Source: Spirosoma panaciterrae DSM 21099
GTDB taxonomy: Bacteria > Bacteroidota > Bacteroidia > Cytophagales > Spirosomataceae
Reading direction: 5' to 3'
Assembly (NCBI RefSeq): GCF_000374025.1
Contig: NZ_KB893172.1
Location: 372,001 to 436,000, forward strand
DNA: 64,000 nucleotides
The position numbers and the translations under genes were made by a program. How positions within the stretch are numbered: position 1 is the first letter of the stretch; each line of letters starts with the position of its first letter. A model generated the notes under the pieces. The model searched no databases, was not told where the DNA came from, and was given only the letters and a program-made list of their open reading frames with translations. Below, piece by piece: positions 1 to 64,000 of the stretch.

Positions 1-1682
1 CCGAAGTAGCGCGTCGGACGGCTCAGATCGAGGAAGATAAAGCAATCATTGAACGGCAGGCTGCCGATTTGCAGGCCAGCGTTACGCTTAAGTCCCGGTT
101 TTTTGCCAATGTATCGCATGAATTACGTACTCCATTGACATTGATGCTGGGGCCGATTCAGTACCTGACCAATCGGGTTTCCGACAACTCAGCTCAACAG
201 TTGCTGAACGTTATGGATCGTAATGCCCGACAGTTGCTTACGCTGGTCAATGACCTGCTCGACTTAACCCGACTCGATAATCGACAGACCCAACTGGTGG
301 AGCAACCTGCCGATCTGGCTCTGCTGGTTCGTCAAACCATTGATAATTTTATACCCCAGGCTCATTATATGGGGGTTTATCTTCAGGCCATTGGCCTGGA
401 TGAGCCAGTCTGGATGGCACTTGACGCTCCTAAAATGGAAACCGTTCTGCGGAATCTGCTGGCCAATGCGCTCCATTATACGTCGGCAGGAGGTACGATA
501 CAGATTCAACTCTCGGAAGCAGACGGTTTGGCCGAAATCAGGGTGACAGATTCTGGGAGTGGTATTCATGCTGATGATCTGCCGCATATTTTTGAACGAT
601 ACTTTCAGTCGAAGCAGATCGATAAGCCGCTACGGGGTGGTACAGGTATTGGGCTGGCGATCTGCCAGGAGTACTGTTTGCTATGGGGAGGAGAAATCAG
701 GGTTGGCAGTGAGTTGGGTAAAGGAAGTACATTTACCATTACGTATCCCATTCGAAAGGTGCCGGAGACTAGCTGGGCTGATCGACCCCTTGAAATCCAG
801 CCGAAGGATGGCGAGACAACCTCACCCGCTTTAATACGGGCAAATGCGTTTGAGGAACTGGTGTTACCGGCAACGGGTAAATCGGTATTGATTGTAGAGG
901 ATCATGCCGATATGCTGCTCTACATTCAGATGGTGCTATCACCGCAGTATGCGTTGCTCATTGCCCGTAATGGGCGGCAGGCACTCGATCTGTTGCATCA
1001 ACTGGCTGCCGATCAACTTCCCGATTTGATTGTTTCGGATATTATGATGCCCGAACTCGATGGAATGGCTCTGGTAAATGCACTTCGTGAAACTAAATCT
1101 TTCGCTCATATCCCCATTATACTGCTGACGGCGCGGATAGACCTGGAAACCCGATTGCAGGCGCTACGGCTGGGTATTGCCGATTACCTGACCAAGCCGT
1201 TCAACGAAACCGAACTGCTGGTAAGGTGCCAGCACCTGATTGATCGGGCCGATGAGCAGGCTCGTTTGCGTGGTCAGGTGCCCGACGAAAGCGAGGGACT
1301 AGTGGAAACAACCTCAGATCAGGACGCCGAATGGATCGATTCCCTTCAGCAACTCATTCGGAAAAATCTAACGAGTTCGGTATTAACGATTCATTTTCTG
1401 GCTGAGGTAAGCTCCCTGAGCGAACGACAGTTGTATCGGCGTATCAGAGAATTAACGGGCATGTCGCCCAATCAGTTTATTCAGGAAGTGCGGCTTCAGG
1501 TGGCCCAGGAACTACTCAACACCCAGCCCCAGGCTATGGTCAAATCGATTGGCTATCAGGTGGGGTATCAGAATACGTCCTACTTCATCCGTATTTATCG
1601 TGAACGGTTTGGTATCAGTCCGGGCGAGCGCTCGTATGCGCGGGTTAAAGGCCTTACCGATAAAGGGTTGATCGAGAACTGA
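1..1682 (+). CDS. Hybrid sensor histidine kinase / response regulator with AraC-type output domain (5' truncated)
   Basis: The reading frame is open to the left edge (first whole codon at base 3), so the N-terminal sensor part lies outside the window; the TTG at 69 is an internal codon. Numbering from base 69, an H-box with phosphoacceptor His17 (VSHELRTPL) is followed by a HATPase domain with N- and G-boxes (LRNLLANAL, DSGSGI, GTGIGLAI). A receiver domain spans about residues 273-395 with phospho-Asp324 (SDIMMPELDG) and the conserved KPF. A C-terminal AraC/XylS helix-turn-helix covers about 430-530. This kinase-receiver-AraC order is the hybrid two-component architecture common in Bacteroidota, often controlling polysaccharide-use genes. 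The missing sensor prevents a ligand assignment. It ends convergent with the LytTR gene. Confidence 0.93.
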   Translation, partial: EVARRTAQIEEDKAIIERQAADLQASVTLKSRFFANVSHELRTPLTLMLGPIQYLTNRVSDNSAQQLLNVMDRNARQLLTLVNDLLDLTRLDNRQTQLVEQPADLALLVRQTIDNFIPQAHYMGVYLQAIGLDEPVWMALDAPKMETVLRNLLANALHYTSAGGTIQIQLSEADGLAEIRVTDSGSGIHADDLPHIFERYFQSKQIDKPLRGGTGIGLAICQEYCLLWGGEIRVGSELGKGSTFTITYPIRKVPETSWADRPLEIQPKDGETTSPALIRANAFEELVLPATGKSVLIVEDHADMLLYIQMVLSPQYALLIARNGRQALDLLHQLAADQLPDLIVSDIMMPELDGMALVNALRETKSFAHIPIILLTARIDLETRLQALRLGIADYLTKPFNETELLVRCQHLIDRADEQARLRGQVPDESEGLVETTSDQDAEWIDSLQQLIRKNLTSSVLTIHFLAEVSSLSERQLYRRIRELTGMSPNQFIQEVRLQVAQELLNTQPQAMVKSIGYQVGYQNTSYFIRIYRERFGISPGERSYARVKGLTDKGLIEN

Positions 1683-1747
1683 TCGGGTGCTGAAGAACGC
1701 AAAAGGGGGTAATGCCTATTGAATGGCCTGCGTCATGAGTTTGTTGT

Positions 1748-1776
1748 CATAAAGCCGTAGTATGAACGGCTTTATG
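1748..1776. terminator. Hairpin between convergent genes
   Basis: An 11-bp perfect stem (CATAAAGCCGT and its complement) with a 7-base loop lies between the stops of the hybrid kinase gene (+) and the LytTR gene (-). Its position suggests a bidirectional terminator; there is no strong T-tract. Confidence 0.5.
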
Positions 1777-1842
1777 GCATTCTGTGATAGAGTGTATGAT
1801 GGAGGGATTGGAAACGCGGCTAAACAGGTATAGGTTGGCTTT

Positions 1843-2214
1843 TCAGGACACGGCAGCGCGATGCCGTTTGGCATAAACAACTTTGTGCAGTGGACTCAAC
1901 TGCTCCACAACATCCGACAAGCGTCGACGGGAGATCAGAAGCTGGGTCTGATCGCGCATGATCAGATAGCTGGGTGAGGTTAACCGAGCGGCTCTATTTA
2001 CCTGAAAGGCATGCTGCGGATTGATCAGCGCGTGCTTATGAACCCGTAGAAAGGAGGGCCACTGTTTTTCAAACCATTTCAACGTACGGCTCGTCAAAAT
2101 CATGTCGCCGTTTAATGTGTGTACGTAGCAATAGTTGGCATCACCAGTCAGGTAAAGCACCGTATTGATGTCGAAACGGTAATGGCCCTTAGCAATGGTT
2201 AGTCTTTTTTTCAT
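1843..2214 (-). CDS. Stand-alone LytTR DNA-binding domain protein
   Basis: This 123-residue protein is almost entirely a LytTR domain. It has the conserved beta-strand pattern (VLYLTGDANYCYVHT), the middle segment TSRTLKWFEKQ and the signature FLRVHKHALINP, and a basic C-terminus. LytTR domains bind DNA as transcriptional regulators and usually follow a receiver domain. Here there is no intact receiver, a form frequent in Spirosoma-like genomes. The start codon overlaps the stop of a short upstream open frame as ATGA (2211-2214), which may couple their translation. Target genes are unknown; the neighbouring ThuA lipoprotein is divergently transcribed. Confidence 0.85.
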   Translation of the reverse strand: MKKRLTIAKGHYRFDINTVLYLTGDANYCYVHTLNGDMILTSRTLKWFEKQWPSFLRVHKHALINPQHAFQVNRAARLTSPSYLIMRDQTQLLISRRRLSDVVEQLSPLHKVVYAKRHRAAVS

Positions 2215-2354
2215 GGTAATAACGGCGGGCTGAACGCAACGACCGGGCGTTCGTTGGTAATAGTCAATAGCTTATAAGCGTCCTGAATCGATTCCGTAAC
2301 AACAAAAATAATTTTTGAGTAAGTCGGATGGAAATCTGTTTTTAACGAGTCCAT
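2211..2354 (-). CDS. Possible short ORF coupled to the LytTR gene
   Basis: A 47-codon frame from ATG at 2354 ends in a TGA that overlaps the LytTR start codon (ATGA), the usual geometry of translational coupling. The product (KIIFVVTESIQDAYKLL in the middle) weakly resembles the later part of a receiver domain that normally precedes LytTR. The same frame stays open further upstream to about 2621, but that part has no recognisable protein character. This could be a decayed receiver or a chance frame. I see nothing else in the 2215-2633 gap except that it must hold the divergent promoters. Confidence 0.22.
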   Translation of the reverse strand: MDSLKTDFHPTYSKIIFVVTESIQDAYKLLTITNERPVVAFSPPLLP

Positions 2355-2633
2355 CAACAAGGCTGAATCGTACATGAACAGGCTTGATTCATACATGAAC
2401 TTTTTCGTCGGGTGGGCAAAACCGACATGGATAGGCCAGCCAGGGCGTGAGTAATTCTTCTTAGGTAACGAAGGGTACGGGATTGCGGCTTTAGCGTATG
2501 AGTGGTTAGATGAATCGTGAGCGAGCGCATACAGGTAGTTTGCCGCACCAATTTGCTTATTAACCCACGAACCGATTCGGCCCGATAAGCAACGAATTGT
2601 GTGACCGATTCGGCGGCCCAACCTACCTTTTTT

Positions 2634-5600
2634 ATGATTTCGTTAACCAACTCTCCTAAGCCTATACTTCGCTGGCTGGTGGCTGCAAGCGCTGTGGCTA
2701 GCCTGTATGCCTGTGCAAGCAATCCGAAAACGGTTACCACAACCACGGTTACCCAAACCACCTCAACCACTACGGTTGCGGCTGCGCCAACCCCACCCAT
2801 GCCAGTTGCGCCCAAACGGGTACTGGTTTTTTCTAAAACAAAAGGCTGGAAACATACCTCCATCCCCTTTGGGATTGCGGCTATTCAGAAATTGGGCCGG
2901 GAAAATAACTTCCGGGTCGATACCACCAAGAATGCCGCTTATTTCAACGACGATAGTCTGAAGCATTATCAGGCTGTTATCTGGCTCAGCACCACTGGCA
3001 ACGTCCTGAATCAGGTACAGCAGGCTGCTTTTGAGCGATATATCCAGGCAGGGGGCGGGTATCTGGGCATTCACGCGGCTGCCGACACGGAATACGACTG
3101 GCCCTGGTACAACAAACTGGCAGGAGGCTATTTTGCCAGCCACCCCAGCAACTCCAACGTGCGCAAAGCAACCGTCGATGTGATCGACAAAACCCACCCG
3201 TCGACGAACATGCTTCCCGATCACTGGGAACGTACCGACGAGTGGTACAATTATCGGTCTCTTTATTCGGACCTGCATGTACTGACCAACCTGGACGAAA
3301 ATACCTACGATGGTGGAACCAACGGGGCCAATCACCCCATTGCCTGGTATCATGAGTTCGATGGGGGCCGGGCGTATTATACGGGTGGCGGGCACGAAGA
3401 TTCCAGCTTTAGCGAACCACTGTTTGTACAGCATCTGCTGGGCGCACTCAATTGGGTAATGGGGAACGGTAAACCACTGGATTATAGCAAGTCCTATTCA
3501 GTCGTGATGCCGGAAGATAATCGGTTTGTCAAAACAGTTTTGGTCAACGATCTGAACGAGCCAATGGAAGTAGCGGTTGCCAACGATGGACGCGTTTTCT
3601 TCACCGAGCGTAGTGGCAATCTGTCGGTTTACGACACGAAGGCCAGCAAGCACCAGCTCGTCCATAAATTTGACGCGCCTACCAAATTTGGACATGGCTT
3701 GCAGGGGATTACCCTCGATCCGAACTTTGCGACGAACCATTGGCTGTACGTATACTACTCTCCTCCGCTCGACAAAGATCCGTTTTATAATCTGTCGCGC
3801 TTTACCCTGAAAGACGATAATACCCTCGATCTGGCATCTGAAAAGGTATTACTCAAAGTTCCCAGCATTGCCGAGCCGGGTGCGCACCACGGTGGTTCAC
3901 TGGCGTTCGATAAAGAAGGGAATCTGTATCTGTCGACAGGCGACCATACCAACCCATTTCCATCGAACGGATACGCGCCTATTGATGCCCGACCCGATCA
4001 TTTAGCGGCCGACGCACGGGGCACTGCTGCCAATACAAACGATTTTCGGGGGAAAATTCTGCGCATCCGTCCGCAGGCCGATGGCACCTACACCATCCCC
4101 GACGGCAATCTCTTCCCGAAAGGTACAGCACAGACTCGCCCCGAAATTTATACGATGGGCCTGCGAAATCCGTATCGTATTGCGCTGAACCCTAAATCAT
4201 CGGTACTGTATTGGGGCGAAATCGGGCCGGATGCCGGGAAAGATAGTACCTTGGGGCCGCGTGGCTATGACGAGTTTAATCAGGCGAAAAAAGCAGGTAA
4301 TTTTGGCTGGCCGCTGTTTATTGGCAACAGCCAGCCCTATGCTGCCAATGACTTTGCTACGAATGCAATCGGCCCTCGTTTCGATCCCAATGACCCGGTG
4401 AACGATTCCCCTAAAAGCACGGGACTGAAACATCTGCCGCCCGTAAATCCGGCCATGATCTGGTATCCGTATGCGGCCTCGAAGGAGTTTCCGGAGTTGG
4501 GACAGGGTGGACGGAGTGCCATGGCCGGGGAATTTTATACCTACGACCCCAATTCGTCCTCCAAAAACAAGTTCCCGGACTATTACGATGGGGCGCTGTT
4601 TATTTTCGACTGGATGCGCAACTGGGTAATGGCCCTTCGGATCGATAAGAACGACAACTACATCCGTACCGAACCGTTTATGGCGGGGAATGGTGATTTC
4701 CGCCGTCCAATCGACCTGGCGTTTGGCAAAGATGGGGTTATGTACATGCTCGAATACGGTTCGGTTTACGGTGCCGACAACGACGATGCCCGGTTAGTCA
4801 AAATTGAATACAATACCGGTAGCCGCCCCCCTACGGTTCGGGCTAACGTCGTCGATTCACTGGCCATGGTTCAATTCAATGCCCGGTCGTACCTGACGTC
4901 CGATGGTCGAAATGCACCGATAATTCGGGAGGCCATTGGGCAGGCTCCATTGCGGGTGAAATTCAGCGGGCGAGGCACGGACCTGGATGAAGACGACAAA
5001 CTCACCTACCAGTGGCTGTTTGATGGGAAAACCGTTGGGGCCACCCAGCCAATGGCAACCTACACCTATACCCAGCCGGGTGTTTACAACGCCATTCTGC
5101 GGGTTTCTGATCAAACAGGTCTGGTAGGAACTGATACCATTGTGGTGAAAGTCGGGAACGCTAAACCCGATGTCGTAATTGCGACGCCAGATAATAAGTC
5201 GTTCTTCTGGGAGGGCAAACCGTTTACCTACGCCGTTAAAGTGACGGATAAAGAAGATGGTAAAATCGATCCCAAACGCATCAAGGTTGTTTACGAATAC
5301 AACGCCCAGCCACGCGGTACACCCGTTCTGGGGCCGCAGCAGGGTCACCAGGATCTGGCAATGGTTGGAAACGGTTCGCTCGGTAAAACGCTGGTTGCGG
5401 GTAGCGATTGCAAAGCCTGTCATACAATCGACAAACCCTCCGTTGGGCCCACGTTTCTGGCGGTGGCAGATCGGTACAAAGGTCAGGCAGGTAGTGTAGA
5501 ACGACTGGCGAAAAAAATCATCGAAGGCGGTGGCGGCAACTGGAGCAAAGATCACCTGATGAGTGCCCACCCCCAAATTCCGGTACAGGACGCGCAGGAA

Positions 5601-6179
5601 ATGGTGAAATACATCTTCTCGCTGACCGATGCCCGGAAGCAAAAGACACTTCCGTTACAGGGAAGCCTGACGCTGAATGAGCACAAACCTGAAGAGACTC
5701 GTGGACAGTACACGATCCTGGCTTCTTATACGGATAAAGGCGAATCTACACCGGGCGCTAAGGCCGTTGGGCCACTGACAAGTTCGGAAGTAGTAACCCT
5801 GCGCAGCGCCAACGTCAAAACGATCAATGCCGATGCGTATGTCGGCTTCCCCCGATTCGGCAACAACCTGAGTGCGGGTAACCACAAATCCTATGTGCTG
5901 CTGAAAGGCATCGATATGACTACCATTAAGTCGCTGACGTACGACTATTCATCGCAGGATAAAGATGGCGAAATTGAAGTTCGGCTGGATTCGTATGCAG
6001 GACCCGTGGTAAGCCGGGTGCCGTATAAAGCGACCGGAGCCTGGAACAAGACCGCTCAGGTAACCAGTACCTTCGCTACCCCTTTCACGGGGCGCCATGA
6101 TGTGTATGTGATCGTTGTTAAGCGCGACAAACCCAACGACGGTATTATTCAGTTGAAAAACATTCAATTCAATCAGTGA
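2634..6179 (+). CDS. ThuA / PQQ-type sugar dehydrogenase / PKD / cytochrome c / CBM lipoprotein
   Basis: A 1181-residue multidomain lipoprotein. I chose ATG 2634 over an upstream GTG at 2601 because it begins a lipoprotein signal whose lipobox ends LYAC. In order it has: a ThuA-like glutamine-amidotransferase-fold domain (about 60-275; LGIHAAADTEYDWPWY); a glucose/sorbosone dehydrogenase beta-propeller (about 305-725; PGAHHGGSLAFD, GLRNPYRIALNP); a PKD domain (about 770-845); a monoheme cytochrome c domain with CKACH at residues 926-930; and a C-terminal carbohydrate-binding-like module (about 1055-1181). It probably oxidises a sugar in the periplasm and passes electrons through its own heme. 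This fusion recurs in Bacteroidota; the true substrate is not known. Confidence 0.93.
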   Translation: MISLTNSPKPILRWLVAASAVASLYACASNPKTVTTTTVTQTTSTTTVAAAPTPPMPVAPKRVLVFSKTKGWKHTSIPFGIAAIQKLGRENNFRVDTTKNAAYFNDDSLKHYQAVIWLSTTGNVLNQVQQAAFERYIQAGGGYLGIHAAADTEYDWPWYNKLAGGYFASHPSNSNVRKATVDVIDKTHPSTNMLPDHWERTDEWYNYRSLYSDLHVLTNLDENTYDGGTNGANHPIAWYHEFDGGRAYYTGGGHEDSSFSEPLFVQHLLGALNWVMGNGKPLDYSKSYSVVMPEDNRFVKTVLVNDLNEPMEVAVANDGRVFFTERSGNLSVYDTKASKHQLVHKFDAPTKFGHGLQGITLDPNFATNHWLYVYYSPPLDKDPFYNLSRFTLKDDNTLDLASEKVLLKVPSIAEPGAHHGGSLAFDKEGNLYLSTGDHTNPFPSNGYAPIDARPDHLAADARGTAANTNDFRGKILRIRPQADGTYTIPDGNLFPKGTAQTRPEIYTMGLRNPYRIALNPKSSVLYWGEIGPDAGKDSTLGPRGYDEFNQAKKAGNFGWPLFIGNSQPYAANDFATNAIGPRFDPNDPVNDSPKSTGLKHLPPVNPAMIWYPYAASKEFPELGQGGRSAMAGEFYTYDPNSSSKNKFPDYYDGALFIFDWMRNWVMALRIDKNDNYIRTEPFMAGNGDFRRPIDLAFGKDGVMYMLEYGSVYGADNDDARLVKIEYNTGSRPPTVRANVVDSLAMVQFNARSYLTSDGRNAPIIREAIGQAPLRVKFSGRGTDLDEDDKLTYQWLFDGKTVGATQPMATYTYTQPGVYNAILRVSDQTGLVGTDTIVVKVGNAKPDVVIATPDNKSFFWEGKPFTYAVKVTDKEDGKIDPKRIKVVYEYNAQPRGTPVLGPQQGHQDLAMVGNGSLGKTLVAGSDCKACHTIDKPSVGPTFLAVADRYKGQAGSVERLAKKIIEGGGGNWSKDHLMSAHPQIPVQDAQEMVKYIFSLTDARKQKTLPLQGSLTLNEHKPEETRGQYTILASYTDKGESTPGAKAVGPLTSSEVVTLRSANVKTINADAYVGFPRFGNNLSAGNHKSYVLLKGIDMTTIKSLTYDYSSQDKDGEIEVRLDSYAGPVVSRVPYKATGAWNKTAQVTSTFATPFTGRHDVYVIVVKRDKPNDGIIQLKNIQFNQ

Positions 6180-6347
6180 ACCTGTTTAGACTTTTATTAT
6201 TAGCTGAAAATTGAGTGTTTTTGTCATGCTGAGGAACGAAGCATCTTCGGTATTTAGGAAAATAGCGCCTAGCGAAGATGCTTCGTTCCTCAGCATGACA
6301 AAAATGGCCCAGTTTTGACAACTATTCGGAAAGTCTAAACAGGTTCA
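6177..6347. repeat. Nested palindromic intergenic element
   Basis: Two nested inverted repeats fill the gap between the convergent ThuA and NIF3-like genes. The outer arms (6177-6194 and 6330-6347, 18 bp, perfect) contain CCTGTTTAGACTTT. The inner arms (6218-6249 and 6273-6304, 32 bp, perfect) contain GTCATGCTGAGGAACGAAGC. The inner core resembles palindromic repeats I recall as widespread between Bacteroidota genes. A degenerate relative of the outer arm plus AGTTGTCA appears after the ygiQ stop near 9392-9419. The outer left arm overlaps the stop codon of the ThuA gene. It may also act as a terminator for both flanking genes. Confidence 0.8.
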
Positions 6348-6376
6348 GTAAATAAGCCCATGTCCTTAAATCCCTT

Positions 6377-7279
6377 CTATTCGTAACTGAAGGGATTGCC
6401 TGATGGGATGTAGCTGACCTTGACGCCGGGTACTTTGGGTTGCAGCCACGAAACGAGCCATTCCATCCCGGCAGCTTCGCTCATAATATGCCCCAGCACG
6501 ACCAGCGAAATGGTTTGGCCCTGCCGACGCGCATCCCGAATGTATTCGGGCGTTTCCCACTCACTGGCTTCTCCGCACAGCACTACATCCGGTTTGGCTT
6601 TTTCGATGGCCATGATCTGATTTCGGCCACCCGCAGCACCGGGCAATAGGAGTACCCGCTGACATTTCTGATGCGTATCGCCAACGACCCGCACCTGTTT
6701 AATGCCCAGCTTTTGCTTAGCATGGGCAATCACCTGGCCAACTGTGGTTGAAGGCAGCAACAGAACCTGTGGATTTTTGGGATCTACCTGTTTCTCCCAG
6801 CCCAGTGCCGACAGCATCCCGGCCCGAATACCGTCTGGATTATGCGAATGCCAGTAGTCATGAAACCGCCAGACGGCAATGTTATTTTTCGTCAGCAGGT
6901 CGTGTTTATGTTTGAAAACCGGATCGTTGCTGAGCCAGTCGGTTTCGTCGAGGTGATTGTAGAACGTCGGTTCATGGGCGATGATGAAGTTGGCTCCGGC
7001 AGCTATGGTTTTTTCAATGACGTCAACGGTTGTAAACATGGTCGAGACAATCCCTGTAACGGTCTGGGAGGAGCTACCCGATTTCAGCGTATCGACGGTT
7101 TTGGGGAATGGCGCACCCGGTATCGTTTTCAGAATCAGGTCCATTACCTGCCCAACGGTAAACGTGGCTGCGGTTGGTACACTCGCCAGAGTTAAAAAAG
7201 GCGTATTGATAATAAGCGATGTACCAGCGGCTTTCGTAAGGGTTGCCAGAAACTGACGACGTCCGGAGGAGTTATTCAT
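6377..7279 (-). CDS. Tat-exported NIF3-like protein
   Basis: This is a 300-residue protein when started at ATG 7279. That start puts a twin-arginine signal (SGRRQFLATL) at the N-terminus; the 19 codons upstream lack signal character. The mature part resembles the NIF3/YbgI family, which folds around a dinuclear metal site. It carries IIAHEPTFYNH near the start and GHIMSEAAGMEWLVSWL near the end, which hold likely metal-binding His and Glu residues. Cytoplasmic NIF3 proteins have no settled function, and export by Tat is typical of a Bacteroidota subfamily. It is convergent with the ThuA lipoprotein and divergent from ygiQ. Confidence 0.82.
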   Translation of the reverse strand: MNNSSGRRQFLATLTKAAGTSLIINTPFLTLASVPTAATFTVGQVMDLILKTIPGAPFPKTVDTLKSGSSSQTVTGIVSTMFTTVDVIEKTIAAGANFIIAHEPTFYNHLDETDWLSNDPVFKHKHDLLTKNNIAVWRFHDYWHSHNPDGIRAGMLSALGWEKQVDPKNPQVLLLPSTTVGQVIAHAKQKLGIKQVRVVGDTHQKCQRVLLLPGAAGGRNQIMAIEKAKPDVVLCGEASEWETPEYIRDARRQGQTISLVVLGHIMSEAAGMEWLVSWLQPKVPGVKVSYIPSGNPFSYE

Positions 7280-7327
7280 AGTAGGTTTCGGTTTAGAAAA
7301 ACGATAATACGCAATTTTGATGTATGA

Positions 7328-7398
7328 ATAGAACACAGATTGTTATGATTCCTTAAGATCATACGAAACCATAATGAGCATACGAATCTGTGTTCTAT
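7328..7398. repeat. Spaced inverted repeat in the NIF3-like/ygiQ divergent promoter region
   Basis: Perfect 14-bp arms (ATAGAACACAGATT at 7328-7341 and its complement at 7385-7398) are separated by 43 bp, between two divergent genes. It could be a dispersed palindromic repeat or a regulatory structure. No other clear signal was found in 7280-7479. Confidence 0.55.
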
Positions 7399-7479
7399 CC
7401 GAACGAGGGTTTAAGAATGCCGTTTGAGTGAATCATTTCAACTAATCGGTGGTTTTCAGAAAGATTAGCTCACGTATTT

Positions 7480-9375
7480 ATGCTGGAAAGACCCCTTACC
7501 GATTGGTTGCCGCTCACAAAACAGGAAGTTGACAAGAGAGGCTGGGACGAAGTGGATATTGTGCTGGTGTCGGGGGACGCCTATGTTGACCATCCGGCTT
7601 TCGGAACGGCCGTTATCGGTCGGATTATGGAAAGCGAAGGGTTTCGCGTAGCCATTATTGCCCAACCCAACTGGAAAGACGATCTACGCGATTTCAAAAA
7701 ATATGGTCGCCCAAAATATTTCTTTGGCGTAACCGCTGGCTGTATGGATTCGATGGTGAATCACTATACGGCCAACAAACGCCTGCGTTCCAATGACTCC
7801 TATACACCTGGTGGCGAAGCGGGTTTCCGTCCCGACTACGCGACTATTGTGTATGCCAACATTCTGAAAACGCTGTATCCAGATGTGCCCGTACTGCTCG
7901 GTGGTATCGAAGCCTCCCTACGTCGGGTCACCCACTATGACTATTGGCAGGATAAACTGATGCCGTCGATTCTGGTCGACTCGGGGGCTGATATGCTGGT
8001 GTATGGCATGGGGGAACAACCACTCCGCGAAATCCTGAAGCTGGTCCGGAAAAACGTGCCATTTTCGTCGATGCGCAACATCAATCAGGTGGCGTTTATG
8101 CACGATGCCAGTACCGAACTCCGTGATTACAACAACTGGAACACGGTCGAACTGTCGAGTCATGAGGAGTGTCTGGACGATAAGATTAAGTACGCGGCTA
8201 ACTTCAAGATTGTTGAAGTTGAGTCGAATAAGTGGCAGGCGAATCGCATTACGCAGAAAGTTGGCGATCAGGTACTGGTGATTAATCCGCCGTTCAAAAC
8301 GATGGACGAAACCGAGATCGACAAGTCGTTCGATTTGCCCTACACGCGTTTGCCCCACCCGAAATACAAAAAGCGTGGCCCAATTCCCGCCTACGAAATG
8401 ATCAAGTTCTCGGTCAATATGCACCGGGGCTGTTTCGGCGGTTGTAGCTTCTGTACCATTTCGGCGCACCAGGGCAAATTTATTGCCTCACGGAGCGAAA
8501 AATCGGTGATGCGCGAGGTTGAAGAGATTACGAAACATCCTGAATTTAAAGGGTATATTTCGGACCTGGGTGGCCCATCGGCCAACATGTATAAGATGAA
8601 GGGCAAAGACGAGTCGATCTGTGCCCGTTGCCAGAGCCCGAGTTGTATTCACCCGGTTATCTGCTCGAACCTCGATACCTCGCACAAACCCCTGACGCAG
8701 CTATATCGTCAGGTCGATGCCCATCCAAAAATCAAGAAAGCGTTTGTCGGTTCGGGAGTTCGGTACGATTTGCTGGTCGATGACTTCAACAAAAACAACG
8801 AAGACGGCAACCACGACGAATACATGGAGCAACTGACGACCCGCCACGTTTCGGGCCGGTTGAAGGTAGCCCCTGAACATACCGCCGACGATACCCTGCG
8901 GATCATGCGGAAGCCGTCGTTCAAATATTTCAAGCTGTTCAAGAAAAAATACGATCAGATTCAGGAGAAGCACAACCTCAAGCAACCCCTGATTCCGTAC
9001 TTTATTTCGTCGCACCCCGGCTGTGAAGAGCAGGATATGGCGAACCTGGCTGCCGAAACCAAAGACATGGGTTTTCAGCTCGAACAGGTTCAGGACTTTA
9101 CACCCACCCCCATGACGGTGGCCGAGGTGATCTATTACTCTGGGGTGCATCCCTATACGCTGAAACCCGTAAAAACGGCCAAGACCCGCGACGAAAAGCA
9201 GGCGCAAAACCGCTATTTCTTCTGGTACAAACCCGAATACAAAGACTGGATTCGGAACCGCCTGAACAAGCTCAACCGACCCGATCTGGCAGAGAAACTG
9301 CTGGGTGGGCCGAAAAAAGAAAAATCGGGTAAACCATCGTTTAACCGGAATTTTTCCGGCAAGAAAAAGCGGTAA
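7480..9375 (+). CDS. ygiQ: YgiQ family radical SAM protein
   Basis: A 631-residue protein with the YgiQ/UPF0313 layout. An N-terminal domain (DIVLVSGDAYVDHPAFGTA) is followed by a B12-binding-like region, the radical SAM core with the 4Fe-4S CxxxCxxC motif at Cys318, Cys322 and Cys325 (GCFGGCSFC), and a conserved C-terminal block (VQDFTPTPMTVAEVIYYSG). The last residues are basic and Lys-rich. Length agrees with the family. Proteins of this type cleave S-adenosylmethionine to start radical chemistry, but the substrate of YgiQ is unknown. It appears monocistronic, with a strong terminator downstream. Confidence 0.95.
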   Translation: MLERPLTDWLPLTKQEVDKRGWDEVDIVLVSGDAYVDHPAFGTAVIGRIMESEGFRVAIIAQPNWKDDLRDFKKYGRPKYFFGVTAGCMDSMVNHYTANKRLRSNDSYTPGGEAGFRPDYATIVYANILKTLYPDVPVLLGGIEASLRRVTHYDYWQDKLMPSILVDSGADMLVYGMGEQPLREILKLVRKNVPFSSMRNINQVAFMHDASTELRDYNNWNTVELSSHEECLDDKIKYAANFKIVEVESNKWQANRITQKVGDQVLVINPPFKTMDETEIDKSFDLPYTRLPHPKYKKRGPIPAYEMIKFSVNMHRGCFGGCSFCTISAHQGKFIASRSEKSVMREVEEITKHPEFKGYISDLGGPSANMYKMKGKDESICARCQSPSCIHPVICSNLDTSHKPLTQLYRQVDAHPKIKKAFVGSGVRYDLLVDDFNKNNEDGNHDEYMEQLTTRHVSGRLKVAPEHTADDTLRIMRKPSFKYFKLFKKKYDQIQEKHNLKQPLIPYFISSHPGCEEQDMANLAAETKDMGFQLEQVQDFTPTPMTVAEVIYYSGVHPYTLKPVKTAKTRDEKQAQNRYFFWYKPEYKDWIRNRLNKLNRPDLAEKLLGGPKKEKSGKPSFNRNFSGKKKR

Positions 9376-9440
9376 ATGATTCTTCGGCCTTGAGTCTGTT
9401 TAAACTTTTGGCAGTTGTCAGGAAAGCCTTTTCATCCCCA

Positions 9441-9480
9441 AACAAACAGCGCGAAGTCTTCCGGCTTCGCGCTGTTTGTT
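9441..9480. terminator. Terminator after ygiQ
   Basis: A 16-bp perfect stem (AACAAACAGCGCGAAG and complement) with an 8-base loop; the arms end in GTTTGTTT, giving a short U-rich tail. It lies about 65 bases after the ygiQ stop. The stretch just before it (9392-9419) resembles the outer arm of the 6177-6347 element. Confidence 0.8.
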
Positions 9481-9565
9481 TAAAGCCTGTGAATTTTATG
9501 CCATTTTCTTGCGCCTGTAAGAAATGGACTCCCGATGCGTACTAATAGGGTAAACCGATGAGGCA

Positions 9566-10078
9566 ATGACGGAATCCGAGCAGAATCATACGTTTAACCT
9601 GTGGCTTCGGCAACACAAAGTCCAGATTTTTAAGATTGTGCGGGCCTATGCATCGACCGAAATGGATCAGGACGATCTGTTTCAGGAGATTACCATTCAG
9701 GTATGGCACTCGATTCCGGCTTTTCGGGAAGCATCGTCGGTTAATACCTGGATTTATCGAATTGCGCTCAATACGGCCATTAAGTGGGTTGGCAAAGAAC
9801 ATAAGCATTCGGAAAGACGCGAATCGCTGGATAACGTTCAGGTTATCTTACAGGAAGCCAAAGTGCCGCCCGATGAGCGCCTGACCTGGCTTTACGAAGA
9901 GATTCATAAACTCGACGAAATCGATCGCTCCCTTACCCTATTGCTCCTCGATGGGTTCAGCTATAAAGAAATGGCAACTATGCTGGGGATTACCGAGTCG
10001 AATGTGGGGGTGAAAATCAATCGAATCAAGAAACAACTGATCGCCCGATCAAAACAACTGAATACGTATGGAATTTGA
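9566..10078 (+). CDS. ECF-type RNA polymerase sigma factor
   Basis: A 170-residue sigma-70 family protein of ECF size. Region 2 is visible as DQDDLFQEITIQVWHSIPAF followed by SVNTWIYRIALNTAI. Region 4 is TLLLLDGFSYKEMATMLGI with the recognition helix TESNVGVKINRIKKQL. It would direct RNA polymerase to a specific promoter set. The next gene overlaps its end by 11 bases, so the two are co-translated and the partner is a candidate regulator. The target promoters cannot be seen here. Confidence 0.93.
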   Translation: MTESEQNHTFNLWLRQHKVQIFKIVRAYASTEMDQDDLFQEITIQVWHSIPAFREASSVNTWIYRIALNTAIKWVGKEHKHSERRESLDNVQVILQEAKVPPDERLTWLYEEIHKLDEIDRSLTLLLLDGFSYKEMATMLGITESNVGVKINRIKKQLIARSKQLNTYGI

Positions 10079-10637
10079 CGAACTGCAAAAAATCTGGGAC
10101 TCTCAAAATCAACAGGCCATGTATAGGATTAATGAAGATGCACTGCACAACCGCATTCATACGAAAAAACAGAAGGCCAGCCGCATAACCGCGATCAGCG
10201 AGGGGCTACTGATAGGCGTCAATGCCGGGGCTGGTTGTTTCGTACTGGCTCTGGCAGGTTCCAAGTCGGGTAGTACGCTTTTTATGAATCTGCTGGCAGG
10301 CTGGATGCTGGTGACGGCCGTTGCTGTTTTGGTGAGCCGAATTCGTAGGCTACGACGCGAAAATCGATTCGACCGTTCGCTGTTTGGCGAACTGGATCAT
10401 GCCATCGCGATGGCAACCTATCAGGTGCGTCTTTCACAGCTTATGCGCTGGAACAATTTGCCGATTGCTTTACTGGTTGTGTCGGGTGTATGGAGCGGAG
10501 GACAGTCGCTGTATCTTGCTTTGGCGCTGGTTGTTTTCTTCATACTGGTCAATTTTGCCACTGGGTGGGAACACCGCTTTTACATCGCCCGGAAATTGGA
10601 ACTGGAAACGTTGCAGAAAAAACTACAGCAGGGGTAG
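10068..10637 (+). CDS. Membrane protein co-transcribed with the ECF sigma factor
   Basis: A 189-residue protein starting inside the sigma gene (11-base overlap). A soluble N-terminus of about 40 residues precedes two hydrophobic segments (about 43-62 and 67-87). A charged loop with RRLRRENRFDRS follows, then two more hydrophobic segments (about 123-140 and 142-162). The C-terminus is charged. It lacks a recognisable zinc-containing anti-sigma motif. By position it is a candidate membrane anti-sigma factor or sensor for the sigma factor, but this is inference from coupling only. Confidence 0.75.
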   Translation: MEFDELQKIWDSQNQQAMYRINEDALHNRIHTKKQKASRITAISEGLLIGVNAGAGCFVLALAGSKSGSTLFMNLLAGWMLVTAVAVLVSRIRRLRRENRFDRSLFGELDHAIAMATYQVRLSQLMRWNNLPIALLVVSGVWSGGQSLYLALALVVFFILVNFATGWEHRFYIARKLELETLQKKLQQG

Positions 10638-10723
10638 TATACCTTAAGCAACAAAGCAGGGGTGGCAGCTTCCAATCAGGCAGTGGGGGTTGGTAGCGAT
10701 TTATGCCTTGATTGTCAGTTATA

Positions 10724-10753
10724 TTGACTTGTTCATCGTTATATGTAATCTTG
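10724..10753 (+). promoter_or_regulatory. Bacteroidota-type promoter of the Crp-like gene
   Basis: TTG at 10724-10726, a 19-base spacer, then TAATCTTG at 10746-10753, close to the Bacteroidota -33/-7 consensus (TTG ... TAnnTTTG). It lies just upstream of the start at 10779. Confidence 0.5.
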
Positions 10754-10778
10754 CAGGGTTAAAAAAAGCCCGCCCTGC

Positions 10779-11369
10779 ATGTCTCCTGTTCTGGCTATCA
10801 TTGATGAAATAGGGCGTCATATCCGCCTATCGCCCGATTCAACCAGTGCATTGCTATCCGTTTTAACTTATAAAGAAGTAGCCCGAAAAGAACATATTGT
10901 ACCCATGCATGCGGTACATGAGCACATCTCATTTATTCATAGTGGGTGCGTGCGGGAATATTATTTGACCGATCAATCCGAAGAAGTTGTGGTATGGTTT
11001 GGCTTTGAGCGGGATATAGCCGTATCGCTGCCAAGTTTTGTGTTGCAGCAGCCCGCCCGAACAGCCATTCAGGCGCTGGAGCCTACAACCATCCTACAGG
11101 TGAGCCGGACCGATCTCTATAATCTCTACGATCAGTTTCATGATCTTGAACGGCTGGGTCGCTTACTGGCAGAGGAAAACCTGATTAAAACGGATTTCCA
11201 TATTCACTGCTTACAGGCTTTAACGGCCAAACAGCGCTACGAAGCGGTACTAGCGCAATATCCTCAGCTTGGGCAGCGTGTTCCGCTATCCATGATTGCC
11301 TCTTACCTGGGTATTACCAAAGAAACCCTGAGCCGTATTCGGGCAAAACCGGGCAATTCGTCATCATAA
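10779..11369 (+). CDS. Crp/Fnr family transcriptional regulator
   Basis: A 196-residue protein with an N-terminal cyclic-nucleotide-binding-like beta barrel (about 20-110; FIHSGCVREYYL, WFGFERDIAVSL) and a C-terminal winged helix with IASYLGITKETLSRIR. The recognition helix matches the common short Bacteroidota Crp-like regulators. The effector is unlikely to be cAMP, since the phosphate-binding cassette of Crp is not evident. The following sulfatase gene is 118 bases downstream in the same direction, but no link is shown. Confidence 0.9.
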   Translation: MSPVLAIIDEIGRHIRLSPDSTSALLSVLTYKEVARKEHIVPMHAVHEHISFIHSGCVREYYLTDQSEEVVVWFGFERDIAVSLPSFVLQQPARTAIQALEPTTILQVSRTDLYNLYDQFHDLERLGRLLAEENLIKTDFHIHCLQALTAKQRYEAVLAQYPQLGQRVPLSMIASYLGITKETLSRIRAKPGNSSS

Positions 11370-11487
11370 CCCTTTACCTGTCAGGCTCCCTCATGGCCTC
11401 GCCCGTCGTCACCGTAGAGTCTGTATCCATCAGACAGGGTCGGTAGAGAGTCGGCATTAGGTACTTTCCTGAAAAAGACAGGTTTGT

Positions 11488-13119
11488 ATGGCTTTCTCTT
11501 CAACAAAACGGATAGGGGTGCGGCTAGTTATGCGTCAATGGAGGCATTCAGGACAACGGTTCATCCGGTGGGTATTGCCCGTAGGCAGTGTGCTTTTGGT
11601 GGCCTTTATGACCCGAATGAATAGTCTGCCAAAGCAACCCAATATTATCGTTTTTCTGGTCGATGATATGGGCTGGCAAGATACGTCGGTGCCCTTCTGG
11701 ACCGAGGCAACCGCCTTCAACAAACGCTACCACACACCCAATATGGAACGTCTGGCGCGGGAAGGCATGAAGTTTACCAATGCTTACGCAAACCCTGTTT
11801 GTACACCAACGCGCGTAAGCCTCCTGACGGGTATGAATGCTACCCGCCACCGAGTCACGAACTGGACATCGCCCAACCGAAATACCAACACCGACTACCC
11901 CGACTCAAGCCTGAGTCCTGTAAACTGGAATCTGAACGGGCTCAGCCCGGTAGCCGACGTCGAACATACGGTTTATGCCACTCCGCTACCCGCTATTCTG
12001 AGCGACAACGGCTATTACACGATTCACTGCGGAAAAGCCCATTTTGGGTCGGCCGGAACCCCCGGTTCAAACCCCACGAATCTGGGATTTCGGGTCAATA
12101 TTGCCGGGAGTGAAATCGGCCATCCGGCCAGCTATCTTGGTACCGACAACTATGATCGCCCGGTCAATGGTAAGCCCAGCCGTAATGCCGTACCAGGGCT
12201 GGACCTCTATCACGGCACCGACACGTTCCTGACAGAGGCACTGACAAAGGAAGCCCTCAAAGCGCTGGAAGCTCCGCTGAAACAACAGCAGCCGTTTTTT
12301 CTGTACATGGCGCACTATGCGGTTCATACCCCTATCATGGCCGATAAACGATTCGTTGACAAATACCATCAGATGGGGCTGGATGGCACCGAAGCCAATT
12401 ACGCATCGCTGGTTGAGGGTATGGACAAAAGTCTGGGCGATATACTACAGTTTCTGGACGACCATAAGCTTACCGACAACACCATTATCCTGTTCATGTC
12501 GGACAACGGTGGCCTCAGTACAACCCCGCTTCGGGGAGGTCAGGCCCATACCCATAATTTACCCTTACGGGCTGGGAAAGGCTCCGTTTATGAAGGTGGT
12601 ATTCGCGAACCCATGCTGGTTCGCTGGCCCGGCGTGGTGAAAGCCGGAAGTACCGCCAGTCAGTATGTGCTGATCGACGATTTTTTCCCGACGATTCTCC
12701 AGATCGCTTCCGTCAAATCACCTAAGCTGATTCAGCCGGTAGATGGACGGTCGTTTTTGCCCATTCTCAGAAAATCGACCTGGTCTGATCCGTCGCGTAT
12801 GCTGGTCTGGCATCACCCCAATCGGTGGATTGCCCAGGAGGGGCCAGCCCTTGCGTGGGCCAGTGCCTGCCGCCAGGGCGACTGGAAACTGGTTTATCAG
12901 CATAAAACCGGCCAGCTTGAGCTGTATAATCTAAAAAACGACATCGGCGAACAACACAACGTAGCGGCTCAGGAACCCCAGCAACTAAAGCGGCTGACCA
13001 CGCTGTTTACGAACGAATTACAAAAAATGGGAGCCCAGATGCCGACCTTTACACACAACGGACAGGCGGTTCGCTGGCCTTCGGAGGTTTTGTCCAGGCA
13101 GTTGAGCAGCGGCAGATAA
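11488..13119 (+). CDS. Secreted sulfatase (formylglycine-type)
   Basis: A 543-residue alkaline-phosphatase-superfamily sulfatase. After an N-terminal hydrophobic segment (about 28-41) comes the metal-binding NIIVFLVDDMGWQD. The sulfatase signature CTPTR (Cys105-Arg109) follows; its cysteine would be converted to formylglycine, so a maturase is needed elsewhere in the genome. Further conserved parts are GKAHFGS, AHYAVHTPI and the second metal-binding segment MSDNGGLS. It probably hydrolyses sulfate esters of a polysaccharide or other substrate in the periplasm. No sulfatase-maturing enzyme or SusCD pair is in the window, so the substrate is open. Confidence 0.92.
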   Translation: MAFSSTKRIGVRLVMRQWRHSGQRFIRWVLPVGSVLLVAFMTRMNSLPKQPNIIVFLVDDMGWQDTSVPFWTEATAFNKRYHTPNMERLAREGMKFTNAYANPVCTPTRVSLLTGMNATRHRVTNWTSPNRNTNTDYPDSSLSPVNWNLNGLSPVADVEHTVYATPLPAILSDNGYYTIHCGKAHFGSAGTPGSNPTNLGFRVNIAGSEIGHPASYLGTDNYDRPVNGKPSRNAVPGLDLYHGTDTFLTEALTKEALKALEAPLKQQQPFFLYMAHYAVHTPIMADKRFVDKYHQMGLDGTEANYASLVEGMDKSLGDILQFLDDHKLTDNTIILFMSDNGGLSTTPLRGGQAHTHNLPLRAGKGSVYEGGIREPMLVRWPGVVKAGSTASQYVLIDDFFPTILQIASVKSPKLIQPVDGRSFLPILRKSTWSDPSRMLVWHHPNRWIAQEGPALAWASACRQGDWKLVYQHKTGQLELYNLKNDIGEQHNVAAQEPQQLKRLTTLFTNELQKMGAQMPTFTHNGQAVRWPSEVLSRQLSSGR

Positions 13120-13265
13120 AAGGAGATGAGCCTACCCAACTCAATAGACAGCCGTTTAATAGCGCTGGCCTGGGTTTGGAACGCAGCTATTATTTGATAA
13201 AAATCAATCGCTGATTTTGAAAAAAAGGAAAAACTTGCACAGAATAATCTAAATCCTTTTCATTG

Positions 13266-14546
13266 ATGAAAACCGGCATATCGCTATTAGCCCTGACAAT
13301 AGCCTGTTTGTGGGTTGGAGGCTGCACAACGGAGTCAACCCAGCGCACCAAACTCGATGTTACGAAATTGCCCAAAGCTACCCCCGAGCAGATGGAACAG
13401 TTGGTCGAACAGTTTATCGAAGCTAAAGAGGGCCAGACCATTCAGATTCCTGAAGGGTATTATGAGATGAACACCCAGTTGATTCTGGATAAAGTAAACC
13501 ACGTAACCATCAAAGGGGCGGGTATGTACAGTAGCGTTCTGTCGTTTAAAACCATCACGACCGGGGGCGAGGGTATGAAAATAGCGGGTAACCAGGTGGT
13601 GTTGGAAGGATTTACGGTCATGGATGCTCCGGGCGACTGCATTAAAACGCAGCACTGCGAAAACCTGACATTTCGGGCCATAAATACGACCTGGACCAAT
13701 ACGGACCTGGGTAAACATGGTACTTATGGCATTTATCCGGTGCAGTGCAAAAACGTGCTGATTGAAAAATGCGAGGTATCCCACTCCCGCGATGCAGGTA
13801 TTTATGTGGGCCAGTCCGAAAATATAATAGTTCGGGACAACGTCGTGTTTGAAAATGTGGCCGGTATTGAAATCGAAAATTCCGACAATGCCGAGGTGTA
13901 TAATAACCTGACCGAAAATAACACCGGCGGTATTCTGGTGTTTAACCTACCCGGACTGCCCAAAGCATTTGGTTCGCGTACGAAGGTGTATAACAATACC
14001 ATTCGGAGTAATAATCACGAAAACTTTGCCGATCAAGGGCCAGTATCCAACGGCAATGCCATTACGATGATTCCACCTGGCAGTGGTGTGGTGGTACTTG
14101 CTGGCAACGAGGTCGAGATTTTCAACAACAAACTTATCGACCAGAAAACGGCATCTATTTCCGTAGCCAGCTATCAGATCACCCAGTTACCCATTCCGAA
14201 ACATCCCGGCTGGTCGCCCTACACTACTAATATCTCCATTCACGACAATACCTTCGAGCGTAAGTTTGGCGTACCTGATCTGACTAAAGACATGGGGAAG
14301 CTGATTGCGGCCAAATGCCTGAAATCACAGGACATTGTGTACGACGGTATCATTGATGAAAGCCGGGGGAAAGATGTAACAAAAAATCCCATGAACATTT
14401 GCATTCGGGAGAAAACCGACGACCTGCGGTTTACACGCTTTTTGTTTCCTGCCAGCGGGAAAATGTCGGAGATCGAAGCCTTCTCCGATTCCAAACCGTT
14501 CAATTCGTGCCATGTCAGTGTAAAAACCGTTCCACCTGTGTTGTAA
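13266..14546 (+). CDS. Parallel beta-helix repeat lipoprotein
   Basis: A 426-residue lipoprotein. ATG 13266 is preferred over the TTG one codon before it, giving a signal with lipobox VGGC. The body is a right-handed parallel beta-helix with repeated short strands, for example NVLIEKCEVSHS, NIIVRDNVVFEN and NAEVYNNLTENN. It is followed six bases later by a diheme cytochrome gene. This pairing matches the family pair known as TIGR03805 (beta-helix) and TIGR03806 (HNE_0200/SO2930-type cytochrome). Beta-helix proteins often act on or bind polysaccharides, but the function of this pair is not established. Confidence 0.88.
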   Translation: MKTGISLLALTIACLWVGGCTTESTQRTKLDVTKLPKATPEQMEQLVEQFIEAKEGQTIQIPEGYYEMNTQLILDKVNHVTIKGAGMYSSVLSFKTITTGGEGMKIAGNQVVLEGFTVMDAPGDCIKTQHCENLTFRAINTTWTNTDLGKHGTYGIYPVQCKNVLIEKCEVSHSRDAGIYVGQSENIIVRDNVVFENVAGIEIENSDNAEVYNNLTENNTGGILVFNLPGLPKAFGSRTKVYNNTIRSNNHENFADQGPVSNGNAITMIPPGSGVVVLAGNEVEIFNNKLIDQKTASISVASYQITQLPIPKHPGWSPYTTNISIHDNTFERKFGVPDLTKDMGKLIAAKCLKSQDIVYDGIIDESRGKDVTKNPMNICIREKTDDLRFTRFLFPASGKMSEIEAFSDSKPFNSCHVSVKTVPPVL

Positions 14547-14552
14547 GCTTGT

Positions 14553-15728
14553 ATGCTCTATTATCGTACACGTAATCGGGGAGGGTTTAGGTTGGTTACC
14601 TGCAAACGAATGCTATCGGTAATTCGTCGTCGGAAGGTCCAACTCCTGGTTTTACTGGCCTTTGTCGGGATTGCCGTACAGGCTTGTTTTAGTCCGAATC
14701 AAGCGGCTGAGACTCATCCGTCTGCGTTGGATTTCAGTCAATTTCCCCTGAAAAAACTCTCAGAATACGGTTTTTTTAAAGGCGATTTGAACGCGTTGCA
14801 GCCCAACGATCGGGTGCTGGCTTATGAGCCTGCCGCTACCCTGTTTACAGATTATGCTTTCAAGCAACGGTTTGTCTGGATGCCCGAAGGTACATCGGCA
14901 ACGTTTGAGGCTTCGCAACCCGACGAGCCACTGAACTTTCCTGACCGAGCCATTCTGATTAAAAATTTCTATTACCCTGCCGATTTTTCGAAACCTACTG
15001 GCCAACGGCGTATTGTAGAAACGCGTTTACTGGTGAAACAGAGTGGTGTCTGGAAAGCATATCCCTATCGCTGGAACGATGAACAAACCGAAGCCGACTA
15101 TAAAGTAACGGGCCAAACCATTCCAGTAGGCTGGAAAGACACAAAGGGGCAGTTGCAGAGCATCCGTTATGCCATGCCCAATAAAAATCAGTGTAAAAGC
15201 TGCCATACCCGCAACGACATTCTGATGCCCATTGGCCCTAAAGTGAAGCAACTAAATCACCCGTATGCCTATGCTGATGGCATCGAAAACCAGCTCAGCC
15301 GCTGGATGAAGATGGGGTACCTGAAGGCTACACCCGAAGCCATTGCCAACGTTACGCCCATGGTAGCCCTAAACGACCCCAACGCTTCGCTCGATGCCCG
15401 CGCCCGTTCGTACCTCGATGTCAACTGTGGGCATTGTCATAACCCTAAAGGTCCAGCAAGTACATCGGGGTTGCTGCTGAATTACGAAGAAAAAGATCCG
15501 TTTCACTGGGGTATATTGAAGTCGCCGGTGGCGGCTGGCATTGGGGCGGGGCCTTACAAGTTCGATATTAACCCCGGTCAGGGAACGGCTTCTATTATGA
15601 CCTTCCGTATGAACTCCGTTCACCCCGGTATTATGATGCCCGAGCTAGGCCGTGTCAGTATTCACCAGGAGGGAGTTGAATTGATCACCCGGTGGATCAA
15701 CTCGTTGAAAAAAGAGCAATACCGTTAA
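14553..15728 (+). CDS. SO2930-family diheme c-type cytochrome lipoprotein
   Basis: A 391-residue protein from ATG 14553; ATG 14610 is an alternative that places the lipoprotein signal (lipobox VQAC) nearer the N-terminus. It has two CxxCH heme sites: CKSCH at residues 214-218 and CGHCH at 292-296. The conserved segment PEGTSATF and a final helix (ELITRWINSL) fit the TIGR03806 family. It would carry electrons in the periplasm, anchored to a membrane. It is probably in an operon with the beta-helix gene just upstream and ends at a strong hairpin. Confidence 0.9.
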   Translation: MLYYRTRNRGGFRLVTCKRMLSVIRRRKVQLLVLLAFVGIAVQACFSPNQAAETHPSALDFSQFPLKKLSEYGFFKGDLNALQPNDRVLAYEPAATLFTDYAFKQRFVWMPEGTSATFEASQPDEPLNFPDRAILIKNFYYPADFSKPTGQRRIVETRLLVKQSGVWKAYPYRWNDEQTEADYKVTGQTIPVGWKDTKGQLQSIRYAMPNKNQCKSCHTRNDILMPIGPKVKQLNHPYAYADGIENQLSRWMKMGYLKATPEAIANVTPMVALNDPNASLDARARSYLDVNCGHCHNPKGPASTSGLLLNYEEKDPFHWGILKSPVAAGIGAGPYKFDINPGQGTASIMTFRMNSVHPGIMMPELGRVSIHQEGVELITRWINSLKKEQYR

Positions 15729-15732
15729 CCGC

Positions 15733-15774
15733 TTCGAGCCTGATCGGAAACGGACGTTCTGGATCAGGCTCGAA
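15733..15774. terminator. Bidirectional terminator between cytochrome and HD-Pnk genes
   Basis: A 13-bp perfect stem (TTCGAGCCTGATC and complement) with a 16-base loop lies between two convergent genes and is followed by an A/T-rich tail. Confidence 0.75.
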
Positions 15775-15783
15775 AATAAACGA

Positions 15784-16893
15784 TTAGCTTACCTCAAAAA
15801 TCACCTCATGGGCTTCCCAAATGGCCGGAACCTCCAGTTTTTCCAGCATTCGACTAACGGCTGGCTCGGGTACCACGTACGTCCGGTTCTGGTTCTGCTC
15901 AGCCCGCCGGGTGTTGGGTACTTCCAGATAGACCAGCTTCACCCAGGCTCCATAGGTTACGAATAAATCGATCAGTTGCGAACGCAGGTTCCGGGTTATG
16001 TTGGTGGCATTCCAGACAAACGGTTGCCGACTTCGTAAATATGACCTTGCCTGTTCCTTCGCCATTTGCACAACCCGCCCGGTACCCCTTCGATCCAGCG
16101 GATCGATACCATACTGTCGTCGAATGACATCCAGGCTAACCACGGGCCAGTCCCGATAATGCGACAGAATGTAATAATCTTTCCCCACACCCGGTAAGCC
16201 ACTCATGACAACAACCGTTGTTTTTGTCTCGTCAAACAACGGAAAGTCTGGCGAAAGGTCGTCGCGCCGGAAGTACTGAAACCGGGTCAGGTTCGACGCA
16301 AACGGATAAGGCTTTCCAAAGCAATTCTGTTCCCGGCAAAGCTCTTCGAACAGATCAATTCGGTACAATAGCTCATCCTGATCGACGCAGACTCGTCCCA
16401 GCACATCTGCACGAGCCAGCAGACTAAGCCAGGCTGTGTTGACCTCCAGACTGGCCTGCAACAACGACTGGCGCGGATTCTCTTTTTCGAAAATCCAGAG
16501 CGGCAAGCCATGATAGCGAACGAGTTTGGCAATGGCTTCCCGCTGCGCAAAGGGTGTCGGAATCGTGTCGTATAGCAGCAGTCGAGCGGTTTGTTCCCCT
16601 TTGCGGGCGTGGCCTTTCGACGTGATCCGGCCATCATCTTCCTGCACGGTCGTCGAGCGTTTTTCTACGTCGTGTAGTAAGGCAGCAGCCCAAAGAATGG
16701 CTTGTTCGCCGGTTGGTAATGCCTGATAGTCCGGTAACGATACCAAAGCTTCGAGTACCATACGGGTATGCGTGGCTACATCCCCTTCGGCATGATGGAT
16801 CGGATCTTGCGGAACACCAACCATATCGCGGACGAAATCGAATTGATGCAACAGGTCGGGCCAGCTTTTTCGGTCGGTTAATTGCCAGGTCAT
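15784..16893 (-). CDS. HD-Pnk: HD phosphoesterase fused to 5'-OH polynucleotide kinase
   Basis: A 369-residue bifunctional end-healing enzyme. I chose ATG 16893 because it forms an ATGA overlap with the ligase stop and follows a strong GGAGG; a start 18 bases earlier is possible. The N-terminal half is an HD phosphohydrolase domain with His-Asp at 74-75 (AALLHDVEKRS) and further His at 34, 42 and 128. The C-terminal half is a P-loop kinase with GLPGVGKD (Lys238), the SLDVIRR motif (Asp255, Arg258) equivalent to the polynucleotide-kinase acceptor site, and a lid segment NATNITRNLR. The architecture matches Runella slithyformis HD-Pnk, shown to remove 2',3'-cyclic, 3'- and 2'-phosphates and to phosphorylate 5'-OH ends. 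Confidence 0.9.
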   Translation of the reverse strand: MTWQLTDRKSWPDLLHQFDFVRDMVGVPQDPIHHAEGDVATHTRMVLEALVSLPDYQALPTGEQAILWAAALLHDVEKRSTTVQEDDGRITSKGHARKGEQTARLLLYDTIPTPFAQREAIAKLVRYHGLPLWIFEKENPRQSLLQASLEVNTAWLSLLARADVLGRVCVDQDELLYRIDLFEELCREQNCFGKPYPFASNLTRFQYFRRDDLSPDFPLFDETKTTVVVMSGLPGVGKDYYILSHYRDWPVVSLDVIRRQYGIDPLDRRGTGRVVQMAKEQARSYLRSRQPFVWNATNITRNLRSQLIDLFVTYGAWVKLVYLEVPNTRRAEQNQNRTYVVPEPAVSRMLEKLEVPAIWEAHEVIFEVS

Positions 16894-17588
16894 GCCTTCC
16901 TCCTTTCCCACGCTAAGGGAGCGCGTTTCCAGGTGCGTGTCCAGTGCTCATCGGTCTGAACATGCCCTTTACGAACAAACTTAAAAACCCGATGTGGAAA
17001 CGCTTCGACGGAGTACGATGCTGCATCCCGAGAAACAACTCCTTCCATCGTACACGGTTCGCCCGTTTGGGCATCGACAGAGCCAAACCGACTTTCCTGA
17101 CTGGCAAACCACCGGATTTCTGTTTCAATGTTGTTGGGTTGCAACGGCTCCATTGCATTACCTAGTTCGGGCACTGTTGGGAAATCGAGTAAGCGGGCGT
17201 AAAACTGCGTTTCTTCCCACGACAACCAGACGTCCTGTTCGCGCACGGCAAAAACAAAGAAATGATTTTCCAGCCGTTCGTACCGGATGGAATGGACCGC
17301 AAACAGATTTTCGCCAAAGATTTCCAGATTGCCCAGATCGTGCCGGATCAATTCCCATCGTTGGCGGATGGTACGAGTCCAGGGTGATGTGGTTGGGGCT
17401 GCATGGGAACGGGCAAAAACGCCATAGCGGCTCAGACAGTTGTTTTCGCCATCCAGTTTTTCGGTATGGATAAGCGTTCGAATGTGGGCCAGGTCCGATG
17501 CATAGTCGTCGTTAATGCGGTCGTCGCTGGTAGTGCCGGGCGAAAAAGGATAATGGTACGTTCGGCCGTACTTGGTTGATAAAGCCAT
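16890..17588 (-). CDS. ATP-dependent RNA ligase family protein
   Basis: A 232-residue minimal nucleotidyltransferase of the RNA-ligase superfamily. The adenylated lysine is Lys44 in motif I (EKLDGEN). Motif Ia (FARSHA) follows, then motif III (EIFGENLF, 89-96), motif IIIa (FFVFAVRE), motif IV (MEGVVSRD, 181-188) and motif V (FKFVRKG, 202-208). There is no OB-fold or extra C-terminal domain, so it is short for an RNA ligase. It is the first gene of a pair with HD-Pnk, whose start overlaps its stop (ATGA). It would seal 5'-phosphate and 3'-OH ends produced by HD-Pnk. RNA rather than DNA as substrate is inferred from family and context. Confidence 0.9.
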   Translation of the reverse strand: MALSTKYGRTYHYPFSPGTTSDDRINDDYASDLAHIRTLIHTEKLDGENNCLSRYGVFARSHAAPTTSPWTRTIRQRWELIRHDLGNLEIFGENLFAVHSIRYERLENHFFVFAVREQDVWLSWEETQFYARLLDFPTVPELGNAMEPLQPNNIETEIRWFASQESRFGSVDAQTGEPCTMEGVVSRDAASYSVEAFPHRVFKFVRKGHVQTDEHWTRTWKRAPLAWERRKA

Positions 17589-17807
17589 CTGTCAAAAAAT
17601 TAGATACTACGATAAACACACGGCCTTCGGGGAGAAGGCTCTTTAGCAATGCCCAGTGTCGATTCGTATTACATGGCTTTTCAAACGGGTTTTGCGCGGT
17701 TGGTAGCTTCGCGCTGAGCAAAGATAAAAAATAGCAACCATTCCGCTATATTTCAGTCAAATAGCTACTACAAGTGGGCGTTTTGCCCATATAAAAATAG
17801 ATAATCC
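17589..17807. promoter_or_regulatory. Divergent promoter region of the RNA-repair locus
   Basis: This 219-bp AT-rich gap separates the ligase/HD-Pnk pair (-) from kptA (+) and must carry both promoters. On the minus strand 17726-17719 reads TATCTTTG, an exact match to the Bacteroidota -7 form TAnnTTTG, though no well-spaced -33 TTG was found. On the plus strand TATATTTC near 17746 is a weaker candidate. No operator palindrome is obvious. Confidence 0.4.
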
Positions 17808-18362
17808 ATGTTAAACGATGAGGAAGCTCAACGTGTGAGCAAATTTCTGAGTTTAGTGCTTCGCCATAAACCTGAAACACTTGGTATAACCCTTAATGAA
17901 CAAGGGTGGACCGATGTAGATAGATTGTTGACAAAGCTTTACCATAGAGGCTACCAAATCAGTCGAGATCAGCTAAAGTATATTGTAGAAACCAACAATA
18001 AAAAACGCTTCGCCTTTAGTCTGGATGAAAGCCAAATCCGAGCGAACCAGGGCCATTCGGTGGAGGTTGATTTGGGATATGTCGAAAAGCAGCCACCAGC
18101 ATTGCTATATCATGGTACTGCAATGCGATTTATAGACTCGATCAAGGCTGATGGTTTGCGAAAGATGAATCGCCACCATGTACACTTAAGCAGCGATGAA
18201 CAAACGGCTTATATGGTTGGGAGCCGTCATGGAAAGCCCGTTGTTCTCACCATAAAAGCGGGCGAAATGGCAATGGCCGGACACGTTTTTTACCAGTCCG
18301 ATAATGGCGTCTGGTTAACCGATACCGTGCCAACGGCCTATATTATTGTTAGAAATTTATAG
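17808..18362 (+). CDS. kptA: RNA 2'-phosphotransferase (KptA/Tpt1)
   Basis: A 184-residue protein with both Tpt1 lobes. The N-terminal RNA-binding lobe has FLSLVLRHKPE, with the catalytic pair Arg19-His20, and IRANQGHS with Arg78. The C-terminal NAD-binding, ADP-ribosyltransferase-like lobe has YHGT, MNRHHVHLS with Arg122, and GSRHGKPVVL. It transfers an internal RNA 2'-phosphate to NAD+, giving ADP-ribose-1'',2''-cyclic phosphate. In eukaryotes it finishes tRNA splicing; the bacterial substrate is unknown. It diverges from the ligase/HD-Pnk pair. It is clearly AT-richer than its neighbours: I counted 49 G/C in its first 120 bases, against 33 in a 60-base stretch of the ligase. Confidence 0.95.
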   Translation: MLNDEEAQRVSKFLSLVLRHKPETLGITLNEQGWTDVDRLLTKLYHRGYQISRDQLKYIVETNNKKRFAFSLDESQIRANQGHSVEVDLGYVEKQPPALLYHGTAMRFIDSIKADGLRKMNRHHVHLSSDEQTAYMVGSRHGKPVVLTIKAGEMAMAGHVFYQSDNGVWLTDTVPTAYIIVRNL

Positions 18363-18500
18363 AAATCTATACTGTCTAGTAGGTAAGTATGTCAGGCAAA
18401 AAGTGAAGCTCTATCGTTATAACTAACCCATGGGTCGCTTTTAGGTGCTACCGCAAGGTAAGAGTACCCAGTTTTTTTAATCATAGGTTAACGTAAGACA

Positions 18501-18524
18501 CCCTCCTGTCGGTTGGCAGGAGGG
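18501..18524 (+). terminator. Terminator after kptA
   Basis: Stem CCCTCCTGTC / GGCAGGAGGG (one wobble pair), loop of 4, followed by ATGTTTT. It sits between kptA and the GH115 gene. Confidence 0.65.
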
Positions 18525-18544
18525 ATGTTTTCAATCGGTTTCTT

Positions 18545-21463
18545 ATGCGGATCATTTTCATCATTTTCGTGGCCTGCCTGTCTCCCTTAATTGCGCTGTC
18601 TATCGACACTCAGGCCTATGTGACGAACCAACCGGGTACGGGCTATTTTACAATAGTTGCCAACGGGAAAGCGACGCCATTCATAACCAGTACCGGAGAG
18701 TATCCTGGGGTAATACGAGCGCTGAAAAATCTACAGGCCGATATAAAGCAGGTAACCCAGATACTTCCCATTCTGAAAACGGATAAGGACCTGTATACCA
18801 AAGAAATCGTGCTGGTTGGTACACTGGGAAAAAGCCCCCTGATTGATCGGTTGGTACAGACAAAGAAACTGGATGTGACTGGTGTCGTCGGTAAATGGGA
18901 GACGTTCATGACACAAATTGTCGATCAGCCCATACCGGGTGTTGATCGGGCGCTGGTCATTGCCGGAAGTGATAAACGGGGTACTATTTATGGCCTTTAT
19001 GACCTGTCGACTCAGATAGGCGTATCGCCCTGGAACTGGTGGGCCGATGTACCTGTCAGTCCGCAGTCGTCACTGTATGTAGTGCCGGGCCGCCATACAC
19101 AGGGAACGCCGGCGGTTAAATACCGGGGCATTTTCATCAACGACGAAGCGCCTGCTCTGTCGGGTTGGGCAAAGGAGAAATTTGGCGGCTTCAACCACAA
19201 GTTTTATGAGAAAGTATTTGAGCTGATCCTTCGCCTGAAAGGAAATTACCTTTGGCCTGCCATGTGGGGAAGTGCGTTCTACGACGATGATAACCTGAAT
19301 CCGTACCTGGCCAACGAATATGGGGTGGTGATTGGCACGACACACCACGAACCCCTTATGCGGGCTCACGACGAATGGCGACGCTACGGTAAAGGCCCCT
19401 GGAACTATCAGAAAAATGAAACCGCTCTCCGTGATTTCTGGAAAGAGGGGATCCGGCGAATGGGAGCCAATGAAAGTATTGTCTCCGTCGGAATGCGAGG
19501 AGATGGCGATGAGCCCATGAGTCGCGAAAGCAACATCGCGCTGCTGGAGCGAATTGTGGCCGATCAACGTAAAGTTATTGGTGAGCTTACGCATAAAGAC
19601 CCTTCAGAAACCCCGCAACTCTGGGCACTATACAAAGAAGTACAGGACTATTATGACAAAGGTATGCGGGTGCCCGACGATGTGACGCTACTCCTTTGCG
19701 ACGATAACTGGGGGAATATCCGCAAGCTCCCCGCTCTGGGTACCCCCAAACGGCAGGGTGGTTATGGTATTTACTACCACTTCGATTATGTCGGTGGGCC
19801 CCGCAACTACAAATGGCTGAACACTAGTCCTATTGCCCGTACCTGGGAACAGATGCATCTGGCGTATGAACATGGGGTTGATCGCATCTGGATCGTAAAT
19901 GTCGGTGATATTAAGCCAATGGAATTTCCCATTGAGTTTTTTATGGATTATGCTTGGGCTCCTGACCGCTGGCCTGCCGAACGGCTGGAGGCCTATGCAT
20001 CGCTATGGGCAGAGCGTCAGTTTGGGCCGAAACACGCCCTGGCCATCGGGCGCATCCTTCAGAAATACACCAGCTACAACAGCCGCCGAAAGCCTGAATT
20101 ACTCACGCCCGATACCTATAGCCTTACCCATTACCGCGAAGCCGAAACCATTGTCAATGAGTACAATGCGTTGCTTCGGGAGGCTGAGCAGATTTATAAT
20201 GATCTGCCGGCCGATTATCGGGATGCCTATTATCAGCTAGTGTTGCATCCGGTACGAGCCTGTGCCAACCTGAACGAACTGTACGTAACCGTAGCTAAAA
20301 ATCGCCTGTATGCAGCGCAAAGGCGATCCCTAACGAACAAACTGGCACAACGGGCCAGGGAGCTGTTTGAGCGTGATGCCCAAATTACGCGCTATTATAA
20401 TGATACACTGGCCAATGGGAAATGGCATCACCTGATGGACCAAACGCATATTGGCTACACCTACTGGCAACAACCCGACAAAAACAGGATGCCCGACGTG
20501 AAAATGATTGATGAGCCAGCAACAGACGAAATGGGTATAGCTGTCGAAGGGTCGGACGATTGGTGGCCTTCAGCAGCTACAAAGCCGGTGTTGCCCGTTA
20601 TCAATTCTTTCCAGAATCAGTCCGTTTATTTTGACGTATTCAACCGGGGTAAAACACCATTTACCTGTACGATCGAAGCCCCGGTTCCCTGGTTGAAAAT
20701 TCTTTCGGGGAGCCGGATAACCGACGAGGAACGCCTAGCCGTTCGGGTTATCGACTGGAAAAAAGTCCCCATCGGCGTCCATCGGGTTCCAATTACAGTC
20801 AGTGGATTTAATGGCAGCCAGACGATTGTGATCGAAGCCGTCGTTGAACACCTCACAGAGCCGAAACGCACCGACATGAATGGGTTTCTGGCGAGTGATG
20901 GTTATGTGTCGATGGAAGCCATTCACTACACCAAAGCCATTCAGTACGATTCAATTCGGTGGGGGGCAGTACCGGATGTTGGACGTACCGGAGCCGGAAT
21001 AATGATTTTTCCGGTTACAGCACCCGCTCAGGAGAACCTCAATGCAATGAGTCCTCATCTGGAATACCGAATTTATGCCGCAGATACGGGTAGGGTCAGG
21101 GTACAAACCTATCTATCGCCAACACTTAATTTCAACGAGAACAAAGGGTTACGCTTTGCCCTATCGTTCGATGACGAAACCCCTCAGGTGATTGATATGC
21201 ATGCCGGTGAAACGAATAAAAGCTGGGAGCAATCCGTCGCAAACAATATCCGTGTTCTGATGTCGCAGCATACCTTGGTCAAACCAGGCGAACATATTCT
21301 GAAATTCTGGATGGTAGATCCGGCCGTGGTGCTCCAAAAAATAGTGGTTGATTTGGGTGGGTTAAAAGCAAGCTACCTCGGCCCCCCCGAAAGCTTTTAC
21401 CGAACCCAGGAAACCTCTGTGGAGATCGGCAAACAATTTAAACTCAAACGACAGATAGATTGA
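18545..21463 (+). CDS. Glycoside hydrolase family 115 (xylan alpha-1,2-glucuronidase)
   Basis: A 972-residue protein with a signal peptide (hydrophobic 3-19, cleavage near the first 20 residues). The central GH115 catalytic region includes KYRGIFINDEAPAL, LKGNYLWPAMWG, GTTHHEPLMRAHDEW and GMRGDGDEPMS. The C-terminal part has the beta-rich domains usual for the family. GH115 enzymes remove (methyl)glucuronic acid side groups from glucuronoxylan in the periplasm or outside the cell. The next two genes are a Nudix-like regulator and xylose isomerase, which supports a role in xylan use. Confidence 0.94.
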   Translation: MRIIFIIFVACLSPLIALSIDTQAYVTNQPGTGYFTIVANGKATPFITSTGEYPGVIRALKNLQADIKQVTQILPILKTDKDLYTKEIVLVGTLGKSPLIDRLVQTKKLDVTGVVGKWETFMTQIVDQPIPGVDRALVIAGSDKRGTIYGLYDLSTQIGVSPWNWWADVPVSPQSSLYVVPGRHTQGTPAVKYRGIFINDEAPALSGWAKEKFGGFNHKFYEKVFELILRLKGNYLWPAMWGSAFYDDDNLNPYLANEYGVVIGTTHHEPLMRAHDEWRRYGKGPWNYQKNETALRDFWKEGIRRMGANESIVSVGMRGDGDEPMSRESNIALLERIVADQRKVIGELTHKDPSETPQLWALYKEVQDYYDKGMRVPDDVTLLLCDDNWGNIRKLPALGTPKRQGGYGIYYHFDYVGGPRNYKWLNTSPIARTWEQMHLAYEHGVDRIWIVNVGDIKPMEFPIEFFMDYAWAPDRWPAERLEAYASLWAERQFGPKHALAIGRILQKYTSYNSRRKPELLTPDTYSLTHYREAETIVNEYNALLREAEQIYNDLPADYRDAYYQLVLHPVRACANLNELYVTVAKNRLYAAQRRSLTNKLAQRARELFERDAQITRYYNDTLANGKWHHLMDQTHIGYTYWQQPDKNRMPDVKMIDEPATDEMGIAVEGSDDWWPSAATKPVLPVINSFQNQSVYFDVFNRGKTPFTCTIEAPVPWLKILSGSRITDEERLAVRVIDWKKVPIGVHRVPITVSGFNGSQTIVIEAVVEHLTEPKRTDMNGFLASDGYVSMEAIHYTKAIQYDSIRWGAVPDVGRTGAGIMIFPVTAPAQENLNAMSPHLEYRIYAADTGRVRVQTYLSPTLNFNENKGLRFALSFDDETPQVIDMHAGETNKSWEQSVANNIRVLMSQHTLVKPGEHILKFWMVDPAVVLQKIVVDLGGLKASYLGPPESFYRTQETSVEIGKQFKLKRQID

Positions 21464-21628
21464 TGAGTGAGTAGTTGGCAAGCTCCTGTAGGGCACAAGC
21501 GCCACGAGAATTAGCTTTCCGTCCCGTCTCAAGAAAAATCGCGTTGGGGTAGGCCAATATGATAAGCCATCAAAATTCCGTAGTTTGCAGGTTTAAAACC
21601 TTCCCAATCGTATCGTACAACCTTGTCG

Positions 21629-22330
21629 ATGGTAGAGCAATATAAACAGCAGCGACCTTATTTATTAGCATTAGACTCAATTATTTTTGGCTTCGATGGG
21701 GAGGGTTTGAGGGTACTGCTGGTAAAACGGGGTATTGAAGGGAGTACCTGGTCGCTGATGGGTGGCTGGCTTCAGCCAGAAGAGAGCCTGGAACAGGCGG
21801 CTGCCCGTATTCTGTTTGAACTGACTGGGCTGACCAACGTTTATCTCGAACAGTTGCATGCTTTTGGCGATCCCTACCGCGATCCCATCGTCCGTACGAT
21901 CTCTGTTGCTTATTTTTCGCTGGTTAAAGTAGCCGACTATGAATCCAACCTGTCCGAAGCGTTTCAGGCTCGTTGGTTTTCGATTTATGACCTGCCCACG
22001 TTGCTGTTCGATCATGCCGACATGGTTGAGCTGGCCCTCAAACGACTACGGTATAAAGCGGCCCAGCATCCAATTGGGTTTGAACTCCTGCCCGAAAAAT
22101 TTACCATTCCTCAGCTTAAGAAGCTCTACGACGCGATCTACAATACCGACTTCGATAAACGGAATTTTAGCCGGAAAATCCTCTCAACGGGGCTGCTCAT
22201 TAAACTGGATGAAAAACAGAAAGGCTTTTCGAAAAAAGGGGCGTATTACTACCAGGTCGATGCGGTCAAGTATGGCCAGTTGACCAATTCCTTTCTGAAC
22301 TTTATCCCGAATACAGATACCATTCTGTAG
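21629..22330 (+). CDS. Nudix-fold transcriptional regulator (AraR/NrtR type) with degenerate Nudix box
   Basis: A 233-residue protein; ATG 21629 is preferred to a TTG two codons upstream. The N-terminal Nudix domain (about 10-145) has GGWLQPEESLEQAAARILFE where active hydrolases have GX5EX7REUXEEXGU. The R is kept, but the next Glu is Ile and one of the EE pair is Leu, so hydrolase activity is unlikely. The C-terminal part (about 150-230) is a winged helix (TIPQLKKLYDAIYN, KRNFSRKILSTGLL). This is the arrangement of Nudix-derived sugar regulators such as Bacteroides AraR. Placement before xylA suggests control of xylose or xylan genes. Confidence 0.9.
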   Translation: MVEQYKQQRPYLLALDSIIFGFDGEGLRVLLVKRGIEGSTWSLMGGWLQPEESLEQAAARILFELTGLTNVYLEQLHAFGDPYRDPIVRTISVAYFSLVKVADYESNLSEAFQARWFSIYDLPTLLFDHADMVELALKRLRYKAAQHPIGFELLPEKFTIPQLKKLYDAIYNTDFDKRNFSRKILSTGLLIKLDEKQKGFSKKGAYYYQVDAVKYGQLTNSFLNFIPNTDTIL

Positions 22331-22433
22331 AAGTCTGAATTTTCAGACAGGTCGGAAGAGTATAATCAGCGGGTCTTCTGCCTCTATCTACCAGACCTTT
22401 AGGGCGTTTAAACCTGTAGGGTGCATTGGACTA

Positions 22434-22474
22434 ACTTATTTTTTAATTGTCACTTTGACAATTAAAAAATAAGT
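22434..22474. promoter_or_regulatory. Palindromic operator upstream of xylA
   Basis: Perfect 19-bp arms (ACTTATTTTTTAATTGTCA and complement) flank a 3-base centre, with the core AATTGTCACTTTGACAATT. A further half-site TGTCAATTTTACA begins at 22474. It ends 57 bases before the xylA start and follows the Nudix-like regulator gene, so it is a likely operator for that protein. A hairpin in the RNA is an alternative reading. Confidence 0.7.
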
Positions 22475-22531
22475 GTCAATTTTACACTATAGAAATTGCT
22501 GGAAAATTAACGCTTAACCAATTTCCAAATC

Positions 22532-23863
22532 ATGTCGAACATCACGCTTGGCGACCAGGAGTTTTTCAAAGGCATTGGCGCTATTGCCTACGAAGGCCCT
22601 AAATCCAAAAACCCGTTAGCTTTTAAATGGTACAATCCCGAACTGATCATAAACGGTAAATCATTACGGGAGCAACTGCGCTTTGCGATCAGTTACTGGC
22701 ACACCTTCTGCGGAACGGGTGGCGACCCATTTGGTCCCGGTACGCGTGTATTTCCCTGGGATCAGGACAGCGATGCCAACGTTCGGGCTAAGCTCAAGAT
22801 GGATGCTGCTTTTGAGTTCTTCACTAAAATCGGTGCACCTTATTATTGCTTCCACGACATTGATCTGGTGGATGAAGGGGCGTCGGCGGCAGAATACGAA
22901 AAACGTCTACAGACCATTGTCGACTACGGAAAACAGAAACAGGCTGCCAGTGGGGTGAAACTGCTTTGGGGAACGGCCAACGTATTCTCAAATCCCCGGT
23001 ATATGAATGGTGCTTCCACTAACCCTGATTTTGCCGTATTGGCCTATGCCGGTACGCAGGTAAAGAATGCCATCGATGCCACCATTGCGCTGGGCGGTGA
23101 GAATTACGTATTCTGGGGTGGTCGTGAGGGCTATATGTCGTTGCTGAATACCAATATGAAACGTGAGGTAGAGCATCTGGCCCGCTTCCTGACCATCGCC
23201 CGCGACTACGCCCGCAAGCAAGGGTTCAAAGGAACGTTCTTCATTGAGCCGAAACCGATGGAGCCAACCAAGCACCAGTACGATTACGACGCGGCCACAG
23301 TAATTGGTTTCCTGCGTCAGTACGGACTCGATAAAGATTTCCAACTGAACATAGAAGTGAACCATGCAACCCTGGCGGGACACACCTTCGATCACGAATT
23401 GCAGGTAGCTGCCGATGCGGGTATGCTGGGCAGCATCGACGCCAACCGGGGCGATTATCAGAATGGCTGGGACACCGATCAGTTCCCCATCAATATTTAC
23501 GAGCTTGTTGAGGCCGCGCTGGTGATTCAGCAGGCAGGGGGTATCAAACCCGGTGGGATTAATTTCGATGCGAAAGTGCGCCGGAATTCAACCGATATCG
23601 ACGACCTGTTCATTGCGCACATCAGCGGAATGGACGCCTTTGCGCGTGCCTTCATCGCTGCCGATGCCATTTTGAAAGAGTCAGATTACCTCAAATTCCG
23701 GGCCGATCGCTATGCTTCGTTCGATAGTGGCCAGGGTAAAGCCTTCGAAGAAGGAACACTGACCCTGGACGATCTGCGGGCTTACACCCTGGAAAATGGC
23801 GAACCACAGATGCGCAGCGGTAAGCAGGAGTGGCTCGAAAGCATTATCAACCAGTATATCTGA
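22532..23863 (+). CDS. xylA: Xylose isomerase
   Basis: A 443-residue class II xylose isomerase, full length. The TIM barrel shows [14 protein letters not shown], the catalytic-His segment FHDIDL, WGGREGY, the metal-binding [19 protein letters not shown], and GSIDANRGD. It converts D-xylose to D-xylulose in the cytoplasm. Xylulokinase and a xylose transporter are not in the window. A palindromic operator precedes it, and a rho-independent terminator follows. Confidence 0.98.
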
Positions 23864-23888
23864 TTTTAGAGCTGAGATAGGAGTATTG

Positions 23889-23924
23889 AACAGCCTGAAA
23901 GTGTCCTACTTTCGGGCTGTTTTG
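23889..23924 (+). terminator. Terminator after xylA
   Basis: Stem AACAGCCTGAAAGT / ACTTTCGGGCTGTTT with one wobble pair and a short loop, ending in TTTTGTT. The remaining 150 bases before the next gene show nothing convincing. Confidence 0.8.
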
Positions 23925-24080
23925 TTAAGTAGAGAGCCCAGGCTAGTTTGCTGACCGGGGGCAAGGTTCACCAATTCACCCGCCAGCAGAAACGCCAGGG
24001 AATGGTCAATACGAACCGTAAAGAGTTGGTTATTGGCAGGATTGCTTTAACGCAATCGTATCAATTCTGGTGGAGAACAT

Positions 24081-25448
24081 CTATTGATCCTCGTAATAAT
24101 AGCCGAAGATGATCCCCATTTCATCATCACTGGTCAGACCAAAGCTGACATCTTTGGCGGTTGTATTGGTGTAGGTGATTTCCGAAGTTAGCCCTTCGCC
24201 TTTCTTGAGTGCAATCGGTGTCGTAAACGTGATGATGTCGGGATGCGCCCAGTCCGTCGATGTAAACACGACTTCGCCATCGCGGGTGCCGCCCTTGATC
24301 TTTATGACAAACTTCGTTCCCAACTGGTGCATGTGCGAGGTAAGTGTCAGGATTTTACGGGGTTTGTCGAAGGTGAAGGACTTGGTGAGGGTAACGGTCT
24401 TTCCGGCCGGAATCGTCAGATTGGTGTTACTCAGATTCAGCGTTTGCACCACATTGACTACTTTCGATTTATCAACTGTGTAGAAATTGATCTGTGCCTC
24501 ACCCTTCATCACCGACGTCGTTTTATTGACAAAGTGTGAGTTGAGGTCGAGCGACGCATTGGCTGGAATGAGCAGAGCCGTCCCTTCGGGGAAAACGTAA
24601 TTCTGGTACTGCGCCTGAGAGCCAGCCAGATAGACGTGGTTCGACATGCTGAGTGCTGTTACAATATTGAGCGAGTTATCAGCATTTCGCAGATCACGAA
24701 TGTCGTTCAGGTTAGGAAGCAGGCTTTTATTCGAGAAATCGTAAGCGACAAAATGATGGCTTCCATTCCTCATTTTGGTTTCGTAGCGGTTTACATAAAT
24801 ATCGGCCGTATTGCCTACCAGCCGTCGGGTAAACAGTTCCCGTTCAAAATTTGGCTGAATATCGAACGCAGGTACCGACATCTGGTAGCCAGTTCCGGCG
24901 GCTGGTACCGATAACGATTCATAAGGGGTTATGGTAACGGTGTTATCGGCCAGCAGGCTTGCATCGACAACAGTACCTGTTTTGGGAGCGCCCGCTTCAA
25001 TCCACCGCCGAACAAATTCGATCTGCCCATCGGGCAACGTATTACCACCCAGAGGCATCTGATTACCATACGATTTGCCGGAGTGGTGACTAGCCGAAAT
25101 ATTCAGTTTATGATACAACAGGCTTTCCAGCGACGCATAGGCTTTTACCCGTTTCAGGCCATCGGCTTTAGCATTCGTATTTTTTGGGTCAACGCCAACC
25201 AGATTGGCATACGCAACTCCTTCGGCCAGCACCAGGCCGTGTTGACTAAAGGTCGCATCTTTTTCCGAAGCGTGACAACCTGATAAAGCACAGGATGGGG
25301 TGAAAATTTTCTGTTGAATCAGATCGAAGGTCCCCGTTTCGGTAGGCGTAGGGGAGTCGGTTGTCGTCTTACTACACGACACCAGGTTCAGCAGCATGGC
25401 TGATGCACCAATACAAAGACCTAATCGGGTATAAGTCAGGAAATTCAT
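24081..25448 (-). CDS. PHM-like type II copper monooxygenase lipoprotein with heme-binding N-terminus
   Basis: A 455-residue lipoprotein (lipobox LVSC, Cys25). An N-terminal cytochrome-like domain has CALSGCH (residues 53-59), a CxxxxCH heme-type site with one or two more spacer residues than usual, and a possible Met ligand in NQMPLGG. The rest matches the copper type II ascorbate-dependent monooxygenase fold of peptidylglycine hydroxylating monooxygenase. All six expected ligands appear: His231-His232 (SHHFVAYD), His305 (LNSHFVN), His372 and His374 (TSHMHQLG) and Met444 (SDDEMGIIFGYY). It may oxidise an unknown organic substrate in the periplasm, with the heme feeding electrons. The gene stands alone. 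Confidence 0.85.
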   Translation of the reverse strand: MNFLTYTRLGLCIGASAMLLNLVSCSKTTTDSPTPTETGTFDLIQQKIFTPSCALSGCHASEKDATFSQHGLVLAEGVAYANLVGVDPKNTNAKADGLKRVKAYASLESLLYHKLNISASHHSGKSYGNQMPLGGNTLPDGQIEFVRRWIEAGAPKTGTVVDASLLADNTVTITPYESLSVPAAGTGYQMSVPAFDIQPNFERELFTRRLVGNTADIYVNRYETKMRNGSHHFVAYDFSNKSLLPNLNDIRDLRNADNSLNIVTALSMSNHVYLAGSQAQYQNYVFPEGTALLIPANASLDLNSHFVNKTTSVMKGEAQINFYTVDKSKVVNVVQTLNLSNTNLTIPAGKTVTLTKSFTFDKPRKILTLTSHMHQLGTKFVIKIKGGTRDGEVVFTSTDWAHPDIITFTTPIALKKGEGLTSEITYTNTTAKDVSFGLTSDDEMGIIFGYYYEDQ

Positions 25449-25516
25449 AGTCCGTTTCGGGCCAATAAGCCTTTCGAAAGATAACGTTATTTCTGCACTT
25501 TGTTGCTAAAGGCCCG

Positions 25517-26353
25517 TTAAAACCGGAGGATGAAATCCTGTTTTGGCTGCTCTTTCCGGAAGAATACCAACCCCACCCAAAACAGGTCGACCGTTACCCG
25601 AACGGCTCTATGCGCTTTGATGTGGTTCCAGGCCTGCTCCATTTCATCCGACCAGTGAATGTCGTCGAATACAAAAACCGTGTCGTTATGGATGTTGGTC
25701 AGGCAGGTTTCGAAATAGCGGACAGTAGGTTCGTAGCGGTGATTGGCATCGAAAAAAGCAAAATCGATGGGTTTGCTGGCTGCAACGTGCTGAGCGAGTG
25801 TTTCGTCCAGGTTACCGACCACCAACGATACATTATCAATCCCGAGTTGCGCAAAATTCTGGCGGGCCATAGCGGCAGTTTCGGGGCATCCTTCAAACGT
25901 CAGCACTTTTCCCTGAAAAGGTCGGGTCGCTTCGGCCAGATACGCCGTTGTAAGACCAAGTGACGTGCCAAGATCGATGATCGTTCGGGCTTCGAACCGA
26001 TGGATAAGCCGATACAGCAGTCGCCCGAAGCGGGCCGATTTTTGGGAATTACGCGCAACATCACCAACCGTACGCTGCTGGGCCGCGTTTACTTTCGAAC
26101 CTGCGCCAAAGTCTGTTATGGTAATCAGTTGACGATTTTTTCGAAGCTCTTTTCGCAGTGTCTGAATCGGTTTAAACGCTGCTTTGGAGCTATTCCTGGC
26201 GCGAATGACCTGGGTATACAGCGAAAAGAGAAACGGGGAATGAAGCGAATGTTCGTCGCGGGCACGACTTAAATAACGAAAGTAAGCAGCAATCAACGTG
26301 TGTATGAAGTAGGACGTAGGACGTAGGCTATATGATGTAGGGGCTATATACAT
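25517..26353 (-). CDS. Class I SAM-dependent methyltransferase
   Basis: A 278-residue protein from ATG 26353. The SAM-binding motif is TIIDLGTSLGLTTAYLAEA, followed by the acidic end of strand 2 (LTFEGCPET), DFAFFDANHRYEP and VFVFDDIHWSDEM. This is the class I / O-methyltransferase-3-like layout; the substrate is unknown. The first 15 codons are encoded by a run of CGTAGGA-like repeats, so the true start may be further in. A TTG at 26296 would begin LIAAYFRYL, just before the conserved DEHSLHSPF. ApaG lies immediately upstream. Confidence 0.85.
   Translation of the reverse strand: MYIAPTSYSLRPTSYFIHTLIAAYFRYLSRARDEHSLHSPFLFSLYTQVIRARNSSKAAFKPIQTLRKELRKNRQLITITDFGAGSKVNAAQQRTVGDVARNSQKSARFGRLLYRLIHRFEARTIIDLGTSLGLTTAYLAEATRPFQGKVLTFEGCPETAAMARQNFAQLGIDNVSLVVGNLDETLAQHVAASKPIDFAFFDANHRYEPTVRYFETCLTNIHNDTVFVFDDIHWSDEMEQAWNHIKAHRAVRVTVDLFWVGLVFFRKEQPKQDFILRF
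26300..26345. repeat. Short tandem repeat at the apaG/methyltransferase junction
   Basis: Repeats of GTAGGAC / GTAGGCT with ATGATGTAGGGGC. On the minus strand it reads TAC/TCC-rich and encodes PTSY-like residues. It resembles the ATGTATGATATAGGAT repeat between parA and parB. Confidence 0.5.
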
Positions 26354-26368
26354 TCATAGAGCATGCAT

Positions 26369-26755
26369 CTAATTAAGTTTGTAGGGCACAACCATTGTAA
26401 ACTCAGGGATGTTTACACGCAATTGCTTGCCATCGATGATTCGTTCGATCAGGTAAGTGCCCGACATTTTGCCAATGCTTGACCGGAGGTTACAGCCCGA
26501 CACATATTCATGGACTTCACCTGGCTCCAGAACGGGTTGAAGCCCAACGACTCCTTCGCCTTCTACCTCCCGAATTGTGCCGTTTGAGTCGAAAATCAGC
26601 CAGTGACGACGAAGCAACTGGATGGTATAGTCGCTGGCATTTTCTATCGTGATTCGATAAGTGAAAACATAATGTGCCTGAAGCGGACTGGAATAGTCGG
26701 CCTGGTACTCTGTTTTCACGCTGACTTTTACGCCTTCTGTGACTGACGAAACCAT
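26369..26755 (-). CDS. apaG: ApaG domain protein
   Basis: A 128-residue single-domain protein of the ApaG family, at the normal length. Conserved features are YVFTYRITIENAS, the strand LLRRHWLIFDSNG, VEGEGVVGLQPVL and EYVSGCNLRSSIGKMSGTY. The fold is fibronectin III-like. ApaG was linked to cobalt/magnesium phenotypes in enterobacteria, but its biochemical role is unclear. The start is clean, with the ung gene divergent 146 bases away. Confidence 0.95.
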   Translation of the reverse strand: MVSSVTEGVKVSVKTEYQADYSSPLQAHYVFTYRITIENASDYTIQLLRRHWLIFDSNGTIREVEGEGVVGLQPVLEPGEVHEYVSGCNLRSSIGKMSGTYLIERIIDGKQLRVNIPEFTMVVPYKLN

Positions 26756-26901
26756 AAATTTAGTATCGTTTGCAACCTAAGAACGAAAATTAAGTTGATT
26801 AGTTTTGTTACGCAAGATCGTTCGCGAAAAAATTTCAGCGAATGCCTTTGCCTTTGGTTTAGGTCTATAATCTCAAATATCCCTTATCAGTTCCGTTGTC
26901 C

Positions 26902-27567
26902 ATGAATGTATCTATTGCTGAATCGTGGAAAGCCCGACTACAGCCCGAATTTGACAAACCGTATTTTGCTGAACTAACCGATTTTTTGCGCCATGAGTAT
27001 AATACGCAACGGGTTTATCCGCCGGGTCGATTGATTTTCAATGCGTTTGATAAATGCAGTTTCGACGATGCCCGTGTGGTTATTCTAGGTCAGGATCCTT
27101 ATCATGGTGAGGGACAGGCGAATGGACTTGCTTTTTCGGTAGCTGATGGTATTCCGAAGCCCCCGTCGCTGATCAATATCTTCAAAGAGATTCAGGACGA
27201 TCTGGGTAAGCCTATTCCAAAGTCGGGTAATCTCGAACGCTGGGCCCGGCAGGGCGTGATGCTGCTGAACGCAACCCTAACCGTTCGGGCTGGGCAGGCA
27301 GGTTCACATCAGGGCAAAGGCTGGGAAACTTTTACCGATGCGGTCATCAAACTGCTTTCGACAGAAAAGCAGCACATTGTGTTTATGCTTTGGGGAGCTT
27401 ATGCTCAGAAGAAAGGCGCGGTGATCGACAGTAAAAAGCATCTGGTCCTGAAAGCCAAACACCCATCGCCGATGGCGGCTAATTATGGTGGCTGGTTCGG
27501 CAATAAGCACTTTAGTCAGGCAAATGCCTATCTGGAAAGCAAAGGGTTAGCGCCAATTGAATGGTAG
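26902..27567 (+). CDS. ung: Uracil-DNA glycosylase
   Basis: A 221-residue family 1 uracil-DNA glycosylase; ATG 26902 is preferred over a TTG two codons before. The catalytic water-activating loop GQDPYHGEGQANGLAFSV, the uracil-recognition strand LLNATLTVR, and the DNA-intercalation loop KHPSPM are all present. It excises uracil from DNA in base-excision repair. Length is typical. The convergent amidase gene ends 12 bases away. Confidence 0.98.
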   Translation: MNVSIAESWKARLQPEFDKPYFAELTDFLRHEYNTQRVYPPGRLIFNAFDKCSFDDARVVILGQDPYHGEGQANGLAFSVADGIPKPPSLINIFKEIQDDLGKPIPKSGNLERWARQGVMLLNATLTVRAGQAGSHQGKGWETFTDAVIKLLSTEKQHIVFMLWGAYAQKKGAVIDSKKHLVLKAKHPSPMAANYGGWFGNKHFSQANAYLESKGLAPIEW

Positions 27568-27579
27568 TCGATTGACTAT

Positions 27580-28569
27580 CTATCGGGTTGTATAATCCGT
27601 TTGCAAGCCGGTGTAGATCCAGTTGGCCAGTGCCTGTCGGTTATCGGCCAGCAGGAAACGCCGTTGATCTTTATCGTTGCGAATGTTGCCCAGTTCAATA
27701 AAAACGGTAGGCGGGTGGCTATTCCGGACAACATATAAGCTGCTTCGGTCCGACACAGTGCCGAGGTAACTACGGCCCGGCTGACTGCGTTTATAGCCCG
27801 ACTTAAAGCTTTTGTGAATGTGTTTGGCCAGTTGCTTCCCTACGTGGCTATTCTCGTGGTGGTAAAAAAACACATCAATGTTCTGGCCTTCACTGCGGCT
27901 GTCGACATGGATAGTGACAAAGCGCTGATACCTTTCTTTATGCTTGCGGTGAAGCCGATTTACTGCGTCTGTACATTGACGGAGCCGTAGTGTTTGGTTT
28001 AATGGAATGGCTTGGTTGGGGTATGTCACCTCGTCGTGATCCAGTTTCAGGACACTTTCATCACGGATACCATCGTTTGGATCGCGAACAATCATGTACA
28101 CCGTTGCCCCATGTTCCATCAGATTGCGAGCCAGCCGGATGGTGACGTCATAGGCATATTCATCTTCGGCCAATGCATACTTCCCATAACGGCCAATAGC
28201 ACCGGGGTCGGGTCCACCGTGTCCTGAAGCCAGGTAATAAACGGCACCACCCAGCTTTTGATCGCTCACGGTTACATGGGCATACTTCGGACCCAACAGG
28301 GCCAGCGAAGTCGAGTTGGCCGCTGTTTTGGTCGTTGTAGATACCTTCCTGGCCGATTTATGGCTGACGGATCGAATCCTGGCTGAACTGGCGCGTTTGG
28401 TACTTTTGGCTGACAGTCGTTTTTTGGCCGAGCGAGCCCGCAGGGCTGACGACTTTTCTTTCCCTTTGGCTACTACCAGTTGACTGCTTCCCTGGACGAG
28501 CAATAGCGTCAGTAAAATCAACAGGCTGAATGGGTTGCGGGTAGAACAGTAGGGTAGTAACTTGATCAT
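27580..28569 (-). CDS. N-acetylmuramoyl-L-alanine amidase (Amidase_3)
   Basis: A 329-residue exported protein. A signal segment (about 14-34) precedes a Lys/Arg/Ser-rich linker (about 35-90) and then the zinc amidase domain. Zinc and catalytic residues are visible in LASGHGGPDPG (His), DEYAYD (Glu), TIHVDS (His) and FIELGNIRN (Glu). It would cut the bond between muramic acid and L-alanine in peptidoglycan. It is the last gene of the parA-to-lepB run, but a hairpin lies between lepB and it, so it may be separately transcribed. Confidence 0.92.
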   Translation of the reverse strand: MIKLLPYCSTRNPFSLLILLTLLLVQGSSQLVVAKGKEKSSALRARSAKKRLSAKSTKRASSARIRSVSHKSARKVSTTTKTAANSTSLALLGPKYAHVTVSDQKLGGAVYYLASGHGGPDPGAIGRYGKYALAEDEYAYDVTIRLARNLMEHGATVYMIVRDPNDGIRDESVLKLDHDEVTYPNQAIPLNQTLRLRQCTDAVNRLHRKHKERYQRFVTIHVDSRSEGQNIDVFFYHHENSHVGKQLAKHIHKSFKSGYKRSQPGRSYLGTVSDRSSLYVVRNSHPPTVFIELGNIRNDKDQRRFLLADNRQALANWIYTGLQTDYTTR

Positions 28570-28641
28570 GCTTCAGGGATAAAACGTTTTCAGGTTCGGA
28601 CTTAAAACGGACAAAAGAGTCACCAGATTGCGTTTATGATA

Positions 28642-28681
28642 AACCCCCGATTTTGTGGCTCTACGCACAAAACCGGGGGTT
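28642..28681. terminator. Hairpin after lepB
   Basis: Stem AACCCCCGATTTTGTG against CACAAAACCGGGGGTT, 16 bp with one mismatch, loop of 8. It lies just downstream of the lepB stop on the minus strand. Confidence 0.75.
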
Positions 28682-28707
28682 GACTATGGATATAGGGTAC
28701 CCGTTCG

Positions 28708-29883
28708 CTAGTCAATCGTTCGGAACAAGCGGTTCCAGCGGATCTTGTTCCAGATGTTGGCCGGGTTCGGATCGAGCGACATCCAGACGAACACAGCCTT
28801 CCCGACAATATGGTCTTCGGGAACAAAGCCCCAAAAACGCGAGTCAAGAGAGTTATCGCGATTATCGCCCATCATGAAATAGTAATCCTGCTTGAACGTG
28901 TACGACTTGATAGGCTGCCCGGCAATTTTGATACTAGCCGAATCGAGTTCAACTTTTTCGTTACCGTCGTAGAGTTGAATAACCGGACCATAGAGCGCAA
29001 TGGTCTGTGGAGTGATCTGGATCGTGGCTCCTTTTTTCGGGATGGTGAGCGGGCCAAAATTGTCGTGATTCCATTTGAAGGTGGGGGCTCCATATATCAT
29101 CGGAGCGGCTTCGCCCGGTTTTTCGGTCATGGGCTCAATGCCTTTCACCCAGTCGAACCCTTTGAATTTGGCGATTGTCTCTTCGGTTGTATTGATGCTA
29201 TAACCTACCAGCTTTTGTGTTTTGGTCGAATCGTCGTATTGTACAAGCGGTTTCCAGTTTTCGGTGGGTTGATTGGGATCGCGGTAGTCATTTACGATGT
29301 CATATTTGCGGAAGAACGTATCATCCAGCTCTTCGGTCGTTTTGATGAAGTATTTCTGTTCTGAGCGGGGAGGTTTCGGAAACGGTTTTCCATTGACAAA
29401 TACCTCACGCATCCGTACTTCAACCACATCGCCCGGAATGCCGATACATCGTTTGATGTAATTGGTTTTCAGATCGACCGGATAATCGATGTTGTCGTTC
29501 AGGTACTTGGGCGGTACGTTAAACACCACGACATCGCCGTTCTTGACGTGCGTAAAACCCGGCAGCCGGTAGGAGGGAAGCTGGATAAGTGTGCTGTAGG
29601 ACGGAATGTCGGTTCCCCAGATTTTCTGGTGCGTGAGGGGTACCTGCAAGGGGGTCCGTGGGGTACGGGTGCCATAGTGCAACTTGCTCACAAACAGGAA
29701 GTCGCCTACCATCAGGCTGTTCTCCATAGAAGGCGTTGGAATGGTAAACGCTTCCATAAACAACCACCGGATAAGCGTAGCCGCTACAACCGCAAATAAG
29801 ACGGAATCGAACCACTCCCGAATGGGCGATTTTTTGGTTTTAGCCGGTGCTTCGGCCTTGGTTTTAACTTCAGACACGTTCAA
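28708..29883 (-). CDS. lepB: Signal peptidase I
   Basis: A 391-residue type I signal peptidase. A single N-terminal membrane segment (about 26-46) is followed by the catalytic serine in [10 protein letters not shown], the box-C-like GDVVVFNVP, the catalytic lysine in [11 protein letters not shown], and the terminal [17 protein letters not shown]. It is longer than the proteobacterial enzyme because of an insert between the lysine box and the GDNRDNS box, as is usual in Bacteroidota. It cleaves signal peptides at the outer face of the inner membrane. It follows dapB in the conserved run. Confidence 0.97.
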
Positions 29884-30001
29884 TACTGATGAATTATGAA
29901 TTATAAATTATCGATGTTGAGGTAGAAGGCAATTGGCTACTCCTGGAATAAACAACGAAATTACGAAGATGAAATGGTTTTATTTCATCCTTCATCATTT
30001 G

Positions 30002-30757
30002 TCAATGCGCAGGCGCCCCCGGCAGCATCCCCAACAGGTCGTCCATCCCAAATACGCCCTCGCGCCCAACCAGCCACTCAGCAGCCACAACGGCTCCGAG
30101 TGCGAACCCTTGCCGGCTGTGGGCTACGTGTTTAATATCGATCCGGTCAACGTCCGATTCGTACCGGACAATGTGCGTTCCGGGAACCGTACCTTCGCGA
30201 AGCGACTTGATTTCAATATCGTCTGTACCGACAATAGCGGGCTCTTTATCCGGTTCGTTTACCACCCAGCGGTGTTTGTGGGGGAGTTGTTCAAGTACAC
30301 CTTCGGCTAAAGTAATGGCAGTCCCGCTAGGGGCATCCTTCTTTTCAGTATGGTGAATTTCGGTCATCGACACATGGTACGATGGGTAATTCCGCATAAA
30401 CTGAGCCAGTATCTTGTTCAGTCGGAAAAATAGGTTGACCCCAATGCTGTAGTTCGATGCGTAAAAGAAAGCGCCTTTATTGTCGCGGCATAAGGCCTCA
30501 ATCTCAGTGCGATGGCTCAGCCAGCCGGTTGTACCGCAAACGACTGGCCAGCCCCGTTTTAAGCAGTAGGATAAATTGTCGACCGCCGACTCGGGCGAGC
30601 TAAATTCAATCACAACATCAACAGCGTCGGGTTCCAGATTCGCCAGGTCGGCGTGGTTGTCGGCATCAATACGGCCCGCAATCTGGTGACCTCGGTCGAG
30701 CGCAATTTGCTCGATGGTCTTACCCATTTTGCCATAGCCAAGCAGGAGTATATTCAT
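30002..30757 (-). CDS. dapB: 4-hydroxy-tetrahydrodipicolinate reductase
   Basis: A 251-residue DapB; ATG 30757 is chosen because it starts the Rossmann fold directly (NILLLGYGKMG), and it lies next to the upstream gene stop. The substrate and NAD(P)H motifs include VVIEFSSPESA, VCGTTGW, YASNYSIGVNLFF, and the catalytic EIHHTEKKDAPSGTA. It reduces the product of DapA in lysine and diaminopimelate synthesis in the cytoplasm. It sits between DUF5683 and lepB. Confidence 0.97.
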   Translation of the reverse strand: MNILLLGYGKMGKTIEQIALDRGHQIAGRIDADNHADLANLEPDAVDVVIEFSSPESAVDNLSYCLKRGWPVVCGTTGWLSHRTEIEALCRDNKGAFFYASNYSIGVNLFFRLNKILAQFMRNYPSYHVSMTEIHHTEKKDAPSGTAITLAEGVLEQLPHKHRWVVNEPDKEPAIVGTDDIEIKSLREGTVPGTHIVRYESDVDRIDIKHVAHSRQGFALGAVVAAEWLVGREGVFGMDDLLGMLPGAPAH

Positions 30758-30758
30758 A

Positions 30759-31589
30759 TCATTTAAACGTAAATGCCACCCGAACACCGGGGACTAAGCC
30801 AACACCGGGGGTAGGTAGCACGCTGGGTTCGACGTTCATCGAAATGTCGTCGGATAAATCAAAAGTTTTTAAGTGGGCCGCTACATTGGCTTCAACAATC
30901 GAAACCGCATAAAGTGCCACTGATAATAAAACATTTAAGTCCCTGTAGCGCCGGTAGGTATCGTACGCATTTTTGGCCCCCGTCGATGTCCGATACTGAT
31001 ACGGGCCAATAACAACATACTCAGGTTTGCTATAGGTTGCCTGGACTGTTACAGGGGCGCCAATCAAATTAGATGGGTACATACTATCATCAAGTCCGAC
31101 CGTATAGGAGCCCGCTACAACATCCCCAAATAGCAACCGACGATAGCCTGTTGCCGCTTCCTGGGCCAGTCCACGGTATTTGACGAACAGATAGCCCATA
31201 ACGGCGTAACCCGCATAAACAAACGGCATCTTATAATACTGTCGATTGTAAGCCTGCCCCAGCGCCAGAATTGGAACGAGGGCCCGCATGGTTGCTTTAC
31301 GGGGTACAATTTTGTGAATAGCACGCTCCTGCTTGGCCGTTAGCCGAACCGTATCCGGACGGTCCAGCGAGGTTGAATCGTTTTCGGGGGTTAGAATGGA
31401 GGTGCCCACACGGATGCCATTTCGGCGAATGGTCGTCGGTATGGAGTCGGAAGCAGAGCGGAGTTGTCGGGTCGAATCCGTTGGTGCCGGTGTAGGGGCG
31501 GGTTTAATAGCTGGATTTTGGGCAAAAAGCGAGCCTGCTGTTAAGACGACGAACAGCGCAACAATGCATGAAGTGGATAATGAATTCAT
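30759..31589 (-). CDS. DUF5683 domain protein
   Basis: A 276-residue protein; ATG 31589 is used because it begins a signal peptide ending SLFA, and the 22 codons before it have no such character. A Pro/Ser/Thr-rich linker is followed by the DUF5683 region with ILALGQAYNRQYYKMPFVYA and two hydrophobic segments. This family lies between parB and dapB in many Cytophagales. Its role is unknown; a membrane or outer-membrane-associated role is inferred from the sequence. Its stop nearly touches the dapB start. Confidence 0.9.
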   Translation of the reverse strand: MNSLSTSCIVALFVVLTAGSLFAQNPAIKPAPTPAPTDSTRQLRSASDSIPTTIRRNGIRVGTSILTPENDSTSLDRPDTVRLTAKQERAIHKIVPRKATMRALVPILALGQAYNRQYYKMPFVYAGYAVMGYLFVKYRGLAQEAATGYRRLLFGDVVAGSYTVGLDDSMYPSNLIGAPVTVQATYSKPEYVVIGPYQYRTSTGAKNAYDTYRRYRDLNVLLSVALYAVSIVEANVAAHLKTFDLSDDISMNVEPSVLPTPGVGLVPGVRVAFTFK

Positions 31590-31670
31590 ACATAGACAAC
31601 GTCCGAACCCATGGGCCTGGATTCGTTGGTGCACCCGTTTAAGGTAATTTAACACGACTAAGCTATGCGT

Positions 31671-32585
31671 TCAGCTCTGAGAGTTCAGTACTTCCAGAAT
31701 TTTGGCCAACTCCTCCTGCGAGGTGAACGGAATTTTGATCTCGCCCTTATGTTTCTCATCGGCTTTGATCGACACGCGGGTACCAAACAAGGAGGAGAGC
31801 TTGAACTGCAGGCTACGAATTTCCTGTTTAGGGAGCGTTATCCGCCGATTTTTAGTGGTTTCTTCGATTCCATCGGATAAATTCCGAACGGCTTCTTCTA
31901 CTTTTCGAACCGACCATTCTTCGTCAACGGCTTTCGTGAAAAGTCGGATTTGCGTTTCGGGATTTTCGATGTTGATAATAGCCCGGGCGTGGCCCATCGA
32001 AATTCTATTGTCGCGAAGAGAAGCCTGTATCACGGGGGGCAGCTTCAGCAGTCGGATGTAGTTGTTGACAGTGGTCCGGTTTTTGCCAACCCGTTCGCCC
32101 AGTTCTTCCTGTTTCAGGCTACATTCGGTAATGAGCCGTTGATAGCTAAGCGCAATTTCGATGGCGTTGAGGTTTTCACGCTGAATGTTTTCGATCAGCG
32201 CCATTTCCAGCATCTGCTGGTCGTTGGCTGTGCGGATATAGGCAGGGATGTGCGTAAGCCCGGCTATTTTGGAGGCCTGTAAACGGCGTTCTCCGGCAAT
32301 CAGCTGATAGCGTTCTTTGCCCAGTTGCCGAACCGTAATCGGCTGGATAATGCCCTGAGTCCGAATCGAATCGGCAAGCTCCTGAAGCGCTTCTTCATCG
32401 AATCGGGTACGAGGCTGAAAAGGGTTTGTTTCAATCTGCGACAGACCAATTTCGGTCATCGTACTGATGGATTCGTACGGCGACGGTTTCGACTGTCGGT
32501 TGACCGCTTCGGTATCGTGCAGCAAGGCACCTAAGCCACGGCCCAATCCTATCATCTTCTTATTCGGTGCTTTGGTGTTGTCCAT
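31671..32585 (-). CDS. parB: Chromosome-partitioning protein ParB
   Basis: A 304-residue ParB/Spo0J protein. ATG 32585 is chosen because the in-frame extension upstream is encoded by a repeat. It has the typical N-terminal GLGRGLGALL, the CTP-binding region IETNPFQPR and AGERRLQAS, ENIQRENLN, the helix-turn-helix ERVGKNRTTVNNYIRLLKLP, and GHARAI. The C-terminal dimer domain is short. It binds parS sites and, with ParA, segregates chromosomes. It is directly downstream of parA. Confidence 0.97.
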   Translation of the reverse strand: MDNTKAPNKKMIGLGRGLGALLHDTEAVNRQSKPSPYESISTMTEIGLSQIETNPFQPRTRFDEEALQELADSIRTQGIIQPITVRQLGKERYQLIAGERRLQASKIAGLTHIPAYIRTANDQQMLEMALIENIQRENLNAIEIALSYQRLITECSLKQEELGERVGKNRTTVNNYIRLLKLPPVIQASLRDNRISMGHARAIINIENPETQIRLFTKAVDEEWSVRKVEEAVRNLSDGIEETTKNRRITLPKQEIRSLQFKLSSLFGTRVSIKADEKHKGEIKIPFTSQEELAKILEVLNSQS

Positions 32586-32593
32586 GCGTAAAG

Positions 32594-32670
32594 ATGTATG
32601 ATATAGGATGTATGATATAGGATACATGATCGCGGAAAAGCAATCCTATATCATACATCATACATCATAC
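32594..32670. repeat. Tandem and inverted repeat between parA and parB
   Basis: Two 16-base copies of ATGTATGATATAGGAT overlap with a 14-base period (32594-32623). A perfect inverted copy lies at 32643-32658, followed by further CATACAT units. In RNA it makes a 16-bp hairpin. In the minus-strand reading it would encode YPISYILYHTS, a false N-terminal extension of parB. Confidence 0.8.
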
Positions 32671-32675
32671 ATGTT

Positions 32676-33458
32676 TTATGCTTCTTGTGGCATCATGCCG
32701 TTTTTAATCAAAATCTCGCGAGCCAGGTTTAAATAACTAACGGCTCCTTTGCTATCGGCATCCTGAGCCAGAGCCGGAACCCCAAAGCTGGGTGATTCGC
32801 TGAGCCGAATATTGCGCGGAATAATGGTATTGAACACCATTTGCTGGAAGTGGCTCGTAACCTCACTCACCACCTGATTCGACAAGCGAACCCGCAAATC
32901 ATACATGGTCAGCAGAATGCCTTCGATGGCCAGATGCGTATTTAACCGCGACTGGATGATCTTGATCGTGTTCAGTAATTTACCCAATCCTTCGAGCGCA
33001 AAATATTCGCACTGAACCGGAATAATGACCGAGTCAGCAGCCGTTAAACTGTTGATGGTAATCAATCCGAGCGAAGGCGAACAGTCAATGATTATGAAAT
33101 CGTACTCATCGCGCAGGCTACCGAGTGCTTCTTTCATTTTATCCTCCCGATTCTGGAGGTTAATCATTTCGATCTCAGCACCTACGAGGTCAATGTGTGA
33201 AGGCAGCAGGTCCAGGTTCGGGAAGTCCGTCTGGATAATAGCGTCCTGCGGCCGAACACCTTCGACCATGCATTCGTAAATGCTGTTTTCGATTTCCTTC
33301 GGATTGTAACCCAGTCCCGACGTGGAGTTCGCCTGAGGATCTGCGTCAACAATAAGCGTCTGAAATTCGAGGGCGGCCAAACTGGCGGCCAGATTTATCG
33401 TTGTTGTAGTTTTACCGACGCCCCCCTTCTGGTTGGCGATAGCAATGACTTTACCCAT
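32676..33458 (-). CDS. parA: Chromosome-partitioning ATPase ParA/Soj
   Basis: A 260-residue Walker-type ATPase; ATG 33458 starts directly with the conserved [18 protein letters not shown], the deviant Walker A motif. Other motifs are [25 protein letters not shown] and [14 protein letters not shown]. The length is that of a chromosomal Soj. It works with ParB in origin segregation. Upstream sequence contains parS-like half sites. Confidence 0.97.
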
Positions 33459-33492
33459 CGGTTTGTACGTTGCAGGTCCAAAGATGCCGGAT

Positions 33493-33534
33493 AGTTTCCA
33501 CGAAAGCAAGAAATGTTCCACGGAATGTTTCACA
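33493..33534. promoter_or_regulatory. Candidate parS-like half sites upstream of parA
   Basis: TGTTCCACG (33514-33522) and TGTTTCACA (33526-33534) resemble half sites of the ParB-binding parS (TGTTNCACGTGAAACA), here in the same orientation. A weaker TTTCCACGAAA lies at 33496-33506. No full parS palindrome is present. The rest of the 33459-33765 gap is AT-rich and should carry the parA promoter; nothing else is evident. Confidence 0.35.
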
Positions 33535-33765
33535 AAATTTTATTCCGTATAAAATGCCGTTGATACAGAGACAAAAAGGGGTTGAACGAGCCTGAATTGG
33601 GTCTATAACTGATTGGGAGACGAAAAAAGGCAGAAAAAAATAATGTAGAATTAATCAAGAGGGGAGGCTATGTGCTGTGCAACAATTTGATAAGTGACTG
33701 AGTCATTGGGGGTACATTGGTGGTTTCTGCCGCCTTTGATAAGACAATTTAATCTATTCTCCGGT

Positions 33766-35177
33766 ATGGTTTATCGAATTTGTATCCTTGTTATCGGCTT
33801 ACTTCCTTGCAGTCCGGCGGTTGCCCAGGTCAATTCCGTGGTCTATAATTCGGTAAGGGATTCGATTATTGCCCGGTTCAATCGGAATGATTTCAAAGGT
33901 ATCTATCAGTTGGCTGATACAGCCTTCTCCAACCATATTTCGGAAGATCGACTGGTTAGCTACCTGAAGAGCAATCGCAATAGTGGCAATATTATCTCCG
34001 TGGTATCGCAGGAAGAGACTAAGGGTGGGATTTCGTATCATCTGCAATTCGAAATCAGGGACATGCTTCTATTCTTAAAAGTGACCCCTGATCGACGATT
34101 CAATAGTTTCGGTTTATCGAATGTACCGATTAGCTTATCGGCCGTTGCTCCTCAGGTACAAAGCAATAACCCACTGAAAACAGATATGGATCGGGCGGTG
34201 GATAGCCTGGTACGAGATTACTTTCGTGACCCAGAGCAACCGGACTTTCCATTGGGCTGATAAAGGCTGGTAAAGTGTCTATCTATCAATACGGTGAAAC
34301 GCAGAAAGGAAGTGGCCATCTGCCTACTTCACAAACAATTTACGAAATAGGCTCGATTACCAAGACGTTTACCGCTACCCTGCTGGGCAAGGCTGTACTG
34401 GATGGCAAAGTCGCTTTATCGGACGATATTCGGCGTTATTTGCCAGGGGAATTTCCTAATTTGAGTTATGCCGATCATTCGATTACGTTACAGGATTTAG
34501 CGAATCATACGTCTCGGTTACCCGCAATGCCCACTAATATAGGTGATCAGCGAGGGTATAACCCCTTAATGCCTGAAGCGAATTATGACTCCGTTTTATG
34601 TTACCAGGCATTACGGGCCATAAAATTGGATACAGTACCGGGTTATAAGTTTATGTATTCTAACTGGGGGATGGCCCTGCTAGGGCATATTCTGGAAAAT
34701 GTGTATCATCAGTCGTATGCCCAGTTGCTACGGCAGTACATTACGGGGCCGCTTGGTATGGTTCATACAACCTACCAACTGGTCAACGAGGATAAAAGGC
34801 AACTGGCAACCCCATATAGTGAAAATGGTCGACCGATTCTTTTTCAGGATGAGGGTTTGTTTGGCCCTGCTGGGGATATTCACGCTGATCTGGTGGATAT
34901 GGTGCGGTACATGCTGGCACAACTAGCCGAAAAAGATCAAGCTATTCTCCTGACGCATCAGCCCACGCAAAACGGTACGGGCCTGGGCTGGGGTGTTCGT
35001 CAGGTAGACAATTATCGGGATATTCAGCATAATGGCAGCACACCGGGCTTTACGTCGCATATTTCCGCCTTTCCGGAACTCAACAGCGGTTGCGTACTTC
35101 TGGCGAATAATAAAGCGGCTATGGGTAAACTGATCGTTCGTTTACAAACACTGGTAAAGCAGAAAATCTCCAGATGA
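33766..35177 (+). pseudogene. Serine hydrolase (beta-lactamase/PBP class C-like), frameshifted
   Basis: Two adjacent frames together make one protein. Frame 1 (33766-34260) starts with a signal peptide (ending AVAQ) and holds a small N-terminal domain. It runs into a TGA after DPEQPDFPLG. Frame 2, read from about 34240, gives GLSIGLIKAGKVSIYQYGE, which is the expected next segment of serine hydrolases. It continues with SITK (catalytic Ser and Lys), YSNWG, and HNGSTPGF (the KTG-like box). Loss of one base in CAACCGG near 34238 explains the shift (CAAACCGG would restore QTGLSIG). It is a pseudogene or carries a sequencing error; programmed frameshifting is less likely. Confidence 0.8.
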
Positions 35178-35327
35178 ATGGTAAACTATATTCCTGATCA
35201 GTTTTCTTTGACAGACGTGGGTAGATCTATGTTTTCATACTATTAAATCGTAAGGCGTATCGTTGCGAGTTGCCGCCGGGTAGCGATTCTTTGGCTATCT
35301 TTCTGGCTCCGCTGGCAACTGCGTCTT

Positions 35328-38057
35328 ATGAATACCTACTTTACATCGCTACTCTACGGGCTGATCACCCTGCTTGTGTGTGTCCTGCTGCCAGGATGCC
35401 GTCATGCCTTGAATCCGTCGTCGGGCTACGGCCCGTCTGCTTACAAAACCGCAACGGACGATAGTACACTGTACAATCTGAAGTCGCCTTTTCTGATGCC
35501 CTACAACCGGATTATCGACGCAGCCGGGCAGTCGGTCAGTTTTGGTGATGCCAGTCAGGAGAATCATAGCCTGGATGCTGTATTGCTGCCCGATGGAAAG
35601 ACCCTGGCGGTTGAAGATCGGTATGGCGTGGCTTTTTTTGATGCCAACGCCCATCAGCTTATTTCTCGCTGGGAGTATGCCAAAGCCTCGAACCTGCGCG
35701 GGAGTATGAGTTCGTTTTCAGGCATAAAAGCCATTGTTTACCACGATTCGACTTATATTTTCTGGGGGGCTGGTGGCCGGGGGAAACCCAACTCCTATGT
35801 GGTGCAGGCCGTTTGGGATGGAACCCGCGCCCGATTGATTCGGACCATTCCGTTCGAACCCCTGGCTCCGGCGACCATCGCCTTGCCGAATGAAGTGGCC
35901 GTTCGGGAAGAGTCGGGCGAGTTATATTTGTACACGGTGCTGAACGGGAATAACCAGCTCGTAAAAGTTCGGGTACGGGATCAGCATACCATCTGGGCGA
36001 CCCCAACGGGCGTGGCTCCCTACGGCCTGACCTTACTTGGGCAAAAAGCCTACGTAACCAACTGGGCCGGTCCGGTACCGAACCCCGCCAATGGTTTCGA
36101 AACGGCGGGTGTACCCTGGGGGAGTGCCTATGTTGATCCTAAAACGGGAGCAATGGTTCGTGGTACGGTTTCGGTCATTGACCTTCAACAGGGTAAACCT
36201 GAATCGGAGTTGTCGGTTGGGCTGCATCCTAATGCCATCATTAGCAGCCCCGATGGTCGGTTTTTATACGTAGCCAATGGCAATAGCGATCATGTGTCGG
36301 TTATTGATGCACAAAAGCAGCAGGTAACCGATTCTATTTTTGTCGGATTATTCAACCGGGGCAATGGCTACATTGGCAGTACACCCAACGCACTGGCCAT
36401 CGATCCGCAGGGCACGACGCTGTATGTGGCTAATGGCATGGACAACGCCGTTTGTGTGGTTTCGCTGGGGAAGACTGCCTCAACAAATGGCAAAGGGAAC
36501 CATCAGATCAAAGGGTACATTCCAACGCAGGCGTATCCATCTGGGCTGGTGCTCAATAACGGTGAACTCTACGTAACGAACCTCGAAGCGATTGGCCCCC
36601 GGATTGCCAACCCCGTCGAGCAGGGAGGTCAGCCAACAAAAAAGGAGTTGAAGGCCTTTAACTCGCACAAACAACTGGCGTCTATCTCGTTTATTCCTCT
36701 CCCAACGGAAAGCCAGCTAAGTGCTTATACAGAAAAGGTGAAGCAGCAAAGTCTCCAGTTTCGGCTGTCGCTGACCGAACAGGTACCCCGGCCCAATGTG
36801 GCACCCCGGCCCGTACCTGAGCGCATTGGCGAACCGTCGGTGTTTAAGCATGTGCTGTATATCATTAAAGAAAACCGGACCTACGATCAGGTACTGGGCG
36901 ACATGCCGGAAGGAACAGGAATGCCCGACCTATGTATTTTTGGTGATAGCGTAACCCCTAATCAGCACCGGATTGCCCGCGATTATTTGCTCATGGATAA
37001 TTACTATGTATCGGGAAAATCGTCGGCCGAGGGGCATCATTGGGCCAGTGCTGCTATGGTAACCGACTACACCGAGAAGAACGTCCGGGCCTGGTTCCGA
37101 AGCTACCCCCACGTGCTGTACGACGCGTTGGTGTACGATAAAAAAGGGCTGATCTGGAACAACGCGCTTGATCATGGCAAAACGGTTCGGCTCTATGGCG
37201 AAGCCTGCACCTGCCATTTCGACGGGAAACAATACAACTGGAAAAACCTGTACCAGATGCGTCAGGAAAGCAAGCCATTCTCGTATACAAATACCACGAC
37301 TATTTCGCGCATCCGTCCCTATTTGTCGATGGACTTTCCGGGTTGCGACGATGAGAATATCAGTGATCAGATGCGGGCCGATGCCTTCATTAAAGAACTG
37401 AAGGCGATAGAAGCCAATCCCAATGCCGATCTGCCGAACCTGATGGTGATGTCGCTGCCCAACGACCATACGTCCGGTTTGAATCCGGCTTTTCCGGTAC
37501 CCAGAGCTATGGTTGCCGACAATGATCTGGCGGTGGGCCGGATTGTCGACGCAATTACTCATAGCCGGTTTGCCGCATCGACGGTCATTTTTATTACGGA
37601 AGATGATTCGCAGGCGGGGTGGGACCACGTATCGGCCTACCGAACCACAGGCTACATCGTCAGTCAATATTCACGCTTACAGAAAACGGTCCATACCAAT
37701 TACAACCAGACATCGATGGTCAGAACGATGGAGCAGATTCTGGGCTTGCCACCCATGAATGTGATCGACGCAACGGCCCTGCCTATGTTTGATTGCTTTA
37801 GCGACCAGCCCGACCGCTCATTTGCTTATAAAGTGTTACCGAACCGGGTCAATCTGGCCGAAATGAACCCGTCGCCAACGGGGTTGAAAGGGTCTGCGCT
37901 TCGGTTTGCCAACCAATCCATCAAGCACGGATTTTACCAGATTGATCGGGGGCATGATGATCTGTTGAATCGAATTTTATGGTTTGCAGCCAAAGGGAAA
38001 AAGCGCTATCCCGCCGAACTGGCTGGGGCCGAGGAAGAAGACGATGAAGACGATTAG
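35328..38057 (+). CDS. YncE-like beta-propeller / phosphoesterase fusion lipoprotein, copy 1
   Basis: A 909-residue lipoprotein (lipobox LLPGC, Cys24). Residues about 75-470 form a YVTN/YncE-like beta-propeller with repeats such as GRFLYVANGNSDHVSVIDA and GTTLYVANGMDNAVCVV. From about residue 505 an AcpA/phospholipase C-type phosphoesterase domain begins (YIIKENRTYDQVLGDMPEG). It includes SAEGHHWASAA, SLPNDHTSG and ITEDDSQAGWDHV, which supply metal-binding His and Asp. The C-terminus is an acidic tail, EEEDDEDD. It probably acts on phosphoesters outside the inner membrane. A paralogue follows. Confidence 0.9.
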   Translation: MNTYFTSLLYGLITLLVCVLLPGCRHALNPSSGYGPSAYKTATDDSTLYNLKSPFLMPYNRIIDAAGQSVSFGDASQENHSLDAVLLPDGKTLAVEDRYGVAFFDANAHQLISRWEYAKASNLRGSMSSFSGIKAIVYHDSTYIFWGAGGRGKPNSYVVQAVWDGTRARLIRTIPFEPLAPATIALPNEVAVREESGELYLYTVLNGNNQLVKVRVRDQHTIWATPTGVAPYGLTLLGQKAYVTNWAGPVPNPANGFETAGVPWGSAYVDPKTGAMVRGTVSVIDLQQGKPESELSVGLHPNAIISSPDGRFLYVANGNSDHVSVIDAQKQQVTDSIFVGLFNRGNGYIGSTPNALAIDPQGTTLYVANGMDNAVCVVSLGKTASTNGKGNHQIKGYIPTQAYPSGLVLNNGELYVTNLEAIGPRIANPVEQGGQPTKKELKAFNSHKQLASISFIPLPTESQLSAYTEKVKQQSLQFRLSLTEQVPRPNVAPRPVPERIGEPSVFKHVLYIIKENRTYDQVLGDMPEGTGMPDLCIFGDSVTPNQHRIARDYLLMDNYYVSGKSSAEGHHWASAAMVTDYTEKNVRAWFRSYPHVLYDALVYDKKGLIWNNALDHGKTVRLYGEACTCHFDGKQYNWKNLYQMRQESKPFSYTNTTTISRIRPYLSMDFPGCDDENISDQMRADAFIKELKAIEANPNADLPNLMVMSLPNDHTSGLNPAFPVPRAMVADNDLAVGRIVDAITHSRFAASTVIFITEDDSQAGWDHVSAYRTTGYIVSQYSRLQKTVHTNYNQTSMVRTMEQILGLPPMNVIDATALPMFDCFSDQPDRSFAYKVLPNRVNLAEMNPSPTGLKGSALRFANQSIKHGFYQIDRGHDDLLNRILWFAAKGKKRYPAELAGAEEEDDEDD

Positions 38058-38081
38058 AGAAAATCAGCTATTGGCTTTAGA

Positions 38082-38118
38082 TTAAACCGGGAAGGCTCAA
38101 AAAAACTTCCCGGTTTAA
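38082..38118. terminator. Hairpin between the two YncE/phosphoesterase genes
   Basis: Perfect 13-bp stem TTAAACCGGGAAG with complement and an 11-base A-rich loop. The arm ends in TTTAA. It separates two same-strand paralogues, so each may have its own transcript. Confidence 0.7.
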
Positions 38119-38138
38119 CCTTCCAACCTATTTGAAAC

Positions 38139-40637
38139 ATGGCGAATCGCTCTGGTTATATCTGTAGTCTCTGTGCGTTGCTGGCCCTTTTGCTGGTCGG
38201 TAGTTGTCGACGAAATGCCTCGTCTTCGGAAGAGACCGAAGCCTATCAAAAACTGGCGGCTACGCGGGTGAAACTACCCAATGGCTGGGCGCTGACTCCA
38301 CCGGGTCGCAGCCTCAAACTCGACGATCTGCCGCTTAATCTGGTCGTGTCGCCATCCCGGAAATACCTGGCCGTTACCAACAATGGGCAGAGTACGCAGA
38401 GCATTACCCTGATCGATGCCCAGACCGAACAGATTGTCGATACCGCAAAAGTTGGAAAAGCGTATCTGGGGCTAGCGTTCAGCGAAGACGAGAAATGGGT
38501 ATATGCATCGGGCGGGAATGACAATAAAATTCTGGTTTACTCGCTCGATAACGGAAATCTGCAAGCCGATGAGCCGATTAGTTTGGGTAAGCCGTGGCCC
38601 GTAAAAATCTCTCCGGCAGGGCTGTGTGTCGATGACGCCAAAAGTCGACTTTACGTCGTTACCAAAGAGGATAGCTCGCTTTATATTGTCAATACCAAAG
38701 CCCGAAAAACGGTTCAGAAACTGAATCTTGGGGCGGCTGCGTACACCTGCCTGCTCTCGCCCGATAAAACGGAACTGTTTGTATCATTGTGGGGAGGATC
38801 TAAAGTGCTGGTCATTAACACCGCCACACAAACCGTAACAGCCGGGATCGCTACCAACAAAAATCCGAACGACCTGTTGATGACCCGCGATGGGAAGTAC
38901 TTGTTTGTGGCCAACGGGAATGACAATACTGTTGCCCTGATCGATGTAGCTAAACGACAGGTCATCGAAACCCTCACCGCATCGCTTTTTCCCAATGCAC
39001 CTGTGGGCACTACGCCGAATGGTTTAGCGCTGAGCGACGATGAGAACACCCTGTACATTGCCAACGCCGATAACAACTGTCTGGCCGTATTCGATGTAAC
39101 CCGAAAAGGTCACAGCCAGGCCAGTGGATTTATCCCGACGGGCTGGTATCCGACGGCCGTTAAAGTAATTGGGTCAAAAATCTTCGTAACCAACGGAAAA
39201 GGGTTTTCATCGCAGGCGAACCCGCGTGGGCCGAACCCCGTCCGGACCCGAACTCCGCAGCAGGTAGGCCCCAATCCACAGGCCAATCCGGGGCCAGTGC
39301 AGTATATTGCTGGGCTATTTAAGGGAACCCTTTCCATCATCGATAGGCCCGATGCGGGGTTACTGTCGGCGTATTCGCGGCTGGTATACGCCAATACGCC
39401 TTATACCAAAAGCAAGGAACTTCAGGCCGAAGGCGAACCCGGCAATCCGATTCCGATGCGGGTAGGCGACAAATCACCGATCAAGTATGTGTTTTATGTG
39501 ATTAAGGAAAACCGGACCTACGACCAGATTCTGGGCGATATGCCCGAAGGAAATGGTGACGCCAGCCTTTGCCTGTTCCCGCAGAAAGTGACCCCTAATC
39601 AACATGCCCTGGCAAAAGAGTTTGTGCTGCTGGATAATTTCTACGTCGATGCCGAAGTAAGTGCCGACGGACACAACTGGTCATCGGCGGCTTATGCGAA
39701 TGATTATGTCGAAAAAAACTGGGTAACCAGCTATGGCGGTCGGGGGGGCACCTATGATTACGAAGGCCAGAAAGAAATTGCTTACCCGCGCGATGGCTTC
39801 ATCTGGAATCACTGCGAGCGGGCCGGGATTTCGTACCGAAGCTACGGCTGGTTTACCGACGAGAAGCCGAAAGATAAAGTGCTTCAGGGGCACTACTGCC
39901 CTGATTTTAAAGGGTTCGATCTGGGGTATCTCGATATAAAACGCGAAGAGGCCTGGCAGAATGAGTTCGATAAACTGGTGGCGGCTGGCACCTTACCCAA
40001 ACTGAACACCATCCGTATGGGCAACGATCATACGTCGGGCGCTCGGGTCGGATTACCCACACCCGATGCCGCTGTTGCCGATAATGATCTGGCCGTTGGC
40101 CGATTGGTGGAGCATCTGTCGAAAAGCCCCATCTGGAACGAATCGGTTGTTTTTATTCTGGAAGATGATGCCCAGAACGGTCCTGACCACGTCGATGCAC
40201 ACCGCTCCATTGCGTTTGTAGCCGGAGGGTTCGTCAAACGAGGATTTGTCGATCACACCATGTATTCGACTTCGGGGATGCTACGAACCATCGAACTGAT
40301 TTTAGGGCTGAAACCCATGAGCCAGTACGATGCGGCTGCTACGCCCATGTGGCGGTGTTTTGCCAAAACCGCAAACCCAACACCATTCAAATCACACGAA
40401 GCAGGCATCGATCTGAATGAGAAAAACGTAGCGGTCAATTACAATTCGAAGCGGTCCCTACAATTCAATCTGACGCACCCCGACGACATCGACGATCTGA
40501 TCTTTAGCGAAATCGTCTGGCAAACGGTTCGCGGCCCTAAGAGTAGTATGCCCGCTCCCCGTCGCGGAGCCTTCGTTCGCCTGGGCAAAGGTATGGACGA
40601 CGATGAGGGAGACGGCGACGATGATGACGATGACTAA
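38139..40637 (+). CDS. YncE-like beta-propeller / phosphoesterase fusion lipoprotein, copy 2
   Basis: An 832-residue lipoprotein (lipobox VGSC, Cys23) with the same layout as the preceding gene. The propeller is about 50-420 (GKYLFVANGNDNTVALIDV, NTLYIANADNNCLAVFDV). The phosphoesterase domain starts with YVIKENRTYDQILGDMPEG, followed by SADGHNWSSAA, RMGNDHTSG and LEDDAQNGPDHVDAHRS. The C-terminal tail is even more acidic (a run of 13 Asp, Glu and Gly residues ending in six Asp). The two copies differ throughout, so the duplication is old. The substrate is unknown. Confidence 0.9.
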   Translation: MANRSGYICSLCALLALLLVGSCRRNASSSEETEAYQKLAATRVKLPNGWALTPPGRSLKLDDLPLNLVVSPSRKYLAVTNNGQSTQSITLIDAQTEQIVDTAKVGKAYLGLAFSEDEKWVYASGGNDNKILVYSLDNGNLQADEPISLGKPWPVKISPAGLCVDDAKSRLYVVTKEDSSLYIVNTKARKTVQKLNLGAAAYTCLLSPDKTELFVSLWGGSKVLVINTATQTVTAGIATNKNPNDLLMTRDGKYLFVANGNDNTVALIDVAKRQVIETLTASLFPNAPVGTTPNGLALSDDENTLYIANADNNCLAVFDVTRKGHSQASGFIPTGWYPTAVKVIGSKIFVTNGKGFSSQANPRGPNPVRTRTPQQVGPNPQANPGPVQYIAGLFKGTLSIIDRPDAGLLSAYSRLVYANTPYTKSKELQAEGEPGNPIPMRVGDKSPIKYVFYVIKENRTYDQILGDMPEGNGDASLCLFPQKVTPNQHALAKEFVLLDNFYVDAEVSADGHNWSSAAYANDYVEKNWVTSYGGRGGTYDYEGQKEIAYPRDGFIWNHCERAGISYRSYGWFTDEKPKDKVLQGHYCPDFKGFDLGYLDIKREEAWQNEFDKLVAAGTLPKLNTIRMGNDHTSGARVGLPTPDAAVADNDLAVGRLVEHLSKSPIWNESVVFILEDDAQNGPDHVDAHRSIAFVAGGFVKRGFVDHTMYSTSGMLRTIELILGLKPMSQYDAAATPMWRCFAKTANPTPFKSHEAGIDLNEKNVAVNYNSKRSLQFNLTHPDDIDDLIFSEIVWQTVRGPKSSMPAPRRGAFVRLGKGMDDDEGDGDDDDDD

Positions 40638-40693
40638 ATCGTCAGAAGTGCTCAGTGGTATCGGGCTTAGGCCCAGGAAGTCTTCGTGCTACG

Positions 40694-40721
40694 CCCGTGT
40701 CTGTGAAGCCACAGACACGGG
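40694..40721. terminator. Hairpin between convergent phosphoesterase and MBL genes
   Basis: Perfect 12-bp stem (CCCGTGTCTGTG and complement) with a 4-base loop, between convergent genes. Likely a bidirectional terminator or a palindromic repeat. Confidence 0.65.
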
Positions 40722-40734
40722 ATGCCGACACAGG

Positions 40735-41526
40735 TTATACGCTTACCGAACTCTCAACCTCTGCATTGATTCTGAAAATAGGTGTAGCTTCGGAACGCGA
40801 GGCCACAATCAGCTCGGTGCCGTTGAGATGCGGAGTGAACAAGTCGCGGGTCAGTTGCGGGGTGTTGTTGTCTTTCGAAAGGTGCGATAGCAGCACATGA
40901 CTCATATACGATGGTTTGTGCGCCCGAAAAAGATCTAAGGCCTGCTGGTTGGACAGATGCCCTTTTTCGCTGCGAATCCGACGTTTCAGGTAGTACGGAT
41001 ACCGGCCTTTCTCCAGCATGTCGTCGTCGTAATTAGCTTCCAGAAAGGCGGCATGGCATTGGCGAAAATGATGAATGACATGCTCACACGGTTCCCCAAT
41101 ATCGGTGAAAACACCAACGTTGGTGCCCTGAAAGCTGACGAGAAAACTATGCGGGTCGCTGGCATCATGCAATTTCGGAAACGCAGTAATGCTCAGCTCA
41201 CCAATCTGCACAGGTTCGTAGGCTTGTAGGGTTCGAATCGGGAATCGTTTTTCGGGCAACCGGGCGTGCCGTAGCGTATGAGGGGTAATAAAAACCGGGA
41301 GTTGGTATTTGCGGGCCAATTGCGGAATACCAATAATGTGGTCCGAATGTTCGTGCGATACAAATATGGCTTTGACCGTTTGGAGCGACAAACCCAGTTG
41401 CTGCATGCGTGTTTCGGTTTGTCGGCATGAGATGCCCGCGTCGATCAGGACGGCTTCCTGTTCATTGCCAACATAATAACAATTTCCGTTGCTCCCCGAA
41501 TTCAACGAGGTAATAAATAAAGACAT
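40735..41526 (-). CDS. MBL-fold metallo-hydrolase (YycJ/WalJ-like)
   Basis: A 263-residue metallo-beta-lactamase-fold protein. It starts with ITSLNSGSNGNCYYVG, has DAGISCR, the metal-binding SHEHSDH, FTDIGEP, and a late LLSHLSKDNN. This pattern matches the YycJ/WalJ-type group of predicted nucleases or hydrolases. Function in Bacteroidota is not established. It is divergent from yifB across a 199-bp gap. Confidence 0.9.
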   Translation of the reverse strand: MSLFITSLNSGSNGNCYYVGNEQEAVLIDAGISCRQTETRMQQLGLSLQTVKAIFVSHEHSDHIIGIPQLARKYQLPVFITPHTLRHARLPEKRFPIRTLQAYEPVQIGELSITAFPKLHDASDPHSFLVSFQGTNVGVFTDIGEPCEHVIHHFRQCHAAFLEANYDDDMLEKGRYPYYLKRRIRSEKGHLSNQQALDLFRAHKPSYMSHVLLSHLSKDNNTPQLTRDLFTPHLNGTELIVASRSEATPIFRINAEVESSVSV

Positions 41527-41690
41527 ACTGAGAATGCGGTACGAATTACGGTGCTTGATTGCCCTGTACGAAGATAAGCCGAATGGCGTAATTTGCCCTT
41601 CAGAAATCAGTTTATTTTGACAAGGTGAATCGAAAATACATTAAACCTCTCCCGTTCTTTTTTATTGCCTCTGGGTGGCGTAGTTTTGAG

Positions 41691-41698
41691 ACAAATAG
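41691..41698 (+). promoter_or_regulatory. Candidate -7 element of yifB
   Basis: TAGTTTTG fits TAnnTTTG exactly and lies 28 bases before the start codon; a well-spaced -33 TTG is not clear. Confidence 0.35.
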
Positions 41699-41725
41699 AC
41701 CTGATTCGTTTACTTGTTCTGCAGT

Positions 41726-43267
41726 ATGTTAGCCAAAACGTTTGGAGCGGCTGTTTATGGCGTCAATGCCAGCCTGATTACCATAGAAGTTGTTGTTGCA
41801 CAGGGTTTGCATTTTCATTTAGTGGGTCTGCCCGATAGCGCCGTTAAAGAAAGTGAGCAACGGGTAGAAGCGTCGCTGAAATTTTTTGGCTATCGAATGC
41901 CGCGTCAGAAAATTGTCGTGAATCTGGCTCCTGCCGATATTCGGAAAGAGGGTTCAGCCTATGATCTGCCCATTGCACTCTGCGTATTGCAGGCGTCGGA
42001 GCAAACGACGGCTCAGCGTAGTCTGGAAGAGTACGTCATTATGGGTGAATTGGCCCTTGATGGCTCTCTACGGCCCATAAAAGGCGTGTTGCCGATTGCG
42101 ATTGAGGCCCGAAAACGGGGTTACAAAGGGTTTGTCCTGCCCGTCGAAAACGCTCAGGAAGCCGCCATTGTCAATAATCTGGATATTATTGGCGTATCAA
42201 GTATGCAGGAAGCGGTAGAGTTCTTTGAGGGTAAAAAAGACATTGCCCCGTTGGTAAGCGATACCCGCGATCTGTTCATGACCCAGGTGAATGCCTACGA
42301 CGTTGATTTTTCGCATGTGCAGGGGCAGGAAAATATCAAACGGGCGCTTGAAATTGCAGCTGCCGGAGGGCACAACGCCATTATGATTGGTCCACCCGGA
42401 GCCGGTAAAACCATGCTGGCGAAGCGTTTGCCAACTATACTTCCACCGCTTACGTTGCAGGAGGCTCTGGAAACAACCAAAATTCATTCGGTGGCTGGTA
42501 AGCTGGGAGCCAAAGCGACGTTGATTGCAACCCGGCCGTATCGAGCACCGCACCACACCATTTCCGATGCGGCTCTGGTTGGCGGAGGGAGCTTTCCGCA
42601 ACCTGGCGAAATCTCTCTGGCGCACAATGGGGTGTTGTTTCTGGATGAGTTGCCCGAGTTTAAACGGTCGGCGCTGGAAGTGATGCGTCAGCCGCTCGAA
42701 GATCGGAAAGTAAGCATTTCACGGGCCAAATGGGCGGTAGAATTTCCGGCTAGTTTTATGCTCATCGCCAGCATGAATCCCTGTCCCTGCGGATATTATA
42801 ATCATCCCGATAAAGAGTGTGTCTGCGCGCCGGGGGTAGTCCAGAAATACCTGGCTAAAATCAGTGGGCCGCTGCTGGACCGGATCGATCTGCACGTTGA
42901 GGTAACCCCGGTTTCGTTCGATCAGATGACGGCCAACCGACCCGCTGAGTCAAGCGAAGTGATTCGGGAGCGGGTAATTCGGGCACGAGCCATTCAAACG
43001 ACCCGTTTTGAGCAGCATGCGGGAATTTATTCCAATGCCATGATGCCTTCGCAAATGGTGAAGGAAGTTTGCCTAATCAGCGACGCCGGACGGGCCCTGC
43101 TCAAAACAGCCATGGAGCGGCTAGGGCTGTCGGCGCGTGCCTACGACCGTATTCTGAAAGTGTCGCGCACCATTGCCGATCTGGCGGGTAGCGAAGAAAT
43201 CAAAATCGAACACCTGGCCGAAGCCATCCAGTACCGGAGTCTCGACCGCGAGAGCTGGGCCGGGTGA
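41726..43267 (+). CDS. yifB: YifB/ComM family Mg-chelatase-like AAA ATPase
   Basis: A 513-residue protein; ATG 41726 matches the usual N-terminus (MLAKTFGAAVYGVNASL), and a TTG four codons upstream is not needed. The N-terminal ChlI-like domain (about 20-140; PDSAVKESEQRVEASL) is followed by the AAA core. Walker A is GPPGAGKTM near 222, Walker B is LFLDELPEF, and SMNPCPCGYY is a zinc-type Cys cluster. The C-terminal Mg-chelatase lid follows. ComM in transforming bacteria is a branch-migration helicase; the same role here is inference. Confidence 0.95.
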   Translation: MLAKTFGAAVYGVNASLITIEVVVAQGLHFHLVGLPDSAVKESEQRVEASLKFFGYRMPRQKIVVNLAPADIRKEGSAYDLPIALCVLQASEQTTAQRSLEEYVIMGELALDGSLRPIKGVLPIAIEARKRGYKGFVLPVENAQEAAIVNNLDIIGVSSMQEAVEFFEGKKDIAPLVSDTRDLFMTQVNAYDVDFSHVQGQENIKRALEIAAAGGHNAIMIGPPGAGKTMLAKRLPTILPPLTLQEALETTKIHSVAGKLGAKATLIATRPYRAPHHTISDAALVGGGSFPQPGEISLAHNGVLFLDELPEFKRSALEVMRQPLEDRKVSISRAKWAVEFPASFMLIASMNPCPCGYYNHPDKECVCAPGVVQKYLAKISGPLLDRIDLHVEVTPVSFDQMTANRPAESSEVIRERVIRARAIQTTRFEQHAGIYSNAMMPSQMVKEVCLISDAGRALLKTAMERLGLSARAYDRILKVSRTIADLAGSEEIKIEHLAEAIQYRSLDRESWAG

Positions 43268-43286
43268 TTTATCCAGATAACTCCCT

Positions 43287-43346
43287 TTTGTTTCAAACAG
43301 AAAAGCAGACCGAAGCGCTTCGGTCTGCTTTTCTGTTTGAAACAAA
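43287..43346. terminator. 60-bp perfect palindrome between convergent yifB and DUF2911 genes
   Basis: Two 30-base arms with no loop, centred at 43316/43317; the arm includes CAAACAGAAAAGCAGACCGA. It lies between two convergent genes and ends in AAA/TTT, so it can terminate transcription both ways. Confidence 0.85.
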
Positions 43347-43371
43347 TTCGAATCGGTCTGATCAAAAGCGG

Positions 43372-44226
43372 TTATTTTTTGGCGCTGGCAATCAGGTCGT
43401 TTGCCATTTTTACGTAATCGCCATTCTTGGCCGCAGTGGCCAGTTCAACCGTTTTCTGGGCGCTGGCAATAGCGTTTTTCTTCTCGTTCAGTTTAAGCTC
43501 GATCCGGGCTTTCAGCAGCATGATCCAGAAGGCGCTCGGATTTTGCTCGGTTGCTTTGGTCACCCAGGTCAGGGCTTGCGGCAAATCCCGGTTGGTTTCA
43601 TAGTAGTAGCTGGCGGCTTCGAAATAGGCTGGTTTCTCCGATGCCATCGACGCCTTTATATTCTGGGTAATGGTCTGGTCGATGTCGACCGTGAGCGGTA
43701 CCGCCACGCGGGTTTTGTCCCACATGATTTCGAGCGTGGCCGAGCTGGGTAGAATATCGGCAATGTTGATCGTAAAGGTTTCTACCTTGAAGGGTAAGGT
43801 TGTTGTTTTTACCTCAGCCCGTGCTACTTCGTTCTCCTGCTTATAATCCCCAACGTTGGCTCCCAGATTCAGATCTTTCGACAGCATCACCTGCCAGCTC
43901 GATTTGCCGGGGATGGTGAATAAGCCATATGTTCCGGCTTTTACGTCTTTCCCGCCAAATTTTACGTCGGTCGAAAAGGTGATTTTGGTGGTTGCATTGG
44001 CGCCCGTACGCCATACTTTATCGAAAGGGACCAGATCGCCAAAAATTGCCCGGCCTTTGGTGGCAGGTCTTGAGTACTCAAGGGTAATTTCGCCCAGTCC
44101 AAAACTCTGTTTAGTTGTCTGGGAAGGGCTGGCGGCTGGTATTTTTAACTGAGCAAGGGTTGGGTTGATGGCACTTACGGTTAGCAGGACGGCTGCTGAA
44201 AGACTTAAAAATCGGTTGGTTTTCAT
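43372..44226 (-). CDS. DUF2911 domain protein, exported
   Basis: A 284-residue protein with a signal peptide ending near TLAQL. The DUF2911 region (about 35-180) includes LGEITLEYSRPATKGR, WRTGANATTKITF and AGTYGLFTIPG. The C-terminal part (about 200-284) is helical and TPR-like (ALTWVTKATEQNPSAFWIML). This family is common in Bacteroidota, and its function is not known. It probably acts outside the inner membrane. Confidence 0.93.
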   Translation of the reverse strand: MKTNRFLSLSAAVLLTVSAINPTLAQLKIPAASPSQTTKQSFGLGEITLEYSRPATKGRAIFGDLVPFDKVWRTGANATTKITFSTDVKFGGKDVKAGTYGLFTIPGKSSWQVMLSKDLNLGANVGDYKQENEVARAEVKTTTLPFKVETFTINIADILPSSATLEIMWDKTRVAVPLTVDIDQTITQNIKASMASEKPAYFEAASYYYETNRDLPQALTWVTKATEQNPSAFWIMLLKARIELKLNEKKNAIASAQKTVELATAAKNGDYVKMANDLIASAKK

Positions 44227-44562
44227 GAGAGAATAGTGTACGTACTGTCTATACTTAATTTTTCTGCAAGGTACGAATTCGGCACGAAGGCTGATAAGAA
44301 GTCTATAGACTTTTCCTGGTTATAACGAATGGGTGAGTTTCTGATGATAAGCTGATTGATGGATGCTGTAGCTAGTTGTGAGCCAGTTCGTAAGCCGCTC
44401 ATAACGTTCGGAAACGATGTTTTATACATATGTTTTAGGTAAATAACTATTTTGCCTATAATTTTAGATCGGTAGTAGGTGATCTCTATATTTCTGATTT
44501 GCTCCAGCGAACACCAGTTCATGGACAACGATCATTAAAACCCACCAGGAGGGTTCCTGACG
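44227..44562. other. Intergenic region between divergent DUF2911 and kinase genes
   Basis: This 336-bp AT-rich gap should hold promoters for both divergent genes. TACCTTGC on the minus strand (44273-44266) resembles a -7 element of the DUF2911 gene. A strong ribosome-binding site (AGGAGGG) lies about 11-16 bases before the kinase start. A minus-strand open frame of 101 codons has no protein-like character. I see no other feature. Confidence 0.5.
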
Positions 44563-46125
44563 ATGCCTTTCTCTTCAAAAGAACTGGATGGCCAGTCCAT
44601 CCCTATTCATCTTCTTAATGCAATGCCTGGTAAGCATCTGGTACTGAAACCTGATGCCCCGACCTTCACCGTTCTTGCGGTATCGGACGAGTACCTGGCA
44701 GCACTCAATCTACAGCGGGAACCTCTCGTTGGATGTGGGTTATTCGATGCCTTTTTCAGCGATGGCCATAATGAGGGTGTTGCTGACCAACTTCGGCTAT
44801 CGTTATTGCAGGTGCTGCACACCGGACAGGTTCAGGCGATGGCCGACCAGCGCCACCTGTGGCCCAATGCACATACGGGTATACTGGAAGGGCGTGCCTG
44901 GCGCCCGGTCAACAAACCCGTTTTCGGCCCTGATGGGGCACTCGCTTACATCATTCATACGGTTGTGGATGTGACCCATGAAGTACAACTGATGGAAGTG
45001 GCTCAGGCAAACGAATATCTGCAAACCATTATCAATCTGTTGAAAGAGCCTTTGCAGGTACTTCAGCCCGTAATTGAGCATGGCGAAATCGTGGATTTTC
45101 GCTTTCGGTTTACGAACCAGGCGTATGCGGCCTACGCAAACACGACGCCCGATCAACTGCAAGGCAAACGGGTAGGAGAGGTGTTTCCGGGTTATTTCGA
45201 AACGGTAAGTTTTACCAATCCCGTCGAAACCTATAAAACGGGGCAGTCACTCACCTTCGAGATTCATTATGATAAAGATGGGCTTGACCTGTATAATCTG
45301 ATGAGTACCTTCAAACTGGACGAAGAGGTCGTTATTCACTTTACTGATTTTACCCGGTTAAGGCACCTGCAACTCCAGCTTGAAGCTAAAATTGAAGCGT
45401 TGAATCGCTCAAATGAAAATCTAAAACAGTTCGCTTACATCGCCAGTCACGATCTGCAGGAACCCCTACGGAAAATTCAGTCGTTCAGTACCCTGTTGGC
45501 GAATCAACTGGAGGGGCAATTGACTGAAACCGCCAGCGACTATCTTCAGCGAATCAATCTGGCAGGGTCTCGCATGTCGGTGCTGATTAAAGACCTCCTG
45601 GCTTATTCGCGGATGCCAACTGTTCAGCAGGAGTTTCAATTGGTTTCTCTGGCAGACGTGATGGCTGATGTACTGACAACGCTCGACTGGACGATTAGCC
45701 AGCAGCAAGCCGAGGTTGTTGTCCATAGTTTACCGATGGTGAATGGGGATGCTTCGCAACTGGAACAACTCTTTCAGAATCTGCTGGCCAATGCCCTGAA
45801 ATTTAACCGCCCTGGTCAACGGCCAATTGTGGAGGTGCGCAGCGCCCTTCGACCCCGCAATGAACTGCCGCCATCCGTGAAGCCAACCAGCCTTGCCACT
45901 GTATTTCATCAGATCAGCGTGTGCGACAAAGGGATCGGGTTCGACGCCCAGTATGTAGATCGCATCTTTCAGGTTTTTCAGCGCCTGCATGGTAAGAACG
46001 AATACGCGGGCACGGGGGTCGGGCTGGCGATATGCCAGCGCGTAGCCGAAGCTCACGGTGGGGGAATTACAGCGACCAGTACGCCCGGTGCAGGGGCTAC
46101 ATTTTGGGTATACCTTCCAGCTTAA
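44563..46125 (+). CDS. PAS-domain sensor histidine kinase
   Basis: A 520-residue soluble kinase without membrane segments. Two PAS-like regions (about 10-145 and 150-270) precede a HisKA domain with His296 (YIASHDLQEPLRKIQSF). A HATPase domain follows, with the N-box (FQNLLANALKFN), G1 (CDKGIGFD) and G2 (GTGVGLAI). This is the phytochrome-like cytoplasmic kinase class abundant in Bacteroidota. The signal and partner regulator are unknown; no response regulator is adjacent. Confidence 0.93.
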   Translation: MPFSSKELDGQSIPIHLLNAMPGKHLVLKPDAPTFTVLAVSDEYLAALNLQREPLVGCGLFDAFFSDGHNEGVADQLRLSLLQVLHTGQVQAMADQRHLWPNAHTGILEGRAWRPVNKPVFGPDGALAYIIHTVVDVTHEVQLMEVAQANEYLQTIINLLKEPLQVLQPVIEHGEIVDFRFRFTNQAYAAYANTTPDQLQGKRVGEVFPGYFETVSFTNPVETYKTGQSLTFEIHYDKDGLDLYNLMSTFKLDEEVVIHFTDFTRLRHLQLQLEAKIEALNRSNENLKQFAYIASHDLQEPLRKIQSFSTLLANQLEGQLTETASDYLQRINLAGSRMSVLIKDLLAYSRMPTVQQEFQLVSLADVMADVLTTLDWTISQQQAEVVVHSLPMVNGDASQLEQLFQNLLANALKFNRPGQRPIVEVRSALRPRNELPPSVKPTSLATVFHQISVCDKGIGFDAQYVDRIFQVFQRLHGKNEYAGTGVGLAICQRVAEAHGGGITATSTPGAGATFWVYLPA

Positions 46126-46160
46126 GCGCTGATTCGTACGGATTTCCGGGAGAAGAAAAG

Positions 46161-46168
46161 TACCTTTG
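46161..46168 (+). promoter_or_regulatory. Candidate -7 element of the DUF1835 gene
   Basis: TACCTTTG matches TAnnTTTG exactly, 43 bases before the start codon; no -33 TTG at the right spacing. Confidence 0.35.
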
Positions 46169-46210
46169 GGTAAATAGGCCTTAAGGGGTTTTGAGCAACA
46201 ACATAGACTT

Positions 46211-47038
46211 ATGGAAAGAATCCTGCACGTATTGAATGGCGATGCTACGGCGTATTCGTTTGCGGAAGCGGGGCTGCCTGGTGAGGTGGCTGTATGGCGC
46301 GAAATGCTTTCCGAAGGGCCACTGCTGGAAGCCAGCCAGCCTGATGCCGCCTTATGGGCATTGCGCGAAAACTGGCTGAGTACTGAGTTTGGCAATCAGC
46401 CAGACGATGCGGAGATGTATTCGCAGAACGTAATTGCTGAATTTAACCGCATCGTTCAACCCAACGCTTACGATCAGATTGTTCTTTGGTTTGAACACGA
46501 TCTGTTTTGCCAGATCAATCTGGTATTTCTGCTGTCGCGTTTTTCGAACGTGGGTTTGGAGAAACCTGTATTGAAACAGGTGTCGGTCAATCAGTTTGAC
46601 GGCGTTCCTGATTTTAAAGGACTTGGTCAGCTGACAGGACCTCAACTGGCGTCTTTGTATCCCCAGGCCGAATCCCTGACCGATTATGAACTGGCGCTGG
46701 CGGCTCGTGTGTGGGCAGCTTACGCTACATCGGATGCGCAGGCACTGACTCATTTATTGTCAGACGATTTTGGCCGACTGCGTTACCTGCGCGATGCCTT
46801 ACAGGCTCATCTGGCTCGTTTGCAGGTAAGAGAGGATGGGTTAACGATCATCGAAAACCAATTGCTGAATCTGGTTCAGGTTGCCCCTAAAACGCCCCGG
46901 CAGATCGTAGGCGAATGGTTGTCGGCGGACCACATTTACGGTTTAGGGGACTCGAGTATTGAGAGTTACCTCAACCGACTGCTTGAACGGAATGTGATTC
47001 AGGAGCGGGAGGGCAGGTTGATTGAAGTGGACCGCTAA
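46211..47038 (+). CDS. DUF1835 domain protein
   Basis: A 275-residue cytoplasmic protein. The N-terminal DUF1835 region has LHVLNGDATAYSFAEAGLPG, WREMLSEGP and IVLWFEHDLFCQINLVFLLS. The C-terminal part is helical with a winged-helix-like end (AEWLSADHIYGL-type pattern at about residues 236-270). Family members are common in Bacteroidota and Firmicutes without known function. The gene stands alone. Confidence 0.9.
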   Translation: MERILHVLNGDATAYSFAEAGLPGEVAVWREMLSEGPLLEASQPDAALWALRENWLSTEFGNQPDDAEMYSQNVIAEFNRIVQPNAYDQIVLWFEHDLFCQINLVFLLSRFSNVGLEKPVLKQVSVNQFDGVPDFKGLGQLTGPQLASLYPQAESLTDYELALAARVWAAYATSDAQALTHLLSDDFGRLRYLRDALQAHLARLQVREDGLTIIENQLLNLVQVAPKTPRQIVGEWLSADHIYGLGDSSIESYLNRLLERNVIQEREGRLIEVDR

Positions 47039-47114
47039 CCGCTTATTTTGATTGTCTAAAACAGATAGTTCCTTTGTGAGGAGGGAGCTTGATGGCCAAT
47101 TCTTTTCCCTTTTC

Positions 47115-48689
47115 TCACCGACTTGTGTTTTCCAGTACGACGATAGAGGGCCCATCCGATAGCCATTTTTTACCCAATCCGGTTGTATCACCCTGTGGGA
47201 TAAAATAGACGAACGAACCCAGAACCAGGTCAATATCCCCGTCGGCATCCATGTCGCCCGCGTCCATAACGACCCATCTGCCTCGGGTGGCCTCCGGGAA
47301 AGAATAGTCCTCGAACGTTAACTTCCCTTTATTTTCCAGGTAGATAAAGCTTTCGGCCGGGTAGCGAAGATAATCCGGGAAGAACGAAATGGCAGCTATA
47401 TCCAGGTCGCCATCCAGATCATAATCGCGCACGATCGCTTTATAAGCGCCGTTTAGTTGGTAGAAATAGGCTTGCTTGAAATTGGATTTTCCGTCATTCA
47501 GAAAAATATAGATACCGTGGTACTTCTTTAAGATCGGGGTTTTATCGGCATTGTCGCCACATACATAAACGATATCCTCAAACCCATCTTTATTGAAATC
47601 AGCCAGTTCGATATGCTGGGAGCCGTTAAGGGGCAAAAAAGTGAGCAATCGCTTTTCTTTAAATTGACCAGCCCCCTGGTTTTCATACAGAAAAACGCCT
47701 TCATCGCCCTGCGCCATCAGTACATATATATCCGGCAATCCATCCCGATTGGCATCCTTGATAATGGCAGTGATCGCACCGGGTTTTTCCCGTAAAATGT
47801 GCTTCGTATATCGCCCCTTTTTATCATTTTCGTACCAGGCCAATTGGCCAGTCTGATTACCGAATTCACAGGATACGACATCGTCGAACCCGTCTTTCGT
47901 CAAATCGCCATACGTCATGCACACGGGTCGGCGTAAGTTGGGAATAGCTAGTGTCTCGGATTGATAGCCCGGCTCCGACCCACTTTTCTGCAATCGTACC
48001 AGCGATCCATTCGCGGCATCGGTCGGAAAAACGCCCTTCCCAATGGTAGTCAGGTATAACTCATTGGCTTTTTCATCAAATTGAATCGGTGTTGTTGCCA
48101 GCCGCATACTATATCTCTCCTTAAGGTCGGGGGTTAGAAAGGTTAGATTGTTGCGTCGGGGCTTTCCATCCCCAAAAACGATCCCTCGATTATCGGGCAG
48201 AATCTTAACCATAGAAGTTAAAGCAGGGCGATTCGAAAACGAGGCTTCCCGATATTTGAAATGTGTAAGCCCCATCCGAATGGGCGTTCTGCGAATAGGA
48301 GGCAGGATGGTATCGGGTGCATTTTCAATAAAATAGGCTTCTATTTTGCGCCAGTCCTCTCGGGCCAGGATGGGCTTTTCCGGGAAGATGTCGGCCTCTC
48401 GAACAACGGAACCGCTTTCGCCTTCGTCAAACAAGCTATCAGGTCTGGCCCCGTTCCTGTAGATACCCATCCGATGCCCCATGGCTGGCAGCACATCCCG
48501 CCAATTTGTTTTTGCCAATAAGCCGGGATCTACAAACGCATGACACCGACTACAGTGCGCCACCGCCAGTTGTTTGCCCGAAAGGCCCGAAACGGGTAAA
48601 TCGCTGAATTCAGTTTTTTCGGTTTGTTGTTTAGCCGTGCAGGCACTTAAAAGAAGGAGGATGGTACAAAACGAAATGAATGGTCTCAT
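47115..48689 (-). CDS. VCBS/FG-GAP repeat lipoprotein with heme c site
   Basis: A 524-residue lipoprotein (lipobox LSAC, Cys17). Near the N-terminus CSRCH (residues 46-50) is a heme c attachment site in a short cytochrome-like domain. The remainder is a beta-propeller of FG-GAP/VCBS repeats. Calcium-loop sequences such as DANRDGLPDIYVL, DFNKDGFEDIVYV, DYDLDGDLDIAAI and DMDADGDIDLVLG recur. It may be a cell-surface electron carrier or binding protein; the function is unknown. It lies upstream of the permease cluster in the opposite frame order, with no clear operon link. Confidence 0.88.
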   Translation of the reverse strand: MRPFISFCTILLLLSACTAKQQTEKTEFSDLPVSGLSGKQLAVAHCSRCHAFVDPGLLAKTNWRDVLPAMGHRMGIYRNGARPDSLFDEGESGSVVREADIFPEKPILAREDWRKIEAYFIENAPDTILPPIRRTPIRMGLTHFKYREASFSNRPALTSMVKILPDNRGIVFGDGKPRRNNLTFLTPDLKERYSMRLATTPIQFDEKANELYLTTIGKGVFPTDAANGSLVRLQKSGSEPGYQSETLAIPNLRRPVCMTYGDLTKDGFDDVVSCEFGNQTGQLAWYENDKKGRYTKHILREKPGAITAIIKDANRDGLPDIYVLMAQGDEGVFLYENQGAGQFKEKRLLTFLPLNGSQHIELADFNKDGFEDIVYVCGDNADKTPILKKYHGIYIFLNDGKSNFKQAYFYQLNGAYKAIVRDYDLDGDLDIAAISFFPDYLRYPAESFIYLENKGKLTFEDYSFPEATRGRWVVMDAGDMDADGDIDLVLGSFVYFIPQGDTTGLGKKWLSDGPSIVVLENTSR

Positions 48690-48746
48690 GTGCCAAAAAC
48701 AAAGTCGCGGGATTGGCAGCGAACATAGGGGAATAAAGCGGAAATT

Positions 48747-51182
48747 TTATTCCCTCCGCAACGATTTTATTGGATTCGCCAAGGCGGCTTTGATACTCTG
48801 GAAACTCACCGTGACAAACGCAATACCAACAGCGAGTAGCCCCGCTCCGGCAAACATCCACCACGCCATGTCGATGCGGTAGGCAAAATCGGCCAGCCAC
48901 TTAGTCATCACATACCAGGCAATGGGGGACGCAACGATGATCGCAATCACGACCAGTTTCAGGAAGTCTTTAGAGAGCAGGAGCGTAATACTGGCCACAG
49001 AAGCTCCCAGTACTTTCCGAACCCCAATCTCTTTGGTACGTTGTTGCGCCATAAACGTAGCCAGTCCAAATAATCCCAGACAGGCAATAAAGATCGACAG
49101 CCCGGTAAACAAACTGAATAACGTGCCGAACAGTTGCTCGGAACGATAAAATGCCGCAAACTGCTGATCGACGATCTGGTATTCGAATGGCCAGTCAGGG
49201 GCCTGTTTCTGCCATTCTGCTTTCAGAAAATCGAGTGTAGTTTGCAGGTCATCCGGTTGTACGCGCACGACCAGACTGGAAAATACCGCCGGGAATATAT
49301 GGAGTACGAGGGGTTCTATCGTTTGATGCAGCGACTTGTAGTTAAAATCGTTTACGACCCCGATTATTTTCCCTCGTTTCAGCGTGTCGGCAGGGTTACG
49401 ATGCACCCATTTCGGCCATAGAATCTCTTTGCCCAACGCCTGTTGTGGCGTGCCAAAGCCAAAATTCCGAACAGCCGTTTCGTTCAGAATAAATCCCTCT
49501 TCCTGATCAGTGCCAAAGGTGCGGGAAAAATTCCGCCCTGCCACCATGTGCATACCCATCGTCGGAATGTAGTCGGTATCGATGATGAACATATTGGTGG
49601 CTATTTCTGCCTCGTTGCCTGGTAGTTTGATACCGTCGCCTGCAAAGAGTCCGCCGGGAATGCCATAGCAGGCCGTAGCCGCCCGTATCGCCGGATTCCG
49701 AAGCAGGTCAGTCTTGAGGGTTTCGTACCCGTCGCGCATGGCCTGCGTTCGTAAGGGCAGTACGATCGCCTGTTCGTTGGCGAATCCGAGGTCTTTCTGC
49801 TGGATGTACCGTAGCTGCCAGAAAACAACGGCCGTACTGATGATGAGTACGGTTGACGCAGCAAACTGTAGCACGACCAACGTTTTTCGAAGCGATACTG
49901 CTCCTTGTTTTGATGACAGAACCCGGCTGCCCGTTAGGACCTGTACAGGCCGGAAATTCGATAGGAAAAAGGCCGGATAAACCCCCGCCAAGCCACCAAC
50001 AACCAGAATAGCTAGTAAAAGCCCAGCCAAAAACTGAGGTTGTATCAGCAGACTCAGGGAAAGGCTTTTGCCTACCCAGGCGGTGAAGACAGGCAGTACA
50101 ATAGCCGTAACTGCCAGGGCAATCCCCATGGCGGCCGTGGTCAGCAGGAGCGATTCACCCAGAAACTGTCCGATAAGCTGACTCCGGTCGGCGCCGATGG
50201 CTTTTCGTAAGCCTACTTCCTTGGCTCGGGTCATCGACCGGGCCGTGCTTAGATTCATGAAGTTGAAGCAGGCAATCAGCAGGGCAAAAACCGCAATGGC
50301 AATCAGGGCATAGACGTACCGAATGTTGCCTTTCCGGGCAATGTCATACTCCAGATCGGACGAGTGCAGGTGAATGTCGGTAAGCGGCTGTAGACGACTT
50401 TGATAGGAAATGTTCAACTTATCGAGTTCAGGCTTTGCCAGTCGCTTCAGTAAATCGGGTAGTTTAGCCTGTAGGCGCATCGGATCGTATCCGTCAGGCA
50501 AAACAATGTAGGTATAAAATTGCTGCCACCGCCAGCTTTCCAACACACCTGCTGGTGTACTGGCTTTCAGGGTACTCAATGAACCGACGGCATTAACGGC
50601 CAGATGCGATTGGGCAGGTAGGTCTTTCATGACGCCCGTTACCCGAAAAGGCACCGAACCCGGTCCTCCCAATGTCAATAGTTTGTTGATCGGGTCCTGA
50701 TTGCAAAAGTACTTCCGGGCCATCGATTCCGAAATGACCAGCGTATTCGCGCCCAGCAGCACTTCCTTCGGATTGCCACGCGTAAGGGGATAGGCAAACA
50801 CATCGAAGAAGGTCGAGTCGGCCAGCAGGATGTCGCTTTCAAAGAATTTCTTTTCCTGATAGGTTACGAGCGGTTTGTTGCCCAAGGCAAACAGTCGGGT
50901 CATCTGCATGACTTCGGGGAAATTAGCTTTCAGCGCCGGACCAAACGCAGGGGGTGTCACCGCAAACTGATTCTGTTTACCCTCCGAGCTGCGCTGGTTT
51001 ACGAGCCGATAGATCTGCCCCGATTTTTTAACGAATCGGTCGTATTGGAGTTCATCCTGTACGAACAGATAAATACTCAGACAGCAGGCCAGCCCTACCG
51101 ATAGCCCAATCAGGTTAATGGCCGAAAAACTCAAATGGCGCATCAGGTTGCGCAGGGCGACTTTGAGGTAGTTGAGTAGCAT
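48747..51182 (-). CDS. MacB/FtsX-type ABC transporter permease (copy 1)
   Basis: An 811-residue double permease; ATG 51182 is chosen because the first residues after it (LLNYLKVALRNL) match the family N-terminus. Two MacB-like halves each have a periplasmic domain and an FtsX domain, with membrane segments near the start, the middle and the end. Conserved motifs include LSTARSMTRAKEVGLRKAIG and FMAQQRTKEIGVRKVLG. No ATPase gene is adjacent, so the partner is encoded elsewhere. Such orphan pairs are typical of Spirosoma-like genomes. The substrate is unknown. Confidence 0.92.
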   Translation of the reverse strand: MLLNYLKVALRNLMRHLSFSAINLIGLSVGLACCLSIYLFVQDELQYDRFVKKSGQIYRLVNQRSSEGKQNQFAVTPPAFGPALKANFPEVMQMTRLFALGNKPLVTYQEKKFFESDILLADSTFFDVFAYPLTRGNPKEVLLGANTLVISESMARKYFCNQDPINKLLTLGGPGSVPFRVTGVMKDLPAQSHLAVNAVGSLSTLKASTPAGVLESWRWQQFYTYIVLPDGYDPMRLQAKLPDLLKRLAKPELDKLNISYQSRLQPLTDIHLHSSDLEYDIARKGNIRYVYALIAIAVFALLIACFNFMNLSTARSMTRAKEVGLRKAIGADRSQLIGQFLGESLLLTTAAMGIALAVTAIVLPVFTAWVGKSLSLSLLIQPQFLAGLLLAILVVGGLAGVYPAFFLSNFRPVQVLTGSRVLSSKQGAVSLRKTLVVLQFAASTVLIISTAVVFWQLRYIQQKDLGFANEQAIVLPLRTQAMRDGYETLKTDLLRNPAIRAATACYGIPGGLFAGDGIKLPGNEAEIATNMFIIDTDYIPTMGMHMVAGRNFSRTFGTDQEEGFILNETAVRNFGFGTPQQALGKEILWPKWVHRNPADTLKRGKIIGVVNDFNYKSLHQTIEPLVLHIFPAVFSSLVVRVQPDDLQTTLDFLKAEWQKQAPDWPFEYQIVDQQFAAFYRSEQLFGTLFSLFTGLSIFIACLGLFGLATFMAQQRTKEIGVRKVLGASVASITLLLSKDFLKLVVIAIIVASPIAWYVMTKWLADFAYRIDMAWWMFAGAGLLAVGIAFVTVSFQSIKAALANPIKSLRRE

Positions 51183-51272
51183 AGGGCAGAGGGAGTAAGG
51201 GCGTAGGGCTCGGGGCATAGGGTAGGGGTAGAGTGACCCTTTGCCCTTACCCCTCTGCCCTATGCCATTTAT
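51183..51272. repeat. Hairpin spacer between permease genes 2 and 1
   Basis: An imperfect inverted repeat with units such as CATAGGGTAGGGG and CCTCTGCCCTATGCC. About 65 bases from GGGCTCGGGGCATAGGGTAGGG onward are nearly identical to the spacer at 53650-53717. It may terminate transcription from permease 2. Confidence 0.75.
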
Positions 51273-53635
51273 TCCGTTTTTAACGATTTTACCGGGTTTA
51301 GCAAAGCCGCTTTAATACTTTGGAAACTGACGGTTATGAGCGCAATGAGCATAGCCCCAACAAGCGCTACCAGGAAGTACCACCAGGTCAGCTCGATCCG
51401 GTATGCATATTTTTCCAGCCAGCCACTGAGGAAGTACCAACCCAGCGGGAAAGCAATGAAAGCAGCCAGCAGTACCAGCAGCATAAACTCTTTCGACAAC
51501 ATACCCACCAGATTCGGCACAGTGGCTCCCAGTACTTTCCGAATGCCAATTTCTTTGGTACGTTGCTCCGCTGTAAACGCAGCCAGACCAAACAATCCCA
51601 GACAGGAAATGAAAATAGCCAGGAAGGCAAAGTAGCTGGCCAGTTTGCTCACGGTGTTTTCGGCCTTATACAAGTTGCTGAATTCCTGATCGGTAAACAG
51701 ATACTTGAACGGAAAGTGCGGATTGAATTTCTTATGTAACGTTTCCATACTGGCAATGGCCTGTTTGGTTTCGCCTGCCTGGGTGCGTACCAGAATCGTT
51801 CCCCAGTTGCGGGTGGTATCGTTGCCACGCTGTAGGTGCAGAATCAGGGGTTCGATGGCACTGTGCAGCGAATTGAAATGAAAATCTTTCATCAGGCCAA
51901 TGATTTTCCCTTTGCGGCCCCACATCGTCAGTTCTTTACCCACTGGATTTTTATAGCCGATTTTTCGGGCCGAGGCTTCGTTGATGATGTAGTTGCTGGT
52001 ATCGGTCGTAAAGTCTTTCGAAAAATCGCGGCCGTCGAGCAGTTTGATACCCATCGTTTTGATGTAGTCGTACGAAACCGCGTTCTGGCTGAATAGCATC
52101 AGTTGGGTTGTGTCTTTGCCGGGCCACCGAACACCCTGGGTAGAGCTGCCCACTTCGAGCGGGTCTGACTGTGCACAGGTGACAGCCTTGATGCCGGGCT
52201 GATGCTCCAACTCCTGCCTGAATGTTGGGAAGTTGCGTTGCAGGTCGCCCTCGAGTGACATGTACAGCAGGTTTTCGCGGTTATACCCCAGGTTTTTGGT
52301 CTGGATGTAGTTGATCTGCCGATACACGACCAGCGTTCCCAGAATGAGCATAATCGACAGGCCAAACTGTAGTACGACCAGCCCTTTGCGGAAATAGGTA
52401 GCGCTCGACTTAAACTTGAGGGAGCCTTTTAGAATAACCACCGGATTCAGCGCCGACATAAACAGAGCCGGGTAGCTTCCCGATACCAGTCCTGTCACGA
52501 CCGACAACCCCAGGAGCAGCAGCAGAAAGGTGGGGTCCGAAAAATCAAGTGACAGTTTTTTGCTGGTCAACTCATTGAAAACGGGCAGAATCAGCAGCAC
52601 AATCAGGATCGAAAAGGCCAGGGAGAGAACCGTAATCAGCATGGATTCGCCCAGAAACTGCCCGATCAGGCTGGCCTTGTAGGCGCCCACTACTTTCCGA
52701 ACGCCCACTTCTTTCGATCGCTTGACCGAACGAGCCGTTGCCAGATTCATGAAGTTGATGCAGGCAATAGCCAGAATGAAAATGGCAACAATCGAAAAGA
52801 TGCGAACATACTCGATCCGACCACCATTCTGCACCCCACCCTCCCAGTTCGAGAAAAGATACGAATCCCCGTAGTTCTGTAAAAACAGTTCGACGTTGCT
52901 GTCTTTGTTCTTGGTCTTGATGTAATTTTTGATCTTGGCGTTGACCTTATCGACGGATGCGTTATTGGCCAGCATCACATAACAGCGCGGGCCATTATTC
53001 CCCCATTCTTTCGCCCATTTGTTGGTCTTCAGCCACTGATCGAAGCTTTTGAGGTAATCGAATTTTAGCGACGAATTTTCAGGAATATCGGCCAGAATAC
53101 CCGTTACCATCAGATCGTCGGTATTATCGATCCGGATGATTTTGCCCATCGGGTTCTGTCCCTTAAAGTACTTGTCGGCAAGCTTCTGGCTAATCACCAA
53201 GCCATCAGGGCGTTTCAGGGCGGTTTTGGGGTCGCCTTCTTTAAGCGGAAATGAAAACATTGTCAGGAAATCACCCTGCACCGAACGGCCTTTCTCTTTC
53301 TCGAACGTATTGCCTACCGTAAACAGCGTTTGTTCTTCCCAAAGCATCTGGCTCGCCATCTGAATTTCGGGAATGTCTTTCACGATGTTTTCGGCCAGAA
53401 TTCCCGGTGTCGATGGAAATGTATTGATCACCCCCACATAATGCTGGTTTTCCATGACCCGATACAGCCGGGCATCGTTCTTGTGAAACCGATCCATATG
53501 GCGTTCGTCCTGCACCCAGATCATGATGAGCAGGCTACAGGCCATGCCCAGGGCCAGTCCCAGAATGTTGATGAAGGAGAACGTCTTGTTTTTCCAGAGG
53601 TTTCTCCAGGCGATTTTGATATAGTTGCGTAGCAT
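51269..53635 (-). CDS. MacB/FtsX-type ABC transporter permease (copy 2)
   Basis: A 788-residue permease with the same two-half organisation as its neighbours. It begins LRNYIKIAWRNLWKNK, has LATARSVKRSKEVGVRKVVG in the first FtsX domain and FTAEQRTKEIGIRKVLG in the second. The periplasmic MacB_PCD domains lie between membrane segments. It is encoded between two paralogues on the same strand, separated by repeat-rich spacers, and no ATPase gene is present. Divergence among the three copies points to old tandem duplication. Confidence 0.93.
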   Translation of the reverse strand: MLRNYIKIAWRNLWKNKTFSFINILGLALGMACSLLIMIWVQDERHMDRFHKNDARLYRVMENQHYVGVINTFPSTPGILAENIVKDIPEIQMASQMLWEEQTLFTVGNTFEKEKGRSVQGDFLTMFSFPLKEGDPKTALKRPDGLVISQKLADKYFKGQNPMGKIIRIDNTDDLMVTGILADIPENSSLKFDYLKSFDQWLKTNKWAKEWGNNGPRCYVMLANNASVDKVNAKIKNYIKTKNKDSNVELFLQNYGDSYLFSNWEGGVQNGGRIEYVRIFSIVAIFILAIACINFMNLATARSVKRSKEVGVRKVVGAYKASLIGQFLGESMLITVLSLAFSILIVLLILPVFNELTSKKLSLDFSDPTFLLLLLGLSVVTGLVSGSYPALFMSALNPVVILKGSLKFKSSATYFRKGLVVLQFGLSIMLILGTLVVYRQINYIQTKNLGYNRENLLYMSLEGDLQRNFPTFRQELEHQPGIKAVTCAQSDPLEVGSSTQGVRWPGKDTTQLMLFSQNAVSYDYIKTMGIKLLDGRDFSKDFTTDTSNYIINEASARKIGYKNPVGKELTMWGRKGKIIGLMKDFHFNSLHSAIEPLILHLQRGNDTTRNWGTILVRTQAGETKQAIASMETLHKKFNPHFPFKYLFTDQEFSNLYKAENTVSKLASYFAFLAIFISCLGLFGLAAFTAEQRTKEIGIRKVLGATVPNLVGMLSKEFMLLVLLAAFIAFPLGWYFLSGWLEKYAYRIELTWWYFLVALVGAMLIALITVSFQSIKAALLNPVKSLKTE

Positions 53636-53714
53636 AGAGCATAGAACATAGGGCTCGGGGCATAGGGTAGGGTTTAGAATGACCCTTTGCCCTTACCCCT
53701 TTGCCTCATGCGAT
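53636..53714. repeat. Hairpin spacer between permease genes 3 and 2
   Basis: The near twin of the 51183-51272 spacer: GGGCTCGGGGCATAGGGTAGGG, then TGACCCTTTGCCCTTACCCC, with an imperfect inverted repeat. It sits at the same position relative to the genes. Confidence 0.75.
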
Positions 53715-56090
53715 TTATTCTGATCGTAACGATTTTATAGGGTTCATTAAGGCCGCCCGAATAGCCTGGTAACTGACAGTCATAAGCGTGATGCACGTGG
53801 CCCCTAAACCGGATAGGGCGAAAATAGTCCAGGTGATCGTGGTATGGTAGTCGTACTGCTCGAGCCAGTCGTCCAGAAAATACCAGGCAATAGGCGCGGC
53901 AATCAGGAAGGAAATAGCAACCAGCCGTACGAAGTCTTTGGAAAGCAATCCCCACAGGCTAAAGACCGACGCTCCCAGCACTTTCCGAACGCCAATTTCC
54001 TTGATGCGTTGTTCGGCCACGAACGAAGCCAGCCCAAATAAGCCCAGGCAACTGATGAAAATAGCCAGAACCGCAAACACCCGAGCCAGCTTACCTACCC
54101 GTTCTTCGGTCCGAAACTTGGCGTCGTATTCTTCGTCCGTGAATTTGAAGTCGAATGGTGTATCAGGATCGTATTTTTTGAAAACCGCTTTAACCTGCTT
54201 GATCGCATCATCGACAGGAACGTCGGGTTTAAGTTTGATCGTCAGCACGTTTGCCCAGCCGTAGTTGATCAGGAAAATAGTGGGCTTGATGGGTTCATAA
54301 GGCGATTCCATCACCATGTTCTTCACAACACCGATGACCTGCATAGGCTTTCCGTTGTAGCGAATGGTTTTGCCAACAATATTTTTCAGGCCAGTCAGTT
54401 TGACAGCGGCTTCGTTAAGGACAAACGCTGAACTGTCCGTCGAAAAGTCCTTCGAGAAATCGCGTCCTTCCAGAACCTGCCAGCCAATGCTTTTGCCGAA
54501 GTGATGGGTGCAGGCCACAATTCCGAAGAGTGGTAACGATTTTGGATCCTTCCCTTCCCAGTCAAACCCGATCTGGTTGGACCATACACCTGTTGTCGGG
54601 CTTGAGGACTGGCTCATTTCATAAACAACCCCCGTCTTAAGCATATCTTCCCGTAAGGGGTCATATTTGCCGTATGTGCCTGGACTGAGCGAGGTTTGCA
54701 GCAGATTGGACCGATCGTAGCCAACCGGCCGGTTTTTGGCGTGCTGGATTTGCCGGAATACGATAAGCGTGCCAATGATGAGCGTGATCGACACTGTAAA
54801 CTGAACAACCACCAGCACCTTGCGGGGAAGTGCCGCCCATCGCCCAACCCGGAACGTCCCTTTCAGCACACTTAGCGGATTGAACGAGGATAAATACAGG
54901 GCGGGGTAACTGCCCGATAAAAAGCCCGTAATGAGCGAAAAACTGAGCAGGAGTAGCCAGAAAACGGGATTGGCAAAGGGGATACTCACTTGCTTGCCTG
55001 ACAAATCATTGAACGATGGGATCGCAATCAGAACAATAATCAGGGCGATGATCAAAGCAAAGAAAACCACCAGCATCGATTCGCTCAGGAACTGGAAAAT
55101 CAATTGGTGACGCAGCGAACCTACAGCTTTGCGAATCCCCACTTCTTTGGCCCGCTTTTCGGAACGGGCCGTGCTCAGGTTCATGAAGTTGATGCAAGCC
55201 AGCAATAGCACAAACACACCGATCAGGCTGAACAGCCAGACAAACTGAATACCACCACCGATGTTTTTTCCGTCTTTAAAGTCAGAATAGAGGTGCCAGT
55301 TGCTCATCGGGTGCAGAAAATATTCCGGGTTTTCGCCCTCCGAGCCGTGCTTTTTCTCCACATCCCGGATTTTAGCCGATACCTTCGTCATATCGGCACG
55401 GTCGGCAATTTGGGCATAGCACTGGAACGAGTGATTGCCCCATTGTTGCAGCGATTCTTTTACCCAGGTTTCGTCGGCCAGGTAAGCGCTCCAGGGCAGG
55501 TAATAGTTTACCTCGTAAAACGTGGAGTTGAAGGGTAGGTCTTCGAAAACGCCCGTCACTTTCACATTACGCTTGGCGTCAACTTTAACGATCTTACCCA
55601 GTGGATCGGCATTACCAAAGAGAGCCTCGGCGGTCGATTGGGAGAGAAGAATGGACGACGGTTCTTTTAAAGCCGTAGCATAATCGCCTTTGAGCATGGT
55701 AAGCGAGAGCATCTTCGGCAGTTCAGGCTCGGCATACATGCCCTCTTTGTTGATTTTTCGGTCGCCGTTAACCAGCAGATGGCCAAAATTCCAGGAGGCC
55801 AGCGCTACATCGGTGAAGTCCGATTTGTAGTTGTTTTTGACCGTATTGGCCGATGGGAGCGAAACCGCTCGGCTACTGCCAGTAGTTCCGTTGAAGGTCT
55901 GATTGACGTACAGTTGTGCCAGCCGGTCGTAGTTCTTATGAAATTTATTGAACGACAGTTCATCGTAAATCCACAGGCCAATCAACATAGCGATGGCCAT
56001 TCCAACGGCCAGCCCGACTATATTGATGGCTGAGTAGGCCTTGTTCTTGGCTAGATTTCGAAACGCAATCGTTAAATAACTTTTGAGCAT
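53715..56090 (-). CDS. MacB/FtsX-type ABC transporter permease (copy 3)
   Basis: A 791-residue permease, the first gene of the tandem run on the minus strand. It begins LKSYLTIAFRNLAKNKAYSA and has LSTARSEKRAKEVGIRKAVG in the first FtsX domain and FVAEQRIKEIGVRKVLG in the second. Domain order is as in the other copies. Its upstream region (56091-56390) is the likely promoter of the cluster. The transported substrate and the ATPase are not identifiable from the window. Confidence 0.93.
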   Translation of the reverse strand: MLKSYLTIAFRNLAKNKAYSAINIVGLAVGMAIAMLIGLWIYDELSFNKFHKNYDRLAQLYVNQTFNGTTGSSRAVSLPSANTVKNNYKSDFTDVALASWNFGHLLVNGDRKINKEGMYAEPELPKMLSLTMLKGDYATALKEPSSILLSQSTAEALFGNADPLGKIVKVDAKRNVKVTGVFEDLPFNSTFYEVNYYLPWSAYLADETWVKESLQQWGNHSFQCYAQIADRADMTKVSAKIRDVEKKHGSEGENPEYFLHPMSNWHLYSDFKDGKNIGGGIQFVWLFSLIGVFVLLLACINFMNLSTARSEKRAKEVGIRKAVGSLRHQLIFQFLSESMLVVFFALIIALIIVLIAIPSFNDLSGKQVSIPFANPVFWLLLLSFSLITGFLSGSYPALYLSSFNPLSVLKGTFRVGRWAALPRKVLVVVQFTVSITLIIGTLIVFRQIQHAKNRPVGYDRSNLLQTSLSPGTYGKYDPLREDMLKTGVVYEMSQSSSPTTGVWSNQIGFDWEGKDPKSLPLFGIVACTHHFGKSIGWQVLEGRDFSKDFSTDSSAFVLNEAAVKLTGLKNIVGKTIRYNGKPMQVIGVVKNMVMESPYEPIKPTIFLINYGWANVLTIKLKPDVPVDDAIKQVKAVFKKYDPDTPFDFKFTDEEYDAKFRTEERVGKLARVFAVLAIFISCLGLFGLASFVAEQRIKEIGVRKVLGASVFSLWGLLSKDFVRLVAISFLIAAPIAWYFLDDWLEQYDYHTTITWTIFALSGLGATCITLMTVSYQAIRAALMNPIKSLRSE

Positions 56091-56390
56091 AGGGTTAAGG
56101 GTTTAGGGGCAAAGGGCTGCATAGAGTGCCTCCACGCGACTACCCCGCAAAGACAGCTCAGGAGGCAGAATGTTGCTTACAGCCAGAGATTGTCTTGTAA
56201 ATGGAGAGCATTAAGGGTTTAGGAATCATTAGCTACGCTAATGGGGTCAACTTGTATGCCATGCCTGTAAATAGGTCTAATTTGGCTGGAAATGGCCTTT
56301 TTTGTGAAAACACCTGTCCGAAACCGTACATCCGTTGTCCGTTTCTGAACAGCAGCTATTGGGGGCGCAGGCAGCATGGTAAGCAAAAAA
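56091..56390. other. Intergenic region upstream of the permease cluster
   Basis: About 300 bases with no convincing gene. It starts with AAGGG/TAGGGG units like those of the permease spacers and has TGCCTCC and GGAGGCA as a loose inverted pair (about 56128-56168). An 81-codon plus-strand frame runs through the helicase terminator and is not credible. The promoter of the permease genes must lie here. Confidence 0.45.
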
Positions 56391-56425
56391 AACAGGCTGG
56401 GAAGTCGAGCCTCCCAGCCTGTTTC
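56391..56425 (-). terminator. Terminator of the DEAD-box helicase gene
   Basis: A 13-bp perfect stem (AAACAGGCTGGGA and complement), 9-base loop. On the minus strand it is followed by a run of Ts (the A-run at 56386-56393), the classical intrinsic terminator form. Confidence 0.88.
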
Positions 56426-56442
56426 TGTATCAAAATCAAGGA

Positions 56443-58596
56443 TTAGCGGGCAACTTCGATGTTTACCCGACGGCCTTTGATGGTGTTGCCTTCCATGGCA
56501 TCAACAACCCGGTTGGCTACATCTTTCGGTACATCCACATACGTAAACTTATCGAAGATGTCGATGCTGCCGATGCTGTTGCCTGGAATGTTGGCTTCGC
56601 CTGCAATGGCCCCAACGATGTCGCCTGGGCGTACATAATCCCGACGGCCGATGGTTACCATCAGGCGAGTCATATTGGCTTCCCGCTCGCGGGGCTGACG
56701 TTTGTCGTCTTTATCGAAATACCCATTGCGACCTCCGCTATCGCGACCGCCATCACGTGGGCCAGACGAACGATCCCGATCATTACGATCTCTATCGCCG
56801 AAACGTGGGCGATCGCCAAAGCCACCACGGTCTCTGTCGCCGAAGCGCGAGTTGCCCCGTTCTTCACGATCCCCGAACCGGCCCCGACCCCGATCATCGC
56901 GATCGCCGAAGCGACTACCCCGACGATCATCCCGGTCAAAGCGGCCACCTTTATCCCGATCGCCGAAACGATCCCGGCGGTCTTCACGACGACGATCATC
57001 GTCCAGACCCAGGTTCTGGTCAGCAAATTCGTTTTTCTCGATACCCATGCTGCGTTTTACCAGTGCAGCCACGATTTGTTCGGTCGTAAAGCCAGCGTGG
57101 TGCAGTTGTGTGAGCAGGTCATCGTATAGGTTCAGGTCGGTACTTTCGGCAATGGTCTGCTGAAGCTGCTCGATGAAACGGGCTTTGCGGATGCCTACAA
57201 TGTCTTCGAACGACGGGATAACGCCCTTTTCGACCCGAACTTTCGTATAATTCTGAATTTCGCGGAACCGGAATTTTTCATCCCGACCGACCAGCGAGAA
57301 CGCCCGGCCCGACTTGCCCGCCCGACCTGTCCGGCCAATGCGGTGTACGTAATATTCTTCGTCGAGTGGAATATCGAAGTTGATTACTGCGTCCACATCG
57401 TCGACGTCGATCCCCCGGGCTGCTACGTCGGTAGCCACCAGAATGCTGGTCGTACCCGCCCGGAATTTGCTCATGACGTTGTTTCGTTGTGCCTGCCGCA
57501 GGTCGCCGTGGAGCCCTTCGGCCTGATAGCCACGGATTTGCAGGTCTTCAACGATCTCGTCTACTTTACGTTTGGTGTTACAGAATACCAGCAGCAGTTT
57601 CAGGTCGTAGGTATCGATCAGGCGACACATCACTTCCACTTTGGCTTTTGGTTTCACTTCAAAATACACCTGCTCGATGTTGGTGTTGGTCAGTTCTTTC
57701 TTGACCACTTTCACCAATACGGGGTCTTGCAGGAATTTCTGGGTGATCTGCATAATGGGTTTCGACATGGTGGCCGAGAACAGAATCGTTTGCCGTTCTT
57801 CGGGCATATCGGCCAGAATGCTTTCAATATCTTCGCGGAAGCCCATGTCCAGCATTTCATCGGCTTCGTCGAGAATCATCATCTTGACGTTGTCGAGTTT
57901 CAGCGTGTTGCGTTCCATATGGTCCATGACCCGGCCTGGTGTACCGATCACTACATGCACACCGCCTTTCAGCGAGCGAATCTGGCGTTCGATGGAATCG
58001 CCCCCATAAATCGCTTCTACACGAACACCACGCTTGTATTTGGCCAGTTTACGGATTTCGTCAGATACCTGTAAGGCCAGTTCCCGGGTTGGGCATAGAA
58101 TCAGCGTTTGTACCGAACGGTCCTGTACATCAATCAGTTCGAGAGCTGGGATACCAAAGGCGGCTGTTTTACCCGTACCCGTCTGGGCCTGGCCAATCAC
58201 ATCACGGCCTGCCAGAATGGGCGGAATGGCTTCGGCCTGAATCGGCGATGGGCTTACAAAACCCATATCGGTTACTGCCTGAAGAATTTCGTCCGAAATA
58301 TCTAAGCTGGAAAATAGGATCTGGTTGGGATCGGCTTTCGGAGTTGTTTCGACAGTAGCTTTAGGCGTTTCGGCTGGCGCTGTCGTTGGCTCGTCGGCTA
58401 CGATGATCACTTTATCGGCCACTCCTTCGGCTACGGTTTCAACGGCGGTATCAGGGGCGAGTTCGTCTTCCGGGGTTGCTTTCTTTTTGGTGGTTTTGGC
58501 TTTTTTTGGTTCGGCCTGTGCTGCCAGTTCGGTAGCAATTTTTTCAATATCCAGCAGATCGACCTGATCAGCGGATTTAGTTGTTTTCGTTTTCAT
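56443..58596 (-). CDS. DEAD-box RNA helicase with DbpA-type RNA-binding domain
   Basis: A 717-residue helicase. An Ala/Thr/Lys-rich N-terminal extension (about 1-90) precedes the core: Q-motif region SPIQAEAIPP, Walker A AQTGTGKT near 137, PTRELALQ, the DEAD motif in LDEADEMLDMG, FSATM, and HRIGRTGRAG. Residues about 530-635 form an Arg/Asp/Gly-rich linker of repeated RFGDRD units, encoded by short direct repeats. A DbpA-like domain (about 640-717; GRRDYVRPGDIVGAIAGEA) binds RNA. It fits the CsdA/DeaD group, which acts in ribosome assembly and cold response. A leader of about 340 bases precedes it. Confidence 0.95.
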   Translation of the reverse strand: MKTKTTKSADQVDLLDIEKIATELAAQAEPKKAKTTKKKATPEDELAPDTAVETVAEGVADKVIIVADEPTTAPAETPKATVETTPKADPNQILFSSLDISDEILQAVTDMGFVSPSPIQAEAIPPILAGRDVIGQAQTGTGKTAAFGIPALELIDVQDRSVQTLILCPTRELALQVSDEIRKLAKYKRGVRVEAIYGGDSIERQIRSLKGGVHVVIGTPGRVMDHMERNTLKLDNVKMMILDEADEMLDMGFREDIESILADMPEERQTILFSATMSKPIMQITQKFLQDPVLVKVVKKELTNTNIEQVYFEVKPKAKVEVMCRLIDTYDLKLLLVFCNTKRKVDEIVEDLQIRGYQAEGLHGDLRQAQRNNVMSKFRAGTTSILVATDVAARGIDVDDVDAVINFDIPLDEEYYVHRIGRTGRAGKSGRAFSLVGRDEKFRFREIQNYTKVRVEKGVIPSFEDIVGIRKARFIEQLQQTIAESTDLNLYDDLLTQLHHAGFTTEQIVAALVKRSMGIEKNEFADQNLGLDDDRRREDRRDRFGDRDKGGRFDRDDRRGSRFGDRDDRGRGRFGDREERGNSRFGDRDRGGFGDRPRFGDRDRNDRDRSSGPRDGGRDSGGRNGYFDKDDKRQPREREANMTRLMVTIGRRDYVRPGDIVGAIAGEANIPGNSIGSIDIFDKFTYVDVPKDVANRVVDAMEGNTIKGRRVNIEVAR

Positions 58597-58938
58597 TAAC
58601 CTGGAATATAAGAGTTAAAACTCTCCAAGCGAAGACGAGTGTATGCCGGTGAACGGCGCGATACTGCGAGAATTGCCCAACGAAGCTGCCCAACGACCCA
58701 ACAAAGGCCCCCAACTATCCCCTGACCTATTCAAAGAGGAAATGACAACAAACCAGTGTGCCGACGCACGACGTACTGATTATGACCGATTCAACGATTA
58801 GCCCACGCGCAAAAACTTCACTCATGAAGCGTCCACCCAGAAACCCATCCTGTACATCCGTACATAAGCTCTGTCAGACCTAACTCAGCGTGTTAAAAAG
58901 GAGAGAAACAGAGACGCGACGGATGCCGCTTTAGAAAA
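58597..58938 (-). other. Long 5' leader of the helicase gene
   Basis: If the promoter at 58946-58976 is correct, transcription starts near 58939 and the transcript carries about 340 untranslated bases before the start codon at 58596. No gene is visible in it on either strand. Long leaders are known for cold-inducible helicases of this family, which suggests regulation at the RNA level, but I cannot identify a named structure. Confidence 0.45.
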
Positions 58939-58945
58939 TCTGGTG

Positions 58946-58976
58946 CAAAAGTAAGAAGAACTTCGCAAAAAAGCAA
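58946..58976 (-). promoter_or_regulatory. Bacteroidota-type promoter of the helicase gene
   Basis: On the minus strand, TTG (58976-58974), a 20-base spacer, then TACTTTTG (58953-58946), an exact TAnnTTTG match with the usual -33/-7 spacing. Confidence 0.6.
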
Positions 58977-58984
58977 GTATAGGC

Positions 58985-59005
58985 CGATTAATATTGTATT
59001 AATCG
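58985..59005. promoter_or_regulatory. Palindrome upstream of the helicase promoter
   Basis: CGATTAATA, TTG, TATTAATCG: perfect 9-bp arms with a 3-base centre, just upstream of the helicase promoter. A candidate operator or the terminator hairpin of the DUF2256 operon. The remaining bases to 59156 show nothing. Confidence 0.45.
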
Positions 59006-59156
59006 TAGAGATGGGGTCAATTGGCTTAACTATACAGAACGAAATTTGCCTGGTGTGAGCCAGCAGCAATCCGCTGCTGAATGCGCTACACGCTGGTTAG
59101 GTGAAAGTAGCCCTGGGATTGGTTATAGGGCACGAGATGGGTTTATGGCGGCTCTT

Positions 59157-59315
59157 TTACGATGATTTGTGGGCTTTTGCTTTATTCATTCGGCATTGAT
59201 CACTGCAATATTTAACGTCATCCCACACGTTCTCCCACTTTTTACGCCAGGTAAATGGCCTGTTGCATACGATACAGACTTTAGTTGGCAAGTCACTTTT
59301 TTTAGTGTGTTTCAT
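59157..59315 (-). CDS. DUF2256 domain protein (small zinc-finger-like)
   Basis: A 52-residue protein from ATG 59315 to TAA 59157. It reads MKHTKKSDLPTKVC then IVCNRPFTWRKKWENVW and ends with YCSDQCR. Two Cys pairs (CxxC at residues 14/17, CxxxC at 37/41) and FTWRKKWE are the hallmarks of DUF2256, a likely small zinc-binding protein. I recall this family as often encoded next to cryptochrome/photolyase genes, which fits the photolyase-like gene 37 bases upstream. It is probably the third gene of an SDR-FAD protein-DUF2256 operon. Function unknown. Confidence 0.9.
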   Translation of the reverse strand: MKHTKKSDLPTKVCIVCNRPFTWRKKWENVWDDVKYCSDQCRMNKAKAHKSS

Positions 59316-59352
59316 AAATAGCACTAATAAACAAAGGGGGTATGAACATGAT

Positions 59353-60453
59353 TTACACCGCTTGCAAGGTCAATAATTCGCCCTGTAATTTTTTCCAATA
59401 GTTGAAGAACGACGGAAAATAACCGCGAATAGCAGGTGATAGCCAATCTCTCTGATGCTGAATCCCACGGTAGTGCTGTGTTGTAGGATGTTCTTTGTAA
59501 TGGATTGAGGTTGGTCTGATTGCCAATAATTCATCAAACTCAGCAACTACTACTTGTATGTTGTTTATATTTTTTGCCAGTTCAAGAATAAATGCAATCG
59601 TTCTGTCGCAGACGGGGTATTTTTTAAAGAAACTTGGCTCAAGGAGTAAAACCCGATTGGCTTTTATATCCGTATTCCAATCGGGATCTAAGTTGTAGAA
59701 ATTGTAAATGTATGTTGGTAATGCTTCGTCAATGATTGGAGGTTTCGTGATCGGTAAATTCGTTGGCAATACGAAAGGTTCTGTTGCGGTTAATTCAACT
59801 GGAATGGCGATGTCTGCCAAATCTTCATAGCTTTTATCCAGAAATGTTTTTTGCTGATTCGTATGGCAATAGCGATTGATATTTTCCTGATTCGCAACGT
59901 ATTTTTTAGTGCTGTTACTACCTGCTACCCATTGCCAACTGAGCGCATTGCTGGCCCAATCGGCATCCAGCAAATGGTAGTACATCCATTGCGCCGGATT
60001 CTTCCAGTGACTTTGAGCGATGTTGCAGGCCATACTGGCTACATACAGTCGGCAATGATTATGCATATAGCCCGTGTCATACAATTCCCTGATGCCTGTA
60101 TCAACGGCTTCTATGGTTGTGTTAGCCTTAAGAATTGCAGATGGCGTATTGTAATGGATTACGTTTTCCTGCGCCTGCTTAAGGTCCTGGTCAATGGCAT
60201 CACCTTTGGCTATCCAAACCTGCTGAAAATAATCTCTCCAGGCCAGTTCTTTTAAAAATGAACTGATCTGGCTGGTTGTGTATCCTTTCGCTAACGTGCA
60301 CTGGGCAATTTGTTTTGTACTGATTACTCCTCGGGATACATAGGGCGACAGCCGAGTAACAGCACCATCTACGTAGTTTCTGGTCTGGCCGTATTTTATC
60401 GGATCAACGCTATCAATTAAATCTAGAATCTCGCTGTAGACTGTCGTAAACAT
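59353..60453 (-). CDS. Photolyase/cryptochrome-like FAD-binding protein without antenna domain
   Basis: A 366-residue protein; ATG 60453 is preferred to a TTG two codons before. It contains the helical FAD-binding domain of photolyases: YVDGAVTRLSPYVSRGVIS, LKELAWRDYFQQVW, MHNHCRLYVASMACNIAQ, and WASNALSWQWVAGS followed by KKYVANQENINRYC. The N-terminal Rossmann-like antenna domain of standard photolyases (about 130 residues) is missing. The C-terminal 120 residues form an extra region. It may be a light- or redox-responsive flavoprotein rather than a complete repair enzyme. The cluster is AT-rich (26 G/C in a 60-base sample) compared with its surroundings. Confidence 0.87.
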   Translation of the reverse strand: MFTTVYSEILDLIDSVDPIKYGQTRNYVDGAVTRLSPYVSRGVISTKQIAQCTLAKGYTTSQISSFLKELAWRDYFQQVWIAKGDAIDQDLKQAQENVIHYNTPSAILKANTTIEAVDTGIRELYDTGYMHNHCRLYVASMACNIAQSHWKNPAQWMYYHLLDADWASNALSWQWVAGSNSTKKYVANQENINRYCHTNQQKTFLDKSYEDLADIAIPVELTATEPFVLPTNLPITKPPIIDEALPTYIYNFYNLDPDWNTDIKANRVLLLEPSFFKKYPVCDRTIAFILELAKNINNIQVVVAEFDELLAIRPTSIHYKEHPTTQHYRGIQHQRDWLSPAIRGYFPSFFNYWKKLQGELLTLQAV

Positions 60454-60502
60454 GATCAATCTGCTGGTTGGAAGTAGTCGTATGGCAACAAAGTGTATGC
60501 CT

Positions 60503-61192
60503 TTATTTTATGCTGCTCATGCCGCCATCTACTGAAAAAATTTGCCCCGTAATCCATTGGCTTTCTTCACTCAGTAAATAAGCTGCCATCGTCGCGATAT
60601 CAGCGGGTGTGCCGATTTTTTTTAAGGGATGTCTTTGCGCATTGGCTTCGATTTTTTCCTGGGTATTCAAAAGACTATAGGCCAGTGGTGTATTGGTTAT
60701 GGAGGGGGCAATACAATTTACCCGCACAGTCGGTGCGAGTTCTGCGGCTAAGGCTTTTGTTAACCCTTCTATAGCACCTTTACTTGTACTCACCAGGCTA
60801 TGGAAATTAAATCCTAGCCTTGCAGCTACTGTGCTAAATAGCACTATACTGCTGTTTTCTGCTTTTTTTAGCGCTGGCAAGCAGTGCTGAATCACTTTAA
60901 TCGCTCCGGTTACCTGCAATTTGAAATCAGCAATAAAATCGTCTTCTTTAAACCGAGCAAACGGTTTTAACTGTATAGCACCGGGGCAATAGGCCAGGCC
61001 ATCTAATTTATCGGGCAAAAAGCTGAAATCGGGCTGCTCATCCAACACGTTCAGGTAGTGCGACGATACATTTTGAAAGGAAGCTACTTCGTTTTTATAG
61101 TAAGTGCCTGTTACGTAATGGCTTTCCGCGAGTTTTGCAGAAAGCGCTTTTCCTATTCCAGAACTGTGCCCGACAACTAAGTAATTTTTCAT
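60503..61192 (-). CDS. SDR family oxidoreductase lacking the catalytic tyrosine
   Basis: A 229-residue short-chain dehydrogenase-like protein. The nucleotide-binding GHSSGIG is at the N-terminus, CPGAIQ replaces the NNAG-like motif, and the C-terminal VNCIAPSITNTPLA and GQIFSVDGGMSS are typical. The catalytic segment reads HSLVSTSKGAIEGL: the lysine is present, but the Tyr four residues before it is Val, so the YxxxK motif is broken. It is first in the cluster with the FAD protein and DUF2256. It could be a non-enzymatic or altered SDR. AT-rich. Confidence 0.88.
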   Translation of the reverse strand: MKNYLVVGHSSGIGKALSAKLAESHYVTGTYYKNEVASFQNVSSHYLNVLDEQPDFSFLPDKLDGLAYCPGAIQLKPFARFKEDDFIADFKLQVTGAIKVIQHCLPALKKAENSSIVLFSTVAARLGFNFHSLVSTSKGAIEGLTKALAAELAPTVRVNCIAPSITNTPLAYSLLNTQEKIEANAQRHPLKKIGTPADIATMAAYLLSEESQWITGQIFSVDGGMSSIK

Positions 61193-61436
61193 TAAAGCGA
61201 AACGAGTTGATCCGTGTAGTTGGTTGATTATCAGAAGGTGAAATTATGTCGAATAGAGTACTCAAATGTTAACGTTAATGTTTCGTACAATTCGGATCTA
61301 TCCAGGCATAGAACGACGAAAACGACACTGACACAAAAGTCGAAACAGGTGTACTGATTGTATTCGTTCATGATGATTCATTTTTCAACTTTGTCAAAAT
61401 GAGTCATCAATCGGTGTTGTAAATACCCCTATACGC

Positions 61437-61670
61437 ATGAGTCCCACTGTTGGTAAGTACATTATTCTGATCGGAGCCGCTATTGTGCTGGTAGGCGTGA
61501 TCGTTTATCTTTTCGGCGATAAGCTCCATTGGCTGGGTCGGTTGCCGGGCGATATTCGGATAGAGAATAAAGACGGGGGTGGGTTTTATTTTCCCATCGT
61601 AACCTGTATTGTGGTCAGCGTGATTCTGAACCTGATTATCGTTCTGATCCGTCGCTTTTTCGGGTCTTAG
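61437..61670 (+). CDS. DUF2905 small membrane protein
   Basis: A 77-residue protein with two hydrophobic segments (about 6-25 and 52-70). Between them lies the family signature HWLGRLPGDIRIENKDGGGFYFPI. DUF2905 proteins are widespread and of unknown function. The last 35 bases overlap the 3' end of the convergent gene at 61636. Confidence 0.92.
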   Translation: MSPTVGKYIILIGAAIVLVGVIVYLFGDKLHWLGRLPGDIRIENKDGGGFYFPIVTCIVVSVILNLIIVLIRRFFGS

Positions 61671-63195
61671 CACTGGTCGATTTGGCAGGTTGGCCCGCGT
61701 TCTCTTCGGTGTAGGTCAGCTTGTTCAGGTAAAAAACTTCGCGTTGGCTGCCTGAGGTTCTGGAAGGGGCTATTTTCTGAAAACCGCAGGCCAGAAAATG
61801 CCGATCGTACCAGGCCATCAGATTGTCCTGGGCCGAGAAGGTTACTTTCTCATTCTCAGCCGCTGTTTTCAGTTTAAACTTTTCGGTCTCTTTCAGCACC
61901 TTGCTTTCCTGAATTACTTCGGTCGTGATTTCGCCATCGTTGGGGTAGGCCATCACCATACGGTCGCCCTGATGCGATACCTGTACCATTTCGGTTAGCT
62001 CTTTGCTGAGAAGCTCCTTGATGGGGAAGCAGTTGTCCCACAGAAGATTCCCCTGCTTGTCGAAGCCACAGATGAACGCATGGGTGTATCGATACCCTTC
62101 GTAGCGGTCGGAGCCCCGAACAATGCCGCCATAGGCCAGCGTACTGCCCCGGTATTGAGGGTAATACACTTCGGCCACCAGTGTAAGGCCCGTAGGCGTA
62201 GGCTGGAGGTCGTGGACCAGTAGCCGGTAATGGAATTTGTAGTCCTTACCTTCCTCTTTCTTCTTGTTGGCTTTGGCCAGTAGTTTTTGCTGTCGCTGCG
62301 GTTTCAGGTAATCGAAAAAATGCTGCAACTGCGAAAACTCGATGTACTGAACCGACTTACTGGCCTCATCGGCATGTTCGCCATGGTGGATACGGGTAAC
62401 GTAAATACCCTGTGAGTAGGGGGTGCAATCGGTCGAGTAATTACCCACCAGCAACGATTCCTGCTCATTGACGGGCAGCAGCTTACCCGAAATCAGGCTC
62501 TTTTCGGCTCCGTCGAAATCGAGCGTACGCACCAGCTTGCAGTCGTAATTATAGGTTCGGATCGAGAACTGGCAGTGCCGCTTCAGCGAATGGACCAGTA
62601 CGTTGACCTCCCGTCGGGATTCGTCAATTTCCAGACCACTAAGCTCCATCCGATTTACGTACATGCCCGGAAGCACTTTAGCCGACTGATCGAAGAACGA
62701 GAACGCCATTACAACCGGGCGACCATGCCGGTATCCGCCCACGTAAGCCTGGCTACCTAAAACCTTAAAATACTGGACATCGAACTGGTCGAGCAGCGTC
62801 CCCTCAAAGGTTTCGAACACGCCATCATCGAGATGGAGCCGCAGAAACTGGAATTTGCCCCGGTCGTAATCGCGAAACAGGTGATATACGTACTGGTCTG
62901 TGTGACAGTCCAATACGGGGGTGTAATCATAGCTCTGTTTGAATTGGGTTTTCCAGAGTAATTTTAGATTGACGTCGTATTTCTGGAAGTTCAGGTTGGC
63001 GGGCGTATTGTCGTAAAAGGCACCCGTTCGGATAGTAACCAAAAGGCCCTTGTCGTTTAGGGGCGTTACGTCAAATGCTTCGGCTTCGTCGGGGTCCGAG
63101 GGGATTTCGAGCCGTAACGACTGAGCCAACTGTGCAGACACAGATGTACAGGTAACGACCAAAAACAGGCAGACTATGTAGAGCGTTCGAAGCAT
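61636..63195 (-). CDS. Exported protein of unknown function, beta-propeller-like
   Basis: A 519-residue protein with a signal peptide (about 1-21, ending SVSA). I do not recognise a family. The sequence is strand-rich with repeated patterns such as LNDKGLLVTIRTG, LLVGNYSTD, GLTLVAEVYYP and FDKQGNLLWDNCF, which suggests a propeller-like secreted or outer-membrane-associated protein. The C-terminus is Lys/Ser/Thr-rich. It overlaps the DUF2905 gene tail-to-tail by 35 bases. Function unknown. Confidence 0.82.
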   Translation of the reverse strand: MLRTLYIVCLFLVVTCTSVSAQLAQSLRLEIPSDPDEAEAFDVTPLNDKGLLVTIRTGAFYDNTPANLNFQKYDVNLKLLWKTQFKQSYDYTPVLDCHTDQYVYHLFRDYDRGKFQFLRLHLDDGVFETFEGTLLDQFDVQYFKVLGSQAYVGGYRHGRPVVMAFSFFDQSAKVLPGMYVNRMELSGLEIDESRREVNVLVHSLKRHCQFSIRTYNYDCKLVRTLDFDGAEKSLISGKLLPVNEQESLLVGNYSTDCTPYSQGIYVTRIHHGEHADEASKSVQYIEFSQLQHFFDYLKPQRQQKLLAKANKKKEEGKDYKFHYRLLVHDLQPTPTGLTLVAEVYYPQYRGSTLAYGGIVRGSDRYEGYRYTHAFICGFDKQGNLLWDNCFPIKELLSKELTEMVQVSHQGDRMVMAYPNDGEITTEVIQESKVLKETEKFKLKTAAENEKVTFSAQDNLMAWYDRHFLACGFQKIAPSRTSGSQREVFYLNKLTYTEENAGQPAKSTSAKTRKSDGSER

Positions 63196-63293
63196 ATACT
63201 CAAATTTACGAATTTCAGCGTACAGTTTACGGTTTAACGGATACCATAAATCTTACCAGCAATAATCATACTGTTCTGATAAAAACGGACTCG

Positions 63294-64000
63294 CTATACT
63301 TGCCACCGCTTCTTCAGGAAGTCTTTCATGAATACGTTGATGTCCCACTGGCTGGCGACGGGTAGGTTGGTATAGGGCAATGTAGGCAGATAACCTGGGG
63401 CCGGTCCAAATTCGCAGGTAACCGTAAGCAGGGGGGCATTGGCACGCTGGAGCCGGTCGCGAATGGCGTCCCACCATTTGGCGTGTGTTTCCAGCGCATC
63501 TTTCCATTCGGGGGCTCGCGGGTCGGTTACCTGTGGGGCCTCGGGCTGGCCCACCCGGCAGTGAATATGGTCGCTGACGGCAATCGCACGGTCCACATTG
63601 TCAGCCTGATCGCCCAGATACGACTCCGCTACATTGACCCAGTGCGAATAATCGGCGGTGAGTCGCAGGCCGGGTAGTTTGAGCAGGTAGTATTGAATGG
63701 CTGGGGCGCTGTAAGAAAAACGGCCCCGGTGCGTTTCGTGCAAAATCCGGACACCAGTTTGTTTCTGGACATCGGCGGCTGTCTGAATCAGCTCAACATT
63801 CTGCTCGAAGGTAAAGTAATCGTGGCCGGTATGGGCGTTGATGAACAGGGGTTTGTTAGAAGCAACGTCGAGCAGATCGTCGTGGTACTTTTTCTTATGC
63901 TCGGCAAAATTACTTCCTCCGCCAAAGGCCATCAAAATGGGTTCGAGGCCGTGATCACGCATGACCTGCGCAGCTTCTTTTCGTTTGCCAGGACCAGCCG
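63294..64000 (-). CDS. Sugar phosphate isomerase/epimerase-like TIM barrel (5' truncated)
   Basis: The frame stays open beyond ATG 63962 to the right edge of the window (AGPGKRKEAAQVM), so that ATG is internal and the gene starts outside. The visible 235 codons carry the AP endonuclease 2/xylose isomerase-like barrel pattern: FINAHTGHDYFT, ILHETHRGR, LTADYSHW, DHIHCRVGQPEAP and VTCEFGP. The acidic and His residues in these motifs are likely metal ligands. Substrate is unknown; in Bacteroidota such genes often lie in sugar or inositol catabolism loci. Confidence 0.85.
   Translation of the reverse strand, partial: AGPGKRKEAAQVMRDHGLEPILMAFGGGSNFAEHKKKYHDDLLDVASNKPLFINAHTGHDYFTFEQNVELIQTAADVQKQTGVRILHETHRGRFSYSAPAIQYYLLKLPGLRLTADYSHWVNVAESYLGDQADNVDRAIAVSDHIHCRVGQPEAPQVTDPRAPEWKDALETHAKWWDAIRDRLQRANAPLLTVTCEFGPAPGYLPTLPYTNLPVASQWDINVFMKDFLKKRWQV

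Follow-up and report, generated by a model that had tools for sequence, protein, structure and literature searches.

The ligase and HD-Pnk genes examined here are best read as an RNA break-repair operon whose leader RNA would hold translation down, with KptA as a partner that is usually unlinked; we give this reading a probability of about 0.55. The operon and a divergent KptA gene lie in a 64,000-nucleotide stretch of the genome of Spirosoma panaciterrae DSM 21099 (the window), and the reading draws on the identity of the genes, the conservation of the ligase–HD-Pnk pair, the co-occurrence of KptA with that pair across genomes and a conserved, folded leader in front of the ligase gene.

With respect to gene identity, the preliminary description of this DNA had named a minimal RNA ligase with Lys44 in KLDGEN, an HD phosphoesterase–kinase fusion and a KptA/Tpt1 protein with its catalytic Arg and His residues, and all three assignments were borne out (Table 1). 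The ligase matches Pfam model PF09414 at 98.1 bits (cut-off 27), and K44 of its KxDG motif is invariant across 19 alignment rows; a sequence search of the PDB with the ligase gave spurious matches only. HD-Pnk matches PF01966 (25.4 bits, cut-off 22) followed by PF13671 (74.3 bits, cut-off 27), its model has a pLDDT of 93.1, and its kinase half matches the C. thermocellum polynucleotide kinase. The HD metal residues and kinase motifs of this protein (H40, H48, H80-D81, H101, H134, G241-x-GK, D261 and R343) are invariant in 22 homologues. Its start is most likely at 16893, because the stop of the ligase gene and the start of HD-Pnk share 4 nt there (ATGA), an overlap that the preliminary description had also noted; a longer reading frame from GTG 16911 is unsupported by the homologue consensus. 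KptA scores 178.8 bits against PF01885 (cut-off 26) and 261.3 bits against NF002014 (cut-off 239). It keeps R19, H20, R67 and R122 together with H102-G103-T104, corresponding to the Arg-His-Arg-Arg tetrad and HGT motif that the available part of PMC6333775 names for the KptA/Tpt1 family.

The KptA gene of the window is lower in GC (0.44; GC3 0.43) than the ligase and HD-Pnk genes (0.52-0.53), and it perhaps has a different history. Its neighbour at 18545-21463 encodes a 972-aa glycoside hydrolase of family GH115, and a reading frame of equal length (972 aa) also adjoins KptA at another locus, L092.

Table 1. Features of the repair locus, in positions of the window.
Feature	Positions	Strand	Remarks
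HD-Pnk	15784..16893	-	369 aa; N-terminal HD phosphoesterase and C-terminal P-loop polynucleotide kinase
RNA ligase, ATP-dependent	16890..17588	-	232 aa; nucleotidyltransferase domain alone; K44 in KLDGEN
AUGGCUUU, ligase start codon region	17581..17588	-	forms a predicted helix with the leader
5' leader of the ligase, conserved and structured	17589..17690	-	alignment, motif and fold
Apical leader hairpin, GCCUUC-loop-GAAGGC	17623..17639	-	centroid fold; 6-row clade alignment (A9)
GCCAUGUAAU element	17668..17677	-	GCCAU (17673-17677), within AAAGCCAU (17673-17680), can pair with the ligase start
Putative promoter of the ligase operon, TATCTTTG	17719..17726	-	TAnnTTTG match; presumably a -7 box of the Bacteroidota type
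KptA/Tpt1, NAD+-dependent RNA 2'-phosphotransferase	17808..18362	+	184 aa; divergent; PF01885, NF002014 and active-site residues

The ligase and HD-Pnk genes are close to inseparable. Among 150 genomes of the family, 26 carry HD-Pnk (counted at E < 1e-100) and 24 carry the ligase, which adjoins HD-Pnk in every one of these 24. Likewise, a ligase match lies directly upstream of HD-Pnk in 80/80 loci, these being the best 80 named of 342 relatives (from Bacteroidota, Xenorhabdus and Budvicia, with two loci from one genome); the ligase seems broken in at least two of them, L115 and L132. In a sample of the order, a ligase match is present in 37 of the 39 genomes with HD-Pnk, some of these matches being weak, distant or on another contig, and in a sample of 198 genomes from the phylum a strong HD-Pnk match is present in the window genome alone. 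The other neighbours of the pair vary from clade to clade, and the ligase and HD-Pnk are therefore a self-contained two-gene unit.

Enterobacterales carry the pair at 52-59% identity (L155, L157, L165, L166 and L171 from Xenorhabdus, L142 from Budvicia), suggesting that it was acquired from Bacteroidota. In Xenorhabdus the pair is preceded by AAAATGTAATAC, but no matching leader fold is evident there.

The leader of the ligase gene

The 219-bp gap between the ligase and KptA genes had been described as a promoter gap. Its length is correct, but it is not a promoter only: most of it is taken up by the ligase leader, a conserved structured element that the preliminary description had missed. The seven ligase-upstream loci aligned from the Spirosoma family all keep TAnnTTTG and share a block containing CCATGTAAT. 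Among Bacteroidota, the ligase has a conserved folded leader that carries GYCAUGUAAU, most often 77-97 nt upstream of the start codon. Within 103 bacterial ligase loci, some of them from genomes included twice, 93 (81 distinct) have NTGTAAY at a distance of 95-255 nt upstream of the conserved region at the ligase start, where a rough estimate predicts about 0.08 per locus. Deeper in the order, in a set of 18 loci to which the window and one member of the family belong, GYC-NTGTAAY is present in 10, NTGTAAY alone in 3 and neither in 5. The motif GYC[AGT]TGTAAT has 120 occurrences in the 3.67 Mb of DNA examined, of which 72 precede a called ligase and 0 precede a called KptA. A leader was found upstream of 0 of 22 KptA genes, which speaks against a leader shared with KptA, and the Rfam 15 covariance models gave no match within 15500-18700 at E up to 1.

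In terms of structure, the leader cores are more stable than their dinucleotide shuffles (median z -2.57; 61 of 81 below -2), as compared with a median z of -0.19 for control stretches just upstream (7 of 70 below -2). In a 19-row alignment, two helices covary, being paired in 90.2% of cells and showing 21 two-sided changes, and neither value is reached in any of 500 shuffles; the number of two-sided pairs is reached in 7 of 500 and the pair types in 16 of 500, and slid versions are at most 42.5% paired. A 6-row alignment is paired in 94.8% of cells and is uninformative on the anti-start helix, because the helix there never varies. Clade alignments were used after RNAalifold on 56 mixed leader rows had given 0 pairs and no consensus structure. 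A Sphingobacteriaceae alignment yields a different, weaker consensus, and the leader fold is consequently not one shared architecture.

The start codon is paired in each of five leader folds computed, and in the window AAAGCCAU is predicted to pair with AUGGCUUU; the fold z of the window leader is -1.99 (8/200 shuffles as good) versus -3.3 to -4.9 in the other four. More generally, GYCAU of the leader can pair with AUGRC at the ligase start. Across 52 distinct leader–start pairs, covariation links leader position -2 to the first base of codon 2 (C-G 19, U-A 12, U-G 10, others 11), with permutation values of 0.002 when G-U pairs are counted and 0.001 when they are not; covariation is weak at position -4 (0.05 and 0.04) and absent at position -3 (p 0.57), the permutation ignoring kinship throughout. 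At least four contiguous pairs can form in 37 of the 52, and at most three in the remaining 15. The folded leader seems to hide the ligase start codon.

Co-occurrence of KptA with the pair

The tie of KptA to the ligase–HD-Pnk pair is partly supported, by co-occurrence and not by synteny. The preliminary description called the three genes a complete locus and held that a lack of conserved synteny would weaken its RNA-repair reading. Because the flanking DNA retrieved (up to 10 kb) contains KptA at just 4 of 80 named pair loci (the best 80 of 342), 'complete' overstates the synteny, a conserved three-gene arrangement is ruled out and that reading is weakened in part; the genome-wide co-occurrence that it proposed to look for is present. 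The four linked loci come from Spirosoma sp. 48-14, where KptA is divergent as in the window, Runella sp. MFBS21, Runella zeae and Ferruginibacter, and KptA also stands beside the pair in genome G103, which we take to be R. slithyformis. This linkage exceeds a rough Poisson expectation of 0.08-0.13 derived from approximate inputs. Pair-linked KptAs fall in three places of the KptA tree and may have one origin.

Across the 150 genomes of the family, KptA occurs in 13/26 with HD-Pnk versus 11/124 others (Fisher 5e-6; within-genus permutation 0.00015), a count that leaves out a KptA remnant in G134, and among genomes of at least 5 Mb in 12/24 with HD-Pnk versus 10/83 without. The 194 genomes sampled from the order give 34/39 versus 35/155 (Fisher 1e-13), or 35/41 versus 34/153 when the partial matches of G404 and G450 are counted; by genus the values are 21/24 versus 19/69, the second being obtained by subtracting from the tally. 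Kinship is controlled by genus only in these statistics. A further 48 HD-Pnk genomes, mainly from outside the order, include 37 with a KptA match, five of these being partial or broken (G516, G536, G539, G542 and G558). Twenty-five of the 48 are presumably Chitinophagaceae, judged by genus name, and 23 of them have a KptA match; a sample of the Chitinophagaceae, which overlaps partly with these 25 and is not sorted by HD-Pnk status, has KptA in 68/294 genomes. The phylum sample has KptA in 16/198 genomes.

Short N-terminal remnants of KptA are found near 8098-8262 of L078 and near 9897 of L045, one of them within an HNH/methyltransferase-HIT cassette and the other about 3 kb from a ligase–HD-Pnk pair, which suggests loss of KptA.

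Proposed mechanism, known systems and rival readings

The enzyme families of the window are those of Runella slithyformis HD-Pnk and Tpt1. At the Runella locus L063, KptA, a ligase of the window's family and HD-Pnk form one gene cluster, and the KptA is identical over residues 5-178 to PDB 7kw8, an entry that we likewise assume to be from R. slithyformis. The L063 KptA is encoded upstream in the same orientation and in company with HNH and methyltransferase-HIT genes, whereas that of the window is divergent and has neither gene beside it. Work on R. slithyformis HD-Pnk reportedly found that it removes 2',3'-cyclic, 3'- and 2'-phosphates and phosphorylates 5'-OH ends; Tpt1 removes 2'-phosphates using NAD+. 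If the Runella activity clears 2'-phosphate ends, KptA would be dispensable for simple repair.

A published relative of the pair is DRB0098-DRB0099-DRB0100 of D. radiodurans (PMC1997131, in the part available), with which our matches are equated by gene order. HD-Pnk (29% identity) and the ligase (33%) are close together there but have a macro-like/TIGR02452 gene between them, whereas the two genes of the window overlap by 4 nt, and no KptA was seen within the 10-kb stretch examined. According to the same part of that paper, DRB0100 self-adenylylated in vitro, yet sealed neither DNA nor RNA. The window ligase shares its fold type with T4 Rnl2, but is 15-18% identical to the nick-sealing RNA ligases of T4 (Rnl2) and Naegleria and is too short to hold a second domain. 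With 232 aa, and with an alignment that stops at Rnl2 residue 231-233 of 317-319 and leaves the T4 Rnl2 C-terminal domain absent, it is an Rnl2-like core and not a full Rnl2. The locus also shares a heal-and-seal logic and a related kinase fold (4xrp) with the Pnkp1-Rnl-Hen1 complex, as far as the available part of PMC4411300 describes it, but has an HD domain in place of the other phosphatase type and no adjoining Hen1 gene; the bacterial Pnkp model TIGR04075 scores 35.5 bits, below its cut-off of 750. Fungal Trl1-Tpt1 tRNA splicing would work alike (healing, sealing and NAD+-dependent 2'-phosphate removal) if KptA shares the RNA substrate, but the system as a whole is not homologous, and formation of a junction 2'-phosphate by the window ligase is hypothetical.

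Taken together, the families, the fold and the obligate gene pair support healing and sealing by HD-Pnk and the ligase, probably with RNA as the substrate; this part of the earlier RNA-repair reading stands, as does a KptA tie by co-occurrence, and the tie by synteny falls away. Judging from its family, HD-Pnk would remove 2',3'-cyclic, 3'- or 2'-phosphates and then phosphorylate the 5'-OH, and the ligase would self-adenylylate on K44 and join the RNA ends. The leader would act as a translational switch, in which pairing of GYCAU with AUGRC at the ligase start represses translation of the pair until RNA damage or failing translation provides a cue for the leader to open. KptA, whose co-occurrence is observed, presumably acts on the same RNAs as the pair and would remove 2'-phosphates beyond the reach of HD-Pnk, for example internal ones. 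A more specific proposal, that the leader is an undescribed RNA class (one without an Rfam match) serving as an RNA-damage switch and that KptA is a third, usually unlinked arm, is tentative, and we put it at somewhat under even odds. If KptA is the third arm of such a heal-seal-clean system, bacterial KptA would act on the products of this repair. Leader control, if real, could allow RNA repair to be switched on at need, and a conserved leader on a repair operon would reveal how the enzymes are controlled and offer a simple way to report on the damage signal that acts in nature. The function of bacterial KptA is a standing puzzle (PMC6333775, in the part available), and its strong co-occurrence with one ligase-healing pair, sometimes in one cluster, points to a partner and to a substrate that can be tested.

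KptA could instead be a chance neighbour, with the pair alone as the unit and the association arising from large, accessory-gathering genomes and shared ancestry. The few KptA genes near named pairs, the leader missing from KptA and the often large size of HD-Pnk genomes all fit such a view, which we nonetheless find rather doubtful. The association persists within genera, by genus and among genomes of at least 5 Mb; methyltransferase-HIT, the one accessory family compared, is not associated with HD-Pnk (3/14 versus 23/136); and the adjacency in Spirosoma, Runella and Ferruginibacter exceeds the rough chance estimate, with a KptA tree compatible with one origin. The leader, for its part, could be read as a start-stop minimal reading frame, AUGUAA, that senses initiation or termination, in place of an anti-start element. 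The base before UGUAA (n=81) is A in 75, G in 3, U in 3 and C in 0, always giving a bacterial start codon, and U follows UAA in 79/81; the search demanded TGTAA followed by T or C, however, so that the pattern is partly built in, and CAU also complements AUG, with position -2 covarying with codon 2. On this balance we consider the start-stop reading unlikely.

A substrate of DNA breaks and not RNA, as claimed for D. radiodurans HD-Pnk, is improbable in our estimation, lower still than the use in conflicts considered below. In its favour, the title of Schmier and Shuman 2018 connects the D. radiodurans enzyme with resistance to mitomycin C and ionising radiation. Radiation also induces DRB0098-0100, according to the available part of PMC1978522. 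The presence of the pair, or of the ligase, in large phages and megaplasmids could point to a mobile defence or counter-defence set serving in anti-phage or toxin conflicts only, but the three proteins have 0 PADLOC matches (E up to 1) and no defence genes were recognised among the partly annotated neighbours of the pair, which makes this quite unlikely. We retain RNA break repair as the preferred reading.

Phages, plasmids and the KptA cassette

Full-length HD-Pnk is found in 1/50,697 phage records (LR756500.1), where the ligase is 54 bp from HD-Pnk and KptA about 56 kb away. In IMG/VR, where 80 of 145 KptA stretches were listed, these 80 include none of the 8 HD-Pnk contigs, and the pair lies within the flanks of 0/80 of the listed KptA loci. 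Five large phage contigs from IMG/VR (L173, L174, L175, L177 and L178) have the ligase and HD-Pnk one to three genes apart, with an HNH protein gene among those between them in L173. Among plasmid records, 10/42 with HD-Pnk also carry KptA and the ligase, among the matches listed (KptA occurs in 70/72,556 records, 60 of the 70 being listed); this co-occurrence is confounded by size, because most of the ten are megaplasmids.

At L063 and L066, genes for an HNH_4 protein and for a methyltransferase-HIT fusion accompany KptA, next to the ligase and HD-Pnk. The cassette, with KptA between or beside these two genes, spans L063:5603-8137, L066:9537-11481, L045:2157-4640 and L079:7356-9857, and HNH_4 with methyltransferase-HIT but without KptA is seen at L189-L191 and L194-L198. 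The HIT domain could remove AMP or ADP-ribose adducts. Methyltransferase-HIT is present in 14/150 family genomes, with KptA (intact or split) alongside in 5, and at L063 the ligase leader sits between the methyltransferase-HIT and ligase genes.
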